Origin: Scolanthus callimorphus | Taxonomy: Eukaryota; Cnidaria; Anthozoa; Actiniaria; Edwardsiidae | Reading direction: 5' to 3' | DNA: 64,000 nt | Assembly: GCA_033964015.1 (NCBI GenBank) | Contig: JAWWUD010000052.1 | Span: 124,001-188,000, forward strand | In this document: in pieces, positions 1 through 64,000 of the stretch | Layout: the number at the start of each line of letters is the position of its first letter | Position numbering within the stretch: the stretch's first letter is position 1 | Program-made: the position numbers and the translations under genes | The notes under the pieces: generated by a model | The model's input: only the letters and a program-made list of their open reading frames with translations | What the model was told of the DNA's origin: nothing | The model's database searches: none

Positions 1-1489
1 TTTAAGGTAACAAGATGTTATTTTTATATGTAGTCACTTCATTCCTTCTTATCTACAGTGCAGTTTCTAAAAACTGAGGCAGCTGACCTTGAGTAGTAGA
101 AAGCTTGTGAAAAATCCATAGAACTAAATCCTACTTGAAGAAAATATAACATCTTGTGTCATTTACTGCTCTCGGGTGAGCAGGTCTGCTATTTCAGTCA
201 TAAACTGTTATGGCCAGCATGAAACATGGGCCATTTTTTTTTTAATCAGTAATATTTTAACACAGAATGCGGCTATAAAGTTTGACATGCTGCTAAAAGT
301 TGATTAATTCAAATTTCAATGGCAAAACTGCAATTTAGAAACTTCTCCTGGGACTAATTTTACAGATAGAGGAACATTATATTAATGCTTTGGGAATTCC
401 ATAACAGAGCAAATGTCAGTTAAATAAATTAGAACCCATGATAAGTGCAGAAGAGCACTGGCTTAGCAGTCAACTGTCCCGTAGATGGTGAAATGTTAAC
501 CTTCAAAGCCTGAAGCCATGCATTTTACCAGTGGACATTCTTTGGTTTTGTCATTATCTATATATTCTCCTAAGTATATCATAAATTCTAACAAGTGTAA
601 AAAGCTAGTAGTCATCAGAGTTTGATCAGGTACTTTGAAAACATTTCACTGCTGGCTTATTTTCATCTGCTAACAGTCATGGTAAAAAATGATGTATTTG
701 TCAAATGCATGCATTTGATAAATATAGAGAATGAAATATTCTTTTTTTTTTTAGCTTATTAAGCAAGGAAACAATAAGCAGCAATCAGAATTAATGTCAA
801 AATCATATAAATCAGCTTGCATGCAATACTGTCATGCCAGATTTCCCCCTCAAAAAGAGTCCAGCACACATATGGACATTTTTTTCCATGACAGATATAG
901 TTGCCACAGTGAGGGTTCAAAATATCTAAACTGGTGGTACTAGGAGTTACTCAAGCTTCACTCATGCCACAACTGTGAGCATGCATGTATACAAGTGAAG
1001 TTCAGAATGTATGCAAGTGCAGACAAAGTATTATTGAGCTTCCAAGTGTCATATATTTTTCTTGATAGCCTCTCACAGGTTCTAAAATCCAGACACAAAG
1101 GCAAGCCACAATTTCCTCTTGTATCCTGATGTTCTTTTCCTGCCATGGGAGACTGACATGTTTTTGATGTGTCAGGGAGTTTCAAACTGCGACAAGTTTG
1201 CGTAACGCAGAATACATAGAAATCTCCAATGTGTCCATGACCCTGTCCCTAGTCAAACATCAAGGCCATATTCAACAGTGCAGTTCTTGCTCATAGTTTT
1301 TTAAATTCAATTTTTGACAACCCTTTTGTCTATAACACTCCATGACCAGCAGCGTACTCTTATCTTGAAATATTTCAATCGCTATCTTCTGCTCAAACAT
1401 CAGACAGTCTTGTAAGCCATAATCATGGCTTGTGACGAAAAGTACGCTCGAAATTTGCAAGGAATTTACAGAGGAAGACGATAATAGGA
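1..1489. other. AT-rich non-coding stretch
   Basis: I see no gene, RNA gene or clear repeat here. It contains poly-T runs and short open frames with no family signature. Exons too short to recognise cannot be excluded. Confidence 0.5.
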
Positions 1490-1790
1490 GACGCATGGTA
1501 GCGAACTTTTACACGAATCGAACTCGATTGTTGAAATTCAAGAGAATCTGTACAGCAGATGTTTTGTTACTCCACAACAACGTCCCCTGAAGCTTTTTCT
1601 TGCAAAACTCCTAGTCTTGGGCAGAGTATGAGGGTAAAACTCATTATAAATATTGAGAAAACATCCTTCCTTTGCACTGCTCCGTGTTCGAATGCGCCGC
1701 CATCTTGCTACTATCACAGAAATATGCATCCGCTGACCGCGGGGCGAACGTACCACTTTGACACGAAATTAGGCCGCTGTGGATTTTAAC
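1490..1790. promoter_or_regulatory. CpG-richer segment with a YY1-like motif (weak promoter candidate)
   Basis: This segment is visibly richer in CpG than its surroundings and holds GCCGCCATCTTG at 1696-1707, which resembles the YY1 site common in animal core promoters. No convincing exon lies on either side. The open frames on both strands are short and arginine- or serine-rich, as expected of GC-richer non-coding DNA. Promoter function is a guess. Confidence 0.18.
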
Positions 1791-1825
1791 GCCGCGAGTT
1801 TCGAGTATTTCATGGTAACAGTTTG

Positions 1826-1870
1826 GTACGGCTCATGATAAGAGCGGCGTGTGTACTAGGCCTTAGACAC
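1826..1870. repeat. End fragment of the GGCCTAGGACAT inverted-repeat family
   Basis: The sequence runs GGCTCATGATAAGAGCGGCG and then an imperfect AGGCCTTAG end. It matches the right terminus of the short elements at 7217-7342 and 23943-24407. Only one end is recognisable, and the hairpin at 1871 follows directly. Confidence 0.4.
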
Positions 1871-1997
1871 CCGATGTTTGATGAACATTTTTGTTCGAAA
1901 ATTATGTTCGATCGAACAAAAATGTTTTTGATCGGGATCAAACACATTTTTGTTCGATCGAACATCTCTTCGAACAAAAATGCTCATCAAACATGGG
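1871..1997. repeat. Foldback element rich in TTCGATCGAA
   Basis: Two arms are near-perfect reverse complements around a centre near 1935. The left arm begins TGTTTGATGAACATTTTTGT and the right arm ends in its complement, ATGCTCATCAAACA, with one mismatch. Both arms carry a GTTCGATCGAAC palindrome. A further GATCGAAC motif lies to the right up to about 2050. No coding capacity; it is either a non-autonomous foldback transposon or a perfect-hairpin locus. Confidence 0.65.
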
Positions 1998-2050
1998 GTG
2001 TTTAACTGTCGATCGAACTTTGTTCGTTCCAACAAAGTTGGCATGTTTGA

Positions 2051-3850
2051 TCACCGAGCTTAAAAAGTACCCCATATCTTCATCGACATAGCGTTCTTGT
2101 GTGAACGGTAAACCGAAATTGGGACCATATGTATACGTTCAAACGGCAAAGTAAAATAAGGAAATAGAAAATGAAAGAAGTTATTTAAGCGATTTTTAGA
2201 GAGAGTAGCGAATAATAGAGACAGGACCCATTTCAGACAGTTTTTGTTTTTTCATTATGAGCAAATGACAAAAGTTGCTAATGATAATTTCCTACGAGCA
2301 AATGACTTAATATCCTCTAAATTTCAATGCCTCAAAGCAATAACGTTTTTTTCCACCAAAACGAGGAAATAGGGTAAAGGATTACGCCACTTTGTTCAAA
2401 AGAAATTAGACTGACGTAAATCATTTTTTGCTCGAAGGTCCAATTCATGGTTTTCACTTCGTTGTCAACTTGATTTATGGTATCGATTTTTGCTTTCATT
2501 AACTTCACAAGTTTAGAAAAACACTAGCATCGTTTCATGAACAAAGGAAATATAATAATGAACTCAGTTACATATTAGAAGCGATGGCAAATGCATAAAG
2601 GTTCAATTAGCACGCCTAATGTTTGAACTAAGCTTCTTTCAATTTGATTCCATTGAAAAAAGACGAAACAAAAAGGTGAAAACGTCTCGAGAATTCGTAC
2701 AATGCACAATCTTATTGGTTTTCTTTTCTTTTCAATGGTTCATATTCAGTGAACAGAACAATATAGTCTACTCGTGTTTTGAGGGCAGAAATGTAAAATA
2801 AAACGGATTACGAGTATTAGTTTCCCTCCGTTATTTGTTAGGTCATTTGCCCGCTCATCTTGCTCGCGGCGTAGCGTGATCCAAAACGAGGATATTAGAA
2901 AAAAATCGCCGATAACGAAAAGCGAGCCCGGTAGAATACCGTAAAATTATTGCTTTTAGGGAAAAAGATAAAGAGTTTTGTATTAAAATGAGCTGAATGG
3001 TTCGGAAATGATATCGTTAAAACAAACGTTTATGTTTTTGAAATCGTATTGAAAACTTTTTTTTTTCAAGAAAATAAAACTAAAAACGAGACCCACAAAT
3101 TACCTGAAAATCCATTCATTTCAATTGGACATTAGAAATTGTAAAATTCGCATTCTTTTTTTTAAATCATATTAAGTAAACGGAAAAATAGGGAACAAAA
3201 CATACACGGCAGAGATAAGAGGAACAGCAATCAAACTGTCTAAGACTTAAAATGTATGAAACCATTCTCATTTAGTAGTTTCAACACGTATAAAACGAAA
3301 TAAAATGAAACACATAGATAGGCTTTATAGAAAGAAGCGCTTTTTAAGACTAAAAACAGTGTGCTAGATATGTTGAAAACGTTTTTTGAAAGGGAAGGGA
3401 AGTCACTACGTGTTTATAGAGCTAAGAAAAATCTGGATATGGTTTCCCACAATGCTTTCAACAAAATTGCGCCGTAGCAGGAGACAGATTATTCATTTCA
3501 TAACAGTGCAATCGATTGACCACATATTTGTCGCGAGAACAAGGCATTAAACTTGAGTGGGACAACACAATGTGCGAAAAACGCACGATAATACTAAATT
3601 TTGCATTGAAATAAAGAAGTTTCCAGTTTTGTTCGGTTTTATTAAGTTTGGAAGAAGTATAGAGAATTTGAGTATCGCGTTGCTTTACTGTATTCGGTCA
3701 ACACAGAAGGCAAAGTTTAACTTTTCCTATCAACAGATTCTGTATTTAGCAAGTACATTGTTAACATTTACTGTTTGCCGAAAAGCGGCTGGTACGGGAA
3801 TGCGGCAGCGAAAGAGTTAGCGCAAAGAGAAGAGAAAAAAGGGCGTGACT
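2051..3850. other. Non-coding stretch
   Basis: AT-rich, with A and T runs. The frames at 2619-2801 and 3557-3820 (plus) show no domain, signal peptide or convincing composition. I see nothing else. Confidence 0.45.
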
Positions 3851-3855
3851 TCTGA

Positions 3856-4131
3856 TTATTTGATAAAGCCATTTGGGAATTAAATGCCCTTGTAAACTTT
3901 TTTAAGAAATCTGAAAGCGATAAAGGCCCAGAGGGTGTGCTAAAAGCATGCCAGATTTTGGGGTTAAGTGATAAGTACGACTTACCGAGATCTTTGGTTT
4001 ATCGTAAGATCTTGGGTGTTGACGCGCGCGGACTGTGGGCTTAATGTAATGCTGCGCTTGATGTACACGTTTTATATTCGGGTGGTCAGTTGAGCCACAA
4101 GCTTGTTGACCATTACTGTGAATTCAGCGGA
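3856..4131 (+). pseudogene. Possible decayed coding remnant, unidentified
   Basis: A frame open from 3856 reads as a charged, helix-like protein of 62 codons (segments FDKAIWELNALVNFFKK, then ESDKGPEGVLKACQILGLSD, then YDLPRSLVYRKILGVDARG). It meets one TAA at 4042-4044 and stays protein-like in the same frame (NAALDVHVLYSGGQLSHKLV) until TAA at 4129-4131. There is no ATG at its start. It could be an exon of a broken gene or part of an old transposable element. I do not recognise the family. Confidence 0.25.
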
Positions 4132-5520
4132 TAAAGCCTTTTGGGTTGATGTAAATAAGGCTTCCGATTCGTTTTACCACAACAAAAATTTGCTACTTAA
4201 ACAAATAATTCCAACTCGCGCGAGTAATTGGTTGATATTAAGAAATGCAATTTGGTAACGCTCGGACAAAAAGGAGAACAATAAACAGGGTTGATTAGGT
4301 TTGGGGGAAGTTTCATTATTTCCCTGCGAACGTGATAGGATTTGATTCGGAAGAAAAACGGTTGGAATCAAAGGTTTGCGTTTTCTGTTTCGTTCTGCAA
4401 ACATATCGTAGTTCTAGACGTTTGAGGAAATTTACGAATTCCTTCATGATATGTTAAGCGAATTAACAAACAAAAAGGCAATTAAGATTTTGATGAAACA
4501 GAGCGGCGGGTAAATTGAAGGAGCCCTATTGAATTACCCAATTTAAATAAAAGTCATTTTTGGTTAGATTTAATAAGCAGTGTCGCAGTTTTTTGAGAGT
4601 GGTTAATGGCATTCAGCTCAAAAGCCTTCTCTATGTTAACAACCGGAATAAACCAAGGCATGTGACAAACTAAATAGAAAGGTAAAACGAAAGGGAGAAT
4701 AATAGCACATCGGGGGAGCGGATGTTAAAGCTGAAAGAACTGAGATGATAACAGGGCTGCCTTCACAGGTATTTTGCCCTCGGGGGAAAAATCCAATGGA
4801 AGGAGCTTTAACGAGTGCGCGCGGCTGTAGCGAGTTGAGACACGGTAGTACGCGTCTTTTTTTCGCGTCTTTGGGCGAAGTGTTTGACTGTGGAGCGGAA
4901 GCTCTAAATGTGAATTTCTACTACCTCTAAATGTCAATCATTTAAGCAGAAGGATCATAATGGCACAAATTAGAGAACAAGCCACAATTGATATAGCTTC
5001 AGATTAGCAAAAAACGCACAGAGTTAACCTATAATTGGATAACACAGGGAAATCTCAACTTCCTCAGAAACCGAGCAACGCGTTCGTAATTTCTGGAAGG
5101 TCATCCAATCGGTAGATTTAAAGCTATAGACAGATGAGGACGATAAGACAGCTGTTCTTTTCCCCCCGCCAAATGGGGCAATTACATGCTACAGAGTCAA
5201 ATAATTGTTTAAAGACTTCAAATACGTTCTCGCTTGCATATATCCCAATCAAAATTGAAATCCCCACACGGCGCGCGTGTTTATTTCTTAATCAAGGATT
5301 GAGAAAAGCGCTTTGGAGTACATAATCTTGCCTTTTAACGCATTGCCTTACTAATGTCATTTGTGTTAGAGTTTTAAGGCGTTTCTGCGGTCTGTAGGGT
5401 CCATAGGAAAACAGCGCGATTGTGGGTGATATAATATATCTCTGTATCAGATCTCTATTGCGAGGTAATATTATAGTAACCTGCGGGCAATACCCTCATA
5501 TCGATAGCAACCCCCGCAAG
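4132..5520. other. Non-coding stretch
   Basis: No supported gene. A CpG-richer patch lies around 4780-4900. Open frames on the two strands there mirror each other and have no recognisable domain. Confidence 0.4.
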
Positions 5521-6215
5521 AAATGATCAGCCTTGAATGTGTTAATGACTCTGTCTTTCCGTTTGTTTCCCTTGTTTTTCTTTGATTCACACTGTGAAAT
5601 TTATCCTTGGTATTGAACTAGTGCTTCTACTTGGCGTTATTTCCGCTATTTTTTCTTCTCTTTTTTTATTTTCACCCACGCAAGCAATGGTGTTAATGCC
5701 TATGTCTTTACCCTTAGTCTCGATCGTGCTTATTTTGATTCGTACTGAGAAATTCCTCCTTAGTCTACAGCAAGTGGTTTTATTTTGGCCTTATTTCCTC
5801 TATTTTTTTTTATTTCCTTTTCTTAATTTTCACCCACGCAAGCAATGATCAGTCTTGGATGTGTAATGCCTCTTTCTTTCCCCTTTGTTTCGACTGTGTT
5901 TACTTTGATCCGTACTGTGAAATATCTCCTTGGTCTAGAACTAGTGGTTATAGTTTTGCCTTATTTCCGCCCTTTAGTCTTCTCTTTTTTGATTTCCTAT
6001 CTAAACAATGATCAATCTTTGAAGCATTTTTATCCCTGCCTTCGTTACCGTCTGTCTAAAATTATTCCTGCTAAACCTTGGAAAATCGTGATCACCTCCT
6101 AACGTCTCACTCTTTTTTCATTCATTCGCTTATGATAATATCTTGTTCATTTATTCAGTACTAAACCAGTCCTGTTGTAGAACTATTTCCTTCTTTCGTT
6201 CTAACAAGCAATGAC
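5521..6215. repeat. Degenerate tandem repeat, unit about 160 bp, four to five copies
   Basis: Units start at about 5521, 5685, 5844, 6006 and 6208 with variants of AATGATCAGTCTTGGATGTG, followed by CTTTCCC..TTTGTTTC, a GATYCRTACTGTGAAAT block and a T-rich stretch ending CACCCACGCAAGCAATG. Hydrophobic open frames at 5582-5848 and 5845-6102 are products of the T-rich repeat and look like membrane proteins only by composition. Confidence 0.65.
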
Positions 6216-6932
6216 CAATGTTTGTATGTTTTTCTAGTCACTTCCTCGTTGTTTATGGGGAAAGAATTTGGTTTGCATGACCTTTCCTATTATTTCTGAT
6301 GTTCATCATATTTTACCAATAAATTTATTTAAACAGGCCAGAACAATTCAGTGTTAATCAAATTACTGCATCTTTTATTTTTGATCAAAAAGGCTACCAT
6401 GCACGTTAAAACAATGTCGAAGCTAGTTCAGTGTGTAACGAGTAGCAATATTCCATATACAAGAATCTGTCTTTTTATAAATGATTTGCTAAATTCTTAT
6501 CAGTGGCTTTTGTTTTACTTGCTTGGCAGATTTGCAAAAAAATACTTATGTTTTGTAATTTATAGTGAAGGACATTTGAGAGAAGTTTCACCACGAAAGC
6601 ACCAGTTTATTTCGGATATTTGGTTTCAATTCGAGAAGTAGACTGACTGTGAACCAGCTAAGGATAGCTTAATAGTGTCCCAACTTTAAACATGGATTTA
6701 TATTTGAAGGATGTATTATTTTACCGTTGGAAAAACTCAACAATGACATGACACACGTTAGCTGGTGGAAGAGCTTTTCTCTCAACCCTGTTACTCAATT
6801 GAGTCTATACTTGTGTCTAAATCTCAACATGCAAAATCTAAATTGCCTTTTTTAGTGCAATAAACTCACATCATCTAGAAAGCACACGGTAGGATTTAGC
6901 CACACCCTGGCAAAGGGGCACAAAACTCGATT

Positions 6933-6977
6933 GAACAACAACAACAACAACAACAAACAGGAACAACAACAACAGCG
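6933..6977. repeat. (AAC)n microsatellite
   Basis: Runs of AAC units, interrupted once by GGA, between 6933 and 6977. Confidence 0.85.
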
Positions 6978-7216
6978 CAACGACAACATCAGCAGGCATA
7001 GCAACATAGCAGTTTCTAACACCTCGCAGACCGTGCGACGGTCTAAACGTGAGCCATTTCTAATGCAAATGAACTAATACGAGAAGATATTCCCATTTTA
7101 ATAAGGAACGGCTCATCATAGCACGGAGTACGGACTATGCCTTGAAAATCTCATAAGAAGAGTTGGACTACAATGACACGCGCATGGACATTTCTCATCC
7201 CCTAAGATGTGGACTT

Positions 7217-7342
7217 TAAGGCCTAGGACATATGCCGGCCTAATCATGAACCGTTTCTAATGCAAATGAGGAACCTGTTTTCTAAGCTCATTTACATTAG
7301 CAACGGCTCATGATAACACCGGCGTATGTCCTTGGCCTAAGC
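7217..7342. mobile_element. Short inverted-repeat element (MITE), GGCCTAGGACAT family
   Basis: The element is nearly all arms. The left arm begins GGCCTAGGACATATGCCGG and continues to TTTCTAATGCAAATGAG. The right arm is its imperfect reverse complement, ending CCGGCGTATGTCCTTGGCC. Arms are about 50 bp and the element about 125 bp. Related sequence occurs at 7050-7130 (same AATGCAAATGA and GGAACGGCTCAT blocks), at 1826 and at 23943-24407. No coding capacity; presumably mobilised in trans by an unknown transposase. Confidence 0.7.
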
Positions 7343-8688
7343 TTGAAGATTGAAGAGGAAGGTTATACTGCGTTACAAACAGTTATTTTTCGTTTCGATA
7401 AGCGCGCGACTGCTATAACACAATGAAGGGACCGCGAGAACAGATGTTAGAGAAAGAAAGAACTACCTACTCCTTTCCATTTTAGAAAGAGCATAAGTAT
7501 AAGTGTTGGCGAAACGTCAGCCCACGACCTCCCGCATGACAAACGGTGCTTTCTGGCTGGGCTTGGAGGCGGCTTTGGGAGAAAGTTAACAAGCATTGAA
7601 CAAACCGCAAGAAATGTATATATTGTTGAGGGGGCGCGAGAATGAGAACGACGACCTTTATTATGTTATGTTATTAAGAATAAGGTCACGCTCATTTCAA
7701 GAGCATTTTTCATTCTTCATTTCTCGTTGTTCTTTTTAATTCCTCTCATTCTTTTTCTCTCACTCTTTTTTTCTTATCCAATGATTGAATAATATTCTAC
7801 ATAATTCCTGTTTTTGTAGAGTAAAGTTACATTATTATATCACATGAAGACAACACGAACGAAAACAAAATTTACCACAACAACTGCGACCACAGCAAAA
7901 ACAACCATTTCGCTCCAAACAGATTTACTTCTTCTTGAAGCTTATAGTGCGCAAGCAACTGACGAAAAAGGAGAGCATTGGACGATACGTTTAACTTAAT
8001 AATAATAATAGTAACACATTTGTATAGCGCTATTTCTAATGAAATCTAATAGCGCTTTACAATATTTCATATAACATACAATACAATATGTCAATTAAAA
8101 ATTGTTTACTAGAAAAATCACAATGTGCTAAAATAAGTAAAAATGATTAAAAAAGAAGTAAAACCTGCGCGCATACAATAAAAACAACAATCTATAACAA
8201 ATATCTTTATTTAATTTCAATAACACATAATAGAATATATAATGATAGCAGAATACATTTAATTTAAATATTATTGTTCAAAAATACTGCTTAAAAAGAT
8301 GTTTTTTTAAACATTCCTTGTTTCATTACTCTAGTTTACCTCGTTGTTGGCACTTTTTTATTAACGGAATGAGTAACAAGTGTTGCAAAACCGTCTAGTT
8401 GAAATAGGATTTTCCTGAAATAGGATTTGATGATATTTGAAAGTCGCAAAAATGTCCACCTACGGACAGCTCGGATAAACAAATTCACTTGTTGCGAGGG
8501 AATCGTTTTTCCTGCGACGCTTAAAAGACATCAACTAGACACATTTTAGATTCGATCTGACACATCTGATACAAATGTGAGTCTTATTATTTAATAACAT
8601 CATATTTCTCAGCTTGAGTGTCGCAAAACTGTGGCATGGTCTGAACCTTTTTTTTCGTCCAATTTCTAACTTCATATGTGCTTTCGTT
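7343..8688. other. Non-coding stretch
   Basis: No supported gene. A TATAGCGCTATT-type block near 8020-8060, preceded by TAA repeats, looks like an old interspersed repeat. GGCGAAACGTCAGCC at about 7508-7522 resembles the 3' half of a Penelope hammerhead motif, but the CUGANGA half is missing. Confidence 0.4.
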
Positions 8689-8907
8689 GGGGCCGACCAT
8701 TTAACTTTTGAGGGGGGGGGGGGGCTTTTTTGTCGGTGCAAGATTTTTTTTTTACCTCTGTTAGACGCTGAGAATTTTTTTCCAATAAGAAAGAGGGTTT
8801 TAGTCATCATTTTGCTGTGCAGGAAATTTTTTTGGGCCCTTCGGGCCGTACAGGAATTTTTTTTTCAAAAAAGCCCCCCATCCCTAAAGAGTTAAATGGT
8901 CGGCCCC
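8689..8907. mobile_element. MITE with GGGGCCGACCATTTAACT termini
   Basis: The left end GGGGCCGACCATTTAACT is followed by a run of G and CTTTTTTG. The right end is the reverse complement, CAAAAAAGCCCCCC then GTTAAATGGTCGGCCCC. The interior holds T runs and GGGCCCTTCGGGCC. Length is about 219 bp. A target duplication is not clear. Overlapping open frames here are composition artefacts. Confidence 0.65.
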
Positions 8908-9069
8908 TTAGATCAAAAAGCAGTTTTGAAACGATGAAGAAATTGTACTGCGTTAAAAATGACACAGAAAAAGAATGTACGTTTCTTCATATTTCAGTCC
9001 ACCTATTTAACCTGAATTTTTATACATAATGTTGTTTTCTTAGCGTGTTGTATATATTTTTAGTTGTAG

Positions 9070-9160
9070 ATTGGATTATACATGGAGGGCCACAAGCTTA
9101 TTACTTAACTTTGCTGTCACGTGCTACCCTCCTCAATTAAAGTTGATTATTATTATTATC
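9070..9160 (+). mobile_element. LINE 3'-end fragment with (ATT)n tail
   Basis: A block GAGGGCCACAAGCTTATTA, then CACGTGCTACCCTCC, AATTAAAG and (ATT)4 matches the 3' terminus of the LINE copy at 14.8 kb (GAGGACCACAAGTTTATTAG, CACGTGCCATCCTC, AAATAAAG, then TCTA repeats). GAGGG and CCCTC pair as the 3' hairpin expected for LINE reverse transcription. No coding region remains. Confidence 0.6.
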
Positions 9161-9693
9161 ATGTAATCCTCAAAATACGAAGGAGCTTGCGCAAGTTTAG
9201 TCACTTCCACACAGAAGCATACGACTAGCGGTCATATTCACGTGACTTATTACAATTTTTAAGTTTTGCATTCTAACTACGCGTTGTGGAACATTCTTTA
9301 GTCGAGACTATTGTGTAAAACATAAAAATTAACGAACAATAATCATCTTGGCCATATACTTTCCAGATGCGCAATGGGTCATTTTTTATTTGTTTCATCT
9401 TCATCGTTATCTTTTTTTTTCTTTTTTCATTTTTACTTCGACATAGGAGCTGCATACACATCCGTTCACATTTTAGTATAGCTACATATTCTTTTAACAT
9501 TGTCGTAACTTGCATAACCCGCAAGGAAATAGTATGTCTTTGGAGATGATATAGCACTTCACTTGAATTCCATTTTGATGAAAAAGGGAAAAAAAAAATC
9601 GCAATTCCATGATAAGTTTTTTCACTCCTTTTCATGCTGACCTTGCAGTGTTGGAGCGCACATATACAGAGGATATTACACGGTGGCGTGAAG

Positions 9694-9951
9694 ATAGAGC
9701 GGTTTTCACATGACTGTCGTGAAAACAATTGCAACTGAGCGATCACTAGCCAATCAGAATCGAGAGAAATCATGACTTGCTCCTAAATGGCTTTGTTCTT
9801 AGCCAATTACAAGCCGAACCAATTACTAAGTAATTACACCATTGTATTTACTACATAATTTGATTGGCTGAGAAAAATGAGTAGCCAATGAGAACGCAAA
9901 GCAATCGCAATTACATAACAAGTCTTGACAGCCATGTGAAATCCGCTCTAT
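9694..9951. mobile_element. MITE with ATAGAGCGGTTTTCACATG termini
   Basis: The left end ATAGAGCGGTTTTCACATG mirrors the right end CATGTGAAATCCGCTCTAT. The arms continue imperfectly for about 35 bp. The interior carries several CCAAT or ATTGG boxes, the largest concentration in this part of the window. Length is about 258 bp. An overlapping minus-strand frame of 166 residues (9273-9773) runs through this repeat and has no signature, so I do not call it. Confidence 0.6.
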
Positions 9952-9976
9952 GAATTGTATTTTTGATTGGCGAGAA

Positions 9977-10019
9977 CAATATTTTACGAACGAGCGCAGC
10001 GTTCGTGAGTAAAATATTG
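9977..10019. repeat. Short hairpin
   Basis: CAATATTTTACGAACG and its reverse complement, CGTTCGTGAGTAAAATATTG (with a short insertion), are separated by AGCGCAG. Two further TGAGTAAAATATTG-like copies follow to about 10050. Confidence 0.5.
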
Positions 10020-10493
10020 TGAGTAAAATATTGCGCAGAGTGAGTAAAATTTTGTTTTTGACACGAGAAAATAAATCCATATCTTCAAGACACCGTGTAA
10101 TGTTCTTTTTATTATATGGATAACAAATGACATAGCAAAATATAATAAATTGAACAACTCACTTGGTAAAGTCGAAAGTGCTTATTTGTGAAAAGCTCCC
10201 TCAATCTTTCTGATTGCTTTCTGATTAGATAAGAACTTATTTCCCTTTGTGTTGCTGTAGGTTTCTCTGCCATAATTGACCTAAGGTTTTTTTCTCTTTA
10301 GAACTAGAACAAAACCTAGTTTTGTGGCTTAAAAGTCGAGTCACCGAGCGAGATTTTGCTGCAGACAAAAGTGAAGAAAACAACACTGCAAACGTACACA
10401 TCCGGGACATTCGGAGCATAACTTTTTCATATTTTCACTAGTGAAGATGTGGAAAATACGTGTGTTTTAGTTTCCGGTAAAACACTGGCGTCC

Positions 10494-10624
10494 CAGACTC
10501 GTACCCAGTCGTTAATTGTGTTTCTTTTCGATGTTTTCGCTTTTGCGTTACTGGCTGTTCGTCCTGGCCGTGATGCACCGCGCGCCGCTAGAAGAAAACA
10601 ACATAGCGACTGGGTACGAGTCTG
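10494..10624. mobile_element. 131-bp MITE with 18-bp perfect TIRs and 9-bp target duplication
   Basis: The left end CAGACTCGTACCCAGTCG is the exact reverse complement of the right end CGACTGGGTACGAGTCTG. It is flanked by CTGGCGTCC at 10485-10493 and 10625-10633, a perfect 9-bp direct repeat. Mutator-like elements are known for duplications of about 9-11 bp, so that superfamily is the first assignment. A plus-strand frame at 10449-10682 spans the element and is not a gene. Confidence 0.8.
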
Positions 10625-11120
10625 CTGGCGTCCATATAATAAAAGAACGCAACAACTGATAACTCTCTTGAAATCTGTATAGAGTGGTTACCGAATATTT
10701 GCATTGCGTCATTGTTTAGATGTTGCTGTACGTAACACTAAACAAGTAACACCAAGAGTACATAAATAAGAGTGTACAACATGATCATAGGGTGTGAGAG
10801 AACCTTTAGACAAACCTAGATATTTTTAGATTGGCACTTAGTCTTCTTTGTATCCCGGACGCACAGAGAACAACAAAGGCAGAAAACAATAGGCCTAATT
10901 AAAGAATACAGTCTTGCAAGGGCGTGCGTATCGGTTGAGCGGTTGTAATACCGAAGTTTTAATAAACTACTGATGAAATGAATTTGATTGGCTACAAAAA
11001 CAATAGCATTATAATTCAGCGACAAAAGCAGTTCTAAACATAACTAGGCCTGTACAAAGGATCTCTCACGAATACTGTATCGGAGTTGTTCACTCTTAAT
11101 TATGAACTCTTGGTAACACT

Positions 11121-11164
11121 CATAAAAAAGTAACACACATAAAAAAGTAACACACATAAAAAAG
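11121..11164. repeat. Small tandem repeat, 17-bp unit
   Basis: AAAAAAGTAACACACAT is repeated two and a half times. Confidence 0.75.
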
Positions 11165-11658
11165 AAAGGCATAAGGTGCTTCTGTTTTAGAGCAGCTTTT
11201 GTAAGAGTTGTAAAAGTTGTTGGAAAAAATATATTCCTTCTCTCCACTTCTGCACTTGATTTTCAGTCTCAATAAATAAAGAATATTCCAAAAACGTGTG
11301 TACGAGTTTTAACCATTTATTAATATTTTGATGTCAATTGATCATGACAGTTAATCTTTGGTAATGCACCTCTTTTGAGTACGTTCAGGGCTCAAATTCC
11401 TGACAATTACAAAAAAAACGTTCGGCTTTGACCTAGCCTCAAGCAAAAATTATAGTTCCTATAAAAAGAGGTGTATCCTGTTTAATTTACCATGATTGTG
11501 GGGGTCTCGACAGAGCGGAAATGACCTGCTAAAATCACTAAATTTCAAATAGTAAGGTAAAGTTAACTCAGATTAACTTTTTTTGCATAGAGACTCCTTA
11601 TGTGATGAAGAACAAAATATCAAAAACGACTTTTTCTTAATTGATCCGTATTTGAAGC

Positions 11659-12012
11659 TAATTGACGATGCCCGCATTTAAGCATTTGAAGAGTGCCTCA
11701 GTTCCCTTTTCAAATCTCTTATGCTATAGTTAGAATATGTCAAAACTAAGATATTCTGAAAGTAATACGCTAAATTTGGACCTGCCTCTAATGTTGCATT
11801 TTTTTATAGTGTTTGTATGGGGGTCGGACAGGTTTTGTCCAAGCCTCATACGTCGTCTCTAAAAATACGAAACTTTAGTGGCCTATAACTTTGCTCCTAA
11901 TTATTGCAATACTCCAAAATCATGAGGATTGTGGTATTCTAGCTAGAGCATAAAACATTTAGCGGTAATACCAAATCATCGCCTAACTGCTAAATTGCGG
12001 GGATCGGTCAGT
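11659..12012. mobile_element. Non-autonomous DNA element, copy 1 (degraded)
   Basis: It aligns along its length with 39484-39862. Shared blocks in order are CCGCATTT, TGCCTCAGTT, CTCTTATGCTATAGTTAGAA, AAGATATTCTGAAA, CTCTAATGTTGCAT, GGTCGGACAG, TTTTGTCC, AATACGAAACTTTAG, TATTCTAGCTAGAGCATA, AATACCAAATCATCG and GGATCGGTCA. The terminal repeats are degraded here and better kept in the second copy. No coding capacity. Confidence 0.65.
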
Positions 12013-12649
12013 TGCGTGTCTTTCTAGGTTATTAGGGTATTTAGCTTCAACGACGACAACAATACATTTGTCGATCGCATGGCACAATCAATGCATGTTT
12101 TTACAAGCAAATTCATAAAGTCCAATGCATTATATTTAACCGTTTTCTTCTGAACTTGGTCATGAAATGCTTCTAAGAAAAGTAGATTTCAACAAGGCGT
12201 TGGAACATAATTATGTTCTCAAAGAGCATCATAAGCATGGAGGAGGTTTAGATACGCGTTATTGAATGGCATAGATTTTTTAGAGTTTATTCGTTTTTCT
12301 TGCTAGAGAGGTTATATCGAAATTGGCAATGTTTTGCATTAGGATTTCGAAAGACCTCGGAGTCGCTTTAATATCTTTGGTTTGCTTCGTTTTTTTTTTT
12401 TCCTTTTTTCAACCCATTTCTCGTAAAACGCCCTGTCGCGTGTTTGATATATTACTTGAACGCCTCGTAGCTTTTTGTGTGTAAGCTGAAGTTTCGCAAC
12501 ATTAGCACTTCGTCAAAGTAAAAGGAGCTCTATCGAGAATGTGATCGGCGATATTTGTGATATTTTTGTTATGATATCCATGTAAACATCGAATCCGTGC
12601 CCACCAAGAGGATCGATCACGCTTAGTCCTATGGGCTCATACTTGAACT

Positions 12650-12965
12650 GAACTGTTCAACAAGTTGTTTCAGCGACAGGCGCACTCAAACGGCCGATGC
12701 CGTGATGTTATAACTCCAGGTGGTTGCGGTCCAAATATCAAAGCATTGATTCTACCATACCTTGACTATTGCAGTGCCGTTTGGGATGGACTAAACAACT
12801 ACCTGGCTGATAAAGTCCAAAATTACGTACAAAATCCTGCTGGCGAGAGCCAGCTACGAAACAAGATCCAATGCTCTGCGTAAAATACTGGGCTTGGATT
12901 CTCTATACGTACGTCGAAACAAACAGAAAGCGGTTTTGATGTATAAGCCCCTACATAAGCCGGGA
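12650..12965 (+). pseudogene. LINE reverse-transcriptase C-terminal remnant (frameshifted)
   Basis: One frame gives IKALILPYLDYCSAVWDGL then NNYLADKVQ. A second continues the family pattern with RASYETRSNALRKILGLDSL and YVRRNKQKAVLMYK. The pattern 'LI.PYLDYC..VWDGL..LA.KLQ..QNRAAR' is typical of the region after the reverse-transcriptase fingers and palm in CR1/L2/Jockey-type LINEs. Catalytic motifs are upstream of what survives, and at least one frameshift separates the halves. This is a dead 5'-truncated fragment next to the satellite. Confidence 0.75.
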
Positions 12966-13061
12966 TTAGAAATAAATATCAGTAAAGCGCTAAAAATAAT
13001 ATAGATTTAGCCACTGGCTAAAAGCGGAGCTCCTGGTTACATATTTTTCTGCCCAGGCTGA

Positions 13062-13780
13062 GTTGCACCCCCCTTGTCACTAAGACAACTTTACCCAATT
13101 AGTTTGGTTGTCTGAGATTCATCCCTTCCTGAGATATATTGTTTTTCTGCTAAGATGACGTCATCGATGGCGTCATACAACGTGACCAGGCAGTTGCATC
13201 ACCCTTGCCACTAAAACAACTTCACCCAAGTTTGGTTGTCTAAGGTTTATCCCTTCCCAAGATATCAACCTTTTCTCGTTTGATGACGTCATCGATGACG
13301 TCATACCACGTGACAAGGTAGTTGCACCCCCCTTGCCACTAAGCCAACTTCACCCAAGTTTGGTTGTCTGAGGTTTATCCCTTCCCGATATATCAACCTT
13401 TTGTCGTTTGATGACGTCATCGATGACGTCATACCACGTGACAAGGTAGTTGCACCCCCCTTGCCACTAAGTCAACTTCACCCAAGTTTGGTTGTCTGAG
13501 GTTTATCCCTTCCCGAGATATCAACCTTTTGTCGTTTGATGACGTCATCAATGACGTTATACCACGTGACAAGGTAGTTGCACCCCCCTTGCCACTAAGA
13601 CAACTTCACCCAGGTTTGGTTGTCTGAGGTTTATTCCTTCCCGAGATATCAACCTTTTCTCGTTTGATGACGTCGTCGATGACGTCATACCACGTGACAA
13701 GGTAGTTGCACCCCCCTTGCCACTAAGACAACTTCACCCAAGTTTGGTTGTCTGAGCTTCATCCCTTCCTGAGATATGGC
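13062..13780. repeat. 128-bp satellite array with CRE/ATF palindromes and E-boxes
   Basis: Units begin GTTGCACCCCCCTTGCCACT at 13062, 13193, 13321, 13449, 13577 and 13705, so the period is 131 then 128 four times, with a partial last copy. Each full unit contains GATGACGTCATCGATGACGT and then CA, two CRE consensus TGACGTCA palindromes back to back. A CACGTG E-box follows in all but the first unit. Units 1, 4 and 5 carry point changes in one of the two CREs. It lies between two LINE fragments. Confidence 0.9.
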
Positions 13781-14061
13781 TAATAAACAGAGAAGGGTCT
13801 TGGTTTACCTGTGGTGGGGCAGGCACGCACGGACGCGCCAGCGATACAATAATGGAAATACCGCTGAACCATGAAAAATGAAGTCGATGGTATACCTGAG
13901 TTCTACTTTGAACTATTGTATTCTTCCTACGCGATACCTATGGTGCTCCGCTCTGCGGCCTTCGGCCGCAAAGGAGCTCCGCTAATAATGCTATTTCCGA
14001 TGTTTCGAGGCTACTGCGTCTTTATCAGGGAAAAGGGAGCAACTGAAGAGCACGTGCCAGA

Positions 14062-14749
14062 ATCAAACTTATAAACAACAAGTGGACCTGTGTGCGCAAG
14101 ACATTATGCAAGAAAATATCAGCGCGGTTAGGGGTTTTAAATAAAGTTAGGGCGTGCTTGCCCTTAAAACAAAGAATTCTTTTTTATAATTCTGTAATTA
14201 AGCCACTTTTTAGCTATGCAAGCGTTGTGTGGGTTTCGGCCAGCTCCAAAGAATGTTTTACACGTATCTTACGGTTACAAAAAAGAGCTGGTCGTATGCT
14301 ATTAAATGCAGAGCCCAGAGCAGCATCAGTTCCTATTTTTAACAAACTCGAGTGGTTACCATTTTATATAGAAAGTAGGGTAATGAAGTGCGCGCTGTTA
14401 TTCAAGAGAACTCAATTTGAAGTACCTGAATACATGACAGATAAATTACAATTAAATAGTTCTATATATAGCCGTAAGACAAGATTTTCTGGTTTAAATT
14501 TTTTAACTCCAAGGTATAAGCGGATTACTGAAGCAGGTAGAACCTTTACTGTTACTGCAATTCAAGACTGGAACTCCCTACCTGCAAACCTTAAGAAGGA
14601 GGCTAACCTTAAATCTTTTAAAAATGCTTTACGCCGCAAGTTTTTAAATGAGCAATTATCTGTCTCACATTTTAATCCTTAATGTATATTTTAATTATTT
14701 GTATGTTATTCACTTATTTATTTCTTCATTTATTGTATGTACATAAATA

Positions 14750-14780
<31 letters not shown>

Positions 14781-14906
14781 TGTTACTAGTTTTTAATTAA
14801 TGTATATAGCTTGTATTTTTAGTGTTTAGAGGACCACAAGTTTATTAGTACTGTGTACTATTACGTGCCATCCTCTTTAAATAAAGTTTCTATCTATCTA
14901 TCTATG
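14062..14906 (+). pseudogene. 5'-truncated LINE: ORF2 C-terminus plus 3' end with (TCTA)n tail
   Basis: A frame of about 200 codons ends at TAA 14680-14682. It reads CVRKTLCKKISARLGVLNKV, IKPLFSYASVVW, LQKRAGRMLL, FNKLEWLPF and AIQDWNSLPANLKKEANLKS. This is the post-palm region of CR1/L2/Jockey-like LINE proteins, which ends in a W..LP..L....SL..FK pattern. The palm with the catalytic aspartates is missing. The 3' region carries GAGGACCACAAG and CCATCCTC (hairpin), AAATAAAG and TCTATCTATCTATCTA at 14889-14905. An uninterrupted frame suggests a fairly young insertion. Confidence 0.85.
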
Positions 14907-14935
14907 CGCGCTGGAAGTTATACAGAAATTTAAAG

Positions 14936-15869
14936 TCAATGTTTAGTCCGCGTGGTTGTAGCGTTTTGTTCTTGAAAATTAAGCGCATCTCCTTTTCGTC
15001 GTCTGGTTGTTGTGTCCCATGGACCTGAGCAGATGACCGAGACAAGCATGTCCCTCATACCCTGCCCGTTTGATGAGAAGTGGTTGGCTACGGGAAGCTC
15101 GTTAGCGCTGTCTGTATTGGTACCCGAGACTACTGTCAATCGGTGTTTTCTGAACCTTTCCGCAAGCTTGCACTTGGTTTCGCCGTTATAGACCTTGTCA
15201 CACTTGCGACATGAGATAATGTACACTTAGTTGGTGGTTGTGCAGTAGAACCTCTGATTAATGCATATACGGCCCCCGGGTGTCACGATGGTGTGACTTG
15301 GGTTAGTATGTGCGCAAGTTTTACACTTCGGTCGACGGTTGCATGGAAAAGTAACATGTACTTCCTCTGTGGTTGTAGGGAGAGAACTGCGCATGGATGT
15401 TCTTAAATCTTATCCCGTCGGCTCGCACACAGGACCGGCAGTGGCTGGAATATACCTCCGATGTCGTAATCGTTTTTCAGAATGGTGAGGTTTTTGACCA
15501 TTATGTCACGGATGGGTGAGTTGTTAGGATGGTATGTTACGATGAGTGGCATGGTGTCCTGCTGCTCGGCATTTGTTTCACGTGGCTGGATCGCTGTTTC
15601 TCGTGTGATGTCGGCTACTCTGCCAAGGGCATCATTAACTACCTCAGGAGGGTACCATCGCTTGCTAAAAAAGCCTGCCATCTCTCTTTTATCCTCGTAC
15701 TCAGCGGGGTCCCGCAAATGCGCTTCAGACGTAGAAATTGACTGAAAGGGATGGAGTCTTTACATTTGCTTGGATGCGAGGAGGTGTAGTTTAGATAGCA
15801 GTGAGAGTCGGTTTCTTTGTAAAATATTCCAGTCATCCGTCCCCTTCTTGGATCTGAAGCTGCGACCAA
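14936..15869 (-). pseudogene. Penelope-like element 1: RT C-terminus and GIY-YIG endonuclease, broken
   Basis: Reading leftwards on the minus strand, three frames join into one protein. 15869-15639 has TGIFYKETDSHCYLNYTSSH and FSQFLRLKRIC. 15717-15403 has FFSKRWYPPEVVNDALGR, LIVTYHPNN and SRRDK. 15410-14936 has CNRRPKCKTCAHTNP, then VYIISCRKCDKVYNGETKCK, ERFRKH and VANHF. The last part is a GIY-YIG nuclease with GIY as VYI and YIG as YNG. One frameshift lies near 15650-15700. A stop codon directly before VYI (about 15227) replaces an expected hydrophobic residue. The RT palm is absent, so it is 5'-truncated and inactive. Confidence 0.85.
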
Positions 15870-15911
15870 TAGCCAACCGCCTGATGACTGGAGTATTTTA
15901 CAAAGAAACCG
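15809..15911. repeat. Inverted copy of a 29-bp piece at the 5' edge of Penelope-like element 1
   Basis: CGGTTTCTTTGTAAAATATT plus nine bases at 15809-15837 is repeated in reverse complement at 15883-15911 with one mismatch. The left copy is coding sequence of the element (around FYKETDS). The right copy is therefore an inverted snippet of the same coding sequence, the kind of rearranged 5' junction Penelope-like elements often leave. Confidence 0.75.
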
Positions 15912-15966
15912 TATACATACAGCAATAGGATTTGGACGGCCTGTGGGAACGGAACGCCACGGGAAC

Positions 15967-16131
15967 GGTCATGGCTAAAAGGGATAACTCAGAAGGACCT
16001 GATTAATAATTCATAGGACAAACAATAGAACGAAGCTACATTGCATAACATGGCATATGTAGCTTCGTTCTACCGTGAAGACTATGAATTATTAATAAGG
16101 TCCTTCTGAGTCATCCCTTTTAGCCATGACC
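15967..16131. mobile_element. 165-bp foldback MITE with 9-bp target duplication
   Basis: The arms are near-perfect reverse complements: the left starts GGTCATGGCTAAAAGGGAT and the right ends ATCCCTTTTAGCCATGACC. Inner arms carry GAACGAAGCTACAT and ATGTAGCTTCGTTC. The flanks are CACGGGAAC at 15958-15966 and 16132-16140, a perfect 9-bp direct repeat. The duplication size points to a Mutator-like mobiliser. Arm identity is very high, so the insertion is probably recent. Confidence 0.85.
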
Positions 16132-16367
16132 CACGGGAACAGGTCTTGCTCGATGCACAGGTCTACCCTCTACCCCTCGTGGGTTTATCCTTTCACACTG
16201 TCTATACTTCTCACTCTGACAAGTTTCGGTATGTATGTTTTACGTGTATTACCAGATATTTTGTGTGTGTGTCTGCGAAAAAAAATTCGTACATGGCCTT
16301 CCAGTCCGAAAAAAAATATATTGCACAACCTGATCCCCGAAAAAAATCCATACGCAAAAAAATTGCC

Positions 16368-16368
<1 letters not shown>

Positions 16369-16400
<32 letters not shown>
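16369..16400. repeat. 32-nt poly-C tract
   Basis: An unbroken run of C from 16369 to 16400. Proline- or glycine-rich open frames across it are artefacts. Its true length is hard to sequence accurately. Confidence 0.9.
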
Positions 16401-19400
16401 ACTTCCCATTTTCCCCATTGCCCAATTCCTAATGGTCCATCCATTATATATATGTAACTATTTTCACATATTCTACCGCAACTGAATATTCTACCCTGTT
16501 AAAAAAAATTATGTATGTATGTAATGCACGGCGATTTCGTGACATAAGAGATTGAGTGAAAACTGATACACTTCTCCCAAACGGGATCCCCGAAATAGCC
16601 CGTAAAATTGTGTCTTCAGTGGTTTCTTTTGTAAAGTACATCCTGGCATAACAGGAAACTCTGGATTGTAGGCTTTCTTTTGACATAAAACTCGGTTAAT
16701 TTCACAAAATTTTCTCTTAAATATTCGAAATTTAGCCAAGGGGATCCGGTACTGGAATAGCGTGGGATCCCATGGGTTTGCGTAAGAGATGGCTAAACAT
16801 ATGTAATTCGACCGGGTTATAAATCCAAGAGAGAGATCAGCGTACCAGGTACTGAAGTTGTAAATTTATTTTGCAGTATTTTGCGAAGTACTAGTCCACA
16901 GAGACACTTCAGCCTGTCATACCGCTCGCAAAGGTCGATGGCCTAGCAAATGGGGTGTAGAATCCCTGTGATGTACCCCCCAAAGAAAAACGCGCGTTTT
17001 TCGAGAAAATTCCACAATGGCAGAGAAAAGTCCGTAATGGCATATTGTCTAGACTTGGTCGTTGGGATGATATCATTCAAACGGATTTCCGTTCGGTATC
17101 GCGTACGCTTCCGTTGATTTTGATGTATTTGTCTTACTTCGTTCCGAATGATATGGATACATTAGAAAACGCTGATTTCCATGTATCGATAGTCGAATAG
17201 TGAAACACATTTTCATAAGATACATGTTTTTTGGATCGAGTCAAAATGCCTTAGAAAAGGCACACACACACACATTAAAGCTAAATGTGATGCATCGCGA
17301 CCCACATTTTCACGTGAAATAAGCGTTTGCCTTTGCTGTTCTGCCAGTCACCATCTGAGCCAATCAAATTCCTGCCCTTTTTTTCCCAGCGCATTCGCCT
17401 GGCTTCTCTCTTACGGTTTGGGAGGTACTTTTTCGTTAACATGGCATATTTTGACGACAAAAAATCGTATCTTGACCAGTGATACCTTTTGAAGTTATGA
17501 TTTTTTTAATATTTTTTTTTTTAATTAAAAAAATCCTAGCACCCACACATAATTTGCTCTAAAATCGGTTCCTTTTAAAATTTCAAAAATCAAAGACAAA
17601 GTTTTATAGAACACATCTAAGCCCATGGTAAAACGTTGTTAAAGAACGAAAGCAGTGTATATTCGCGTGCTGGAACTCTCGAAACTTAGACTAGCGCGTC
17701 GGAAAGGCAACTCAATAAAAAAATCTCACTTCTGTGACATTCTTCCTATATGTATAGTTTTACCAAATTAAAAAAATAAAGTTTCCATAGTTGAGGTGAA
17801 GAAATAACAAGCTTTAAAATGAGGTATCACTTGTCAAGATGCAACTTTTTTGGGCGAAATTGTGCCATTTTCATAACGAAAAATACTACGAAGGTGTTCC
17901 GTACGTTAACGAAAACCAGACAACGTCGCGCCAAAAGTCAGGCGACTGCAATAGGCGAAACAAGGTCTGATCTGCAAGCTAAAAATAAGTCGGTGTTTTG
18001 AAAAAGCAGGTCGCGATGCAACTATTTTAGCTGTAACACACGAAGTGGGATTGCAAACTCGAAACGCTATTATTAGGTAGAGTAATTAAAGAAACGGAAC
18101 AGAGGGAAATTAAGCAGATATGTGAATGGAACAGAGTGGAGGTCAAGGTTTCGTTTAATACATGAAAAAAAAAACGTTGAAGTGGCGCTGTAATTATGAT
18201 TTATTATGTTATTATTCATTCTAATTTCGAATAGTTATTCATAATTTTTGTTTGTGATTTTTTTCCCTAGTTGTTTGGGCATATAACCAGCTAACGTAGC
18301 CCATTCACTCCAACACCATGTTAAGTTAAACAGGACTGTTTCTTCGCCTCACAACATGCCAAGTTTCTTGCTGCGATGACATCTTACTAGCTAATGGTCA
18401 CTTAATAACGTGTACAGTGCAGTATGTTTAGTTTTGTCCTTGGCGAATGCTCCTCTTGGGAGATATACGGATATAAACCAGTCTAATAAAACTCCCTAAA
18501 CTAGTTTAAGTGCCGGTCAAATACTTTGATACTCTCTCCTGACTATTCTCGTCGTGTTTCTTTCTTTCTGTTTTATTGTACATTTTAATTGTTTTCCAAA
18601 AAGACTCGAATTCCTTTCTCCAAAACAAATGAACAACAACCAGCGCAACAAAACTTATATACAATCCAACCTTACGTACCAAAAGTATTGAATATCGCAG
18701 GCCATTTGCTAAAGGGATATATGAGGAACTCTTCTCGCATTTTGCGGTCTTCCTAATTGCAAAGTCTCCTAAGAAAGTGCTCTAAGTGAAACATCCATGA
18801 TTGTGTGATTTGTGGTATTGTTTAGCTAACGTCCATTGCTTTCCATTGGCGCCATGAAACCGAAAAACTCCAACGTTAAATTAATGAGCAGAACGCTATG
18901 AGAAGGTTCGCTACATCTTATCTAGCTAAGCAATAAAAAAAACGCGTACCATTTGATACTTCACGCAACAGAGCACGTTAAAAACTCGTTCGCTTATCTT
19001 CTTTATACGTTTTGTTCTTATTCGATGTTTTGTTTTTACTCCTAGTGATCTTTGGAAGGGGATGGCGATTTTCTGTTCAATTGCTATGCCCTTTCGATAA
19101 GCACTAAGCCTTTCCTGCTATATAAATGTCTTTCAGATGTTCTAAAGAAAATATAAAAAGTCAAACGACCAACCTGTGAAGTAATAGACTCGGCCGGTGC
19201 GATGCCAGAAGATGAAGAAGGCCTTACTGTGGTCGGAATATGTGGCTAACACTGTATAATATAGTGCAGCTTGGACTGAAATAATGGACCTAAACAATAT
19301 GTAGACCAAATTTGGTCGCCCATTGGCGCATTTAAGTGACCGAGATTGCCTTGTTTTAAGAAATTAATTAAACATCATTATACGCATCATGATAAATCTA

Positions 19401-20460
19401 GATTATCTCTTTGGGAAATTCTTACACGAAATGGATATCTCTTCAAATAATAATGATGAGATTTAAAATCGCCTTTTAGGCGAGCATGAAGATTAAAGCA
19501 CTGCCTAAAACAGGAGCTCCCCGTCCATTACACGTGCATGCTCTTTCCATGCGCATGATGTCGTTGTTAAATATTCTGACCTGAGTTGTTTGAGATTTTC
19601 ACTCATCTAGTTTTCAAGACATCTGTCACATTTCGCTGTCTTGCCACGGGTGTATATCTTGTTTGTTCGGATTCCCTGTTAGCAGGAACGCCCACTGAGG
19701 CAGACATTCTAGATGGTACAATTTCATCTCTACAGTTATCAGCCTTGCACTATGCATATGGGGCTACTCAAATAGCCTGCGGCGCGTTTAGCTCCGCCAG
19801 CATTAAATACCGATAATTTAACGTCTTTTCTCAGTTATCTACCCAACCCTGCTGCCAATTGACTAAAAGGTAAGACTAAATCAAAAATTACGAGGCGTTT
19901 TTTTTTCTCGATACAGTAATGCTTGCGTGGGGTGCTTGAATGTACTGTTATTGTCTTAGAGAGCATGACATTTAGACAAACAATTTCAGGTCAGCTATAA
20001 TATGGGTAAATGTCTATCGCGCTCTTGTAGATTTGCAATTTGAAAGTAATTCAGCGATGCCCTGATATACTCAAAATTAGGCGAGCTGGAGAAAAATGAG
20101 CGTAAAACTAGTTTAAGGTGCCTTAAATTGCCTTAAACACATTTACTACCACGCGTAAACCCCTCGATCCTTATAATCCTTAGAACGTTTTAGAGAAATA
20201 ATGAAACAAAAATCACTTAAGGTTCGGTTTCTTGCAGCCGCGAGATTCGCAATTTTATTCTTGTGTAGGTTGTAGAGCTAATAAAATGACTTTTTCTTGC
20301 TAGCGCAGAAACACATCACAGCCGAATTGCTTTCCTTGTGTATGCAAGACAGAGAAATGATATTTGGTTCGAGATGTTAATTTTGCAAAGATAATGAAGA
20401 AAATAAATAAACAAAGTGTATGCAGCTCACAGGAACACCCAGGGTTCCCCAATCGAGACT
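16401..20460. other. Long non-coding stretch
   Basis: I find no gene. Open frames (for example 17819-18001 and 19586-19816, plus) lack recognisable domains. Small (CA)n at about 17262-17274. Mostly unique-looking AT-rich DNA. Confidence 0.45.
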
Positions 20461-20662
20461 AGACCTCGTCCGTTTTCAAACGAAAACGTATACTTTTTGC
20501 TCCGTTTTCAAAAAGATTTGCGTCCACACTTATCGCTTTTTTTTTCGTATTGTTTTCGCCGTTTTCGGTGATCGTTTTCGGTGTTGTAGTGTGGACGATA
20601 GCCGTATCCGGAGCAAAAAGTATCCGTTTTTGTTTGAAAACGATGTAGTGTGGACGGGGTCT
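20461..20662. mobile_element. MITE with AGACCYCGTCC termini
   Basis: The left arm runs AGACCTCGTCCGTTTTCAAA then ACTTTTTGCTCCG. The right arm is its imperfect reverse complement, CGGAGCAAAAAGTATCCG then GATGTAGTGTGGACGGGGTC. The interior is rich in CGTTTTCG. No coding capacity; long frames on both strands here are repeat shadows. Confidence 0.65.
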
Positions 20663-22063
20663 TAGATTGCGTTGTGTCTGTGCTACCAACAGACAATTCG
20701 ATTCGCAATCCAATTCAATCCACATCAAAACTGCTCCACATTTGCGGCAATACTTTTTTTTAAACAAATCCAGAGGATTGTGTTGCTGAGTCCTTGTGAA
20801 TTGAACTGTATTTAAAGCTAACTTCATTAACCCCCAAGTCGTGGCACTACTCCTTTTGAAATAGAAAAAGAAAAGAAATGCTCCAAAAGAAGGTCGGCAT
20901 AGTAGTGTAAATTGTTACAACTATGGTCCAATATCAGATCTGATAGATAGATCATCTCATTGTCAGTACGGTAATTAACAATTTGCGTGGCATGAGACAA
21001 CCACTTACCATTATCCTGTGAGATTGCGCAGAATACATCGTGTCTGATACTTAGCCGTCGAAGGACGCAGTCCGGAGCTGGCTAAATCAGACGATATTCT
21101 GCAAAACCGAGCAAGATAATGGTTATATTATTCCGCACATCGATAACACACAAAATCCTGAAATCAAATTGGAATCAGAACCATGCTGCTTGCAATTCGT
21201 GGAAATTGAGTAAGAAGAAACTAGAGAAACTACTCCCGAAGCGGCTATAGTGTCTCCAAAGAAATGTTTTAATTCCTGCACATATATATCCACGCTACGC
21301 AACCCAACTGTTTACTATTCCTCACAAGGCGACTTCTCGGCTTCCCGCTAACTATGGCTTACGCTCAGAAGCACACACGGGGTATTCCATTGGCACTTTA
21401 GGTTACACATAAGGTCAATTCCTTATCTCTATTACTTCTTACTGTGTGGCTTGATGACGTAATTATTTTATGTCAGAATTTGATGTTAATTAATCTCCAT
21501 ATCGTACTCGCATTTTGGTGATGACTACGCGTTGAATCAATTGGTGATTTTTTCACTTTCTGATATCTGAACACTGACGAACCATGTTTAACAGCATCTG
21601 CATGTAATCATGCTACATTCTATACCTCGGTAAAAGCAACGACTTAACGACAATAATATTAATAGTTAATGGTGTGAAACCTTTGAATCGATCAAATCAG
21701 TATTCTAGCAGTGCAGTATCATGCTACATCGTCAGTGTAGTAAGTTACAAGGATTTTTGAATTCTACAGCGCCCTCCCGATTAAAAGGAAGTTTTTGACG
21801 CCGTCCAAGACAAACTTAAAGGACGTACGATGCGTGACACAGGGTCGACACGCTCATGTTTACATAATAACTCCGTGGCACGACCTTAGATCTTTTTGTA
21901 AGAGGAAAAAAAGGGGAAATTGAAGATAGAGAGTCATGGGACGCCGAAATACGAGAAGCATGTGATGAAGCTTCGCCACTGAAAAGTTATTGCGCGAGGG
22001 AAAACTCACTTAAACCGATGTAGGAAAACATGAAAAGACATACTTCCACTACTGGAAATCAAA
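20663..22063. other. Non-coding stretch
   Basis: No supported gene or repeat boundary. A weak inverted similarity around CAGAATACATCGTGTCTGAT and ATCAGACGATATTCTGC (21010-21100) may be an old hairpin element. Confidence 0.4.
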
Positions 22064-22544
22064 CATATGACAAGCATATGAATCTTATATGACAAACATA
22101 TGAAATTTCATATGTTATTCACACAGTATTCACATGTTATTCATATATTTGTAATATGGTTGTCATATGTCTGCTACGTTTTTTCAAACATATGAACGTG
22201 TCGTTTTCATATGTCAGGAACACAGTGCTACACATATGACAAACATATGACATACCAACACGAAAACATATGACTGTGAAAAACATATGACAAATATATG
22301 ATTTATATATGACAAACATATGAAATTGGGTAAATGAAAATCTGATGTTTTGATAACATATGATTGTGTCCTTTTTTGTATGTTTTTCATATGTATGGAT
22401 CATGACAGCAATCCTACATATGAATAATATATGACAAATCAAGGTAACGAGCATATGACAATTATATGACATTTCTGCAAGGACATATATTGATGTCATA
22501 TGTTTCAGCCCAACATATCACAGCCAACATATGACAAGCATATG
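22064..22544. repeat. Array of CATATG motifs
   Basis: I count 19 CATATG hexamers between 22064 and 22544, usually as ACATATGACAAACATATGA-like pairs, with extra TATATG variants between them. Spacing is irregular, so this is not a simple microsatellite. Most hits are in the context ACATATGAC, and a minority are inverted (GTCATATGT). The minus-strand frame at 22137-22499 is a product of the repeat. Confidence 0.8.
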
Positions 22545-23942
22545 AAATGTGTGATAATGGTTTTAAGTCTTTGATCTTACATCTTTACCAGAAAGCGACG
22601 TTCCTTCGGCATAAGACAGGGATAACTTATCATCATGTAGTGTGAAATAACGAATACAAATAGCTGTCAAGTCCGAATCGCTGCCTTGCTTACAAGCTGA
22701 CTACTTTCATTTATGTATAACAAGCCACAAAACAGTACTAGCCCTCTATTTGCAATTTTACACACTGCTTGAAATATGTCCCACTTACACAACTCTCAAA
22801 GCCTTTAATTATTTTTACGTTCCTCACTCACGAGCATGTAACATCGCCTATTTCCAAGACTAGCCCCTGCTCAATCTCTACAGTTTATAGCTGAAACCGG
22901 AAGCGGGTGTTGATGAGCAGATATTCTGTTAATTTACAGTCATCTGTAAATAACACTGTATTACACAGAACAACTTTTCCCGAAATTTCGTAACAGAAAT
23001 TAATTCAAACAGAAACGATGCAAACGACTAATTTTCTAACTGTTAAACAATGAATCCCGAACAAAACTAAGTCGGAGCGGTGCGTGTGTATAAAAGAGTT
23101 AAATTACCCGAGTTATTATCACCCGATTCGGAAGATATTTTTAATTGTCTCAGCTATAACATGACCGGCCTGTTTCTTCTTGCAAAGACAAACCACATGG
23201 CTTTATACACACAAGAGTTGAGCTCATTTTACAGTTAAGCGCTACAAAAAAACTATTTTGTCTTCAACTTAGCTCTTAGAATAGATTTTAGTAACAGCAG
23301 CCTTAATCTCGATGCGTTCAACGTAACATGACTTCCGGCAAACTAAAACACACAATCAATCCAATCAAGCCACCAAATCCTCTATAAACTTTGTAAAATC
23401 GAACTGAAAAAGCTACACAAAGTTCGGTTTTCAGTTTAGTTGACTACATTTGTGAAACGGCGATCTAAATCTCATAATAGTAGGCTATAATATCGGCTTT
23501 AGCTGTTTGGACTCAGCAGACTGACGTGTTTATAATTAAATTCTAAAATCCACAATGGCGCTCGCTTCTCCGCTTCTTGTTGAGGTCGATAATTAGCCAG
23601 TTTAAGCTGGAATCGTTTAATCAAAATGTATACGAAATGCCAAAGTTTTACCTACTAGTTCAACATCATTGCTTCTTTTCTCAAAAGATAATAGGGCTCT
23701 AGTTTAAAATCAGGCAATTCATGAAGCCAATCACACCACATTAAATGTTGCAATCACTTAGAACTCACCGCTTGATAGAAGTTAGGCCTTTTCCCTGTAG
23801 TACGTTGAAATACTTGTCTCCGATCTTGCTCAATTCTGGATGGCAAACATGGGGCGGACAACACTTCCGAGCTTGCCGCCTGTATGTCAAACCGTGAATA
23901 CTCGGGCGTCAAGGCGTGCAGCTCGGCTGACGCCGACCAAAT
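22545..23942. other. Non-coding stretch
   Basis: No supported gene. A minus-strand frame at 23754-23972 runs into the transposable element at 23943 and has no recognisable domain, so I leave it out. Confidence 0.4.
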
Positions 23943-23984
23943 AAGGCCTAGGACATACGCCGGATTAAACATGAGCCGTTCCTA

Positions 23985-24117
23985 AAGCCTGGTTTCCATA
24001 ATGTCGTATCAGTCGTCCCAGTCGATTGTGAAACAATAGAAAAAATCCAATTTCCATTGTTTCACGGTCGACCAATACGACTGGAGCGACTGATACGACC
24101 TTATGGAAACCAGGTTT
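23985..24117. mobile_element. Nested MITE with TA flanks, CCTGGTTTCCATAA arms
   Basis: The left arm AAGCCTGGTTTCCATAATGT continues to CGTATCAGTCG. The right arm is its reverse complement with one or two mismatches (CGACTGATACGAC, TTATGGAAACCAGG). TA dinucleotides at 23983-23984 and 24118-24119 are compatible with a Tc1/mariner-type target duplication, though two bases alone prove little. Confidence 0.65.
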
Positions 24118-24137
24118 TAGGAACGCCTCATGATTAG

Positions 24138-24375
24138 GGGTGGCGAATGGTCAATGCGAGAATTCCGAGAACGCGAGAACGCCGCTTCAAAATCCGAGAC
24201 CGAGAACTCGATTTGAGATTCGTCATATAAACACAACAAACTGAAAAATCCGAGATCCGAGACGACCTGAAAAAAAATCCGAGATCCGAGAACGGCAAAT
24301 TAAAAATACGAGAATTCGAGAACGCCTAAAATTTCGCGAGAAAACAGTTTTTTTGAAGGACCATTCGCCACCCCT
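24138..24375. mobile_element. Nested hAT-like MITE with CGAGA-rich interior
   Basis: The ends GGGTGGCGAATGGTC and GACCATTCGCCACCCCT are inverted repeats. The flanks are ATGATTAG at 24130-24137 and 24376-24383, an 8-bp direct repeat typical of hAT elements. The interior repeats CCGAGA, GAGAACGC and ATCCGAGATCCGAGA many times. The insertion splits the right arm of the outer element. Confidence 0.75.
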
Positions 24376-24407
24376 ATGATTAGACCGGCGTATGTCCTAC
24401 GCCTAAG

Positions 24408-26274
24408 TGAGTAAGCAATAAGGCGACGATGCACATGGAAAGGATTGCGCAAAATGGCTTTATTTGACAGCGAGGTCAGAAATTATGTCAATTCTAACTA
24501 GAGAAGTATCATAAGATGACGCCATAGACTATAATCAATGTAATCCAATCCATGTATTCCAATACGTCATCTAATGATAGTTCTCAATAATTGACAGATT
24601 ATACTAAAATCTGGAAGAATATAGTTTCAAGTGAGAGTTACGGGTAGACGGGTTTTGTGGTCATATTTGCCCCTGCAAACTGACTGTAGCTGGAGGAGTT
24701 TGTGGAGGCCCAAGTCTCACATTTTGAAGGTGTATAAAGAAGACAAAGGTCGATTAACTTCTTTTCATCTGAGCTATAAGACTGTTTAGATGATGCAACA
24801 ATACAGTAACCAGCCAATGTTTGGGGACAGATGGCCAATGGGCGGATATCTTGTGACGTCAACGTTTACATATTTTTAAAAAGCAATAGTGAATATCAGC
24901 AAGGGTAACGGAGCTACAAAAATAAATGTTCTGAATTTCAATAGCGCCTGGCGAATGAAGCGTAATTAAAAAGTGTTACGTTCTTCATTGGAATTGTGTG
25001 CGCATTACGGGAAGTTCAATTGACAGAAAACAATATTGTGGCCACCCAAGAAATTGACGACTTTTGAGAAAGCTTCTATGCTCTTGAAAAATGTCATAAA
25101 AATGCTCGAGATCAAATAATTACTATTCCCAAAAACGTATCTAAATTTTTCATAAAGTTTTGGAGGCTTTGCGAAGGCTTTTAGAAATTAGTGGATTGCT
25201 GTGTGGCAAAAGGCTCATAAGCCCACATTTTCTCTCTTAACTTAACATCTAACTGCGCCGTTACAACTGAAGGTAAAACCTTCAAATTTTCTGAGTAGGC
25301 TTCGTTGGCTTCCCGCTATTGATAATCAGTGCTGATTATTTTTGATCTCCTCCAAACATCCTGAATCTAGACCCTGCTTATGCAAAAGAGTTCTGACTGT
25401 AAACAAAGGATCCTCCTATAGCTCTGGTGATATTTGAGCAAGGGTATTGAGCAGCATAGGGGCCAGAAGTTGAATACGCTCCATCTGAAAACAAGAGGGG
25501 GAATCTGCAATCTCATGTTCCTTGCCTTCTATGTGTTTAGCTCTGACATTCAAAATCATACTTCAGAGGATGAGATGTCTGACCTGGTCCATAACCGTTG
25601 GAATTGTGATCGCAATACTGTCAAGAGATTCATTATCCCAAATGCTAACCCCGTTGCCTGGACACCTTGAAACCACTTGATTCTCATAATCACCACCGAC
25701 GGGTATCCGAGCGCATTTGAGACATCAGTAAACAGAGGAACCCGGAGTTCACCTGAAAAAATGATGGGAAAAAAACACTTCCATCACCGCTGAACCGCTG
25801 TCAGGCTGTCACATTGTGAAATCTTAGTATTCTTTATTATGCATCGCGGTTTTAGTGACATCCGCTGTACAAAGGATCTCTCGGGGAAGAAGGGAGGGAA
25901 TAGCCTACATTCATTGAACGGAAGTGTGTTACCGCGCCACTACTCAAGGAAGTTAACGAACTTGTATACCTTTTCAAATGGCCTTTAAGGTCTCGATAAA
26001 CATTTAAAAATCCATAATATGACCTGACATTCATTTGTTAGAGTCCTAAAGGTATATTTCTAGAACCTTAAATGACGTGTCAACTGTTTTCCGAGGCTTC
26101 AATAGCTATTTCGTTTGTATTGTCCGCCAATCATTTTCTGTTATTTAATTAACTTTACCTGCTTTTCTTGTACATTTTTTTTGCTGAAATTGTCACCTTC
26201 GCGAAGCTCCTGACCTCGCACGATTTAAGATATCGGCGTGAAATGTTCTGTGTCATTAAAAAATGAGGACACCT
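24408..26274. other. Non-coding stretch
   Basis: No supported gene. Open frames at 24638-24862 (minus) and 25434-25670 (plus) show no signature. Confidence 0.4.
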
Positions 26275-26422
26275 AAAAAAGTGTGAGGGAATTTTTCTAT
26301 TTTACTTGAAAAATATATCATGATAAATTTTGCGGCCACAAGTTGTAAATAATGCTACTTTCAACTTTGCGGCCAATATGTTCGTAAATATGCAAAATAT
26401 CTAAAATCCCTCACACTTTTTT
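26275..26422. mobile_element. MITE with AAAAAAGTGTGAGGGA termini
   Basis: AAAAAAGTGTGAGGGAATTTT at the left mirrors AAAATCCCTCACACTTTTTT at the right, about 148 bp in all, AT-rich inside with two TTGCGGCCA blocks. Target duplication not resolved. Confidence 0.6.
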
Positions 26423-27911
26423 GCAGTCCAATATGAATAAATGTGACAAAGTGTGAAATTGTTGCAACAAAATACTGGTCTGGAGCTTCTCAAGTAAACA
26501 AGGGTCAGACTTTTCACCTTTCTTGAAAACAGAGACGCTTGCAAATTTTCATTCGGTAGGAAAAATTCCTTTAGTAATGGAACGGTTAAAAATGCATGCC
26601 AAGGAAGGTAATATCAGCAGCAATTTTAATTAGCTTACAGGTGATTTTATCCAATCCAGCTTTGTTTTTACTGTGTGTTGTATAAATAAAATGTATGGTG
26701 GTATGTAAGGTAGATAGTTCAGGGTCTTTAAGTAATGGTCCGTATAAGAACTAGGCAAGCCAACGGCAAAGCATGCTGGAATGCAATATATTTGTATTGA
26801 AAATATAGGCAATTTCATTGGCTTAGACATGAAAATCAGTAAAATCACTATGCTAGAAAAAACTTGTCTGATGATTTTAGGGATATATAAGCACATGTGG
26901 TACTCACAAACAGGACATGCAATTTTAAAAGACTTTGTACGTGGGGAACCTAGCGTAAAATGCTGATTCTCACTTCTTTGTTCTTCTTTATTCTGATTGA
27001 TCTAGAGACCTTTTTGTTGCCGTATTTTCTCAAAGCAAGTCGAAGTCAATCAATTTTTCACTTTTATTATGTTACTAGTCATGATAAATTTCTGTGGTAA
27101 AAAATAGGACATATCCTACGTGGGAACCTTCAATGCCGTAGAACAATGGAGGTTTGCCTAGTTCTTGCATGGATGATTACTTAAATACAAGAAAAATCTA
27201 AACTTCGCTAAAATGAACAACTTCATTAGATATCATTTTTTTTCCGTAAGCTTGTCCAATTGCCTTACCGAGACCTTTTATGCGAATAAAGGGTCCGTAA
27301 ACATTCTGCCGCAAAGCGCGATGTGGTAACAGCAAAAGCTTCATAGCCTGAGGGACGCAGAGTACCCTCGAATTCATAGTTCCGACCTGTCATTCAAACC
27401 CATAGTTACTGTTGTTATGTCCCACAAACAAACCAAGTTTCTTCTAAAGAAAAGTCCAAAAATATTCCGATTCCGCTAAACTCTGTAAATCTGATTGGTA
27501 TCTCCAGATAGCGTGAAATGGCTTCATTGTTTGACCGGATCTTTGAATACCGCAAATACCACATTACCGTGTCTAGAACTCGCAAGACAATACAATAGTC
27601 ATTACATTCGACGGACCGTGTAATGAATGTGGTACAGAAAGCGAAATCCCAGTCACTGCAGACAACGTTAATACCGAATTACCGTCATTTCAGTTTTTGT
27701 CGTTTGTTTCAAAGCAAAATCCCACATACCGAGCGTCGTTTTAGTATTTTTACTGAAATACCCAAGATAAATGTGTTCTAATACTGCGAATCCATACGCC
27801 CCCTCGTCCTAACTATCTTACCACTGTCGTACGACCACTTGTCGATTTCGACGATTATAAGCAAGAACATGGAGGAATATGAAAGTACATTTCTTGCAAA
27901 TGCGCGTTATA
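26423..27911. other. Non-coding stretch
   Basis: No supported gene. A loose inverted similarity (ACCACATTACCGTG and AATGAATGTGGTAC, about 27557-27640) may be an eroded MITE. Confidence 0.4.
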
Positions 27912-27998
27912 GAAGGAAAAACCAAAACAGAAACGCAAAATGTGCCAATGTTTCGGACCTTTATTTCGGTCCTTCTTCAGGGCGACTAAAACCGTTAC
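27912..27998. repeat. Left inverted arm of Penelope-like element 2
   Basis: This 87-bp block (from GAAGGAAAAACCAAAACA to GGCGACTAAAACCGTTAC) recurs as its reverse complement at 29836-29923 with only a few differences. It bounds the downstream end of the RT and GIY-YIG coding remnant. Penelope-like elements often carry such pseudo-LTRs in direct or inverted order. Confidence 0.85.
27944..27983 (-). ncRNA. Hammerhead-ribozyme-like core in the Penelope arm
   Basis: On the minus strand the order is GCC, CUGAAGAA, GGACC, loop GAAAUAAA, GGUCC, GAAAC, AUU, GGC. This gives the CUGANGA and GAAAC core strands, a 5-bp helix II (GGACC/GGUCC) and a helix I start (GCC/GGC). Hammerheads are known in pseudo-LTRs of Penelope-like elements, where helix III is minimal. 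The position before the predicted cut is AUU rather than the usual GUC, so activity may be weak or lost. The opposite arm has CCGAAGA in place of CUGAAGA and is probably dead. Confidence 0.55.
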
Positions 27999-28091
27999 AA
28001 AATCGCGTGTATATACACAAACGCTCGCGCGCACATGATTGCGCGCGTCACAAACAAGGTAGAGAATACAAGATAATAAAAGGGGTGAGTT

Positions 28092-29835
28092 CTAGAGTTT
28101 TTCTCTGATATTCAGGCCATTTGGGGCCATGGTTTTCAGAGTGTCCATCCAATAGCCCTCAACACCTGTGAGGTCTCTAGAGTTAAAAACTCGCTTAATA
28201 AATTTAATCTTCAGATCTTCTAGGTTGTGTCCCTGTTGCTTGTGTAGAAATTTGCCGCAACGGGGTTGGAATCCGCGTATTTGGCCCAGTTCTTAATAGT
28301 GCACTTATGTGTGGGAAAGCGTGCGTGTAGGGAGCACCTCGTTTCCCCAACGTAAAGCTTTTCGCATCTTTAGCAGGTAATGAGGTACACAACGTTCTTC
28401 GTTTTGCAGTTGAGCTGGCTGTTGATGTTATACTCTTTGCCGGTAGTGGTGCTGGAGAACGTGGCGCTCACATCCACATATGCGCATGTTCCACACCTTT
28501 TGTCGCCGCACAGCTTCATGCCTCGCTGGGTTTCTATTGTCTCGGATGCTGGTAAACGAGCTCGCACCAGGTGGTTCCTCAGGTTTGGTGGGCGCTACCA
28601 TAGGTGGTTCTTGTAGCACTGCGCGTTCCCTGTAAGAGATGCAAGCGATGGGAAATGCGTCTCTGACAATCCGTAGCGCGTTACGTAGGAGTGGATGGTA
28701 CGTCATGACTAGCGGAACTCTGTTGTTGCTGCGCTGACGAGACCGCACCTGGAGAACACCGGAACGACTGTTCTGTGAGACTCTTGTGATGCTCTGCAGT
28801 ACGAGATCTTGTTTGTACCCTCTTGGAATGAGAAACCTCGTGAGCTCATCACAGCGTTGATGGAATGCTTCCTCGGTCGAGCTTCCTCCTCAAACGCAGG
28901 GCTAAGGAATACGGGATGCTTGTTTTGCAGTGGGTGCGGTGACATGATGCCCAGAGTAGGTACTGATGTGTGTCCACTGGGCTTGCAGTGCAAGTCTGTC
29001 TGAAGGGAACCATGGGCCTTGGAGACTTTGACATCCAGAAAATCCACACTATCGGTAGATTGTGTGGCTGTGAATTTTATGGTTTCATGGATGTTGTTAG
29101 CTGACTGTAGAAAATCTTCAAAGCTGTTTTCTCCATGGGTCCAAATACCGAAGATGCCATCTATGTATCGCCATCAAATCAGAGGTTTGAGCGGTGCTTG
29201 GCTGAGGATAGAATGCTCTATGCGACCCATGAAGATATTGGCGTAGGCGGGTGCCATCCTGGTTCCCATGGCGACACCGTTGATTTGGATTTAGTTCTAA
29301 TTCATGAAAACAAAGTTGTTCTGCGTGGACACTAGTTCCGATAATTTCATGATTGATTCAGTACTTGGCTCCTTGCTAGCTCCTTGTCCAAGGCTTGTCT
29401 CAAGGCCGCTAAACCATCATCATGGGGGATATTAGTGTCTAGGGATTTCACATCCATCGTGAATAGGATGGAATTATCTGGGAGATCGGTGATGTTCGAC
29501 AACTTGCGCAGAAAACCCGGGGTGTCGTAGCTGTACGACCGTAAACTCTTAGCGATGGGACGGATCCAATGGTCCATAAACATCCGTTCGACGAACAGAC
29601 ATGTCTTCCGGGGTTGCCTGGTTTATGAATCTTAGGTAATAGGTAGAAGCGGGAGGCCTTGGTGTCATCGACCAGTAGGTACTCCAAAGTATCTTCATCT
29701 ATCTTACCGTTCTCTTCCATCTTTTTGAGCAGATTTTTTACTTTCTCGCTGAAAGCTGTAGATGGGTCATGGTCCAGGGGCTGATAGAATTGCCTGTCAC
29801 TTAGTTGCCTATTAGCTTCGGTAATGTACTGGTAA
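28092..29835 (-). pseudogene. Penelope-like element 2: RT and GIY-YIG, multiply broken
   Basis: Read leftwards on the minus strand, the frames give EANRQLSDRQFYQPLDHDPS, YLLVDDTKASRFYLLPKIHK, PGNPGR (fingers), then LPDNSILFTMDVKSLDTNIP (the palm A-motif region, LDVKSLYTNIP in intact relatives). Next come MDFLDVKVSKAHGSLQTDLH, LVMTYHPLLRNALRIV, GDKRCGTCAY, VVYLITC then a stop, and RCEKLYVGETRCSLHARF (GIY-YIG). The C-terminus is EGYWMDTLKTMAPNGLNIRE then KL and TAG at 28092-28094. Several frameshifts and at least two in-frame stops make it non-functional. The N-terminus is missing at the right arm junction. Confidence 0.88.
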
Positions 29836-29923
29836 TGTAACGGTTTTAGTCGCCCCGAAGAAGGACCGAAATAAAGGTCCGAAACTTTGGCACATTTTTT
29901 GTTTATGTTTTGGTTTTTCCTTC
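29836..29923. repeat. Right inverted arm of Penelope-like element 2
   Basis: Reverse complement of 27912-27998, running from GTAACGGTTTTAGTCGCC to TTGGTTTTTCCTTC. It abuts the 5'-truncated coding sequence. The hammerhead-like core is mutated in this copy. Confidence 0.85.
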
Positions 29924-30446
29924 TCTAACATTGCATTACCTCAAGCTAAGGCATCCCGAGGGAATCCAGAAACATATTGCTGTTTGCTTACTTTTGCAAA
30001 TGCGCGAAAATGCATCGCCCAGTTTCTCCAAGCTCACACCATATTCTTCCAAATACGCGAAAGAAAGTGACCTACGTACGCAGAGGCTACTTTTGCCAAG
30101 TTGAGAAAGAAGAATAAAAGGTGAAGGTAAATGCAGGAGGATAAAAGTAGCCTCTCCTCGCAGTGATTTAAAGTATCTGCGCATGCTTGTCACGGAAAGC
30201 GCTATCTGTCCCAGAACTACGTCACAACAATGGACATTGCTCTATCGATCGCCAAACCTGAAGAATAGCTTTTGTTTTAGCCAAAATACAGTAGAAAATA
30301 TGATTCAAGGTACTTTACAATATAAAAATAGTGGCCTAGTGAGAAGTAAATTGGAAACAATTAGTACATTGCAACAATAGGGGTCACTGTGGTTGTGGGG
30401 TCACTGTGTAATAGAGCATTTATGAAACCGCGCGCTTTTTGTGCCA
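29924..30446. other. Non-coding stretch
   Basis: No gene. A short inverted pair, GCAGAGGCTACTTTT and AAAAGTAGCCTCTC (about 30078-30157), is visible. Confidence 0.45.
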
Positions 30447-31501
30447 TCTATATATTAATACCGTAAGGAAAATCGTGTCGACACTCGCTCCGCTCAGCCC
30501 TGAAGCTGTGCCGCCAAAAGAAGTTCGCAAACCCGAAGGGAAGGTGGAAATCTGGACCATGGGCGTGTTTTTGTTGGAAAAGATTCACATCGGGCTAAGT
30601 TCTAATTCAAGCGATTTCTTAAGCGAGGGACAAAGCCGCCATCGCCGCCATGTTGAATTCTCCCACAGAAACTAAAAAAGAACTCGGTTCGCGCAGCCGA
30701 AAGCACCAAAGACATTGAAACCTAAATGGTTCTCTTACAGATTACATACAGGAATGTGCAGGGATAGATTTGAGCTGAGAAAAATTTGCATTCATGTTTC
30801 AACAAACGTACACACTACCTTGCTTCCCTCGGAGCACGCGCTAAGTCATGACACATTTGCAAAACAAAGTCCGTGAAAGTCATGAATAATATTCTCTAAG
30901 TATATTAATCCTGACGCCTCTATCGAAAAAAGGAAGGACACAATCCCGAAGACAAGGAGGAAATCCCTCCAGTGGGCATGTTTTTGTTGGAAAAGATTCA
31001 CTATGGGCTAAGTTCTAATTCAATCTTTTTTTTAAGCGAGGGATAAAGCCGAAAAAATATAAATAATATAAGCTAAAAACATCTTATTCCTTAGAACATT
31101 TTTACTGACCTGTTTCTCCTCTCCCGTCACTGAGATATGATAAACATACAAACAATTCCGAAGTCAAATTGCGCTTTCGATTTTCACGGGTTCTTTGACC
31201 GATTTGAGAGACGGACACACGCGTGATTTTGTCGCACCAATCAGGGAGACCAGTGCAAAAAAAAAAGTTCCTTTTGGGCTCACTTCATTTATTTCGGCAT
31301 GGTGGGACGGGGTACTCATGCTAATGGGAGGTTATTAGTAATGTAAATCCAGCAGTTTATGGAAGGGGGAAATCATGAACCCCTCCCCACATCCATATGG
31401 CCATTGTGATTTTCCCCCCGTTTTTTTAAACAGAGAACACTTTAATAAGTAAAATAAATTTCCCCCTTACACTCCGTGAATTTTTCACGGGCATCAGCTA
31501 G
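30447..31501 (+). mobile_element. Non-autonomous Helitron, unit 1 of a head-to-tail pair
   Basis: The 5' end is TCTATATATTAATACC, preceded by A. The 3' end is the hairpin CCGTGAATTTTTCACGG followed eight bases later by CAGCTAG and T. A 5' TC, a 3' hairpin then CTAG, and insertion between A and T are the Helitron hallmarks. No Rep/helicase gene is present. Inside, a block beginning GTTTTTGTTGGAAAAGATTC is present twice, about 420 bp apart. The open frame 30439-30675 recurs in unit 2 only because the DNA is duplicated. Confidence 0.8.
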
Positions 31502-32572
31502 TCTATATATTAATACCGTAAGGAAAATCGTGTCGACACTCGCTCCGCTAAGCCCTGAAGCTGTGCCGCCAAAAGAAGTTCGCAAACCCGAAGGGAAGGT
31601 GGAAATCTGGACCATGAGCGTGTTTTTGTTGGAAAAGATTCACCTCGGGCTAAGTTCTAATTCAAGCGATTTCTTAAGCGAGGGACAAAGCCGCCATCGC
31701 CGCCATGTTGAATTCTCCCACAGAAACTAAAAAAGAACTCGGTTCGCGCAGCCGAAAGCACCATTGACGTTCAAACCTAAATGGTTCTCTTACAGATTAC
31801 ATACAGGAATGTGCAGGGATAATTCTAACTTGAAAGATTTGAGCTGAGAAAAATTTTCATTCAAGTTTCAACAAACGTACACACTACATTGCTTCCCTCG
31901 GAGCACGCGCTAAGTCATGCTAAGTCGAAATGACACATTTACAAAACAAAGTCCGTGGAAGTCATGAATAATATTCTCTAAGTATAAATCCTGACGGCTC
32001 TATCGCAAAACGAAGGACAAAATCCCGAAGAGAAAGAGGAAATCCCTCCAGTGGGCATGTATTTGTTGGAAAAGATTCACTTTGGGCTAAGTTCTAATTC
32101 AAGCATTTTTTTGAGCGAGGGATAAAGCCGAAAAAATATAAATAATATAAACAAAAAAAAAATTATTAGTCCTTAGACCATTTTTACTTGACCTGTTTCT
32201 TCTCTCCCCTCGCTGAGATATGATAAACATACAAACAATTCCGAAGTCAAATTGCGCTTTCGATTTTCACGGGTTCTTTGACCGATTTGAGAGACTGACA
32301 CACGCGTGATTTTGTCAAACCAAGCAGGGAGACCAGTGCAAAAAAAATCCTTTTGGGCTCTCTTCATTTATTTCGGCATGGTGGGACGGGGTACTCATGC
32401 TGATGGGAGGTTATTAGTAATGTAAATCCAGCAGTTTATGGAAGGGGGAAATCATGAACCCTCCCCAAATCCATATGGCCATTGTGATTTTTTCCCCGTT
32501 TTTTTTAAACAGAGAACACTTTTAGTAAATTTCCCCCTTACACTCCGTGAATTTTTCACGGGCATCAGCTAG
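31502..32572 (+). mobile_element. Non-autonomous Helitron, unit 2 of a head-to-tail pair
   Basis: It starts TCTATATATTAATACCGTAA exactly where unit 1 ends in CTAG, and ends with the same hairpin and CAGCTAG at 32569-32572 before T. It aligns with unit 1 along its whole length with scattered substitutions and small indels (1,071 versus 1,055 bp). No coding capacity. Confidence 0.82.
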
Positions 32573-33135
32573 TTTATATTATAATTCTTGAGTGCATTGC
32601 TTGCGTGCGTTTTTTTTTCCTACAAATAGCACCCACAACGTTACGAAGACAAATGCGTCGTGCAAAAGAAGGGCACTGCAAAACATTTCTTACCTTAAAA
32701 TATTATGTTAACTCATTCTTTTGCACCATGTATCTCTTCTGCGCAAGGTTGCGCGCGTTATTTGTTCGCACTTTTTTTTGGCTAGTGACAAAAAACAACA
32801 TATATACTTTATTTACATTTCCTTATTATTACTTTTTTTTACATTCCATTTTTGTCTATATTTGGAGAAGTCCAAAGCTTTCGCTGGCCATCGTTCGGAA
32901 AGAAAAGAATTTGATTTTTAGTTCGCGTGGGAGGTTTGATTTCCAGACAGAAGTCATATCGTTGACCGCTTTCCAAGCGAGTGCCTTGCGAAACTTCATG
33001 GCTGGAGGAGTTTATCCAGGAACCCAGGCACTTCCTACTTCCTCCAGAGGAGCGCCATACTCGTCACCAGTGAAAGGTACAGTATGTTGAAGGGCATAAC
33101 TTTGGCCTTCTTAATATTAATTGCAAGCCCTAGCT
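32573..33135. other. Non-coding stretch
   Basis: T-rich DNA; plus-strand frames at 32605-33090 have no signature. The right part may be the 3' end of the LINE that follows on the minus strand. Confidence 0.4.
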
Positions 33136-34110
33136 TTAGGCCGACTGCTCTTCGAGAAGGGTCAACAAACTCCAGTCCACGTCTGCATAATCCAGATCAG
33201 TAAGGACTTTGGCTGGGTGTCTACGCGATCGGCGTGGTGCGAGTGTGAGTCCAAGCTCTTCCTCCCTGCCGTTGATCGCTTTCGGGAGAGCGTAGTCCAG
33301 CACGATAACGAACAGGAATGGGGCCAGCGTATCGCCCTCCAGTACGCCTGTCGTGATTTCGAACTTATCAGACTCTCCGTCAGGGGTGATCACTCGAGCG
33401 CGTGTGTTGGAATACATCGCCTTAATTGCATTCATCTGCCTGGGCGGGACATTATAGTACTTGAGGATCTTGAACATTGTCCCACGATTTATCGAATCAA
33501 TGGCTTTCCGGAAGTCTATGAATGTCAGGACAGCAGGTAGGTTATTCTTTCGCACTTCCTCAAGTATGCGGCACAAGGCAAGAATGTGGCTGGTAATAGA
33601 TCGATTTTCGCGAAACCCATTTTGGCTAGTCCGGAGGTGAGAATCAATAGGTCCAGGAAGGCGATTAAGGATCAACCGATTATACTTCTTGGAGACAACG
33701 CAAGCGAGGCTTATTCCGCGATAGTTGTCAGTGCACGAGAGGTTGCCGGATTTCGGCAGCGGTATGATGTCGGAAAGTGACCATTGATCAGGCTTGCCAT
33801 CAATCATTAGCGCTAGGTTGCACATTGCCAAGACGAGGTCATCCAGATCGTATGATTTGTAGACTTCTGGTGGTATGTCATCCGGGCCTGCACTGTTCCC
33901 ACACTTTAAGGATTTCTTAACCTCACCATAATTCCTCCGTGAAAGGACCATCGTCAATACACAGATCCTGAACAATTGCCGGAATATCATCACCGGTATC
34001 TCAGAACTACTTGGAGGGCTTCCCAGAAGGTTAGATACCCGCTCCTCTGGGCTAACACCTGCTATCCTACCTCCTGCAGTCTTCTTGCGTCCAGTGATGT
34101 CATTCGCCAC
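33136..34110 (-). pseudogene. LINE reverse transcriptase, truncated, catalytic motif altered
   Basis: A single frame of 324 codons covers most of a reverse-transcriptase domain. It has KCGNSAGPDDIPPEVYK (fingers), SDIIPLPKSGN and NYRGISLACVVSKKYNRLIL, QNGFRENRSITSHILAL, VLTFIDFRKAIDSINR (motif A, F.D..KA.D), and TGVLEGDTLAPFLFVIVLDY (motif B, normally GVLQGD). Motif C reads LDYADVDWSLL instead of YADD-hydrophobic. The palm thus keeps its first aspartate, but the YADD box is broken by an inserted or replaced residue. There is no endonuclease domain and the frame ends soon after motif C. The block set suits RTE-like or related non-LTR clades; the clade is uncertain. Confidence 0.85.
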
Positions 34111-35343
34111 CCTCCAGCCTCAATGTGGTAGCCACACGAGTGGGCCCTTTCCACGCGCGATTACATTTCCTCCAGTTCAGCTGCCCTAAGGCGGTCGTAT
34201 GTGCCGTAGATGGAGTTCCTGAGTCTGCTGAGTAGATGTGGGCTGCTGCCTATGCCTCTTGCAGTTTTTGTCTCGCCGTGGCGACTTCGGGATGAGAATA
34301 TAATTGACACGTTAGAATATTAATTGACACGTGCATACAAATCATACCCATACACGTAGAGTTACATTAAATACGAAGCGAAATGTTGATAAAATGCGAA
34401 ATAACTAACTAATAACTAATGGCAATAGCCAAGTGGAGTACAAATTGTATAGGATGAAATCATACGATTTTTGTCGTTCACTTTGGAATTTATTTGCGCT
34501 CATAGGTTTTTCAAAAACCTCAAATTGCAGTCGCCGTTCCCTTTTTATAAGACACATATGGACATTTCTAAGGAGTCATTCCCATATTTGCATGGCTTAC
34601 CAAATTCAACAAGCCGCATTCCTTATTCCTGAGCATGAACAAGAAACAAAGTTCCCATAATATAGCTCTATGTTATCAAACCATGTTTTTAAACTAGTAG
34701 TTTCTCATCTAGATTGACACGATTGATTGGCTTTGAAAAAAACTCAGACCTTGTGTGGTTTCCTTTCCACGCCGCCGAGTAATAGGTTTTTCGTCTTTCG
34801 CAACGAAAACAAACAAAACTGAGCAAAACATGCAAATTGATAAACAAACATACCCTGAAATCCTTGTTGTTTTGAAAGGTGAAAAATAGCAGCTGCGCTC
34901 AAACACTTCACTCAAACTCTGTGAGCAACATCAAATCACCGCCTTTGCACACCTGATTCAGGTTTCGCATTTCATTGGCTCTTATAAAAATTAATTGCAT
35001 ATTATAGCCAATCACAGCCCTGCATTTTGAAATAAAATTTTCATTTTGGTAACCATATCTGCACTTTGTTTCCTTGTTTTCGCTTTTGTTTCCTAAAAAT
35101 GCACTGCTCTCGGCCAATCAGAATCGATAATGTTTTTCATGTCTATCATTAGGTCTGAAATCATACGTGTAATTTCAAAATTGATATTTATAAAATGCAA
35201 AATTGTAAATTGCAAATGAACTTTTTGTTTCCTTTTGCATTTTAGTGTATTAGTAATGACCATGTTGACGATAGAAATACCTTCAGACTTTTTTAACACG
35301 AACTCTGTAATAGTAAAGTTTACACTTTGTTGCCACCCATATG
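34111..35343. other. Non-coding stretch
   Basis: The first 150 bp may continue the LINE in broken frames. After that I see AT-rich DNA with several CCAAT boxes (34975, 35010, 35115) and no gene. Confidence 0.4.
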
Positions 35344-35466
35344 CAGATCATGTGATGATTCCTTTGGGTAGATGCTTTTGTTAGTTCTTCACATGCACTC
35401 GCGCACTCGGTCAAGTGAGAACAATCTGACAATTGTAACCACCCAAAGGAATCATCACATGATCTG
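35344..35466. mobile_element. Short element with 26-bp perfect inverted repeats
   Basis: CAGATCATGTGATGATTCCT and TTGGGT at 35344-35369 is the exact reverse complement of 35441-35466. The loop is about 70 bp. Flanks show no clear duplication. Confidence 0.65.
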
Positions 35467-36521
35467 AATACTCCCTTACTGATTAATCTAGCCTGGAATC
35501 AAGCCTACCGTTGATCTTTTTTTTCTTTGTTTTCCTTTACGCCATTTCCCAAATCATATGAAACGTTCGACGCAACAACAGCTGTATCAAAGTGTCAGCT
35601 GGAATTCTAATGGTTTGTTGAACATTCACAGCTATATTTATCATAGTTGGCCAACGGTAGAGCTAGTATTTCAATTTGAATCACAAGAGGAACTGTTGAG
35701 AGGACTATTGGGTGACAACGACGTTTTTTTTTTTATAATATAGATTATTATGTTTCTTACATCTTTTTTTTACATCATTTGTTTACATTTTTCCTTTATA
35801 ACACTACCCCCTACCCGTGTGTTACAAAACACACCCCTTCCACTGTCGCAGGAGAAGAAGGAAAAAGAAACCCTCACACTACAAACAAGACGATACAAAC
35901 AACAACAACAAAACGGACTTAGTACGTTAAATCTTTGAATGCGCTTTAACATAGTGAGCAATCGAGCGACATTTTCATGTCACGTGACACGGTCTGGCGC
36001 GCTTGATTTGAATGAGCGGCCTTGCCGACTGGTGTAAAATACAAAGGAATTCGTTCAAAACCCCGCTAAGCCCGAAATTAATCATTCGATTGTAACTCTT
36101 ATGTAGCACTTGGAAAACAACGGCCCCCTGGAAATAGTAGATGAAATACCAAAGATTAATCTTCGCTTTTTGCTGGCAAAATTGTGCGAGTTTTTAAGGG
36201 ATAAAATCTAAGTTGAAGTTAGCTTACTTTTGGCCTCAAAACATATGAACTTTGTAGTGACTAGCAATTCAGTGCTTTATTTCGGGCGAATCATTTCACT
36301 TAGAAACAAACGGCCCCTTGGATATTGTTTTCGCATATCGAATCTATAACTCCTCCATTTTTCATGTAAAATGATGGAGTTTTCGAGGGATAAAATTTAC
36401 GAAGAAGTTTCGCACCTTATCACTCACTGAAAACTTAGAATATTAATTAGGATTTGGTTCTCCCGCGAAGGAAAGAATGAATTCATAACTCCGCCTCCTT
36501 GAATTCACAAGGGACTCAGCC
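35467..36521. other. Non-coding stretch
   Basis: No supported gene. Two similar blocks (CGGCCCCTGGAAATA near 36121 and CGGCCCCTTGGATATTG near 36310, each followed by a GCGAGTTTTTAAGGGATAAAA-like string) suggest a degenerate duplication of about 190 bp. Confidence 0.35.
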
Positions 36522-36668
36522 ATGGACGACTTGCCAACTCCGCCGGTCACTCCACCGCCCTCGCCTAAACCATCGCCGAAGCCTAAACGGCCACCCTTGG
36601 TCAGGCAGAATGCGATGTTCGGGAAGGAATTGCTTGCTGCTCTGAATAAAAAATCTTCAGAGCAGTGA
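36522..36668 (+). CDS. Possible small proline-rich protein or exon, 48 residues
   Basis: ATG in a strong initiation context (GCCATGG) opens a 48-codon frame ending TGA at 36666-36668. The protein starts MDDLPTPPVTPPPSPKPSPK and goes on to PKRPPLVRQNAMFGKELLAA then LNKKSSEQ. The first half is Pro/Lys-rich with PxxP-type motifs; the second looks like a short amphipathic helix. The segment is clearly more GC-rich than its flanks and has a coherent composition, which argues for coding. It could be a complete small gene, or one exon of a larger one, since CAG precedes the ATG by two bases. I do not recognise a family. Confidence 0.45.
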   Translation: MDDLPTPPVTPPPSPKPSPKPKRPPLVRQNAMFGKELLAALNKKSSEQ

Positions 36669-36943
36669 GCTATTCCTTCCCCGGGAAACCTTTTGAGGTT
36701 TTCCAGGAAACTTCAAAAGGTTTCCCACCCAATAAAACAATCAGAATCACAAAGTTTGCCAGCCAGATCCTCAATACATATTTTACGTGGATTCAACGTA
36801 TTTGAACGACACAGCTCACAACTCACAAAAGCCCATAATGGTTATTCTCGAGTATCTAAGCTCGGCATTTTCGTCGAAGTAAAGTAAAGGCGCTTGCTGA
36901 TATGGACGCGAATTATGCCAACTAGACGAGTCCTTAGAAGAGC
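36669..36943. other. Downstream flank of the proline-rich ORF
   Basis: Contains a CCTTTTGAGGTTTTCCAGGAA / ACTTCAAAAGGTTTCCCA near-repeat at 36690-36726. No gene seen. Confidence 0.35.
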
Positions 36944-37079
36944 TGTGTTCGCACTAGCGCCCGTAAGTTGGGACTGAGTATACTTTAGGTCTACTTTCAG
37001 TGCGGGAAACAAAGAAACTCTACTTACGACTTCGGATTTTCGCGTACTTGAGTCTGACTTGGGAACTAGTGCGAACACA
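36944..37079. mobile_element. MITE with TGTGTTCGCACTAG termini
   Basis: The left end TGTGTTCGCACTAG is the exact reverse complement of the right end CTAGTGCGAACACA. Inner arms continue imperfectly (GTTGGGACTGAGTATAC and its mirror GAGTCTGACTTGGGA). About 136 bp, non-coding. Confidence 0.65.
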
Positions 37080-38285
37080 ACACGGCTAATATCAACAAAG
37101 AAGACGACGCGTGACAACCAAACCGCGAAGTAAGCAACAAAACAGTCAGTGAAATGCTATGAATAAAGTCGCTTCTATAAGGTTAACACAAGATCAAAAG
37201 TCATTTTAAAAGGGGTTTCTTTTTGAACACAGCCCGAATTCGAAAATGGTTGGCACTCGGAATTGGAGCCAAATTCATACGGGCCTACGTCTCTACGTGA
37301 AACTACGCATTGTACTTTTTGCCTAAAATGTCAGTAGCGAAGTTTACGTGCTTTAATTATTATAACTTTAAACTCAAACATCATTCAAACATTTATAGGG
37401 GCTAAATGCCGATCTACTGCGCTTTTGCCTTCAACAGTTTGAGATATAAAAGGCTACTTTTGAGCTTTATTTATTTTCTGCCAGGAAAGTGTAACTCGTT
37501 GCCGTATTCAAAGATGAGATCAAATTCTTTCGCGAGTAGCTCCACTTCGAAGCCTTTTGTTATTTCTAAAGAATTTTGTAAAAATCTCAGGCTTTTGTTT
37601 ACTATTTAACTCAGATAGTTTGATTGACAGCCAAGTTGAGCAGATTTTTAACCAATCACTGAAGCCTGAAGCTAATCAGCGTGGGCGCACTCAGCCGTGA
37701 GCGCAATGTTTTGGTTTTCGCGCCTGAGGGATTTTGACGCTAGAACAATAGGCATTTTTCCTCATGAAATAGGTTCTTTATTTTGTCCCATTTTTTTATA
37801 TGGAAACCAAGCTTGTCCTGTTCTCTGGCAATCGTAAATTATTTAAGGTACGTGGATTGTACATTGGAAAGAAAAGGGCTCAACTGGGGTATTTGATTTC
37901 CTGCCCTACAGTGAAAAATATATAATTTTGCAATCAGTAAGACATGATTTAAGATACCGATTTGTTTTAATAGATTTTTACCTTTGTCCAAAAGGACGAT
38001 ACCAAGGGCACTGAGCAAACAAATGCATAATTGTCTCATCTCAATCACTACAGAGGGAGCAGGAGGGAGACTGTACAAGACCGATTTTATGCAGTTTATA
38101 ATTTGTGAATATTATCCTATGAAGTAATTTAAACTAGAATTCGCGTAACCTGGTTTCAATTAAACATTTGAAAGGAGTCAAATATATATATTTTTTTTCA
38201 ATTCAGCGCGTCCACGGATGGTGATGACGTAAAACATTTGTCGTAAAAATATCTCGCCGTCGGGGGTGTCGTAATTTTATTAAGA
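37080..38285. other. Non-coding stretch
   Basis: No supported gene or clear repeat. Confidence 0.4.
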
Positions 38286-38400
38286 AATAACTACTTACTA
38301 ACCGAGCGCGAGGGCAGGTTAGGTTCGTAAAGCAGAAATTTCAGCCCCGAAGTCTGGAATTTTTCCGTACTGCCCGAGCAAACGAGGTTAGTAAGTTGTT
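38286..38400. repeat. Short inverted-repeat unit
   Basis: ACTTACTAACCGAGCG near the left and CGAGGTTAGTAAGT near the right are imperfect reverse complements about 100 bp apart around a CpG-rich centre. Confidence 0.4.
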
Positions 38401-39483
38401 TATTATATGGCATTTTCAAACAAAGTTAATAAAACAAAAATACAAAGGGAGGATACGAAGCGAAAGTCAAACTAAACCAGCCGCACGACTTTTAACTTTA
38501 TAACTTAAATTTGTGAACGACCAACACAAGAACACATAAAAAGCCATTAGATAAAAAGAAAATTGAACAGTATTTTAGCCGGAAAACGATACAAGTGAAA
38601 GGAAACTGCAGAACAATAGCAAGCAGAATGATTTCATGGCGAAAGGCAGCTTGTAATTTATCGAGCGAAATAATCTTACATTACATGGAGTTTTCTTACC
38701 GTATTTTTCCATCATTTAGTACTTTCCAACGACGACTAAAGTTTCCAACCAAAGTGTTTAAGAAATGTTCATCCAGAGAACCTTTGAGGATTTCAAATGA
38801 TAATTCACAACTTCTCAATCTGGAAATAACCGACGAGCCAGGCGAAATTATTTTCACTGATAAGTGGTTGTTGTTAGTTTTGTATCCGTGATTCATGTTC
38901 ACTCTCGAGAACTATAAAGTTTTCAAAATCTTCGCTTGTATCCGCTGTTAGTTGCCCCGTATATTTCTGTTACATGTGAGTGAGAAGATTGTCTATGTGA
39001 TGGAATATAGATTTCTTGAAAATACATGTAAATCTGTTTGTCAACAATAAATCTCAACACGAAAACACGACTAGACTGCCGAGCGAAGTTCTCTGAACCT
39101 TCCCAAATGTTTCCTTGTATATTACACCCATCATTTCAGTTTCCACTCAATCCAGATGGTAGTTAAGTTTATAGAGGTTTTACAGTTCGGAAAGAAGAAA
39201 GGTTTAGCTTCCTCAACCACGACGAATGTTTTCTCTGTTTGAGGTTTGCTTCATTTGAATGAACTCTGACAGCCACGCGCGCCCGTTTTGTAAAATGGCG
39301 GGAATGCGTATTGCCCACGGGCAATACGGTAAAATTCTGCCCGCTGATTAGCCAATCAGAGCGCGCGTACTATCGTTGCCATATAATAATAACCAGTATG
39401 TATTGTTCGAGGACAACGAAGTTACAACGAGAGGCAAACACCATTAGCCGATTTGGTAGTATAGGCAGATCCTTGGTGACGCC
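38401..39483. other. Non-coding stretch
   Basis: A plus-strand frame at 38595-38891 (98 codons) has no signal peptide or domain; its antisense is also open, so I do not call it. A small hairpin, ATTGCCCACGGGCAAT, lies near 39311. Confidence 0.35.
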
Positions 39484-39862
39484 ATTGACCGATCCCCGCA
39501 TTTTAGTAGTTGGACAATGCCTCAGTTTTTTCTTCAAACCTCTTATGCTATAGTTAGAATACCTCAAAGCTAAGATATTCTGAAAATTCGGTACTAATAC
39601 GCTAATTTGGAGCGAAGTTATAAGGCCTCTAATGTTGCATATACTTTTGTAGTGTTTTATGAAGGTCGGACAGATTTTGTCCGAGCCTCATAACGTCTCC
39701 AAAATACGAAACTTTAGCGGCCTATACATTTGCCCCAAATCATTGCGATAGTCCAAAATTATGGAGGATTTCTCAGTTTTTGGGTATTCTAGCTAGAGCA
39801 TAGAAAATTTAGCGGGAATACCAAATCATCGCCCTAACTGATAAATTACGGGATCGGTCAAT
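39484..39862. mobile_element. Non-autonomous DNA element, copy 2
   Basis: The termini ATTGACCGATCCCCGCATTTT and AAATTACGGGATCGGTCAAT are inverted repeats. The body aligns with 11659-12012 through at least ten blocks such as CTCTTATGCTATAGTTAGAA and TATTCTAGCTAGAGCATA. About 379 bp with no coding capacity. Target duplication not resolved. Confidence 0.7.
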
Positions 39863-41407
39863 AGACCGATCCCATCTTCGCATTAATTAATCACCAAACA
39901 ATGGGCAGTTTTCCCTATGGAATTAAAAATATCCGAGCAACAAACTCAAAATTCGAAGATTTGTAATGAATTCTATAAAACCCATATACTATGAGCAAAC
40001 CTCTAACACTTTCCTGCAATCGGTGTATTTTCCATGCACTATGCCAAAGTCTGGCTTGTCCGACGTAGCAACAGTAACTAGGGAGTAGAACAATAAATTC
40101 GGGATCATTCAATTGTTGACATTCACGAAAAGCAATGCAACGAAAAGCTCAAAATAAGTTCATTTTATTCTTAAAAAAGTCCTGACCTGTTTTCATATCA
40201 TTTTTTTAGGCTAAAATTGAAGCTTTTCAAAATTGTGTGAAATAATTTGGGTAAAATGCTCATTAGCCCACATGTTTCCTCTAAATTGAACGCTGCACCA
40301 CGCGCTTAGAACTCGAGATATCAGCTTGAACTTTTCCAATTATGTTTCATTTACAGTCCTCTATCGATATTCAGAACTCATCATTTTATAGCTCCCTCGA
40401 ACGGTCTGATTCTGAACATTGCTTATGCCAATGAGCTCAAATTGTAAACTCCAATAAGATAGAAATACAATATTCAAAGTTCGCTTTAAGTGAAACAGCG
40501 ATTATTTTCTGTCGCTTAGGATCCTGACAATTTACATTTGAATGGCATAAGTCTACTTTCTTCATTTCCACGGATTTCAAAACAGCGAAGAATCACTCCT
40601 AAACAGTGGAAATAAATTGCATATTGCAGGCAGGAAATTGGAGGAATATTTCTTAATTCTAGCGGATTTCTGCCCTTATTAGATAAGCGGAATCAGTATG
40701 CCGCCAATTAATCCCATTTTGTCTGGTTATACAAATCATTTATTTGGTATTGAGAGTAACTGAGCCAGGATTTTAGATGAATTACAGACATCTAATCGAG
40801 AGATGAATGCTTGTGTCGGCACGCTTTCGCTATCATATCTCATTATCAGGTTCTTAGCGAGAAAAGAAACCCTCGGAAAAGTGGGAAAATCCCACACAGT
40901 GATCGAGAATGAGGGATTGTAGACATCCCACAGAAATAGAAACTATCTTAAAATTCAAAAGCTTAAAAAAAGAGCTTCCACTTTTGGTAATGGCCGGATA
41001 AACTCGTGTTAATTGTAGACTGAAAACGTCCCAAGAGAGGCGGCGGACTAGTCAAAGTGATATATTGATTTTCTCGATGCTTCATGATTGCGTGGAGCAT
41101 TTTGGGCCAAACCCATTTCGTCCTTTGACAGAGTTCACACAAGAAAGCTTTGATGAAATTCCATATGACTTTACTTTTCAACTACTTTTCCAGGACTAAA
41201 ATAAAAAAGCAAGCACTCAAAAAAGGAAAAACATAGATATTAAGTAGGAAAACGTGCCAAAATGATGACGAGTATTGAATCAACAAAACATAACTATTAA
41301 GTCAAGAATCTCATTATCCAAAAGTCAGTGTTAAGTTCATGGACTTTCCAACGCCTTGAATGGCTTATCAGAATTCCAGATCTTTCCAGGACCTTGTGAA
41401 CCCTGTT
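39863..41407. other. Non-coding stretch
   Basis: No supported gene or repeat. Confidence 0.4.
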
Positions 41408-41839
41408 TGATTCAAGTTCATTTGCATTTGTTGAATCACCTTGTTAAATGATGTTGAATGGAGTTACCACTATAAAAGAGCCTGTGCCAGCCGCCATTTT
41501 GACAGCCTAGCAACATACGAAGTCCGAGAAAGCATTCATTTCCATCGGCTGATTTATAGAATATAGAGTAATGTTCTCGATTACATTTGGTAAATGAAAT
41601 CTGAAACTTTGTTTTTAGGCGTTGATTTAGAGATTTCTACACGTAATTCGTCTTCTAACATCTAACGAAAACAATAACAAAGGAGTGGCTGACACGGGCT
41701 CTTTGACCAATTCAACGTTGTTTAACGCCCTACGAATGTGATTGGCAGTCGACGCTCAGGGCATATTGAATTGGTTTGGCACCCCATTCAACGTCATTTA
41801 ACATTGGGTGATTCAACAAATGTGACTGAACTTGAATCA
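41408..41839. mobile_element. 432-bp element with inverted repeats of about 54 bp
   Basis: The left arm runs TGATTCAAGTTCATTTGCAT, TTGTTGAATCACC, TTAAATGA, GTTGAATGG. The right arm is its mirror: CCATTCAACGTCATTTAA, GGGTGATTCAACAAATG, CTGAACTTGAATCA. Inside lies TATAAAAG (41471-41478) with CCGCCATTTTGACAGCC 20 bp further, an arrangement that resembles a core promoter. No open frame follows, so the promoter idea is weak. Confidence 0.65.
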
Positions 41840-42043
41840 TATGCTTAGCTGGTTTGTCCCCAGCCTATGTAGACCCTGTACGGTGACTATGGGGATACAT
41901 GCGCCCCCGTCCGCCTCCCTTTTAAAATCCTGGTGACACTTAGGAAGTTCTATATTCATGCAGTGGGATATTTTGCGAGTACCACTCACTTATGCACATC
42001 TAGCCCAGTTTTTTAAAGTAAATCTTGAAACTGCTTTTCGTAT
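41840..42043. other. Non-coding flank
   Basis: No feature seen. Confidence 0.3.
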
Positions 42044-42387
42044 CCTGCTTACAGGCGGTACTGGGTGTTTTTATCGCGGAAAATCCGGTCCGTTCGCTGA
42101 CACACGCCTAAATCGAGGAATGCTCACTGGCACTTTTTTCTAAACAAGCGCTCACCTACAGAAATGAAAAAAAGAATTATGAAAATCATCATAATTATCA
42201 AAAATATCGTTAAATTATTCATGGTGAGCATTCCTCTATTTAGGTGACGGTTCGCTGATCGGGCGCCATGTTGGATTTTTGAGGCGCGCTCTCCCCCTCG
42301 CGCCAAAAAAAAATCCAAGATGGCGCCCGATCATCGAACGGGCCGTGCTTTCCGCAATAAAAACACCCAGTACCGCCTGCAAGCAGG
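42044..42387. mobile_element. Foldback element with a nested MITE
   Basis: The outer arms are CCTGCTTACAGGCGGTACTG, GGTGTTTTTATCGCGGAAA at the left and the mirror TTTCCGCAATAAAAACACC, CAGTACCGCCTGCAAGCAGG at the right. An inner hairpin pairs CGGGCGCCATGTTGGATTTTT with AAAAATCCAAGATGGCGCCCG. A second element (42101-42249) has inserted into the left arm, so the arms look unequal. Non-coding. Confidence 0.75.
42101..42249 (-). mobile_element. 149-bp MITE, short form, 9-bp target duplication
   Basis: The termini CACACGCCTAAATCGAGGAA and its mirror (TTCCTCTATTTAGGTGACG) flank GCTCAC at both ends. GTTCGCTGA is repeated directly at 42092-42100 and 42250-42258. On the minus strand it matches the two outer parts of the longer copy at 51899-52292 but lacks its central 230 bp or so. 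The duplication size suggests a Mutator-like mobiliser. Confidence 0.82.
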
Positions 42388-43319
42388 CGTTGCTTTACGG
42401 GAGGAACTATTTTGAAGAATTCATCTTTCCTGGGGCACAGAACTGTCTGTTCCAATATAATCGTGCATCATTGTCATGGATCATTTTATTTCCTGAATGT
42501 TCTTTGTGCATATACACTGCCCCGCAGGTCAGTGTGCTGTGCCCCTCGCTGTGATTTGTTGAACCTTCCTACTTCTCCGCAATCCCGTCCAGAGGTGATG
42601 AAAAATAGCAATATTTGAAAACGAATTTAAGAGAAAATGAAAATGAATGTGGATAGTTAGACCAGAAAAGGAATTGAAATGACTTGTCGGTTTCTACAAT
42701 CACGCTGTCGGAACTAAAAAGAGGAAACAGATTCCTACCTTCTCGCATTCGGCGACAACAGCTGCAAAACTATGAAAAGCACAGCATGAAAACATGCAAG
42801 AAACATTGTGGAGAAAATAGGGCGAATTTCACATTTTATATTTCACATGTTTTCAAATTTGTGAACGAAATGCAAACTAAATACGCCAAGTAAAAGCTAA
42901 GTCGTTACTCACTGCACTAAGTGAAATGCCTTCTATTTCCTCTGTTCTATTACTTCTTCGTTCTCTAGAATACTCTTCTCAAATTCAACTGATTCTATCT
43001 AAAAAGCTCTATAACATTATAAACAAATCGAGCGGACGGATTTAATTGTGATAAGATATTTTATCCCGGCAGTGATTCATGGGGTTTTAAGCGATTTCGC
43101 TTCCGACTCTCACAAGAAATGATTAATTTTCTCGAGAAAAATCCGGCATAGTTTAATGTATTTCTCGGCTATCACCGCGGCACTATGTTTTGATGCATGT
43201 GTACATTTTCTTCGGGTTAAAAACAAATTTAAGAAAATTTTGATTGCTTAGGTAACACGCTTTTGATATACCGCTATTCTCCTTACTCCAAATAAGATCT
43301 TTTTCAATTTCGAGAAATA
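42388..43319. other. Non-coding stretch
   Basis: No supported gene. Confidence 0.4.
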
Positions 43320-43862
43320 CAGTAAAAACCTGTAAGAACCTACATTTTCGAAATTTGGCAAAACAGGTTCTTATATTTTGCGGTAGTTATTGGCAGTTTA
43401 GGCTAAGTAGGTTCTTAATAAGGTTCTTAACTTCTATGGAGGAGATGGATGGTTGTAAATGTCCAGAAAATAATAAGAATGTGGTTTCTCCTTCATTATA
43501 AGCATTTTAGTCACATCAATATTGCCAAAAATCTAACAAAAATTACTAAATAATGAATATACAATATATCTTTTCAGCAAGAGCCGTATAATAAATGAAT
43601 TATTTAATGAATAAAATAACAAAAAAAGGCAGAATGGAATAGTTGAAAAATGCCAAAAGAAGTACATCACATATCAATGTTATGTTTTGGGGTAATTCTG
43701 TTTTACAATCTACGTGAAAATGTAATATAACCCCATAGATAAGACTTGATGTATTTGTTTGGCAAACAGGTTCTTTTTGGGGGATTTTGGAGTGTTAAAA
43801 TGGCACATTTCTGCCAGCACTGGTTCTTAAAACCATAGGTTCTTACAAGCGGGTTTTTACTG
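43320..43862. mobile_element. Tc1/mariner-like MITE flanked by TA
   Basis: The left end CAGTAAAAACCTGTAAGAAC then CTA mirrors the right end TAGGTTCTTACA, AGCGGGTTTTTACTG. TA lies at 43318-43319 and 43863-43864. The interior repeats AGGTTCTTA several times. At 543 bp with no transposase it is non-autonomous. A shorter, eroded relative is at 49805-49877. Confidence 0.75.
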
Positions 43863-46800
43863 TACCGCTGACCATACAGAATTGTACGGAAATATCCAAA
43901 AATGGGTTACTTGCATATAAAATAAGCGTTTTCTTTCTTGTCATTGTTTCCACTTGTATGACTAATGCATTACCACGATTAATGGTAAACTTTTTCTGAG
44001 CCAATCACAGCATTCAACCTTCTTTTATAGCGAAAATACGTGTTTAATTGTAAATAAATATTACTCATTCTTTGCTCATTCATTCGAATTCTTAAAAATA
44101 TGTATGTACCGGCTTCCCACCTCGAAAAAATATGTTCAGTTGCGTCTTACAATTTGTAAAATGTATTGCTGAAAATGAACTGGGATTGGGATTGACAATA
44201 ATAAGGGAATATCAAAACGGCATCACACTGTTACTTGTAGTATACCAAAAGGGGATATTGAAATTATATGTTTTCCTGGAAAAAAGGAAACAGCTGACTA
44301 ATACAACTGTGTGCTGTAAGAAGAAAACGGAAATTACCTCGTAATTAAATATTTCATTATCTGGACCTGCTAAGGTTTGTTTTTATTCAGAAAACTATTG
44401 GATCAAAACGGTGTTCCGATACGTTACTCCTTTGAGCAAAAGAAGTTGTTTTCATCAGGTCCTTGTTTTCATACAACATATCGCCGCCTTTATTAAGGGT
44501 TGCAAACGATAAACTAGAACTTTGTTGTGTCTTCTTTGCACTTTTTTAACTATATATTCTTTCTAAACAATATATTTGCAAACTAGAGTTTATATTTTTG
44601 TTGTTGATGAATTTATGTGAGAAAGAAAATCAAGGTATTAACAGAGCTACAAAGATAATGATTTGTTTTTATTTTATTTCATTTTGTAAAACGATTGCCT
44701 TATACAATATTTTCTCTTTTATTTACAATTGTAACTAATATATTAAAAATAATATGTGTAAAATTGGCTGGCAGGTTTGCTAAAGGCGTTTTTCTTTTTC
44801 CTTTTTTTTTCTCACCGTTCATATGTACTCAAAGCAAGCATAACTTTTCTTATTTCATGTATTTAAAATGATCACAGCTTCAAATGAACCTCTTAACGCC
44901 ACATCCAAAGATATCAGAAAATGACAATACCCAACGACAGTTTCATCTACGAATGAAGATCCTTAAAAGTAATCCTTGTATAAAAATATTCGGAAAATCT
45001 GAAAAGGGGAATTTTGCTTATGTCAGCACTGAAGGAACGAAATATATCGCCAATTTTACTTTTTCAAAATAATTACTTTCACTTACGGGGTGAAAAAGAC
45101 CCCTCTATCTTTACAGTGACTTAAGGAACGACTTTGGGACTACAAGTGAATTATGAATCCAGCGATAAAAATGCATTTAATGATGCTTAACGATCCCCGA
45201 CGTATTAACGCTGGGTTGTGATTGTAAAACTACACCAAATGGAGGAAACCAACTGATGAAAAATTGATTCCAGATAAGTGACTTGTGCTATGACAATAGA
45301 AGAAGACTAATGATATATAATGGTCGACTAATTGCTGCTAATACTACTATAGAAAGTGGGCAGAAGATAATTTAATGAATAAGGGATGGAAATCGCATAA
45401 AAAGAGAAACCATGAGACCGAAATAGCACTTTAATATTCTGCACAGAAGTCGGGCGAGTCAACGTTTAGAAAACTTTGAAGGAAGGTGGGTAAACGTTTC
45501 TACGTGAAGATGTAGAAAGTAAATTAATCGAGAGCAATATTTTGTTTTTACTCCCTCCTCTCTTATCTGAGGAGGGAGCTTTGCTCCGAAAACGTTTATT
45601 CAACGTTTATTTGCCTCTGGCTCTTGTAAATACATCTTAAATTAAACTATACTATTTTTTTAGAAACGTTTGTAGTCGACGGAAGACTAAATATTTTTTG
45701 TTGTTCTCGAAGAGCTGTACGATGAGCTTTAAACAGGGGAGTAATTAGACTGGAAACCAGTAGTTCGAATATCGCACTTTCCATTATCTTTTGAACAAAA
45801 CAGTTGCACTGACTAACCTACTTATTTTGTTTGATTCTCGCCTATTCATTTTCCGCTTTCTCATAGCCAGGGTACAGCTTGATAAATTGTACCAGGAACA
45901 TTTTTATTTTGGTCACATGATTCTTTTTTTTTCGCATTTTCTTTAACCACTGAACTAAACTAAATTATCCAGGACTTAGAGATATTTCGAAGTTATTGTT
46001 TTCTATTTTTACTTTTTCGCTTTCACATTAGGGCGGACTACTAGATATTTCCGGAGGAGTTTGTAGGTCTTTCTTGTGCAGGAAACTTTATTTGTTTCCT
46101 GGCTCAGAGGTGTGCCGAAATGTTTTTGTGAGCCGTAAGCTGTCATTTTCTTCTGCCTCAGAGCTCAGAAGCATGCGCGGCTTGGGGGAGGAGGGGGGGG
46201 GGGATTTCTACAACTCTAGCAGGTAGGCAAACTAGTGGTCTGTCCCTATGGCCAGTACTATTGTAACTTGACTTTTTTTCGAAACTATAGTTTTTTATCG
46301 AGGGAAAATCAATATATATGTAACCTTCACCACGAGTCAGTTTTAAATTTAACCTTGCTACTATGAGTGAAAAAGTTAATTGCTTTGTCAATATTCTTAA
46401 ACTGAAACAAACGAAAAGATAATGACACTAGTACAATGTAATGAAAGGAAGGTGAGAAGTGATTTTTTGTGACCTGAGGGAATAACCCTATCTCCTCCTA
46501 ATTCGGTTCTTTTAACATACCTTCACAAAGGGCTATGTCCATTAGACCTACGCAAACAGCTTTGTGTGATTATCCCTCTGTATTAAAGATAGCTATTGCA
46601 TTTGTAAAGTGGACGCCTTCGGAAGCAATTAATCACATTCGCGAATACCCAACAAACGGCTATCCCCAGTTGGTCTGAACCACATGCTAGACCACAAAGT
46701 GGTCTTTATCAATGACTTAGCTTTCTGACTTTGCTAACACACTAAAGTACTACACGTGGGGTGAGTCATTTCAAAACGTCTTCTGTTGTAACGAGTAATC

Positions 46801-47141
46801 AATTTTAGGAATAAATGGCGGTTCTCAGGGTCATAATTATATAATAGTCAATATAATTTGTTTGGATTCAATCTCTGAAGGTTATATATTTTGATTCTGT
46901 CAATTGTATTCTCTTCTTCGGTGTTATTTCTGTTTTTAAGTTTGAGTAACGGAATGGACGGAGCGAAGCATGAAATACGCTGTTTTCGTATAATACGTAT
47001 TATCAAATATATGATAAAGCAATCTTCGAGTGATACAATTCAAAATAAAACATGGACCAAAACGGCAGATTAAGAAAAACACAATTCATCTGGGCTCGGA
47101 TCCTAGAATTAAAGTCAAAGTCAATTAACACTAACCCGGGG
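43863..47141. other. Non-coding stretch
   Basis: No supported gene. The frame 44884-45072 (62 codons) has no signature. A hairpin around TCCTCTCTTATCTGAGGAGGGAG (45555-45580), an 11-nt G run near 46193 and scattered CCAAT-like boxes are all I see. Confidence 0.4.
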
Positions 47142-47270
47142 TTAGGCCTACGGCAATCGTCGAACTTATTCTGTCGAATCATTCCTTTCTCAAAGGATGC
47201 CGCTTCATTAGACTTTATTAATAAAAAACTTTCTATTGTTGTGGATTGGACGACGTTTGCGTAGGCCTAA
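47142..47270. repeat. GGCCTACGGCAAACG repeat, copy A
   Basis: Bounded by GGCCTACGGCAATCGTCGAA and GACGTTTGCGTAGGCC (inverted). The interior has TCTGTCGAA, CTCAAAGGATGCCGCTTCAT and TTTCTATTGTT. It shares these blocks with copies B and C. Confidence 0.7.
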
Positions 47271-47418
47271 GGCCTACAGCAAACGCCGAACTTCAGCCGC
47301 TCTTCTTCTGTCGAACCTTTCCTTTTTCAAAGGATGCCGCTTCGTTTATAATCAAGAAATTTCTATTGTTTTGTATTGGAACGGCGCGACTCTGGCACAG
47401 CGTTTGCCGCGGGTCTTA
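47268..47418. repeat. GGCCTACGGCAAACG repeat, copy B
   Basis: Head-to-tail with copy A. Runs GGCCTACAGCAAACGCCGAA, CGCTCTTCTTCTGTCGAACC, TTTCAAAGGATGCCGCTTCG, GGAACGGCGCGACTCTGGCA and CGTTTGCCGCGG. The ends are inverted repeats. Confidence 0.7.
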
Positions 47419-48061
47419 ACTGTTTCTAGTCTGGACATTTGATTGGATAAGAATCTTATTTATCACTAGGTTAGCATTAACTGACTTTCTAGGAACCGGT
47501 CCTAGATGATAAACATTTCAATAATAAAAATGTTATATTTCAATGGGGATACGATATTACACTCAGAGAAATCACCAACCCATCGTAACACAAATGCAAA
47601 AACTAAAGAGGCGAATGACTTATGTTAGAATAAGCGTAATACAATCTTGATTTTTATTTTCTGTTTTTATTTTTTATTTTTTTTTAAGTTAGTCTGAGTA
47701 GCATTTTTCGGCGTTGGCCAGTTTGGCGGTTCTTCAATCATTACTTCAGTTGATATAATTGGTCCTGTTTTTGATAACGTTAGTATGCTTCAGTAATACT
47801 TTTCTGAGGGATAATAAGCCATAAGAAGCATCCCCTTAGAGAACTTATTCCAACAAAAAAGAAAACTAGGAATATAAGCTGAAAAGAGTGAGTAGCAGCA
47901 GACCAAGGGTCAGGACGGAACGTTTCAAAACTGCTTTATTAATCGCTTGTTTTTCCAGTATAATGTAATGATTGATTAATAGAATGTAAGTTTCATAGCA
48001 CAAAGATAAATCCCTGTAAAGTCAGCAATGTACTTTTTGCGAGACTAATTAAAGATTATTA
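47419..48061. other. Non-coding stretch
   Basis: No gene seen. Confidence 0.35.
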
Positions 48062-48291
48062 AGATTATTATTATTATTATTATTATTATTATTGTTATTG
48101 TTATTGTTATTGTTATTGTTATTGTTATTGTTATTGTTATTGTTATTGTTATTGTTATTGTTATTGTTATTGTTATTGTTATTGTTATTGTTATTGTTAT
48201 TGTTATTGTTATTGTTATTGTTATTGTTATTGTTATTGTTATTGTTATTGTTATTGTTATTGTTATTGTTATTGTTATTATTATTATTATC
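48062..48291. repeat. (GTTATT)n hexanucleotide array
   Basis: (ATT)n at both ends encloses about 31 near-perfect copies of GTTATT from about 48094 to 48280. A poly-leucine open frame on the plus strand is an artefact. Confidence 0.95.
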
Positions 48292-48564
48292 AGCTAAACA
48301 CAGAAAAATCCTTGACGCAAAATCAACTACAATAGGCGTTTTTCGCCATTCTCCGACTGGTTAGTGATGCACAGTCTGAATAAAATAGCGACATTACTCA
48401 GCTAATTATATAGCCAGCTCGAAATCCCATTGTGCCGGCAGAACGATTTTTCTTGAATCGTCCAATTATTTTTTAATTGGATCGTGCGCGCTCTAATTGG
48501 ACAGTTCGCGCTAAAATTGGACAGTTTGGGTTTGAACATGGATGTTATATAATTAATAAATAAC
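48292..48564. other. TCCAATT-rich flank
   Basis: Several TCCAATT or AATTGGA motifs (48455-48525) belong to or neighbour the hairpin that follows. Confidence 0.4.
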
Positions 48565-48703
48565 AGGACTCCATGCTTGTCCAATTAAGAAAAAAATGGA
48601 TGATTCCTCGGAACTCCAAATTGGACACGGCCTGCGGCCTCGTCCAATTTTGGAGTTCCTCTGAATCATCCAATTTTTTCTTAATTGGACAGCATGGAGT
48701 CCT
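48565..48703. mobile_element. Foldback element with TCCAATT motifs
   Basis: The left arm AGGACTCCATGCTTGTCCAA, TTAAGAAAAAAATGGATGATT, GGAACTCCAAATTGGAC pairs with the mirror on the right, ending TTAATTGGACAGCATGGAGT then CCT. The loop is GGCCTGCGGCC. 139 bp, almost all stem. Confidence 0.75.
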
Positions 48704-48879
48704 ATTATATATACTAATCGGTGATAAGAGGAATGAAACCCATTTACTTATTAACAAATAAACAATTATCTCTTTCACCATATTAGAACACGCCCCGTGC
48801 ATCTTTAATGATAGCCAACATTCCAATTTACGCCTACTTTTGTTTCTCTTTGTCAACTATAATCATGATGCTAGCATAA
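48704..48879. other. Non-coding flank
   Basis: No feature seen. Confidence 0.3.
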
Positions 48880-49287
48880 AGTCGCGCCGGCTTGTCGGCA
48901 TAGTGTTATCGATCGTGCTACCTCTGCATTAGCTTGGCTGCACATTCAGCTTCAAGCCGCAATCGCTGCATCTAGTATTTTCTCCGCGATCAACAGAGAT
49001 AAAGTTACTTCGTTTTTATGGAATTGGCGCGCGCGATCGTATCCCACGAGTTCTTTGCGGCGATTGTTTTACTCGCGAGTTTTGCAGGCGAGAGTAACTG
49101 GGTTGTCTTAGGAAATGCTGCAAGCGCGTTGTTGCGTTTAGGTTGCATTGGAGCCAGTCCACTGCACTCAGGGCTGGAAATTAACAAAAAAAAAACGAGG
49201 TCGTGCATGTTGGACTCACAAGTATTATTATTACAGCGACATCTGAAACAGACTAAAGGGCTGAAATGTGTTACAATCATTCACTGA
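48880..49287. other. CpG-rich segment with an open frame, unresolved
   Basis: CpG density is visibly higher between 48880 and 49120. A plus frame from ATG 49018 encodes a hydrophobic start (MELARAIVSHEFFAAIVLLA, SFAGESNWVVLGNAASALLR) that could pass for a signal or membrane segment. The opposite strand is open over the same span (49005-49280), so coding is doubtful. It may instead be a CpG-rich regulatory segment or part of a repeat. Confidence 0.2.
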
Positions 49288-49804
49288 GTTATTTAATATT
49301 ATACAGAATAAACGAGTCCTCCGAATAATGCTTTTCCCGGGGACGTTTGAAAACATCTCGTTGGGTTCGTAGTTTGAGAAACAAAAAATTGCATCAGTGA
49401 ATAACAAAAGAATCTAATTAAGGTATTGGAAAAGGTAAAGGGGTCCTTTAGCAAAATGGTTTTCATTTCGTCTGCTTTTAAGGTATACGTACATGTATTA
49501 TAGATCATTTTAAAGCTGTTGTAGAGTAGAAAACAACAATAATATTTTTAATAACTATTCATAAATAATGAATAAAATCAATAATTATTTGTCAGAAACG
49601 GATTTTCTCATGTCAGTGAGTTATAGTCCGTCAGAATTAAAAAAAATATATTATTGTTATTAATAGTCGTATGCTTTGGAGATCTTGAACTTGGTCAGAT
49701 ACCTTTTTATGAAAATTGTTTAAAAGTTGAAATTATAATCCACAGCCAAATCCCATTCAAATGAATGTCATATGAAAATGCAATTGCAATGGCATCTGAG
49801 ATCA

Positions 49805-49877
49805 TCAGTAAAAAAACGGGTATAAGAATCTAAATTTCTCGAGCTTAGCCTAAATAGGTTCTTATAAAAAGGGTATT
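49805..49877. mobile_element. Eroded short relative of the 43.3-kb mariner-like MITE
   Basis: CAGTAAAAAAACGGGTATAA and AGAATCTAAAT at the left mirror AGGTTCTTATAAAAAGGGTA then TTTA at the right. Only the termini remain. Confidence 0.45.
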
Positions 49878-49885
49878 TAGCGGCA

Positions 49886-50860
49886 TTTAAGAGCGTCCGT
49901 CTGTAAATATCACCTATAGGCTTCAGAATAGAAAAATTCAAAATCGCTCAAATTTGGTCAGAAGTTAGGTCATAATGAACTATTCATACTGTCCAAGTTT
50001 CAGTTTGATCTGAGAAATACAAAGCGGGAGCGAGGAAGTAACCATTTCGTCGAATAAATGAGCGATGTTTTCGTATTTTTCACCTACTTCGAAAGATGAC
50101 CAAAAACTCTTCTTAATTGATTACCACGCCAAAAAATCAGTTAATATCCTTGTAGATAAGATAACAAGCTTCCGATTGAGTGGTTTTAGAACTCTTACCG
50201 ATGAAAGATAAATATTTCAGCGATTTTTAAACATTTTTCCGTTTTTTCCTAAGGCCCAAACCGGAGGCTTATATCTCCGATGATATCTGGAATTGTCGAG
50301 CTTTGAAATATTGGCGAGGAAGAGCAATGTTTCTGCTTTTAATTTATAAAATAAAATTTGTGGCAATCAAAATCGCGAAGTTCTATGACGCGGAATTCAA
50401 CCCCTGTTGAGCGCTAAAATAACGCTACGATTTCCTGGAACTGGAGGTCACGAACTACAAATATATGTACATACCTGGTCGCAAATCGGCAAAACCACGG
50501 TGAATAATCCCTTTCAGATTGCAAACACTGGTATTGTTTCATTCTGAGGCGATACAGGACGTCCAGGCATAATTATTCAGCTTCTTCGAGCATTTTCCCT
50601 CAAGACACAAAGTAAACAGAGTATATCACCGACCGAACTGCTGGCTTTTCTGCACATTTTACGGAAACTGAGCCACTTCTAAAACCTTCCTACGAAGAAA
50701 GAATACTTTTCTTCCTTAGAGTTGAACTCCTGAGCTGACTTTCTATGGAAAATCAGGTAAAGCAGCGCGATTCCCGCGTAGTAGTGAAGATCACTTCGCA
50801 TGTTTTGGTTCAACTGTCATGTCATGTGATATGTGATATTGCGTGACCACAAGAATCCCG
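49886..50860. repeat. Left arm of a 3.4-kb foldback (about 975 bp)
   Basis: It runs from TTAAGAGCGTCCGTCTGTAA to GCGTGACCACAAGAATCCCG. Its reverse complement occupies 52331-53305 with scattered substitutions and very few indels (a stretch near 49970-50060 differs at roughly one base in fourteen). Non-coding on both strands. Confidence 0.88.
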
Positions 50861-51898
50861 AGAGCCTCTCGAAAAGGGCGCAGAAAAAAAATCAATGATG
50901 ATTTGATGGCAACAAGAGCTCTTGTGATGATAAATGATGATAATTATTTTTTCTTCTCCGCGTTCCAGGATTTTATTTAAGAAAAACAATGTAAAAAAAT
51001 ATATGCGGCAAATATAGACGAAGAACAATTTGTGGGAAGAACAATTTGAATGAAATTCCAACTCCCGACTGGTATGACATGGCTAGTAATCAGCTACGAT
51101 CGATCCCTATGGCCGTCAGGTACAACCACATTTCTGATTGTTTCATTCTTAGACGTGACGAGAATTCCACCCCCTCCCCGCCCCGCGAAAAACAAGTCCA
51201 CATAGAAAGATATATTTTATTGGCACCGCGTGTTCCTATCAATACATAAATCAATACATCACATGACTGAGAAATATCGCCGTCATGCTCTTGTCTCCTT
51301 TCCCTTCCTGCTCCGTATTTTTATTCTATTTATTTATTCATTTATTTTCGCACGACGTCAAAATTGGCGCCGCGATACCGGAAACCCCGAGTTTCCGGTA
51401 TAAACAAACAATCTCTACCGCTTGCAGCAGGAGAACCTGCGGTCAATACGGACAAATCAGAGGTTGGCTTGTTACATAATTTTTTTCAGACGCTGAGACA
51501 AAGTCGCACGCTATTCTGAGTTGCCGATGTTTTTATTTGGGAGGGCGTAAGGGTGGATGAGTTTGCAAACAGATTTCGGGCCGAAAAAAATCCTGCATGG
51601 AAAAACCCTGACATTACCCATATATCAGTGAAAACATAGTATACTAAAAAGGTACAGTAATTAAAAACAATAATATTGCACATACCTAAACCCCCACCCT
51701 ATTCCCCTCCACAAAAGTCTTGTTGTCGTCTAATAAACGCATTAAGAAAAATGCATTCATCCGAGTTAGCTACAGGAACTAATGAAATGCTGGATAACTA
51801 ATGAAATGCGGTCAACAAAAGGTGCTTTACTGCGACACTTGGCTAAATCTCATTCCATTTCAAGATCAAGGCACTCTCGGATACTTCCCTTAGGCCGG
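50861..51898. other. Spacer of the large foldback, left part
   Basis: About 1 kb of single-copy sequence between the arms. I see no transposase. A strong short hairpin, ACCGGAAACCCCGAGTTTCCGGT, lies at 51376-51398. Open frames at 51046-51249 and 51285-51479 have no signature. Confidence 0.45.
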
Positions 51899-52292
51899 CG
51901 TCATTCCTAAATGGAGGAATGCTCACCATGAATAATTTAACGATATTTTTGATAATATTACTTCAAATTGACCTAAAAACATTCAAAATATCTGAACTAT
52001 CAAGACTACTAGTCAGGATAAGGGTTAATACATCGTTTTAGTATATTTTTATAGTATATGCCTCGTTCTATTAAAGATTAATACTATGAAGGTACGCAAT
52101 CAATAAAACGAGCTGTCCGAACCAGCGAATTCACTCGTAGCGTAGTGGTTAGGGTGTTAGGGTATAGTAAATGGAGAGTTACAGGTTCGAACCCTGATGA
52201 TTTTCATAATTCTTTTTTCACTTCTGTAGGTGAGCGCTTGTTTAGAAAAAAATTCTAAGTGCCAGTGAGCATTCCTCGATTTAGGCGTGTGT
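51899..52292 (+). mobile_element. 394-bp MITE, long form, 9-bp target duplication
   Basis: The left end CGTCATTCCTAAATGGAGGA then ATGCTCACC mirrors the right end GTGAGCATTCCTCGATTTAG then GCGTGTG. TTAGGCCGG is repeated directly at 51890-51898 and 52293-52301. The outer portions match 42101-42249 (minus strand). The extra central segment carries the tRNA-like promoter at 52138-52194. It sits in the foldback spacer almost touching the right arm. Confidence 0.82.
52138..52194 (+). promoter_or_regulatory. RNA polymerase III A and B boxes (tRNA-like) inside the MITE
   Basis: TAGCGTAGTGG at 52138-52148 fits the A-box consensus TRGYNNARNNG, and GGTTCGAACCC at 52184-52194 fits the B-box GGTTCGANNCC. 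The start-to-start spacing of 46 bp is normal for a tRNA. A T-arm stem (CAGG/CCTG) is present, but I cannot fold a full acceptor stem or assign an anticodon. It is therefore a tRNA-derived head, probably of a SINE, rather than a working tRNA gene. Confidence 0.65.
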
Positions 52293-52330
52293 TTAGGCCG
52301 GATGCGCGGCCCTTTTCGTGACCGTGCATT

Positions 52331-53305
52331 CGGGATTCTTGTTGTCACGCAATATCACATATCACATGACATGACACTTGAGGAGCATGCGAAATGATCT
52401 TCACTACTACACGCGGGAATCGCGCTGCTTTACCTGATATTCCATAGAAAGTCAGCTCAGGAATTCAACTCTAAGGAAGAAAAGTATTCTTTCTTCGTAG
52501 GAGGGTTTTAGAAGTGGCTCAGTTTCCGTAAAATGTGCAGAAAGCCAGCAGTTCGGTCGGTGATATACTCTGTTTACTTTGTGTCTTGAGGGAAAATGCA
52601 CGAAGAAGCTGAATAATTATGCCTGGACGTCCTGTATCGCCTCAGAATGAAACAATACCAGTGTTTGCAATCTGCAAGGGATTATTCACCGTGGTTTTGC
52701 CGATTTGCGATCAGGTATGTGCATTTATTTGTAGTTCGTGACCTCCAGTTCCTGGAAATCGTAGCGTTATTTTAGCGCTCAACAGGGGTTGAATTCCGCG
52801 TCATAGAACTTCGCGATTTTGATTGCCACAAAATTTTATTTTATAAATTAAAGCAGAAACATTGCTCTTCCACGCCAATATTTCAAAGTTCGACAATTCC
52901 AGATATCATCGGAGATATAAGCCTCCGGTTTGGGCCTTAGGAAAAAAACGGTAAAATGTTTAAAAATCGCTGAAATATTTATCTTTCATCGGTAAGAGTT
53001 CTAAAACCACTCAATCGGAAGCTTGTTATCTTATCTACAAGGATATTAACTGATTTTTTGGCGTGGTAATCAGTTTAGAAGAGATTTTGGTCATCTTTCG
53101 ATGTAGGTAAAAAATACGAAAAAATCGCTCATTTATTCGATGAAATGGCTTACTTCTTCGCCCCCGCTTTGTATTTATCAGATCGAACTGAAACTTGGAC
53201 AGTATGAATAGTTCATTATGACCTAACTTCTGACCAAATTTGAGCGATTTTGAATTTTTCCATTCTGAAGCCTATAGGTGATATTTACAGACGGACGCTC
53301 TTAAA
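52331..53305. repeat. Right arm of the 3.4-kb foldback (about 975 bp)
   Basis: Reverse complement of 49886-50860, from CGGGATTCTTGTTGTCACGC to TTACAGACGGACGCTCTTAA. The near-absence of indels between the arms argues for a recent origin or ongoing gene conversion. Confidence 0.88.
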
Positions 53306-54016
53306 GCTTCTTAGGTTCTTGGGTAAGTAAATTGGTAGGTGCACTAGCGATCAGCAAATATAACCACTACATGGTATATGTGATTGATTCGACCTCTTTT
53401 AGCTAGCTTGGGCGTAATGTTTTCCCATTTCAAATTGTGTTTCTGCTACGCATCAAAGGGTTGAATATGAATATGTGGAAGAATCCCAAACAAAGAAAGA
53501 TTTTTAAATGAATGCCACGCGATCTGAAATGGGAAAAAAATACGCCCAAGCGAAAAGAGGTGTATAACATTGAGTAATTCAGTATTGTCAAAGACATGAC
53601 GGATATGGTTTTCATTTTTAGTTCTGACTTTCTTTTTAAAGATTTAAAAATCTTGCTGACTGCGGGCGTTAGACTAATTTATGCCAATTAAGTACCACAC
53701 TACCCGCCTGATTTGAAACTTGAACAAATGTTGAATAGATTATCTGAAGCTTCGAACTCTGCACATGCGGAAACGCTCCGTTGAGGCTCGTGTCTAGGCG
53801 ATTCTCTAAACGAAGAATAGAACGTGCTTAAATTTCCTTTTATATTGTAAACGTTCTTAAAAATGAATCATTTGTCAGGCACTGATGAAGCTTGCCATTG
53901 GAATGATGTATCCATTCTCTCTGAGTATGATAAGAAAAACTTAAGGAGGCATCGAAAAGACCGCATGGTGTTTGAAAAAATAATATGAGAAATTTACTCC
54001 AAATTTGAACTTAACG
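53306..54016. other. Non-coding stretch
   Basis: Contains a short inverted pair, TGGGCGTAATGTTTTCCCATTT and AATGGGAAAAAAATACGCCCA (53408-53549), a further small hairpin element of about 140 bp. No gene. Confidence 0.45.
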
Positions 54017-54706
54017 TTACTGAGAACCTTCGCGTACGTGTTCGAAAAAAAAATCATACGCGTCCTTAGTTTAACTAAAACATATCAACCTATATATCGT
54101 GGAAAGCTTATAGAATGGACTAGCGAACTATGGCAAAAAGAAATATTTTTTTCATAATTAGAAATTTGTTTAAGGTTTTATTAAAAATTCGGGTGTGAGA
54201 GTTTCAAGAGATAACGCTGAAGGACTGCTACACCTTGACTCCCAAGTAACACATTGTTTTAATTTAAAGGTGTTTCTCAACAACTATGTCTGGGTTTTTT
54301 ATAATTTTGCTTTGCTCAAAAGTTATCGAACTTTTACATTTCGAAGGTCAAATTTTGTAGAATTTTCACGCTCTAAAAATGTAAAAAATTCATAACTGTT
54401 GAACTAAACAAAATCTAAAAAATCGCAGACACGGTTTTTGAGAAACACCTTTAAGGATTAAAACAATGTGTTACTTGGGAGTCATGGTCCAGCAGTTCGA
54501 CAGCGTTAGCTCGTGAAAATAGCACACCAAAATATTTAATCAATTAATAAAACAAATTACAGGTATCAATAAGTGATTTCTTTTTGCCATAGCCCGCTAG
54601 TCCATTCTATAAGCTTTCCAACGATATATAGGTTGACATATTTTGGTTAAACTAAAGACGTGTATGATTTTTTTTTTTCGAACAACGTGCGCGAAGGTTC
54701 TCAGTA
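54017..54706. mobile_element. 690-bp foldback element, arms about 270 bp
   Basis: The left arm begins TTACTGAGAACCTTCGCG and proceeds through CCTATATATCGTGGAAAGCT, CATTGTTTTAATTTAAAGGT to GTGTTTCTCAA. The right arm mirrors it, from TTGAGAAACACCTTTAAGGA to CGCGAAGGTTCTCAGTAA. The unpaired centre is about 145 bp. The repeat copy C abuts its right end. Confidence 0.75.
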
Positions 54707-54709
54707 ACC

Positions 54710-54873
54710 TTAGCCTACGGCAAGCGTCGAATTTCAGTCGCTCTTCTTCTGTCGAACCTTTCCTTTTTCAAAGGATGCCGCTTCATTACACTTTATAATA
54801 GAAAACTTTCTTAATAACTATTGTTTTGGATTCGAACGGCGCGACTCTGGCACGCCGTTTGCCGTAGGCCTTA
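54710..54873. repeat. GGCCTACGGCAAACG repeat, copy C
   Basis: It shares CGCTCTTCTTCTGTCGAACC, TTTCAAAGGATGCCGCTTCA and GAACGGCGCGACTCTGGCAC with copies A and B at 47.1-47.4 kb, and has the same inverted ends (AGCCTACGGCAAGCG, CGTTTGCCGTAGGCC). Confidence 0.72.
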
Positions 54874-54949
54874 GACAAACGGCAAACACGATTCCTCATT
54901 TTTGCATTAGGGACGCCTCATGATTAGATCGCCGTTTGTTTATACCTAG
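54865..54949. mobile_element. Short MITE overlapping repeat copy C
   Basis: TAGGCCTTAGACAAACGGC at the left mirrors GCCGTTTGTTTATACCTA at the right. GGACGCCTCATGATTAGATC inside recalls the GGCCTAGGACAT family at 23.9 kb. About 85 bp. Confidence 0.5.
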
Positions 54950-55170
54950 CTTGCGATCTTTCATCCACTGCAACAGTTTGATCGGCTTGGATGTCAAGTC
55001 TAGGTAAAACATTTATAATCTTGCTTTATACAACGCCACTGAAAATGCAGTCAATCATAATGCACTCAATGCCGTTGTATATTCGGCGGTGATCTACTCT
55101 ACCTTTCCATCGTGCACCATGCATTTACGTAAAACGTAATGTCTTTAATAAATGCCTGTAGCGTGGTATA

Positions 55171-55328
55171 AAATTATAGTTATACAATGAACAATCGTGG
55201 CATACTGCAGAATTCCCACTTGTCACAGTATTTTCTTAGCATACACACTTGATGTGTGAAGGCTCGTGTGTATACCAGAAAATACAATTAAAAACGCGTG
55301 CACTATGCCACGATAATTAATTATAACT
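55171..55328. mobile_element. Short inverted-repeat element
   Basis: AATTATAGTTATAC and ATCGTGGCATA at the left mirror TATGCCACGATAATTAATTATAAC at the right. An inner hairpin pairs GTATTTTCTTAGCATACACAC with GTGTGTATACCAGAAAATAC. Confidence 0.6.
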
Positions 55329-55948
55329 AGTATTCATTCGGTTAAGGATTCAAAGGTGCCCCTTTCAGTCTATCGTTACATCTTTTTAAACTAATGGTGT
55401 TTTATTCACACATCCTTTACTATTTACATTTATATTAAGTTAACAAAACCATTAGTGACTGTTTGGCCACATTTCGAACAAACGTCTGATGCTACTAGAC
55501 AGCTTGCGTTGGCGTCTGAAACAATACAGCTGTTGCAAATGGGTTATCCTTAATTTACTTTTTCTACGGCACATTTGATTGACATCTGCCAGGTGTGAAG
55601 GAAAGTGCCAAGTGTTTTTAACCACAAAGCGCGCATATTGAATTAAATGTAAAAGATAATTACAAGCAGCATTTATTGTTCAAAACTTGTTGAAAAAATA
55701 CGACAATTGTTATAAGAAAAGATTTTTAAGAGCACAAATCACTTGAGAAAAACAAAACATTTCTATAAAACTACTTATTTTCACTGTTGTGGCAGAGCAG
55801 ATTTTGGATCCCTGTGCCTGTCCCTTACGTTCTCTGCACATTTCAATATGGTCGAGGTCGTCAGCTTCTTTGTCTCAATCAGAATGTGAAGAAAAAACAA
55901 GCACACATTTAGTATATTTTACGACTAAAGCACAAGCTGTACCTACCT
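55329..55948. other. Non-coding stretch
   Basis: No supported gene. Confidence 0.35.
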
Positions 55949-56072
55949 CGTCTCCTGATTGGTTTGTTGTTGAATGGGTTTCCCATCTGATTGGCTAGGT
56001 GTATTTACTTCGTTTCCTGATTGATTGGTTGTTGAATGCGTTTCGTTTCTGATTGGCTAAGTGTAGTTTCTT
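55949..56072. repeat. 62-bp direct repeat with CCAAT boxes
   Basis: Two tandem units (55949-56010 and 56011-56072) run CGTCTCCTGATTGG / CGTTTCCTGATTGATTGG, TTGTTGAATG, CTGATTGGCTA and GTGTA. Each holds two ATTGG (reverse CCAAT) boxes. The repeat lies about 250 bp upstream of the TATA-like box and 550 bp upstream of the first precursor's ATG. Confidence 0.6.
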
Positions 56073-56320
56073 TGCGATTAGTTTTCTACACTCATCTGAA
56101 ATCAGCTAAATTAGGAAAATAGTGCAACGATACCGCAAGTCTCGAACATAATATAATAAGTAATTGAACTTCTGAATTGTTGTCAAATATATCTTATCAA
56201 GACTTCCTTGTGGTTTATCACCATAGCCACGTCCTGCCTAACGCCTTTGATAAAATGCCTGTATATCACTTAACTAAGCCTCGTGTAAGATAAGACTGGG
56301 AGATAGTTGTAAGCAAAGTG

Positions 56321-56327
56321 TATAAAA
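56321..56327 (+). promoter_or_regulatory. TATA-like box upstream of the first RWamide precursor
   Basis: TATAAAA lies 294 bp upstream of the ATG. It is the only good TATA match in the 500 bp upstream and would allow a short untranslated first exon spliced to the acceptor at 56620. Not proven. Confidence 0.3.
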
Positions 56328-56606
56328 CAGCTTGCGCATAGGAATTCCGTCGTAAGAGAGATACGAACAGAGCCAAGAAAGATACGGAAGTTGATATCTA
56401 TGTCCTCGAGATCGTACGGCGTACGTATTTTCTTAGACTGCTTGTAGACGTCGAGCATAATTCTTGTCGCTCTAGATGTCAATTTGCCATTGTTTAGTTA
56501 GTTAGAGCTTTTGTCTCGAGCTCATTTGCAATAGGAACGGCACGATCACATTGCGTCACAGAAGCAGCTCGAGCTAAGATTGTTTGCCTATTTCCAAACT
56601 TATTTA

Positions 56607-56620
56607 GTGTGTTTTTCTAG
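56607..56620 (+). other. Predicted splice acceptor directly before the precursor ATG
   Basis: GTGTGTTTTTCTAG ends exactly at the base before ATG. The pyrimidine run and TAG suggest an intron in the 5' untranslated region. The second precursor has a similar site, which strengthens both calls. Confidence 0.5.
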
Positions 56621-56833
56621 ATGGCATCCAAGACTCTCCTCGTCTGTCTACTCATCAGCTTCATGGTGATTTCACTCTACACCGAGCAAACTAGTGCCCA
56701 GTCGCAAGGCTTAAGGTGGGGCAAGAAATCAGTAGACTCGGAACTAGAGGAGGACCAGAAAGCCGAAGCAGAGCTGAGGAAATTCCGACAATACTTCAAG
56801 AGAAAATACCACAGAGGTAGGCTGCGTCGATAA
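56621..56833 (+). CDS. Neuropeptide precursor, pQGLRWamide (Antho-RWamide II type), paralogue 1
   Basis: A 70-residue secreted prohormone. Residues 1-26 are a classical signal peptide (MASKTLLVCLLISFMVISLY, ending TSA). The active sequence Gln29-Gly-Leu-Arg-Trp33 is followed by Gly34, the amide donor, and Lys35-Lys36, a dibasic convertase site. Cleavage after Ser28 (A-Q-S, allowed at -3 and -1) would free Gln29 to cyclise to pyroglutamate. I recall pGlu-Gly-Leu-Arg-Trp-NH2 as Antho-RWamide II of sea anemones, where RWamides act on muscle. An acidic spacer (SVDSELEEDQKAEAE) and a basic tail (LRKFRQYFKRKYHRGRLRR) follow. Only one copy of the peptide is present, whereas cnidarian precursors usually hold many. 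ATG 56621 is chosen because it gives a full signal peptide and follows an acceptor-like site. The tail contains a donor-like GAGGTAGG at about 56813-56820, so a further exon cannot be excluded. Confidence 0.88.
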   Translation: MASKTLLVCLLISFMVISLYTEQTSAQSQGLRWGKKSVDSELEEDQKAEAELRKFRQYFKRKYHRGRLRR

Positions 56834-56972
56834 CCTTCTTTCGAGTTAACTCGTCCCCACCTCCTTCCGATATTTAACCCGGAGTCCATTTACAGAGTCT
56901 CCATCCACCTTAGGCTTTTGTTATCAAATTTCTCCTTCTTGTTTTATTTTTTAGAATCGATTGATCTTTTTG
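56834..56972 (+). other. Probable 3' untranslated region of precursor 1
   Basis: Follows TAA 56831-56833. No AATAAA occurs before the inserted element at 56973. Confidence 0.35.
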
Positions 56973-57126
56973 CAGTGGCGTAGCCAGGTTAATGGCCCAG
57001 GGTGCCTGTTTCCCTTTTTCGATACCAAAAATACAGTAAATGTATGGCACAAAATTTAAATACACGATATGTCTTACGAAGGGCACCTTGATTCCCCTCC
57101 TTATAAATTACCTGGCTACACCCCTG
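56973..57126. mobile_element. hAT-like MITE downstream of precursor 1
   Basis: CAGTGGCGTAGCCAGGTT at the left mirrors ACCTGGCTACACCCCTG at the right. A CAGNGG/CCNCTG-like start and GTAGCCAGG terminus are typical of widespread animal hAT elements. TTTGCA occurs at both borders, but a clean 8-bp duplication is not seen. It begins 140 bp after the stop codon, so it may lie in the transcript. Confidence 0.65.
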
Positions 57127-57322
57127 TTTGCACAAACTTCATTTGGCATGTAAATTTCCTCGAAAACGGCACAAAATCATTTTTTGTTGTTATAAATACA
57201 GTTGGTATTTCTAGCTTTAAGCTGTTTAGTAGCATCACAAAATCTCAAGCTAAATGTTTTTTAAAGTGCAGATTGGCTTAGATTTTCCTTGAGCTAATGG
57301 TTAGAGTGACCGCGGCTTGACC

Positions 57323-57349
57323 AATAAACCATTGTATTATTTTAATAAA
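57323..57349 (+). terminator. Candidate polyadenylation signals
   Basis: AATAAA at 57323-57328 and 57344-57349 are the first on the plus strand after the precursor stop codon. Used, they would give a 3' untranslated region of about 500 bp that includes the hAT-like MITE. Confidence 0.25.
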
Positions 57350-58143
57350 AGTAAAATTCAGACCCATAGAGCTCTTTGTACTTTTGGCGCCTTTATGAAA
57401 ACCGCATTTCAAGTAGAATAGAATAGAAATTGCGACAACTTGCTCAATCACATGAATACACTGCCATTGCCCACGACCACATAACATTGTGTCAAATGTG
57501 GTCGTTTTCTAGACAAATAGGATTTCAATTTAGTTTATGCTTTTTTGTGAACTATGGCTCACTTAGACATTTTTCCAAATAGGATTTGGGAGATTTTCAA
57601 TTAATATGTGATGTAAATCCTCTCTTTTAATTGCCACATTACCAACATGGACCCGGACTGAAATTGTTCTGAGGCCTCAAGGGAAGAGAGAAAAAAACAA
57701 CAACTCAGCCCGCTTTAAAACCGTACCAGCCCTGCTCATATAAACAGGCCATAAAATATATGAGTCATGCCTTGCTTCGTGGTCGCAGATTTAGCCTGAT
57801 ATGAGGATAATAAGGGTACGGGTATTTTTACTTACAATTCTGGAATGACAATGACCTAAATGAAGAAATGCGCGTTCATTGTTATCATTTGATTAATAAT
57901 GTCCGCATTCCGGGCATGTCTCTCCAACAACCAGCCTTATAGACTTTTTGACTTAAAAGGTGGCGAATTCAAATCTCTTAAAATCAAGTGCAAAATCTAA
58001 TACCAGTACTAGGAACGGCGCCTACACTTTAGTAAACCTACAAGGTTTCATTATGTGAGTTGCTATATCGGCAAAGAAAACTTTAACTTGAAGTTAACGG
58101 TACAAACATCAGACGTTTGTCTGACCTGCGAAATTTCTCTACC
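57350..58143. other. Non-coding stretch
   Basis: No supported gene or repeat. Confidence 0.35.
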
Positions 58144-58144
58144 G

Positions 58145-58215
<71 letters not shown>

Positions 58216-58216
58216 T
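58144..58216. repeat. (AAT)n microsatellite, about 24 units
   Basis: Uninterrupted AAT repeats. Poly-isoleucine and poly-asparagine frames across it are artefacts. A second interrupted (TAA)n tract is at 58331-58392, after a block containing CCCCAGCAATGCTTGGTGGGG that looks like the 3' end of a retroelement. Confidence 0.95.
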
Positions 58217-58330
58217 TATCTATTTATTATCTACTCATATACTGTACACAAGAAAGAGGGACGGTGACCTCCCCAGCAATGCTTGGTGGGGAGATGGAAT
58301 GGCCGCATTGAAGAGCGGCTCTTTCTCTTC

Positions 58331-58392
58331 ATAATAATAATAATAATAATAACAATAATAAATAACAATAATAATAACAATAATAATAATAA
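58331..58392. repeat. (TAA)n microsatellite, interrupted
   Basis: TAA repeats with AACAA interruptions. Confidence 0.9.
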
Positions 58393-58862
58393 GAAGAATA
58401 ATAACGCAATTAAATTTTTAGTGCTGAAACAATGAGACCTTGTTGAACGTTTACTAAAGTAAAGGTGATCGCTCTGGCTTAAGTTTTGGCTTTTCACTAT
58501 AAAAACGCAATTAAATTTTTGGCAGCTCCATTTTGGAAAAGAAATGGCGACCACAGCAGAAAATATCTGTTGGCATTTCTCGCTACTACGCTTTAGGGAT
58601 GTTGTATTTGATCAAATCAACCTCACTGTCCAGGCCAAGCCTGGTGACAAAATCTAGTATGTTGTGCCCAGGTGAATCTCTCTAGATAAGATAAGAGTGC
58701 CCTTCCTGAAGCCTTGGGTAAAGTATATTCGACTAATTTAACGAATTTAAAGAGCTTGGGTGTTATCCGCCTCTCTAGCCCACAGTGAATATACCTAAGT
58801 CTTTTATATCTAAGTCAATCCCACTTAGTATCGCGATTCACCCTGCCACTCTGTGTTGTTGT
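58393..58862. other. Non-coding stretch
   Basis: No gene. Repeated CGCAATTAAATTTTT strings (58405 and 58506) are all I see. Confidence 0.35.
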
Positions 58863-58894
58863 GAGCCGTCAATATTTTGTGGTATTGACGGCTC
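58863..58894. repeat. Perfect small hairpin GAGCCGTCAATA
   Basis: GAGCCGTCAATATTTTGTGG then TATTGACGGCTC. The string GCCGTCAATATTTTGTGG recurs in the foldback at 59192, so this looks like an internally deleted relative. Confidence 0.7.
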
Positions 58895-59191
58895 AAAAAG
58901 AGCTAGCAAAATTCAACTTTTTTCGCACGAATTTATGTTTCATTTCATTGTCAATAGTTAGAAATAACGTTTAGCTATATTTCTAGCAATATCTTATGGC
59001 AGAAAGAGATTTTTTTCGCCGAAAAAGATGGAAAAATGTAAACAGAAAATGCTCGAGCTCGTGCGAAAAGCCCATGTGATTGCGTGAGATCGTGCGTAAA
59101 TGTAATGAGAATTGAAATTTCAATCGACAATAAATAGCACTATTTCTTGCCATTTCCTCCAGAAAATCTTCAAGAATCGCGATACAATATT

Positions 59192-59356
59192 AATTACGAT
59201 TTTGAGACGGCAATTCCACAAAATATTGACGGCGTTGGAAGAAAATATTTTCACGTATTGGGCTCCGACGCTGCGCGACTCCGCCCAATACGTGAACATA
59301 TTTTCTCCCAACTAGCCGTCAATATTTTGTGGAATTGCCGTCTCAAAATCGTAATT
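59192..59356. mobile_element. 165-bp near-perfect foldback element
   Basis: The left arm AATTACGATTTTGAGACGGC, AATTCCACAAAATATTGACGG, CACGTATTGGGC pairs with the mirror on the right, ending GCCGTCTCAAAATCGTAATT. The loop is about 19 bp and GC-rich. A short relative is at 58863. Plus and minus frames here mirror each other and are not genes. Confidence 0.8.
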
Positions 59357-59465
59357 AGTATATACTATAGTGGTCTATTTAATATATATTGCATGGTTGA
59401 GCGAGGTGTTGGCTTTTCAGGCTCCAGAATATTTTACAGAAAAAGAAATGACATACTATTTGACA

Positions 59466-59799
59466 ATAATACAGCTCTTGGTTGTCTAATTCCTCTACTC
59501 CGCTTGGGATCACCACCTTATTGTGGTGGGGTGGTTTGTGTGTTCCAGTGACCTCTAGAGCTATGTCGGCGGGAGTCTTGGACTCCTGGTAGGGCCACCC
59601 ATGCCGAACAGGTCGAAAGGTAGGGGCCAGACAAAGAGTGATCCCCTGGTCCTCCAGGTTGAGGGTTGGGCGTGGGGTCAACAACCCCATCCTAGAAAAA
59701 CAATTCAGTTACGGAAACCAGTATAATCGTTAATACTATTTAGTTGTACTGGCCTTATGTCTCACCGGGGATGATGAGGCCTAAGTAAGTAAGTAAGTG
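59466..59799 (+). mobile_element. 3' fragment of a non-LTR retroelement with (TAAG)n tail
   Basis: GTCAACAACCCCATCCTAG is followed by CTCACCGGGGATGATGAGGC then CTAAGTAAGTAAGTAAGT at 59781-59799. A short 3' tail of tandem TAAG units after a conserved hairpin-prone block is the pattern of RTE-like and other non-LTR retroelement ends. The upstream part (GGATCACCACCTTATTGTGG and on) is broken in all frames. Clade uncertain. Confidence 0.5.
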
Positions 59800-62740
59800 G
59801 TTGTCTAATTGTGGTCTCTCTATGTTTCTCTATTCAGATTTCGCCTATTGAGGACTGACGGCGGTTTAGACTTCACTAGAAGGACAACTTCATTGTACAT
59901 TGCACATCAAGATCCAATCCAACCACAAAGCCACGCCACATCGGTAGACTCTATCACGTGAAATTGGTGTCACGCAACATAGGTAGAATTTATCCCCCGA
60001 CATGTCACACAGTCGTCATTATAGTATAGCTTAGTAGCCATAGCAACCATTAACACCAGTATCACGTGATATGAATCAACCAATCACTGACTTAAAATAT
60101 TCATTCAAATCCTTTTGGTGGACAGATTCACCCCGACAATTTGCTATTGACCGGAACCGAAATCATAAAATGTTGTATTTATATACAAGAGAAATAAGCT
60201 CCGAAATGAGTGTAATTATGCGAATCGTGAACATGAGCTAATAAAAGCTTAGAACGAAATCAACATTGTTAAATTGAGAGTGGGGTGGGCCAGAGACGTG
60301 TCCGTTTATACAACTATTTCGATAAGCCTGCGCACCCAGATCCAAAAGCAGTATGAGTAGAAACAAAATGTTCTTTGAGGATGCCTCACTAGTAAGTTTG
60401 GCTGCTAAATTCGCCTAACAGAGCTTCGTTTAACTAGTAACTCGCTTACTCAAACAGTGTGTGAAATTTATCGCCTGCTTTAACGGATAAAAACAAAACC
60501 AAAGTAAAAATTAACACCACATTGCTCTCATAGTATCAATTAACTGGTGACGTCATCGAAACAACTCCAAGCTTTGTCCTCATGATCAGTCCAATCTCGT
60601 CCCAGCGGCCAGCGCCCCTCCCTGGGAATGCTGGGAACAAGGTTGTGCACGGCCGACCTGCCCAAGTACCTTGTAGAATATCAGTAAATAGCTTCCAATA
60701 TGCTCTGCGTACCTATGTTTTATGAAGTAGCTGTATGCAGCAGGGTAAGCTAACATACTGACTCAGCTGCTTTGTTTTACGTGATGTCGTCAGGATTTCA
60801 TGAGTCCGAGAAGTGGGTTTAAAAAATCAGACTTTGAGGTGTTTGGAAATCCTGATTCTAGCTTCTTAGAGTAATTTTATTTTAATATTTCGCTTATCAA
60901 AACCTCCTTCACGCTTATGAGTTGTCCTTTTTAAATTGGAAAATGAATAATGAGTTTCAGCAAGATATAGCTGCCTGATGCATTTCAATGGCGTTCTAAA
61001 CCGGTCTGAAGTAGGACTTTTGTTGTTTTTTTTATCAAAAATCCAAAGAATATTTCAGAACTGAAGAGTAGTTTCCAGGAGGGGTAGGGGATGATCGTAG
61101 TAACTTTTTGTTCAAATTGGTCATCTGGTATGTAAATCAGGCAAAAACAACGCAAATGAGATTATATAAGATCGCATAGAAATTCTTGAATAACTGTTAA
61201 TGATTTTCGGGAATATTCTAGGGCAGAACAACGTTAAGATGTTTCTGTGGTTATGTTTTTTTGGGAATGTTTTTCAGTGTTACAATCATTTTGGACTGGT
61301 ACCTCCAACCCAATGACTCTAACTGCACTGCTTATTTAAAAACCAGAACGATGCCTCCGCGGTATCTCTGATCGGATAGCGCATAAAAACTACCTTTCTT
61401 TTTCTGTTTTCTGGTGCTTGTAAGATTAATTCACATTATCTTTCCACGGTATCTTCTTCCCTTTTTCCAAGGCGGCTGTAGCAATGGGAGCGGGAAGAGC
61501 TCAAAAGGGCCTCTTTCTTCGCAAGACTTTTCCGAAAAAGCCGTATAGTCTTTCGTACCGACATGTTAAGTAAACAAGAACTTTCCGCCGTAAGTAAAAT
61601 AGGGTTTAATAAAATTGGATAACCATAAGAGTGCGAAAAAAATCAAAACATAATCCTTTTTATGACCCATCTTTTCGGTGACTTTGTTTTATTTTCCTAA
61701 CTCGTTTAACAAAACGTTATTGCATGCGAGTTGCAAAATATAAGATGATGAAAGATGATGTCATGTCTTCTCCTTGATAATAGATGAGACTGTGGATTGG
61801 GACTTGTTCCTCAATTTAGCGGATAAATTAAATTGATTTGTCGGAGTTCTATGAATCTTCGTAATTTGATGAAGCTAGTTCCTAATTGTCCTTTATTGTT
61901 ATATTAGAAGTGAAAAGGGGAGTGTGAATTGTAAATGATAGAATACATTTTCTGCAGGCCCAAGGTGTTTTGATAAAATGTAACGTTCTAACAACAATAT
62001 TATTGCAGTTGAGGATTACGGCTTCACAGGATTTGTATATATTTTTTTTCGACTAAGTTTCATTGATTCACCCCAAATATTGTTCAAACAATTGACATCA
62101 ACTGACTTTATTGCCCCAGTTTTTAGGTGACAACTTTGCCGCTTTTTTGCAATCAAAACGATAACAAAATCCCATGGACGCTACTGTTTACTGTGAGCCC
62201 GCTAATTTGTCCCTGCAATAAGCTCGCATCATTTTAACATCTATGTTATGCTTCAGTTTTAATATAAACTTACACTTCTGTTATGATTAAAAAAATACCA
62301 TCGGTTGTAATAATGAATTATGATTTCGAATTGCCGCGCCGTCTACTCATACGCAGTTCAAGGTCTAAATTCGTTGCAAGGCGACGTTTGGCGATAAATC
62401 TTTGCGTTGAGGACGACTGCCGCACGGTAAAAACATCGAGCAGTAACCAATTTTGTCTTTTGATGGGTAAGTTTCGATCCTTTCCCCTTTAATTTTCTTT
62501 AGTAAAATTCGCATACTTTCGTTAACACGAATTATATTTCATATCTTCCCTTCCTTGTGTTTTTATTCTTTTATCGTGAGATTGCCTTATTGCCTAAAAA
62601 GTTTCTTAGGGTCGCCTTAAATTGCTTTAGATATCCTTGAATATGTGTTTCTCCTAAATCGGCCTTACACTGTGGTAGCTTGCTGCGACTTTTGGCCGTT
62701 GTAAAAGCCTAAGTGAAAACTTAAGGTAACTGTCACATTA
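59800..62740. other. Intergenic or intronic DNA between the two precursors
   Basis: No coding region recognised. The untranslated first exon of precursor 2 may lie somewhere here, but I cannot place it. The frame at 62283-62492 has no signature. Confidence 0.4.
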
Positions 62741-63114
62741 CCTGTATTCACACACTAGTCTGAGACGAGTTTCTCGCCTTGAATATGGTTCCCTGTTCTT
62801 CTGTGATTAAGTTAAAACAATTTTTTGAAGGAGAAAGTTTAGAAAGACAACAAGGAAGTGTTTCTGAGCAGAATTGACATAAAGCAGGAACTTTTTCTGA
62901 CGAGAAACCCGTCTCAGACGAGTTTTCCGTCTCTAGTGTGAACACGAAAAACTCGTCATGACGGGTTTTTCGTTTGACGAGTTTTCCGTCTCATACGAAT
63001 TCAGTCGATTTCCCGTCAAAAATCCGTGTCATCCCGGTTTTACACTAAGACGACTTTTCCGTCCGGACGAAAATTTCGTCTCTGACGAGTTTTCCGTCTC
63101 TAGTGTGAATACGG
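62741..63114. mobile_element. MITE rich in GACGAGTTTTCCGTCTC, upstream of precursor 2
   Basis: CCTGTATTCACACACTAG at the left mirrors CTAGTGTGAATACGG at the right. The right half repeats GACGAGTTTTCCGTCTC at least three times and its inverse (CGTCATGACGGG) once. About 374 bp, ending 350 bp before the precursor ATG. No coding capacity. Confidence 0.65.
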
Positions 63115-63440
63115 CTATTCAACAGTGCTACGAGGTGGTTATTTTGATGTCGGCTCTTGTCTCTCGTTCTTTTGGGCTGTTCTTCATTTGAACTTATGTT
63201 CTACTTTGACTCACGTCTTTCGGATGGGACAATAAACCTGCCACGATCCAGTCTCACCTACATTACAGTAGGTCACCTACATTACCCTACCCAGTTCAAA
63301 TAGGTGAAGCCAAAGAACCACTGAGGGCGTATATCTTCTGGCCGTGACCACCCTCAATGCATGTGCTCATGGCTACTAAGGTGGCTTTGGGACCCATTGC
63401 ACGAGCTGCAATTCTCAGGAGCCGTCCTCCAGCATTTACA

Positions 63441-63454
63441 TTTATTTTTTACAG
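63441..63454 (+). other. Predicted splice acceptor before precursor 2 ATG
   Basis: TTTATTTTTTACAG ends nine bases before ATG 63464. A branch-like CAGCATTTAC lies just upstream. It parallels the acceptor of paralogue 1. Confidence 0.5.
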
Positions 63455-63463
63455 TTTTGGGCG

Positions 63464-63715
63464 ATGGCAGTTTCTCGACTCCTCTGCTTTGTCGCTTTGT
63501 TGTGTACCGTTTTCGTCTGCCATTTGAGGACGACCGAGTCTCAGGGGTTGCGCTGGGGTAGAACGTTAGACGAGAAGGACGTCTATAAAGATGACCATGG
63601 CGGAGTCCCGCGAGATACGACTGCATTGGATGACGTTTTCAAGACAGCTTGGAAGGAGAGGATTGTAAGCTCGCGAGAAAAGGCAAAGAACAAGCATAGA
63701 TCATATAATATGTGA
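63464..63715 (+). CDS. Neuropeptide precursor, pQGLRWamide (Antho-RWamide II type), paralogue 2
   Basis: An 83-residue secreted prohormone. Residues 1-26 form a signal peptide (MAVSRLLCFVALLCTVFVCH, ending TTES). Gln27-Gly-Leu-Arg-Trp31 follows directly, then Gly32 (amide donor) and a single Arg33. Cleavage after Ser26 (T-E-S) would expose Gln27 for pyroglutamate formation. The mature peptide would be identical to that of the gene at 56621. The remainder has an acidic spacer (TLDEKDVYKDDHGG) and a basic tail (KTAWKERIVSSREKAKNKHR, SYNM), unrelated in sequence to paralogue 1 but alike in charge pattern. There is only one peptide copy, and the convertase site is monobasic here but dibasic in paralogue 1. 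ATTGTAAGC at about 63662-63670 could act as a weak splice donor. TGA is at 63713-63715. Confidence 0.87.
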   Translation: MAVSRLLCFVALLCTVFVCHLRTTESQGLRWGRTLDEKDVYKDDHGGVPRDTTALDDVFKTAWKERIVSSREKAKNKHRSYNM

Positions 63716-64000
63716 AACACCGCGGATCCCACGAAACAGGCCTTTTGGAAGCCATGCTTTGACTCTCCTTTCTATTCTAGTATTTCGCTCTCGAACACTC
63801 TGCCTTGGCACATCGACATTAAGTGTGTTTAGTATGTGAAACACTATATGTAGAACAAATGTAATCAGCTCGACAGTTTCACATTCGAAGCCAAGATGTG
63901 CTTGGTTTCTCCTTCAGAGCCCAAAACATAAATTACACCTTGACTCCCTCTATAATGAAAACGTAAAAAGGAAATAGAAACTATAGAAAAGATTATGTTC
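63716..64000. other. 3' flank of precursor 2
   Basis: Probable 3' untranslated region and downstream DNA. No AATAAA before the window ends; TGTGAAACAC occurs at 63711 and again near 63836. Confidence 0.35.

What the first reader, a model, noticed from the sequence alone, without database searches (positions are those of the whole stretch)
56621..63715. Tandem pair of single-copy RWamide neuropeptide precursors
Two plus-strand genes about 6.8 kb apart encode the same predicted peptide, pGlu-Gly-Leu-Arg-Trp-amide. The rest of the prohormones is unrelated except for charge pattern. QGLRWG is kept exactly, with a near-complete change of codons (CAAGGCTTAAGGTGGGGC versus CAGGGGTTGCGCTGGGGT). That pattern indicates selection on the peptide after an old duplication. 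This is the most gene-like and most interesting system in the window.
Basis: partly seen in the sequence, partly recalled or inferred. Interest (0 to 1): 0.9.

Follow-up and report, generated by a model that had tools for sequence, protein, structure and literature searches.

The report
Twin coral-type RWamide neuropeptide genes
Two neighbouring reading frames each carry a secretion-signal-like start followed closely by the sequence of a known sea-anemone neuropeptide, so they are likely a duplicated pair of ordinary anthozoan RWamide neuropeptide genes; the first is predicted to give a slightly longer peptide than the second.

Summary
Two plus-strand ORFs (56621-56833, 70 aa; 63464-63715, 83 aa) begin with signal-peptide-like sequence, followed closely by QGLRWG and a basic residue. 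QGLRWG occurs only there in the window; chance expectation is 4e-4. This is the layout and core of anthozoan Antho-RWamide/LRWamide precursors. pQGLRWamide was isolated from sea anemones in 1988, and two genes for it are reported in N. vectensis, S. callimorphus and P. variabilis. The kind is known; this is a new pair of members. What this adds is linkage, 6.8 kb apart on one strand, with no detectable similarity outside the motif. Two first-reader claims need softening. (1) "Same peptide": in gene 1 the better of the two sites next to the motif leaves QSQGLRWG, predicting pQSQGLRWamide; gene 2 predicts pQGLRWamide. (2) "Old duplication" rests on linkage, motif and layout; outside the motif, similarity is no better than shuffled sequence. 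All five codons with synonyms differ (6 synonymous, 0 non-synonymous), fitting purifying selection, but the pair was picked for matching peptides. Expression, species and orthologues stayed untested: the own-genome search did not complete, and protein searches found no relative.

The parts
56621..56833 (+). gene 1 ORF, 70 aa, predicted LRWamide preprohormone (an in-frame TAG abuts the ATG upstream)
   Evidence: QGLRWG match; signal scores
56621..56698 (+). gene 1 predicted signal peptide (MASKTLLVCLLISFMVISLYTEQTSA)
   Evidence: TSA|QSQGLRWG scores 4.21; a site at the end of the hydrophobic stretch (VIS|LYTE) scores 6.85 (matrix recalled)
56699..56728 (+). gene 1 QSQGLRWG-KK: core peptide QGLRW (56705-56719), amide-donor Gly (56720-56722), dibasic KK (56723-56728)
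   Evidence: processing rules from passages of PMC6909153 and PMC11087051
56729..56830 (+). gene 1 charged C-terminal remainder of the prohormone; carries a good splice donor at 56817, so the true C-terminus may differ
56321..56326 (+). TATAAA about 300 nt upstream of gene 1 ATG, possible core promoter (untested)
56619..56620 (+). possible 3' splice site AG directly before gene 1 ATG (weak: top 5.4% of 7,066 AGs); no partner donor of score 3 or more at 56300-56620
63464..63715 (+). gene 2 ORF, 83 aa, predicted LRWamide preprohormone
63464..63541 (+). gene 2 predicted signal peptide (MAVSRLLCFVALLCTVFVCHLRTTES), cleavage before Gln
   Evidence: TES|QGLRWG scores 2.83; CHL|RTTES scores 6.80, LRT|TESQ 3.58 (matrix recalled)
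63542..63562 (+). gene 2 QGLRWG-R: core peptide, amide-donor Gly, single Arg forming an R-W-G-R (Rxx-R) cleavage site
   Evidence: Rxx-R sites reported in PMC11087051 (passage)
63563..63712 (+). gene 2 charged C-terminal remainder, no dibasic site, no cysteine
62467..63454 (+). predicted 5' UTR intron of gene 2 (donor GATGG|gtaagt, top 0.6% of 6,911 GTs; acceptor ttttttacag, top 0.4% of 7,066 AGs, 9 nt before the ATG); untested

Best explanation
The window holds two same-strand reading frames, 6.8 kb apart, that each join a signal-peptide-like start to the sequence QGLRWG plus a basic residue; they are likely a diverged tandem duplicate of the single-copy Antho-RWamide (LRWamide) neuropeptide precursor of anthozoans. 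Predicted working: the signal sequence takes the prohormone into the secretory pathway. Signal peptidase, with or without trimming by the aminopeptidase that stops at Gln, exposes an N-terminal Gln, which cyclises to pyroglutamate. A prohormone convertase cuts after KK (gene 1) or after R in R-W-G-R (gene 2). Carboxypeptidase and the amidating enzyme turn the Gly into the C-terminal amide. Gene 2 would give pQGLRWamide (Antho-RWamide II). Gene 1 would most likely give pQSQGLRWamide; pQGLRWamide, or a longer form from a more upstream cut, is possible. The peptide would then act on LRWamide G-protein-coupled receptors on muscle and other cells; in sea anemones Antho-RWamides contract slow muscle such as the sphincter. 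The rest of each prohormone is predicted to be spacer under little constraint. Shown here: ORFs, motif, linkage, codon changes, absence of other detectable similarity. Inferred from published relatives: processing, receptor, muscle role. Untested: transcription, peptide, species.
For: Exactly two QGLRWG sites in 64 kb, expectation 4e-4, both in ATG ORFs close behind signal-like sequence; both ORFs are among the 3 of 117 that reach the combined signal features. Family description in PMC7523074 (passages, and section 7 in full): one copy per precursor, directly after the signal; N. vectensis, S. callimorphus and P. variabilis each have two genes for pQGLRWamide. PMC9545775 (passages): in 38 of 39 LRWamide precursors the peptide directly follows the signal; 1-4 genes per species. 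Processing rules met: GKK in gene 1; in gene 2 the Rxx-R site and an acidic residue 2 before Gln (PMC11087051, passages). In Nematostella pQGLRWamide activates receptors with a printed EC50 down to 6.6E-11, and two LRWamide1 precursors were confirmed by mass spectrometry (PMC11087051, passages). Linkage: if 2 to 4 such genes lay at random in a 250-434 Mb genome, a same-strand pair this close has probability about 2e-5 to 2e-4 (434 Mb is one coral's size from the abstract listed, PMC11269664; 250 Mb assumed). 6 synonymous and 0 non-synonymous differences; six randomly placed differences are all synonymous in about 1 in 100,000 (200,000 trials from each motif).
Against: No orthologue of either precursor was retrieved here, and there are no transcript or peptide data. 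Outside the motif the two precursors are no more alike than shuffles (101 and 945 of 1000 as high), so descent by duplication is not shown by sequence. The highest matrix site in each gene lies further upstream, 10 residues before QGLRWG in gene 1 and 5 in gene 2 (6.85 and 6.80), and would need extra trimming. Gene 1's 5' acceptor is weak, and its C-terminus may be changed by splicing. Frames of this size are common here: 247 of 62 aa or more. The codon statistic is conditioned on the pair having been picked for identical peptides.
Confidence: 0.85

Rival explanations
1. Both are real RWamide precursors, but they came together otherwise than by one local duplication: two long-separate LRWamide subfamilies now lie near each other, or the short motif spread by exon shuffling or gene conversion.
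For: No detectable similarity outside QGLRWG in protein or flanking DNA; different C-terminal cleavage sites (KK versus Rxx-R) and remainder lengths (36 versus 51 residues).
Against: Close same-strand linkage is improbable by chance (2e-5 to 2e-4). Recent gene conversion is disfavoured because all five degenerate codons differ. Rapid evolution of propeptides outside the active peptide is described in general (PMC11087051, passage).
Confidence: 0.12
2. Only one of the two is a working gene and the other is a decaying or silent copy (compatible with a duplication).
For: Gene 1 has a weak 5' acceptor with no good partner donor nearby and an uncertain C-terminus; gene 2 has no AATAAA or ATTAAA in the 285 nt left in the window.
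Against: Both frames are open and both keep the whole signal-QGLRWG-basic layout although every degenerate codon of the motif has changed.
Confidence: 0.1
3. The match is a coincidence of two non-coding ORFs.
For: Frames of this length are common in the window, and no Pfam family reaches its cut-off.
Against: Expected number of QGLRWG sites 4e-4 against 2 seen, both close behind a signal-like sequence, and the exact sequence of a known anthozoan neuropeptide.
Confidence: 0.02

Closest known systems
Antho-RWamide II (pQGLRWamide) precursors of Hexacorallia, neuropeptide family 10 of Koch and Grimmelikhuijzen 2020 (PMC7523074)
   Same: QGLRWG core, single copy, after the signal sequence, amide-donor Gly and basic residue; three species are reported with two genes for the same peptide
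   Different: Here the two genes are shown to be 6.8 kb apart on one strand; the paper's main text has no occurrence of scaffold, cluster, duplicat, linked or chromosom. Gene 1 has an extra QS before QGLRWG.
Nematostella LRWamide1/2/3 precursors with receptors R19, R193, R204, R213 (Thiel et al. 2024, PMC11087051)
   Same: Two LRWamide1 (pQGLRWamide) precursors, plus N-terminally longer variants on separate single-copy precursors (passages)
   Different: Species and sequences of the window could not be compared; receptor pairing is inferred only.
Placozoan PRWamide precursors (PMC9545775)
   Same: Peptides ending in RWamide with N-terminal pGlu
   Different: About 15 copies per precursor, PRW instead of LRW, peptide not directly after the signal; the review rejects orthology with LRWamides (passages).

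Membership tests
Anthozoan Antho-RWamide / LRWamide neuropeptide precursors | Peptide ending in (L/I/M)RW followed by amide-donor Gly and basic cleavage site | tested here: met
   QGLRWGKK and QGLRWGRT
Anthozoan Antho-RWamide / LRWamide neuropeptide precursors | Exactly one peptide copy per precursor | tested here: met
   One RWG motif in each ORF; spliced 3' ends not excluded
Anthozoan Antho-RWamide / LRWamide neuropeptide precursors | N-terminal signal peptide | tested here: met
   Hydrophobic core and best matrix scores 6.85 and 6.80, above the usual 3.5; both among the 3 of 117 ATG ORFs that reach these values (matrix and threshold recalled, no SignalP run)
Anthozoan Antho-RWamide / LRWamide neuropeptide precursors | Peptide directly after the signal sequence | tested here: inconclusive
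   Near-motif sites TSA|QSQGLRWG (4.21) and TES|QGLRWG (2.83) fit; higher-scoring sites lie 10 (gene 1) and 5 (gene 2) residues before QGLRWG
Anthozoan Antho-RWamide / LRWamide neuropeptide precursors | Sequence homology to published precursors outside the peptide | not testable with these tools
Anthozoan Antho-RWamide / LRWamide neuropeptide precursors | Host is an anthozoan | not testable with these tools
   Window unnamed; the genome search did not complete. Inferred from the peptide alone
Anthozoan Antho-RWamide / LRWamide neuropeptide precursors | Neuronal expression and amidated mature peptide | not testable with these tools
   No transcriptome or mass-spectrometry data for the source
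Tandem duplicates (paralogues) of one another | Significant similarity beyond the selected motif | tested here: not met
   Upstream 101 of 1000, downstream 945 of 1000 shuffles as high; DNA flanks 42, 31 and 6 of 100, ORF DNA 88 of 100
Tandem duplicates (paralogues) of one another | Adjacent, same orientation, same layout | tested here: met
   6,843 nt start to start, both plus strand, no other (L,I,M,V,F,S)RWG-basic ORF with a signal in 64 kb

The most novel reading that the evidence does not exclude
A local duplication of an LRWamide gene has turned one ligand into two: the neighbour genes keep QGLRW unchanged while gene 1's signal-cleavage site has shifted by two residues, so that the pair makes pQSQGLRWamide and pQGLRWamide, which address different receptors. 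N-terminal variants are what separate the preferred receptors of LRWamide1, 2 and 3 in Nematostella, so tandem duplication plus a moved signal-cleavage site would be the way this family diversifies its ligands.
Probability: 0.25. Interest if true: 0.5.

Novelty: new member of a known kind. Interest (0 to 1): 0.3.

Why it matters
Published surveys list one to four single-copy LRWamide genes per hexacoral or ceriantharian species, and one suggests that multiplying genes is an alternative to multiplying peptide copies within one precursor. A linked, strongly diverged pair would show physically how such gene sets arise. It also gives a concrete case for asking whether N-terminal extension of an unchanged core is how cnidarian peptide ligands gain receptor preference. 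If the peptide is identical from both genes, it is simply a dosage duplicate and ordinary.

Tried and rejected
Homologue searches of the large protein collection with each precursor found none (1 candidate sharing words, 0 of 1 at E 10 or better; no candidate). Inference: a precursor of similar length with QGLRWG and the same following basic residue would share three 5-residue words with a query, so the collection probably holds no close cnidarian LRWamide precursor; this is not evidence against the genes. Two scans of viral contigs gave 0 relatives (7 and 5 pattern matches, none confirmed); bacterial genome contigs were not scanned. Pfam: gene 1 matches DUF7338 at 16.7 bits against a cut-off of 27 and PROCT at 12.8 against 23.6, both rejected as below cut-off; gene 2 has none. 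One PDB search, gene 2 only, gave one hit (E 1.3, a 30-residue peptide of prion-like protein doppel), rejected as chance; gene 1 was not compared with the PDB. In the 130-ORF scan the DUF7338 hit has the same E-value as the gene 1 hit; the Orf78 hit was not followed. Rfam gave 0 matches and ARAGORN 0 tRNAs in the window.

A spliced gene 1 C-terminus ending HRDFAY was considered because it looked like the HRSYNM end of gene 2. The propeptides are no more similar with it (787 of 1000 shuffles as high), and seven acceptors of score 4 or more compete, so it is left open. Duplicated promoter or UTR sequence was sought and not found. A trans-spliced leader at the gene 1 ATG was thought of and not pursued. 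Reported linkage of LRWamide genes: 'LRWamide' with 'tandem duplication' gave 0 papers; the main text of PMC7523074 has none of five linkage terms; a wider search on neuropeptide gene clusters (27 papers, 15 listed) was seen as a listing only. 'GLRWG' occurs in 2 papers, both unrelated. Most subscription journals are not held, and supplements were not readable.

Full report
Observation. Both ORFs exist as described: 56621-56833 (70 aa) and 63464-63715 (83 aa), plus strand, start-to-start distance 6,843 nt. The degenerate DNA pattern for QGLRWG has 2 matches in the window, both these; 100 dinucleotide shuffles gave a mean of 0.00 and a maximum of 0, and the composition-based expectation is 4.3e-4. 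A six-frame search for (L,I,M,V,F,S)RWG(K,R) finds 3 sites; the third lies in a 13-residue frame without a signal. ORF length alone means little here, since the window has 247 stop-to-stop frames of at least 62 aa. The signal-like start does mean something: of 117 ATG ORFs of at least 50 aa, 3 reach these two ORFs' combined hydrophobicity and signal-matrix values, including both of them (matrix recalled).

Layout. Gene 1 reads signal / QS / QGLRWG / 36-residue remainder starting with KK. Gene 2 reads signal / QGLRWG / 51-residue remainder starting with R. Published cnidarian processing rules fit. C-terminal cleavage occurs at dibasic sites and at Rxx-R sites (R-W-G-R in gene 2), and N-terminal cleavage before Gln often has an acidic residue 1 or 2 positions before it (E in TES|Q of gene 2; PMC11087051, passages). 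Trimming by an aminopeptidase stops at Gln (PMC6909153, passages).

Are the peptides the same? For gene 1 the signal matrix gives 4.21 for TSA|QSQGLRWG and 0.77 for AQS|QGLRWG. A third site, VIS|LYTE, scores highest at 6.85, and trimming from there could stop at an even earlier Gln (a pQTSAQSQGLRWamide). For gene 2, TES|QGLRWG scores 2.83; sites 5 and 3 residues earlier score 6.80 and 3.58, and trimming from either would stop at the same Gln. Gene 2 therefore predicts pQGLRWamide from all three sites. Gene 1 predicts pQSQGLRWamide first, with pQGLRWamide or a longer form possible. Published family members include N-terminal variants (pQQQGLRWamide, pQGGLRWamide, GPPQGLRWamide). In Nematostella each of three variants has a preferred receptor (LRWa1/R19, LRWa2/R213, LRWa3/R204) and R193 answers all three; for R213 the EC50 values of LRWa1 and LRWa2 are similar (PMC11087051, passages). 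pQSQGLRWamide itself is not among the peptides in the passages I read.

Duplication and selection. All five codons that have synonyms differ between the two motifs (6 nucleotide differences, all synonymous). Six randomly placed differences are all synonymous in about 1 in 100,000 (200,000 trials from each motif). The caveat is that the pair was chosen because the peptides match. Outside the motif there is no detectable similarity: the upstream regions score as high in 101 of 1000 shuffles and the downstream regions in 945 of 1000; three flanking DNA comparisons score as high in 42, 31 and 6 of 100 shuffles and the ORF DNA in 88 of 100. The whole precursors, motif included, score 59 against a shuffled mean of 23, with 0 of 1000 as high. 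Descent by local duplication is inferred from linkage and orientation, which would arise by chance with probability about 2e-5 to 2e-4 for 2 to 4 random genes in 250-434 Mb, plus shared layout. Rapid change of the non-peptide part of neuropeptide precursors is described in general (PMC11087051, passage).

Gene models. Gene 2 has a strong acceptor ending at 63454, 9 nt before the ATG (top 0.4% of 7,066 AGs), and a good donor at 62467 (top 0.6% of 6,911 GTs), predicting a 5' UTR intron of 988 nt. Gene 1 has an AG directly before its ATG, but this is weak (top 5.4%) and lacks a nearby donor; by the same low threshold 71 of 2,263 ATGs in the window have such an AG within 11 nt upstream. A donor at 56817 inside its ORF leaves the C-terminus open. 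Weights were recalled, so these are predictions only.

Comparison with what is known. PMC7523074 (passages, and section 7 in full) describes family 10: one RWamide copy directly after the signal sequence, stated to occur in all tested species of the four hexacoral orders and Ceriantharia. N. vectensis, S. callimorphus and P. variabilis each have two genes for pQGLRWamide. As that paper recounts, Antho-RWamides 1 and 2 contract sphincter preparations of C. parasitica at nanomolar concentration, and RWamide staining lies in endodermal sensory neurons projecting to the sphincter. PMC9545775 (passages) counts 39 LRWamide peptides in 17 species, 38 of them directly after the signal, 1-4 genes per species; its reference list dates the isolation of pQGLRWamide to 1988. 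PMC10946136 (passages) reports LRWamide-1 expression in a putatively neural population of Nematostella. PMC6756747 and PMC3040730 (passages) gave nothing on precursor sequence. The peptide and the gene kind are therefore known. I found no statement of tight linkage, within the searches named in Tried and rejected.

What could not be done. The source species was not identified. Supplementary precursor sequences were not readable. The motif scan for several neuropeptide-like endings turned up, besides these two genes, only a few frames that by eye lack a signal peptide ahead of the motif. Of 130 of the 247 ORFs scanned with Pfam, 4 families appeared at E 0.01 or better, one member each: RVT_1 (1.9e-17), GIY-YIG (0.004), DUF7338 (0.006) and Orf78 (0.0097); the reverse transcriptase is above its curated cut-off and DUF7338 below, the other two were not checked against theirs.

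Verdict. A new pair of members of a well-described anthozoan neuropeptide family, by sequence. The duplication is likely but not proven by sequence.

Noticed in passing
59187-59361: Fold-back element with 47-nt arms, 98% complementary, 81 nt apart, and a related 34-nt arm at 58865-58898: a likely MITE between the two genes.
   Followed up: no
56973-57126: 17-nt inverted termini (CAGTGGCGTAGCCAGGT, 88% complementary) 120 nt apart just downstream of gene 1, possibly a short non-autonomous transposon, ahead of the first AATAAA/ATTAAA signals at 57323 and 57344.
   Followed up: no
62754-63113: Cluster of diverged GACGAGTTTTCCGTCTC-like repeats (families D2, D6, D7) inside the predicted 5' UTR intron of gene 2.
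   Followed up: no
33136-34119 (-): Reverse transcriptase ORF (RVT_1, E 1.9e-17).
   Followed up: partly
28428-29924 (-): Overlapping minus-strand ORFs that look by eye like a broken retroelement; the three tested had no Pfam match above cut-off. A weak GIY-YIG hit (E 0.004) was among the 130 ORFs, member not identified.
   Followed up: partly
48065-48290 and 13061-13777: A 37.7-copy TTATTG hexamer array (99% matches) and a 128-bp unit repeated 5.6 times.
   Followed up: no
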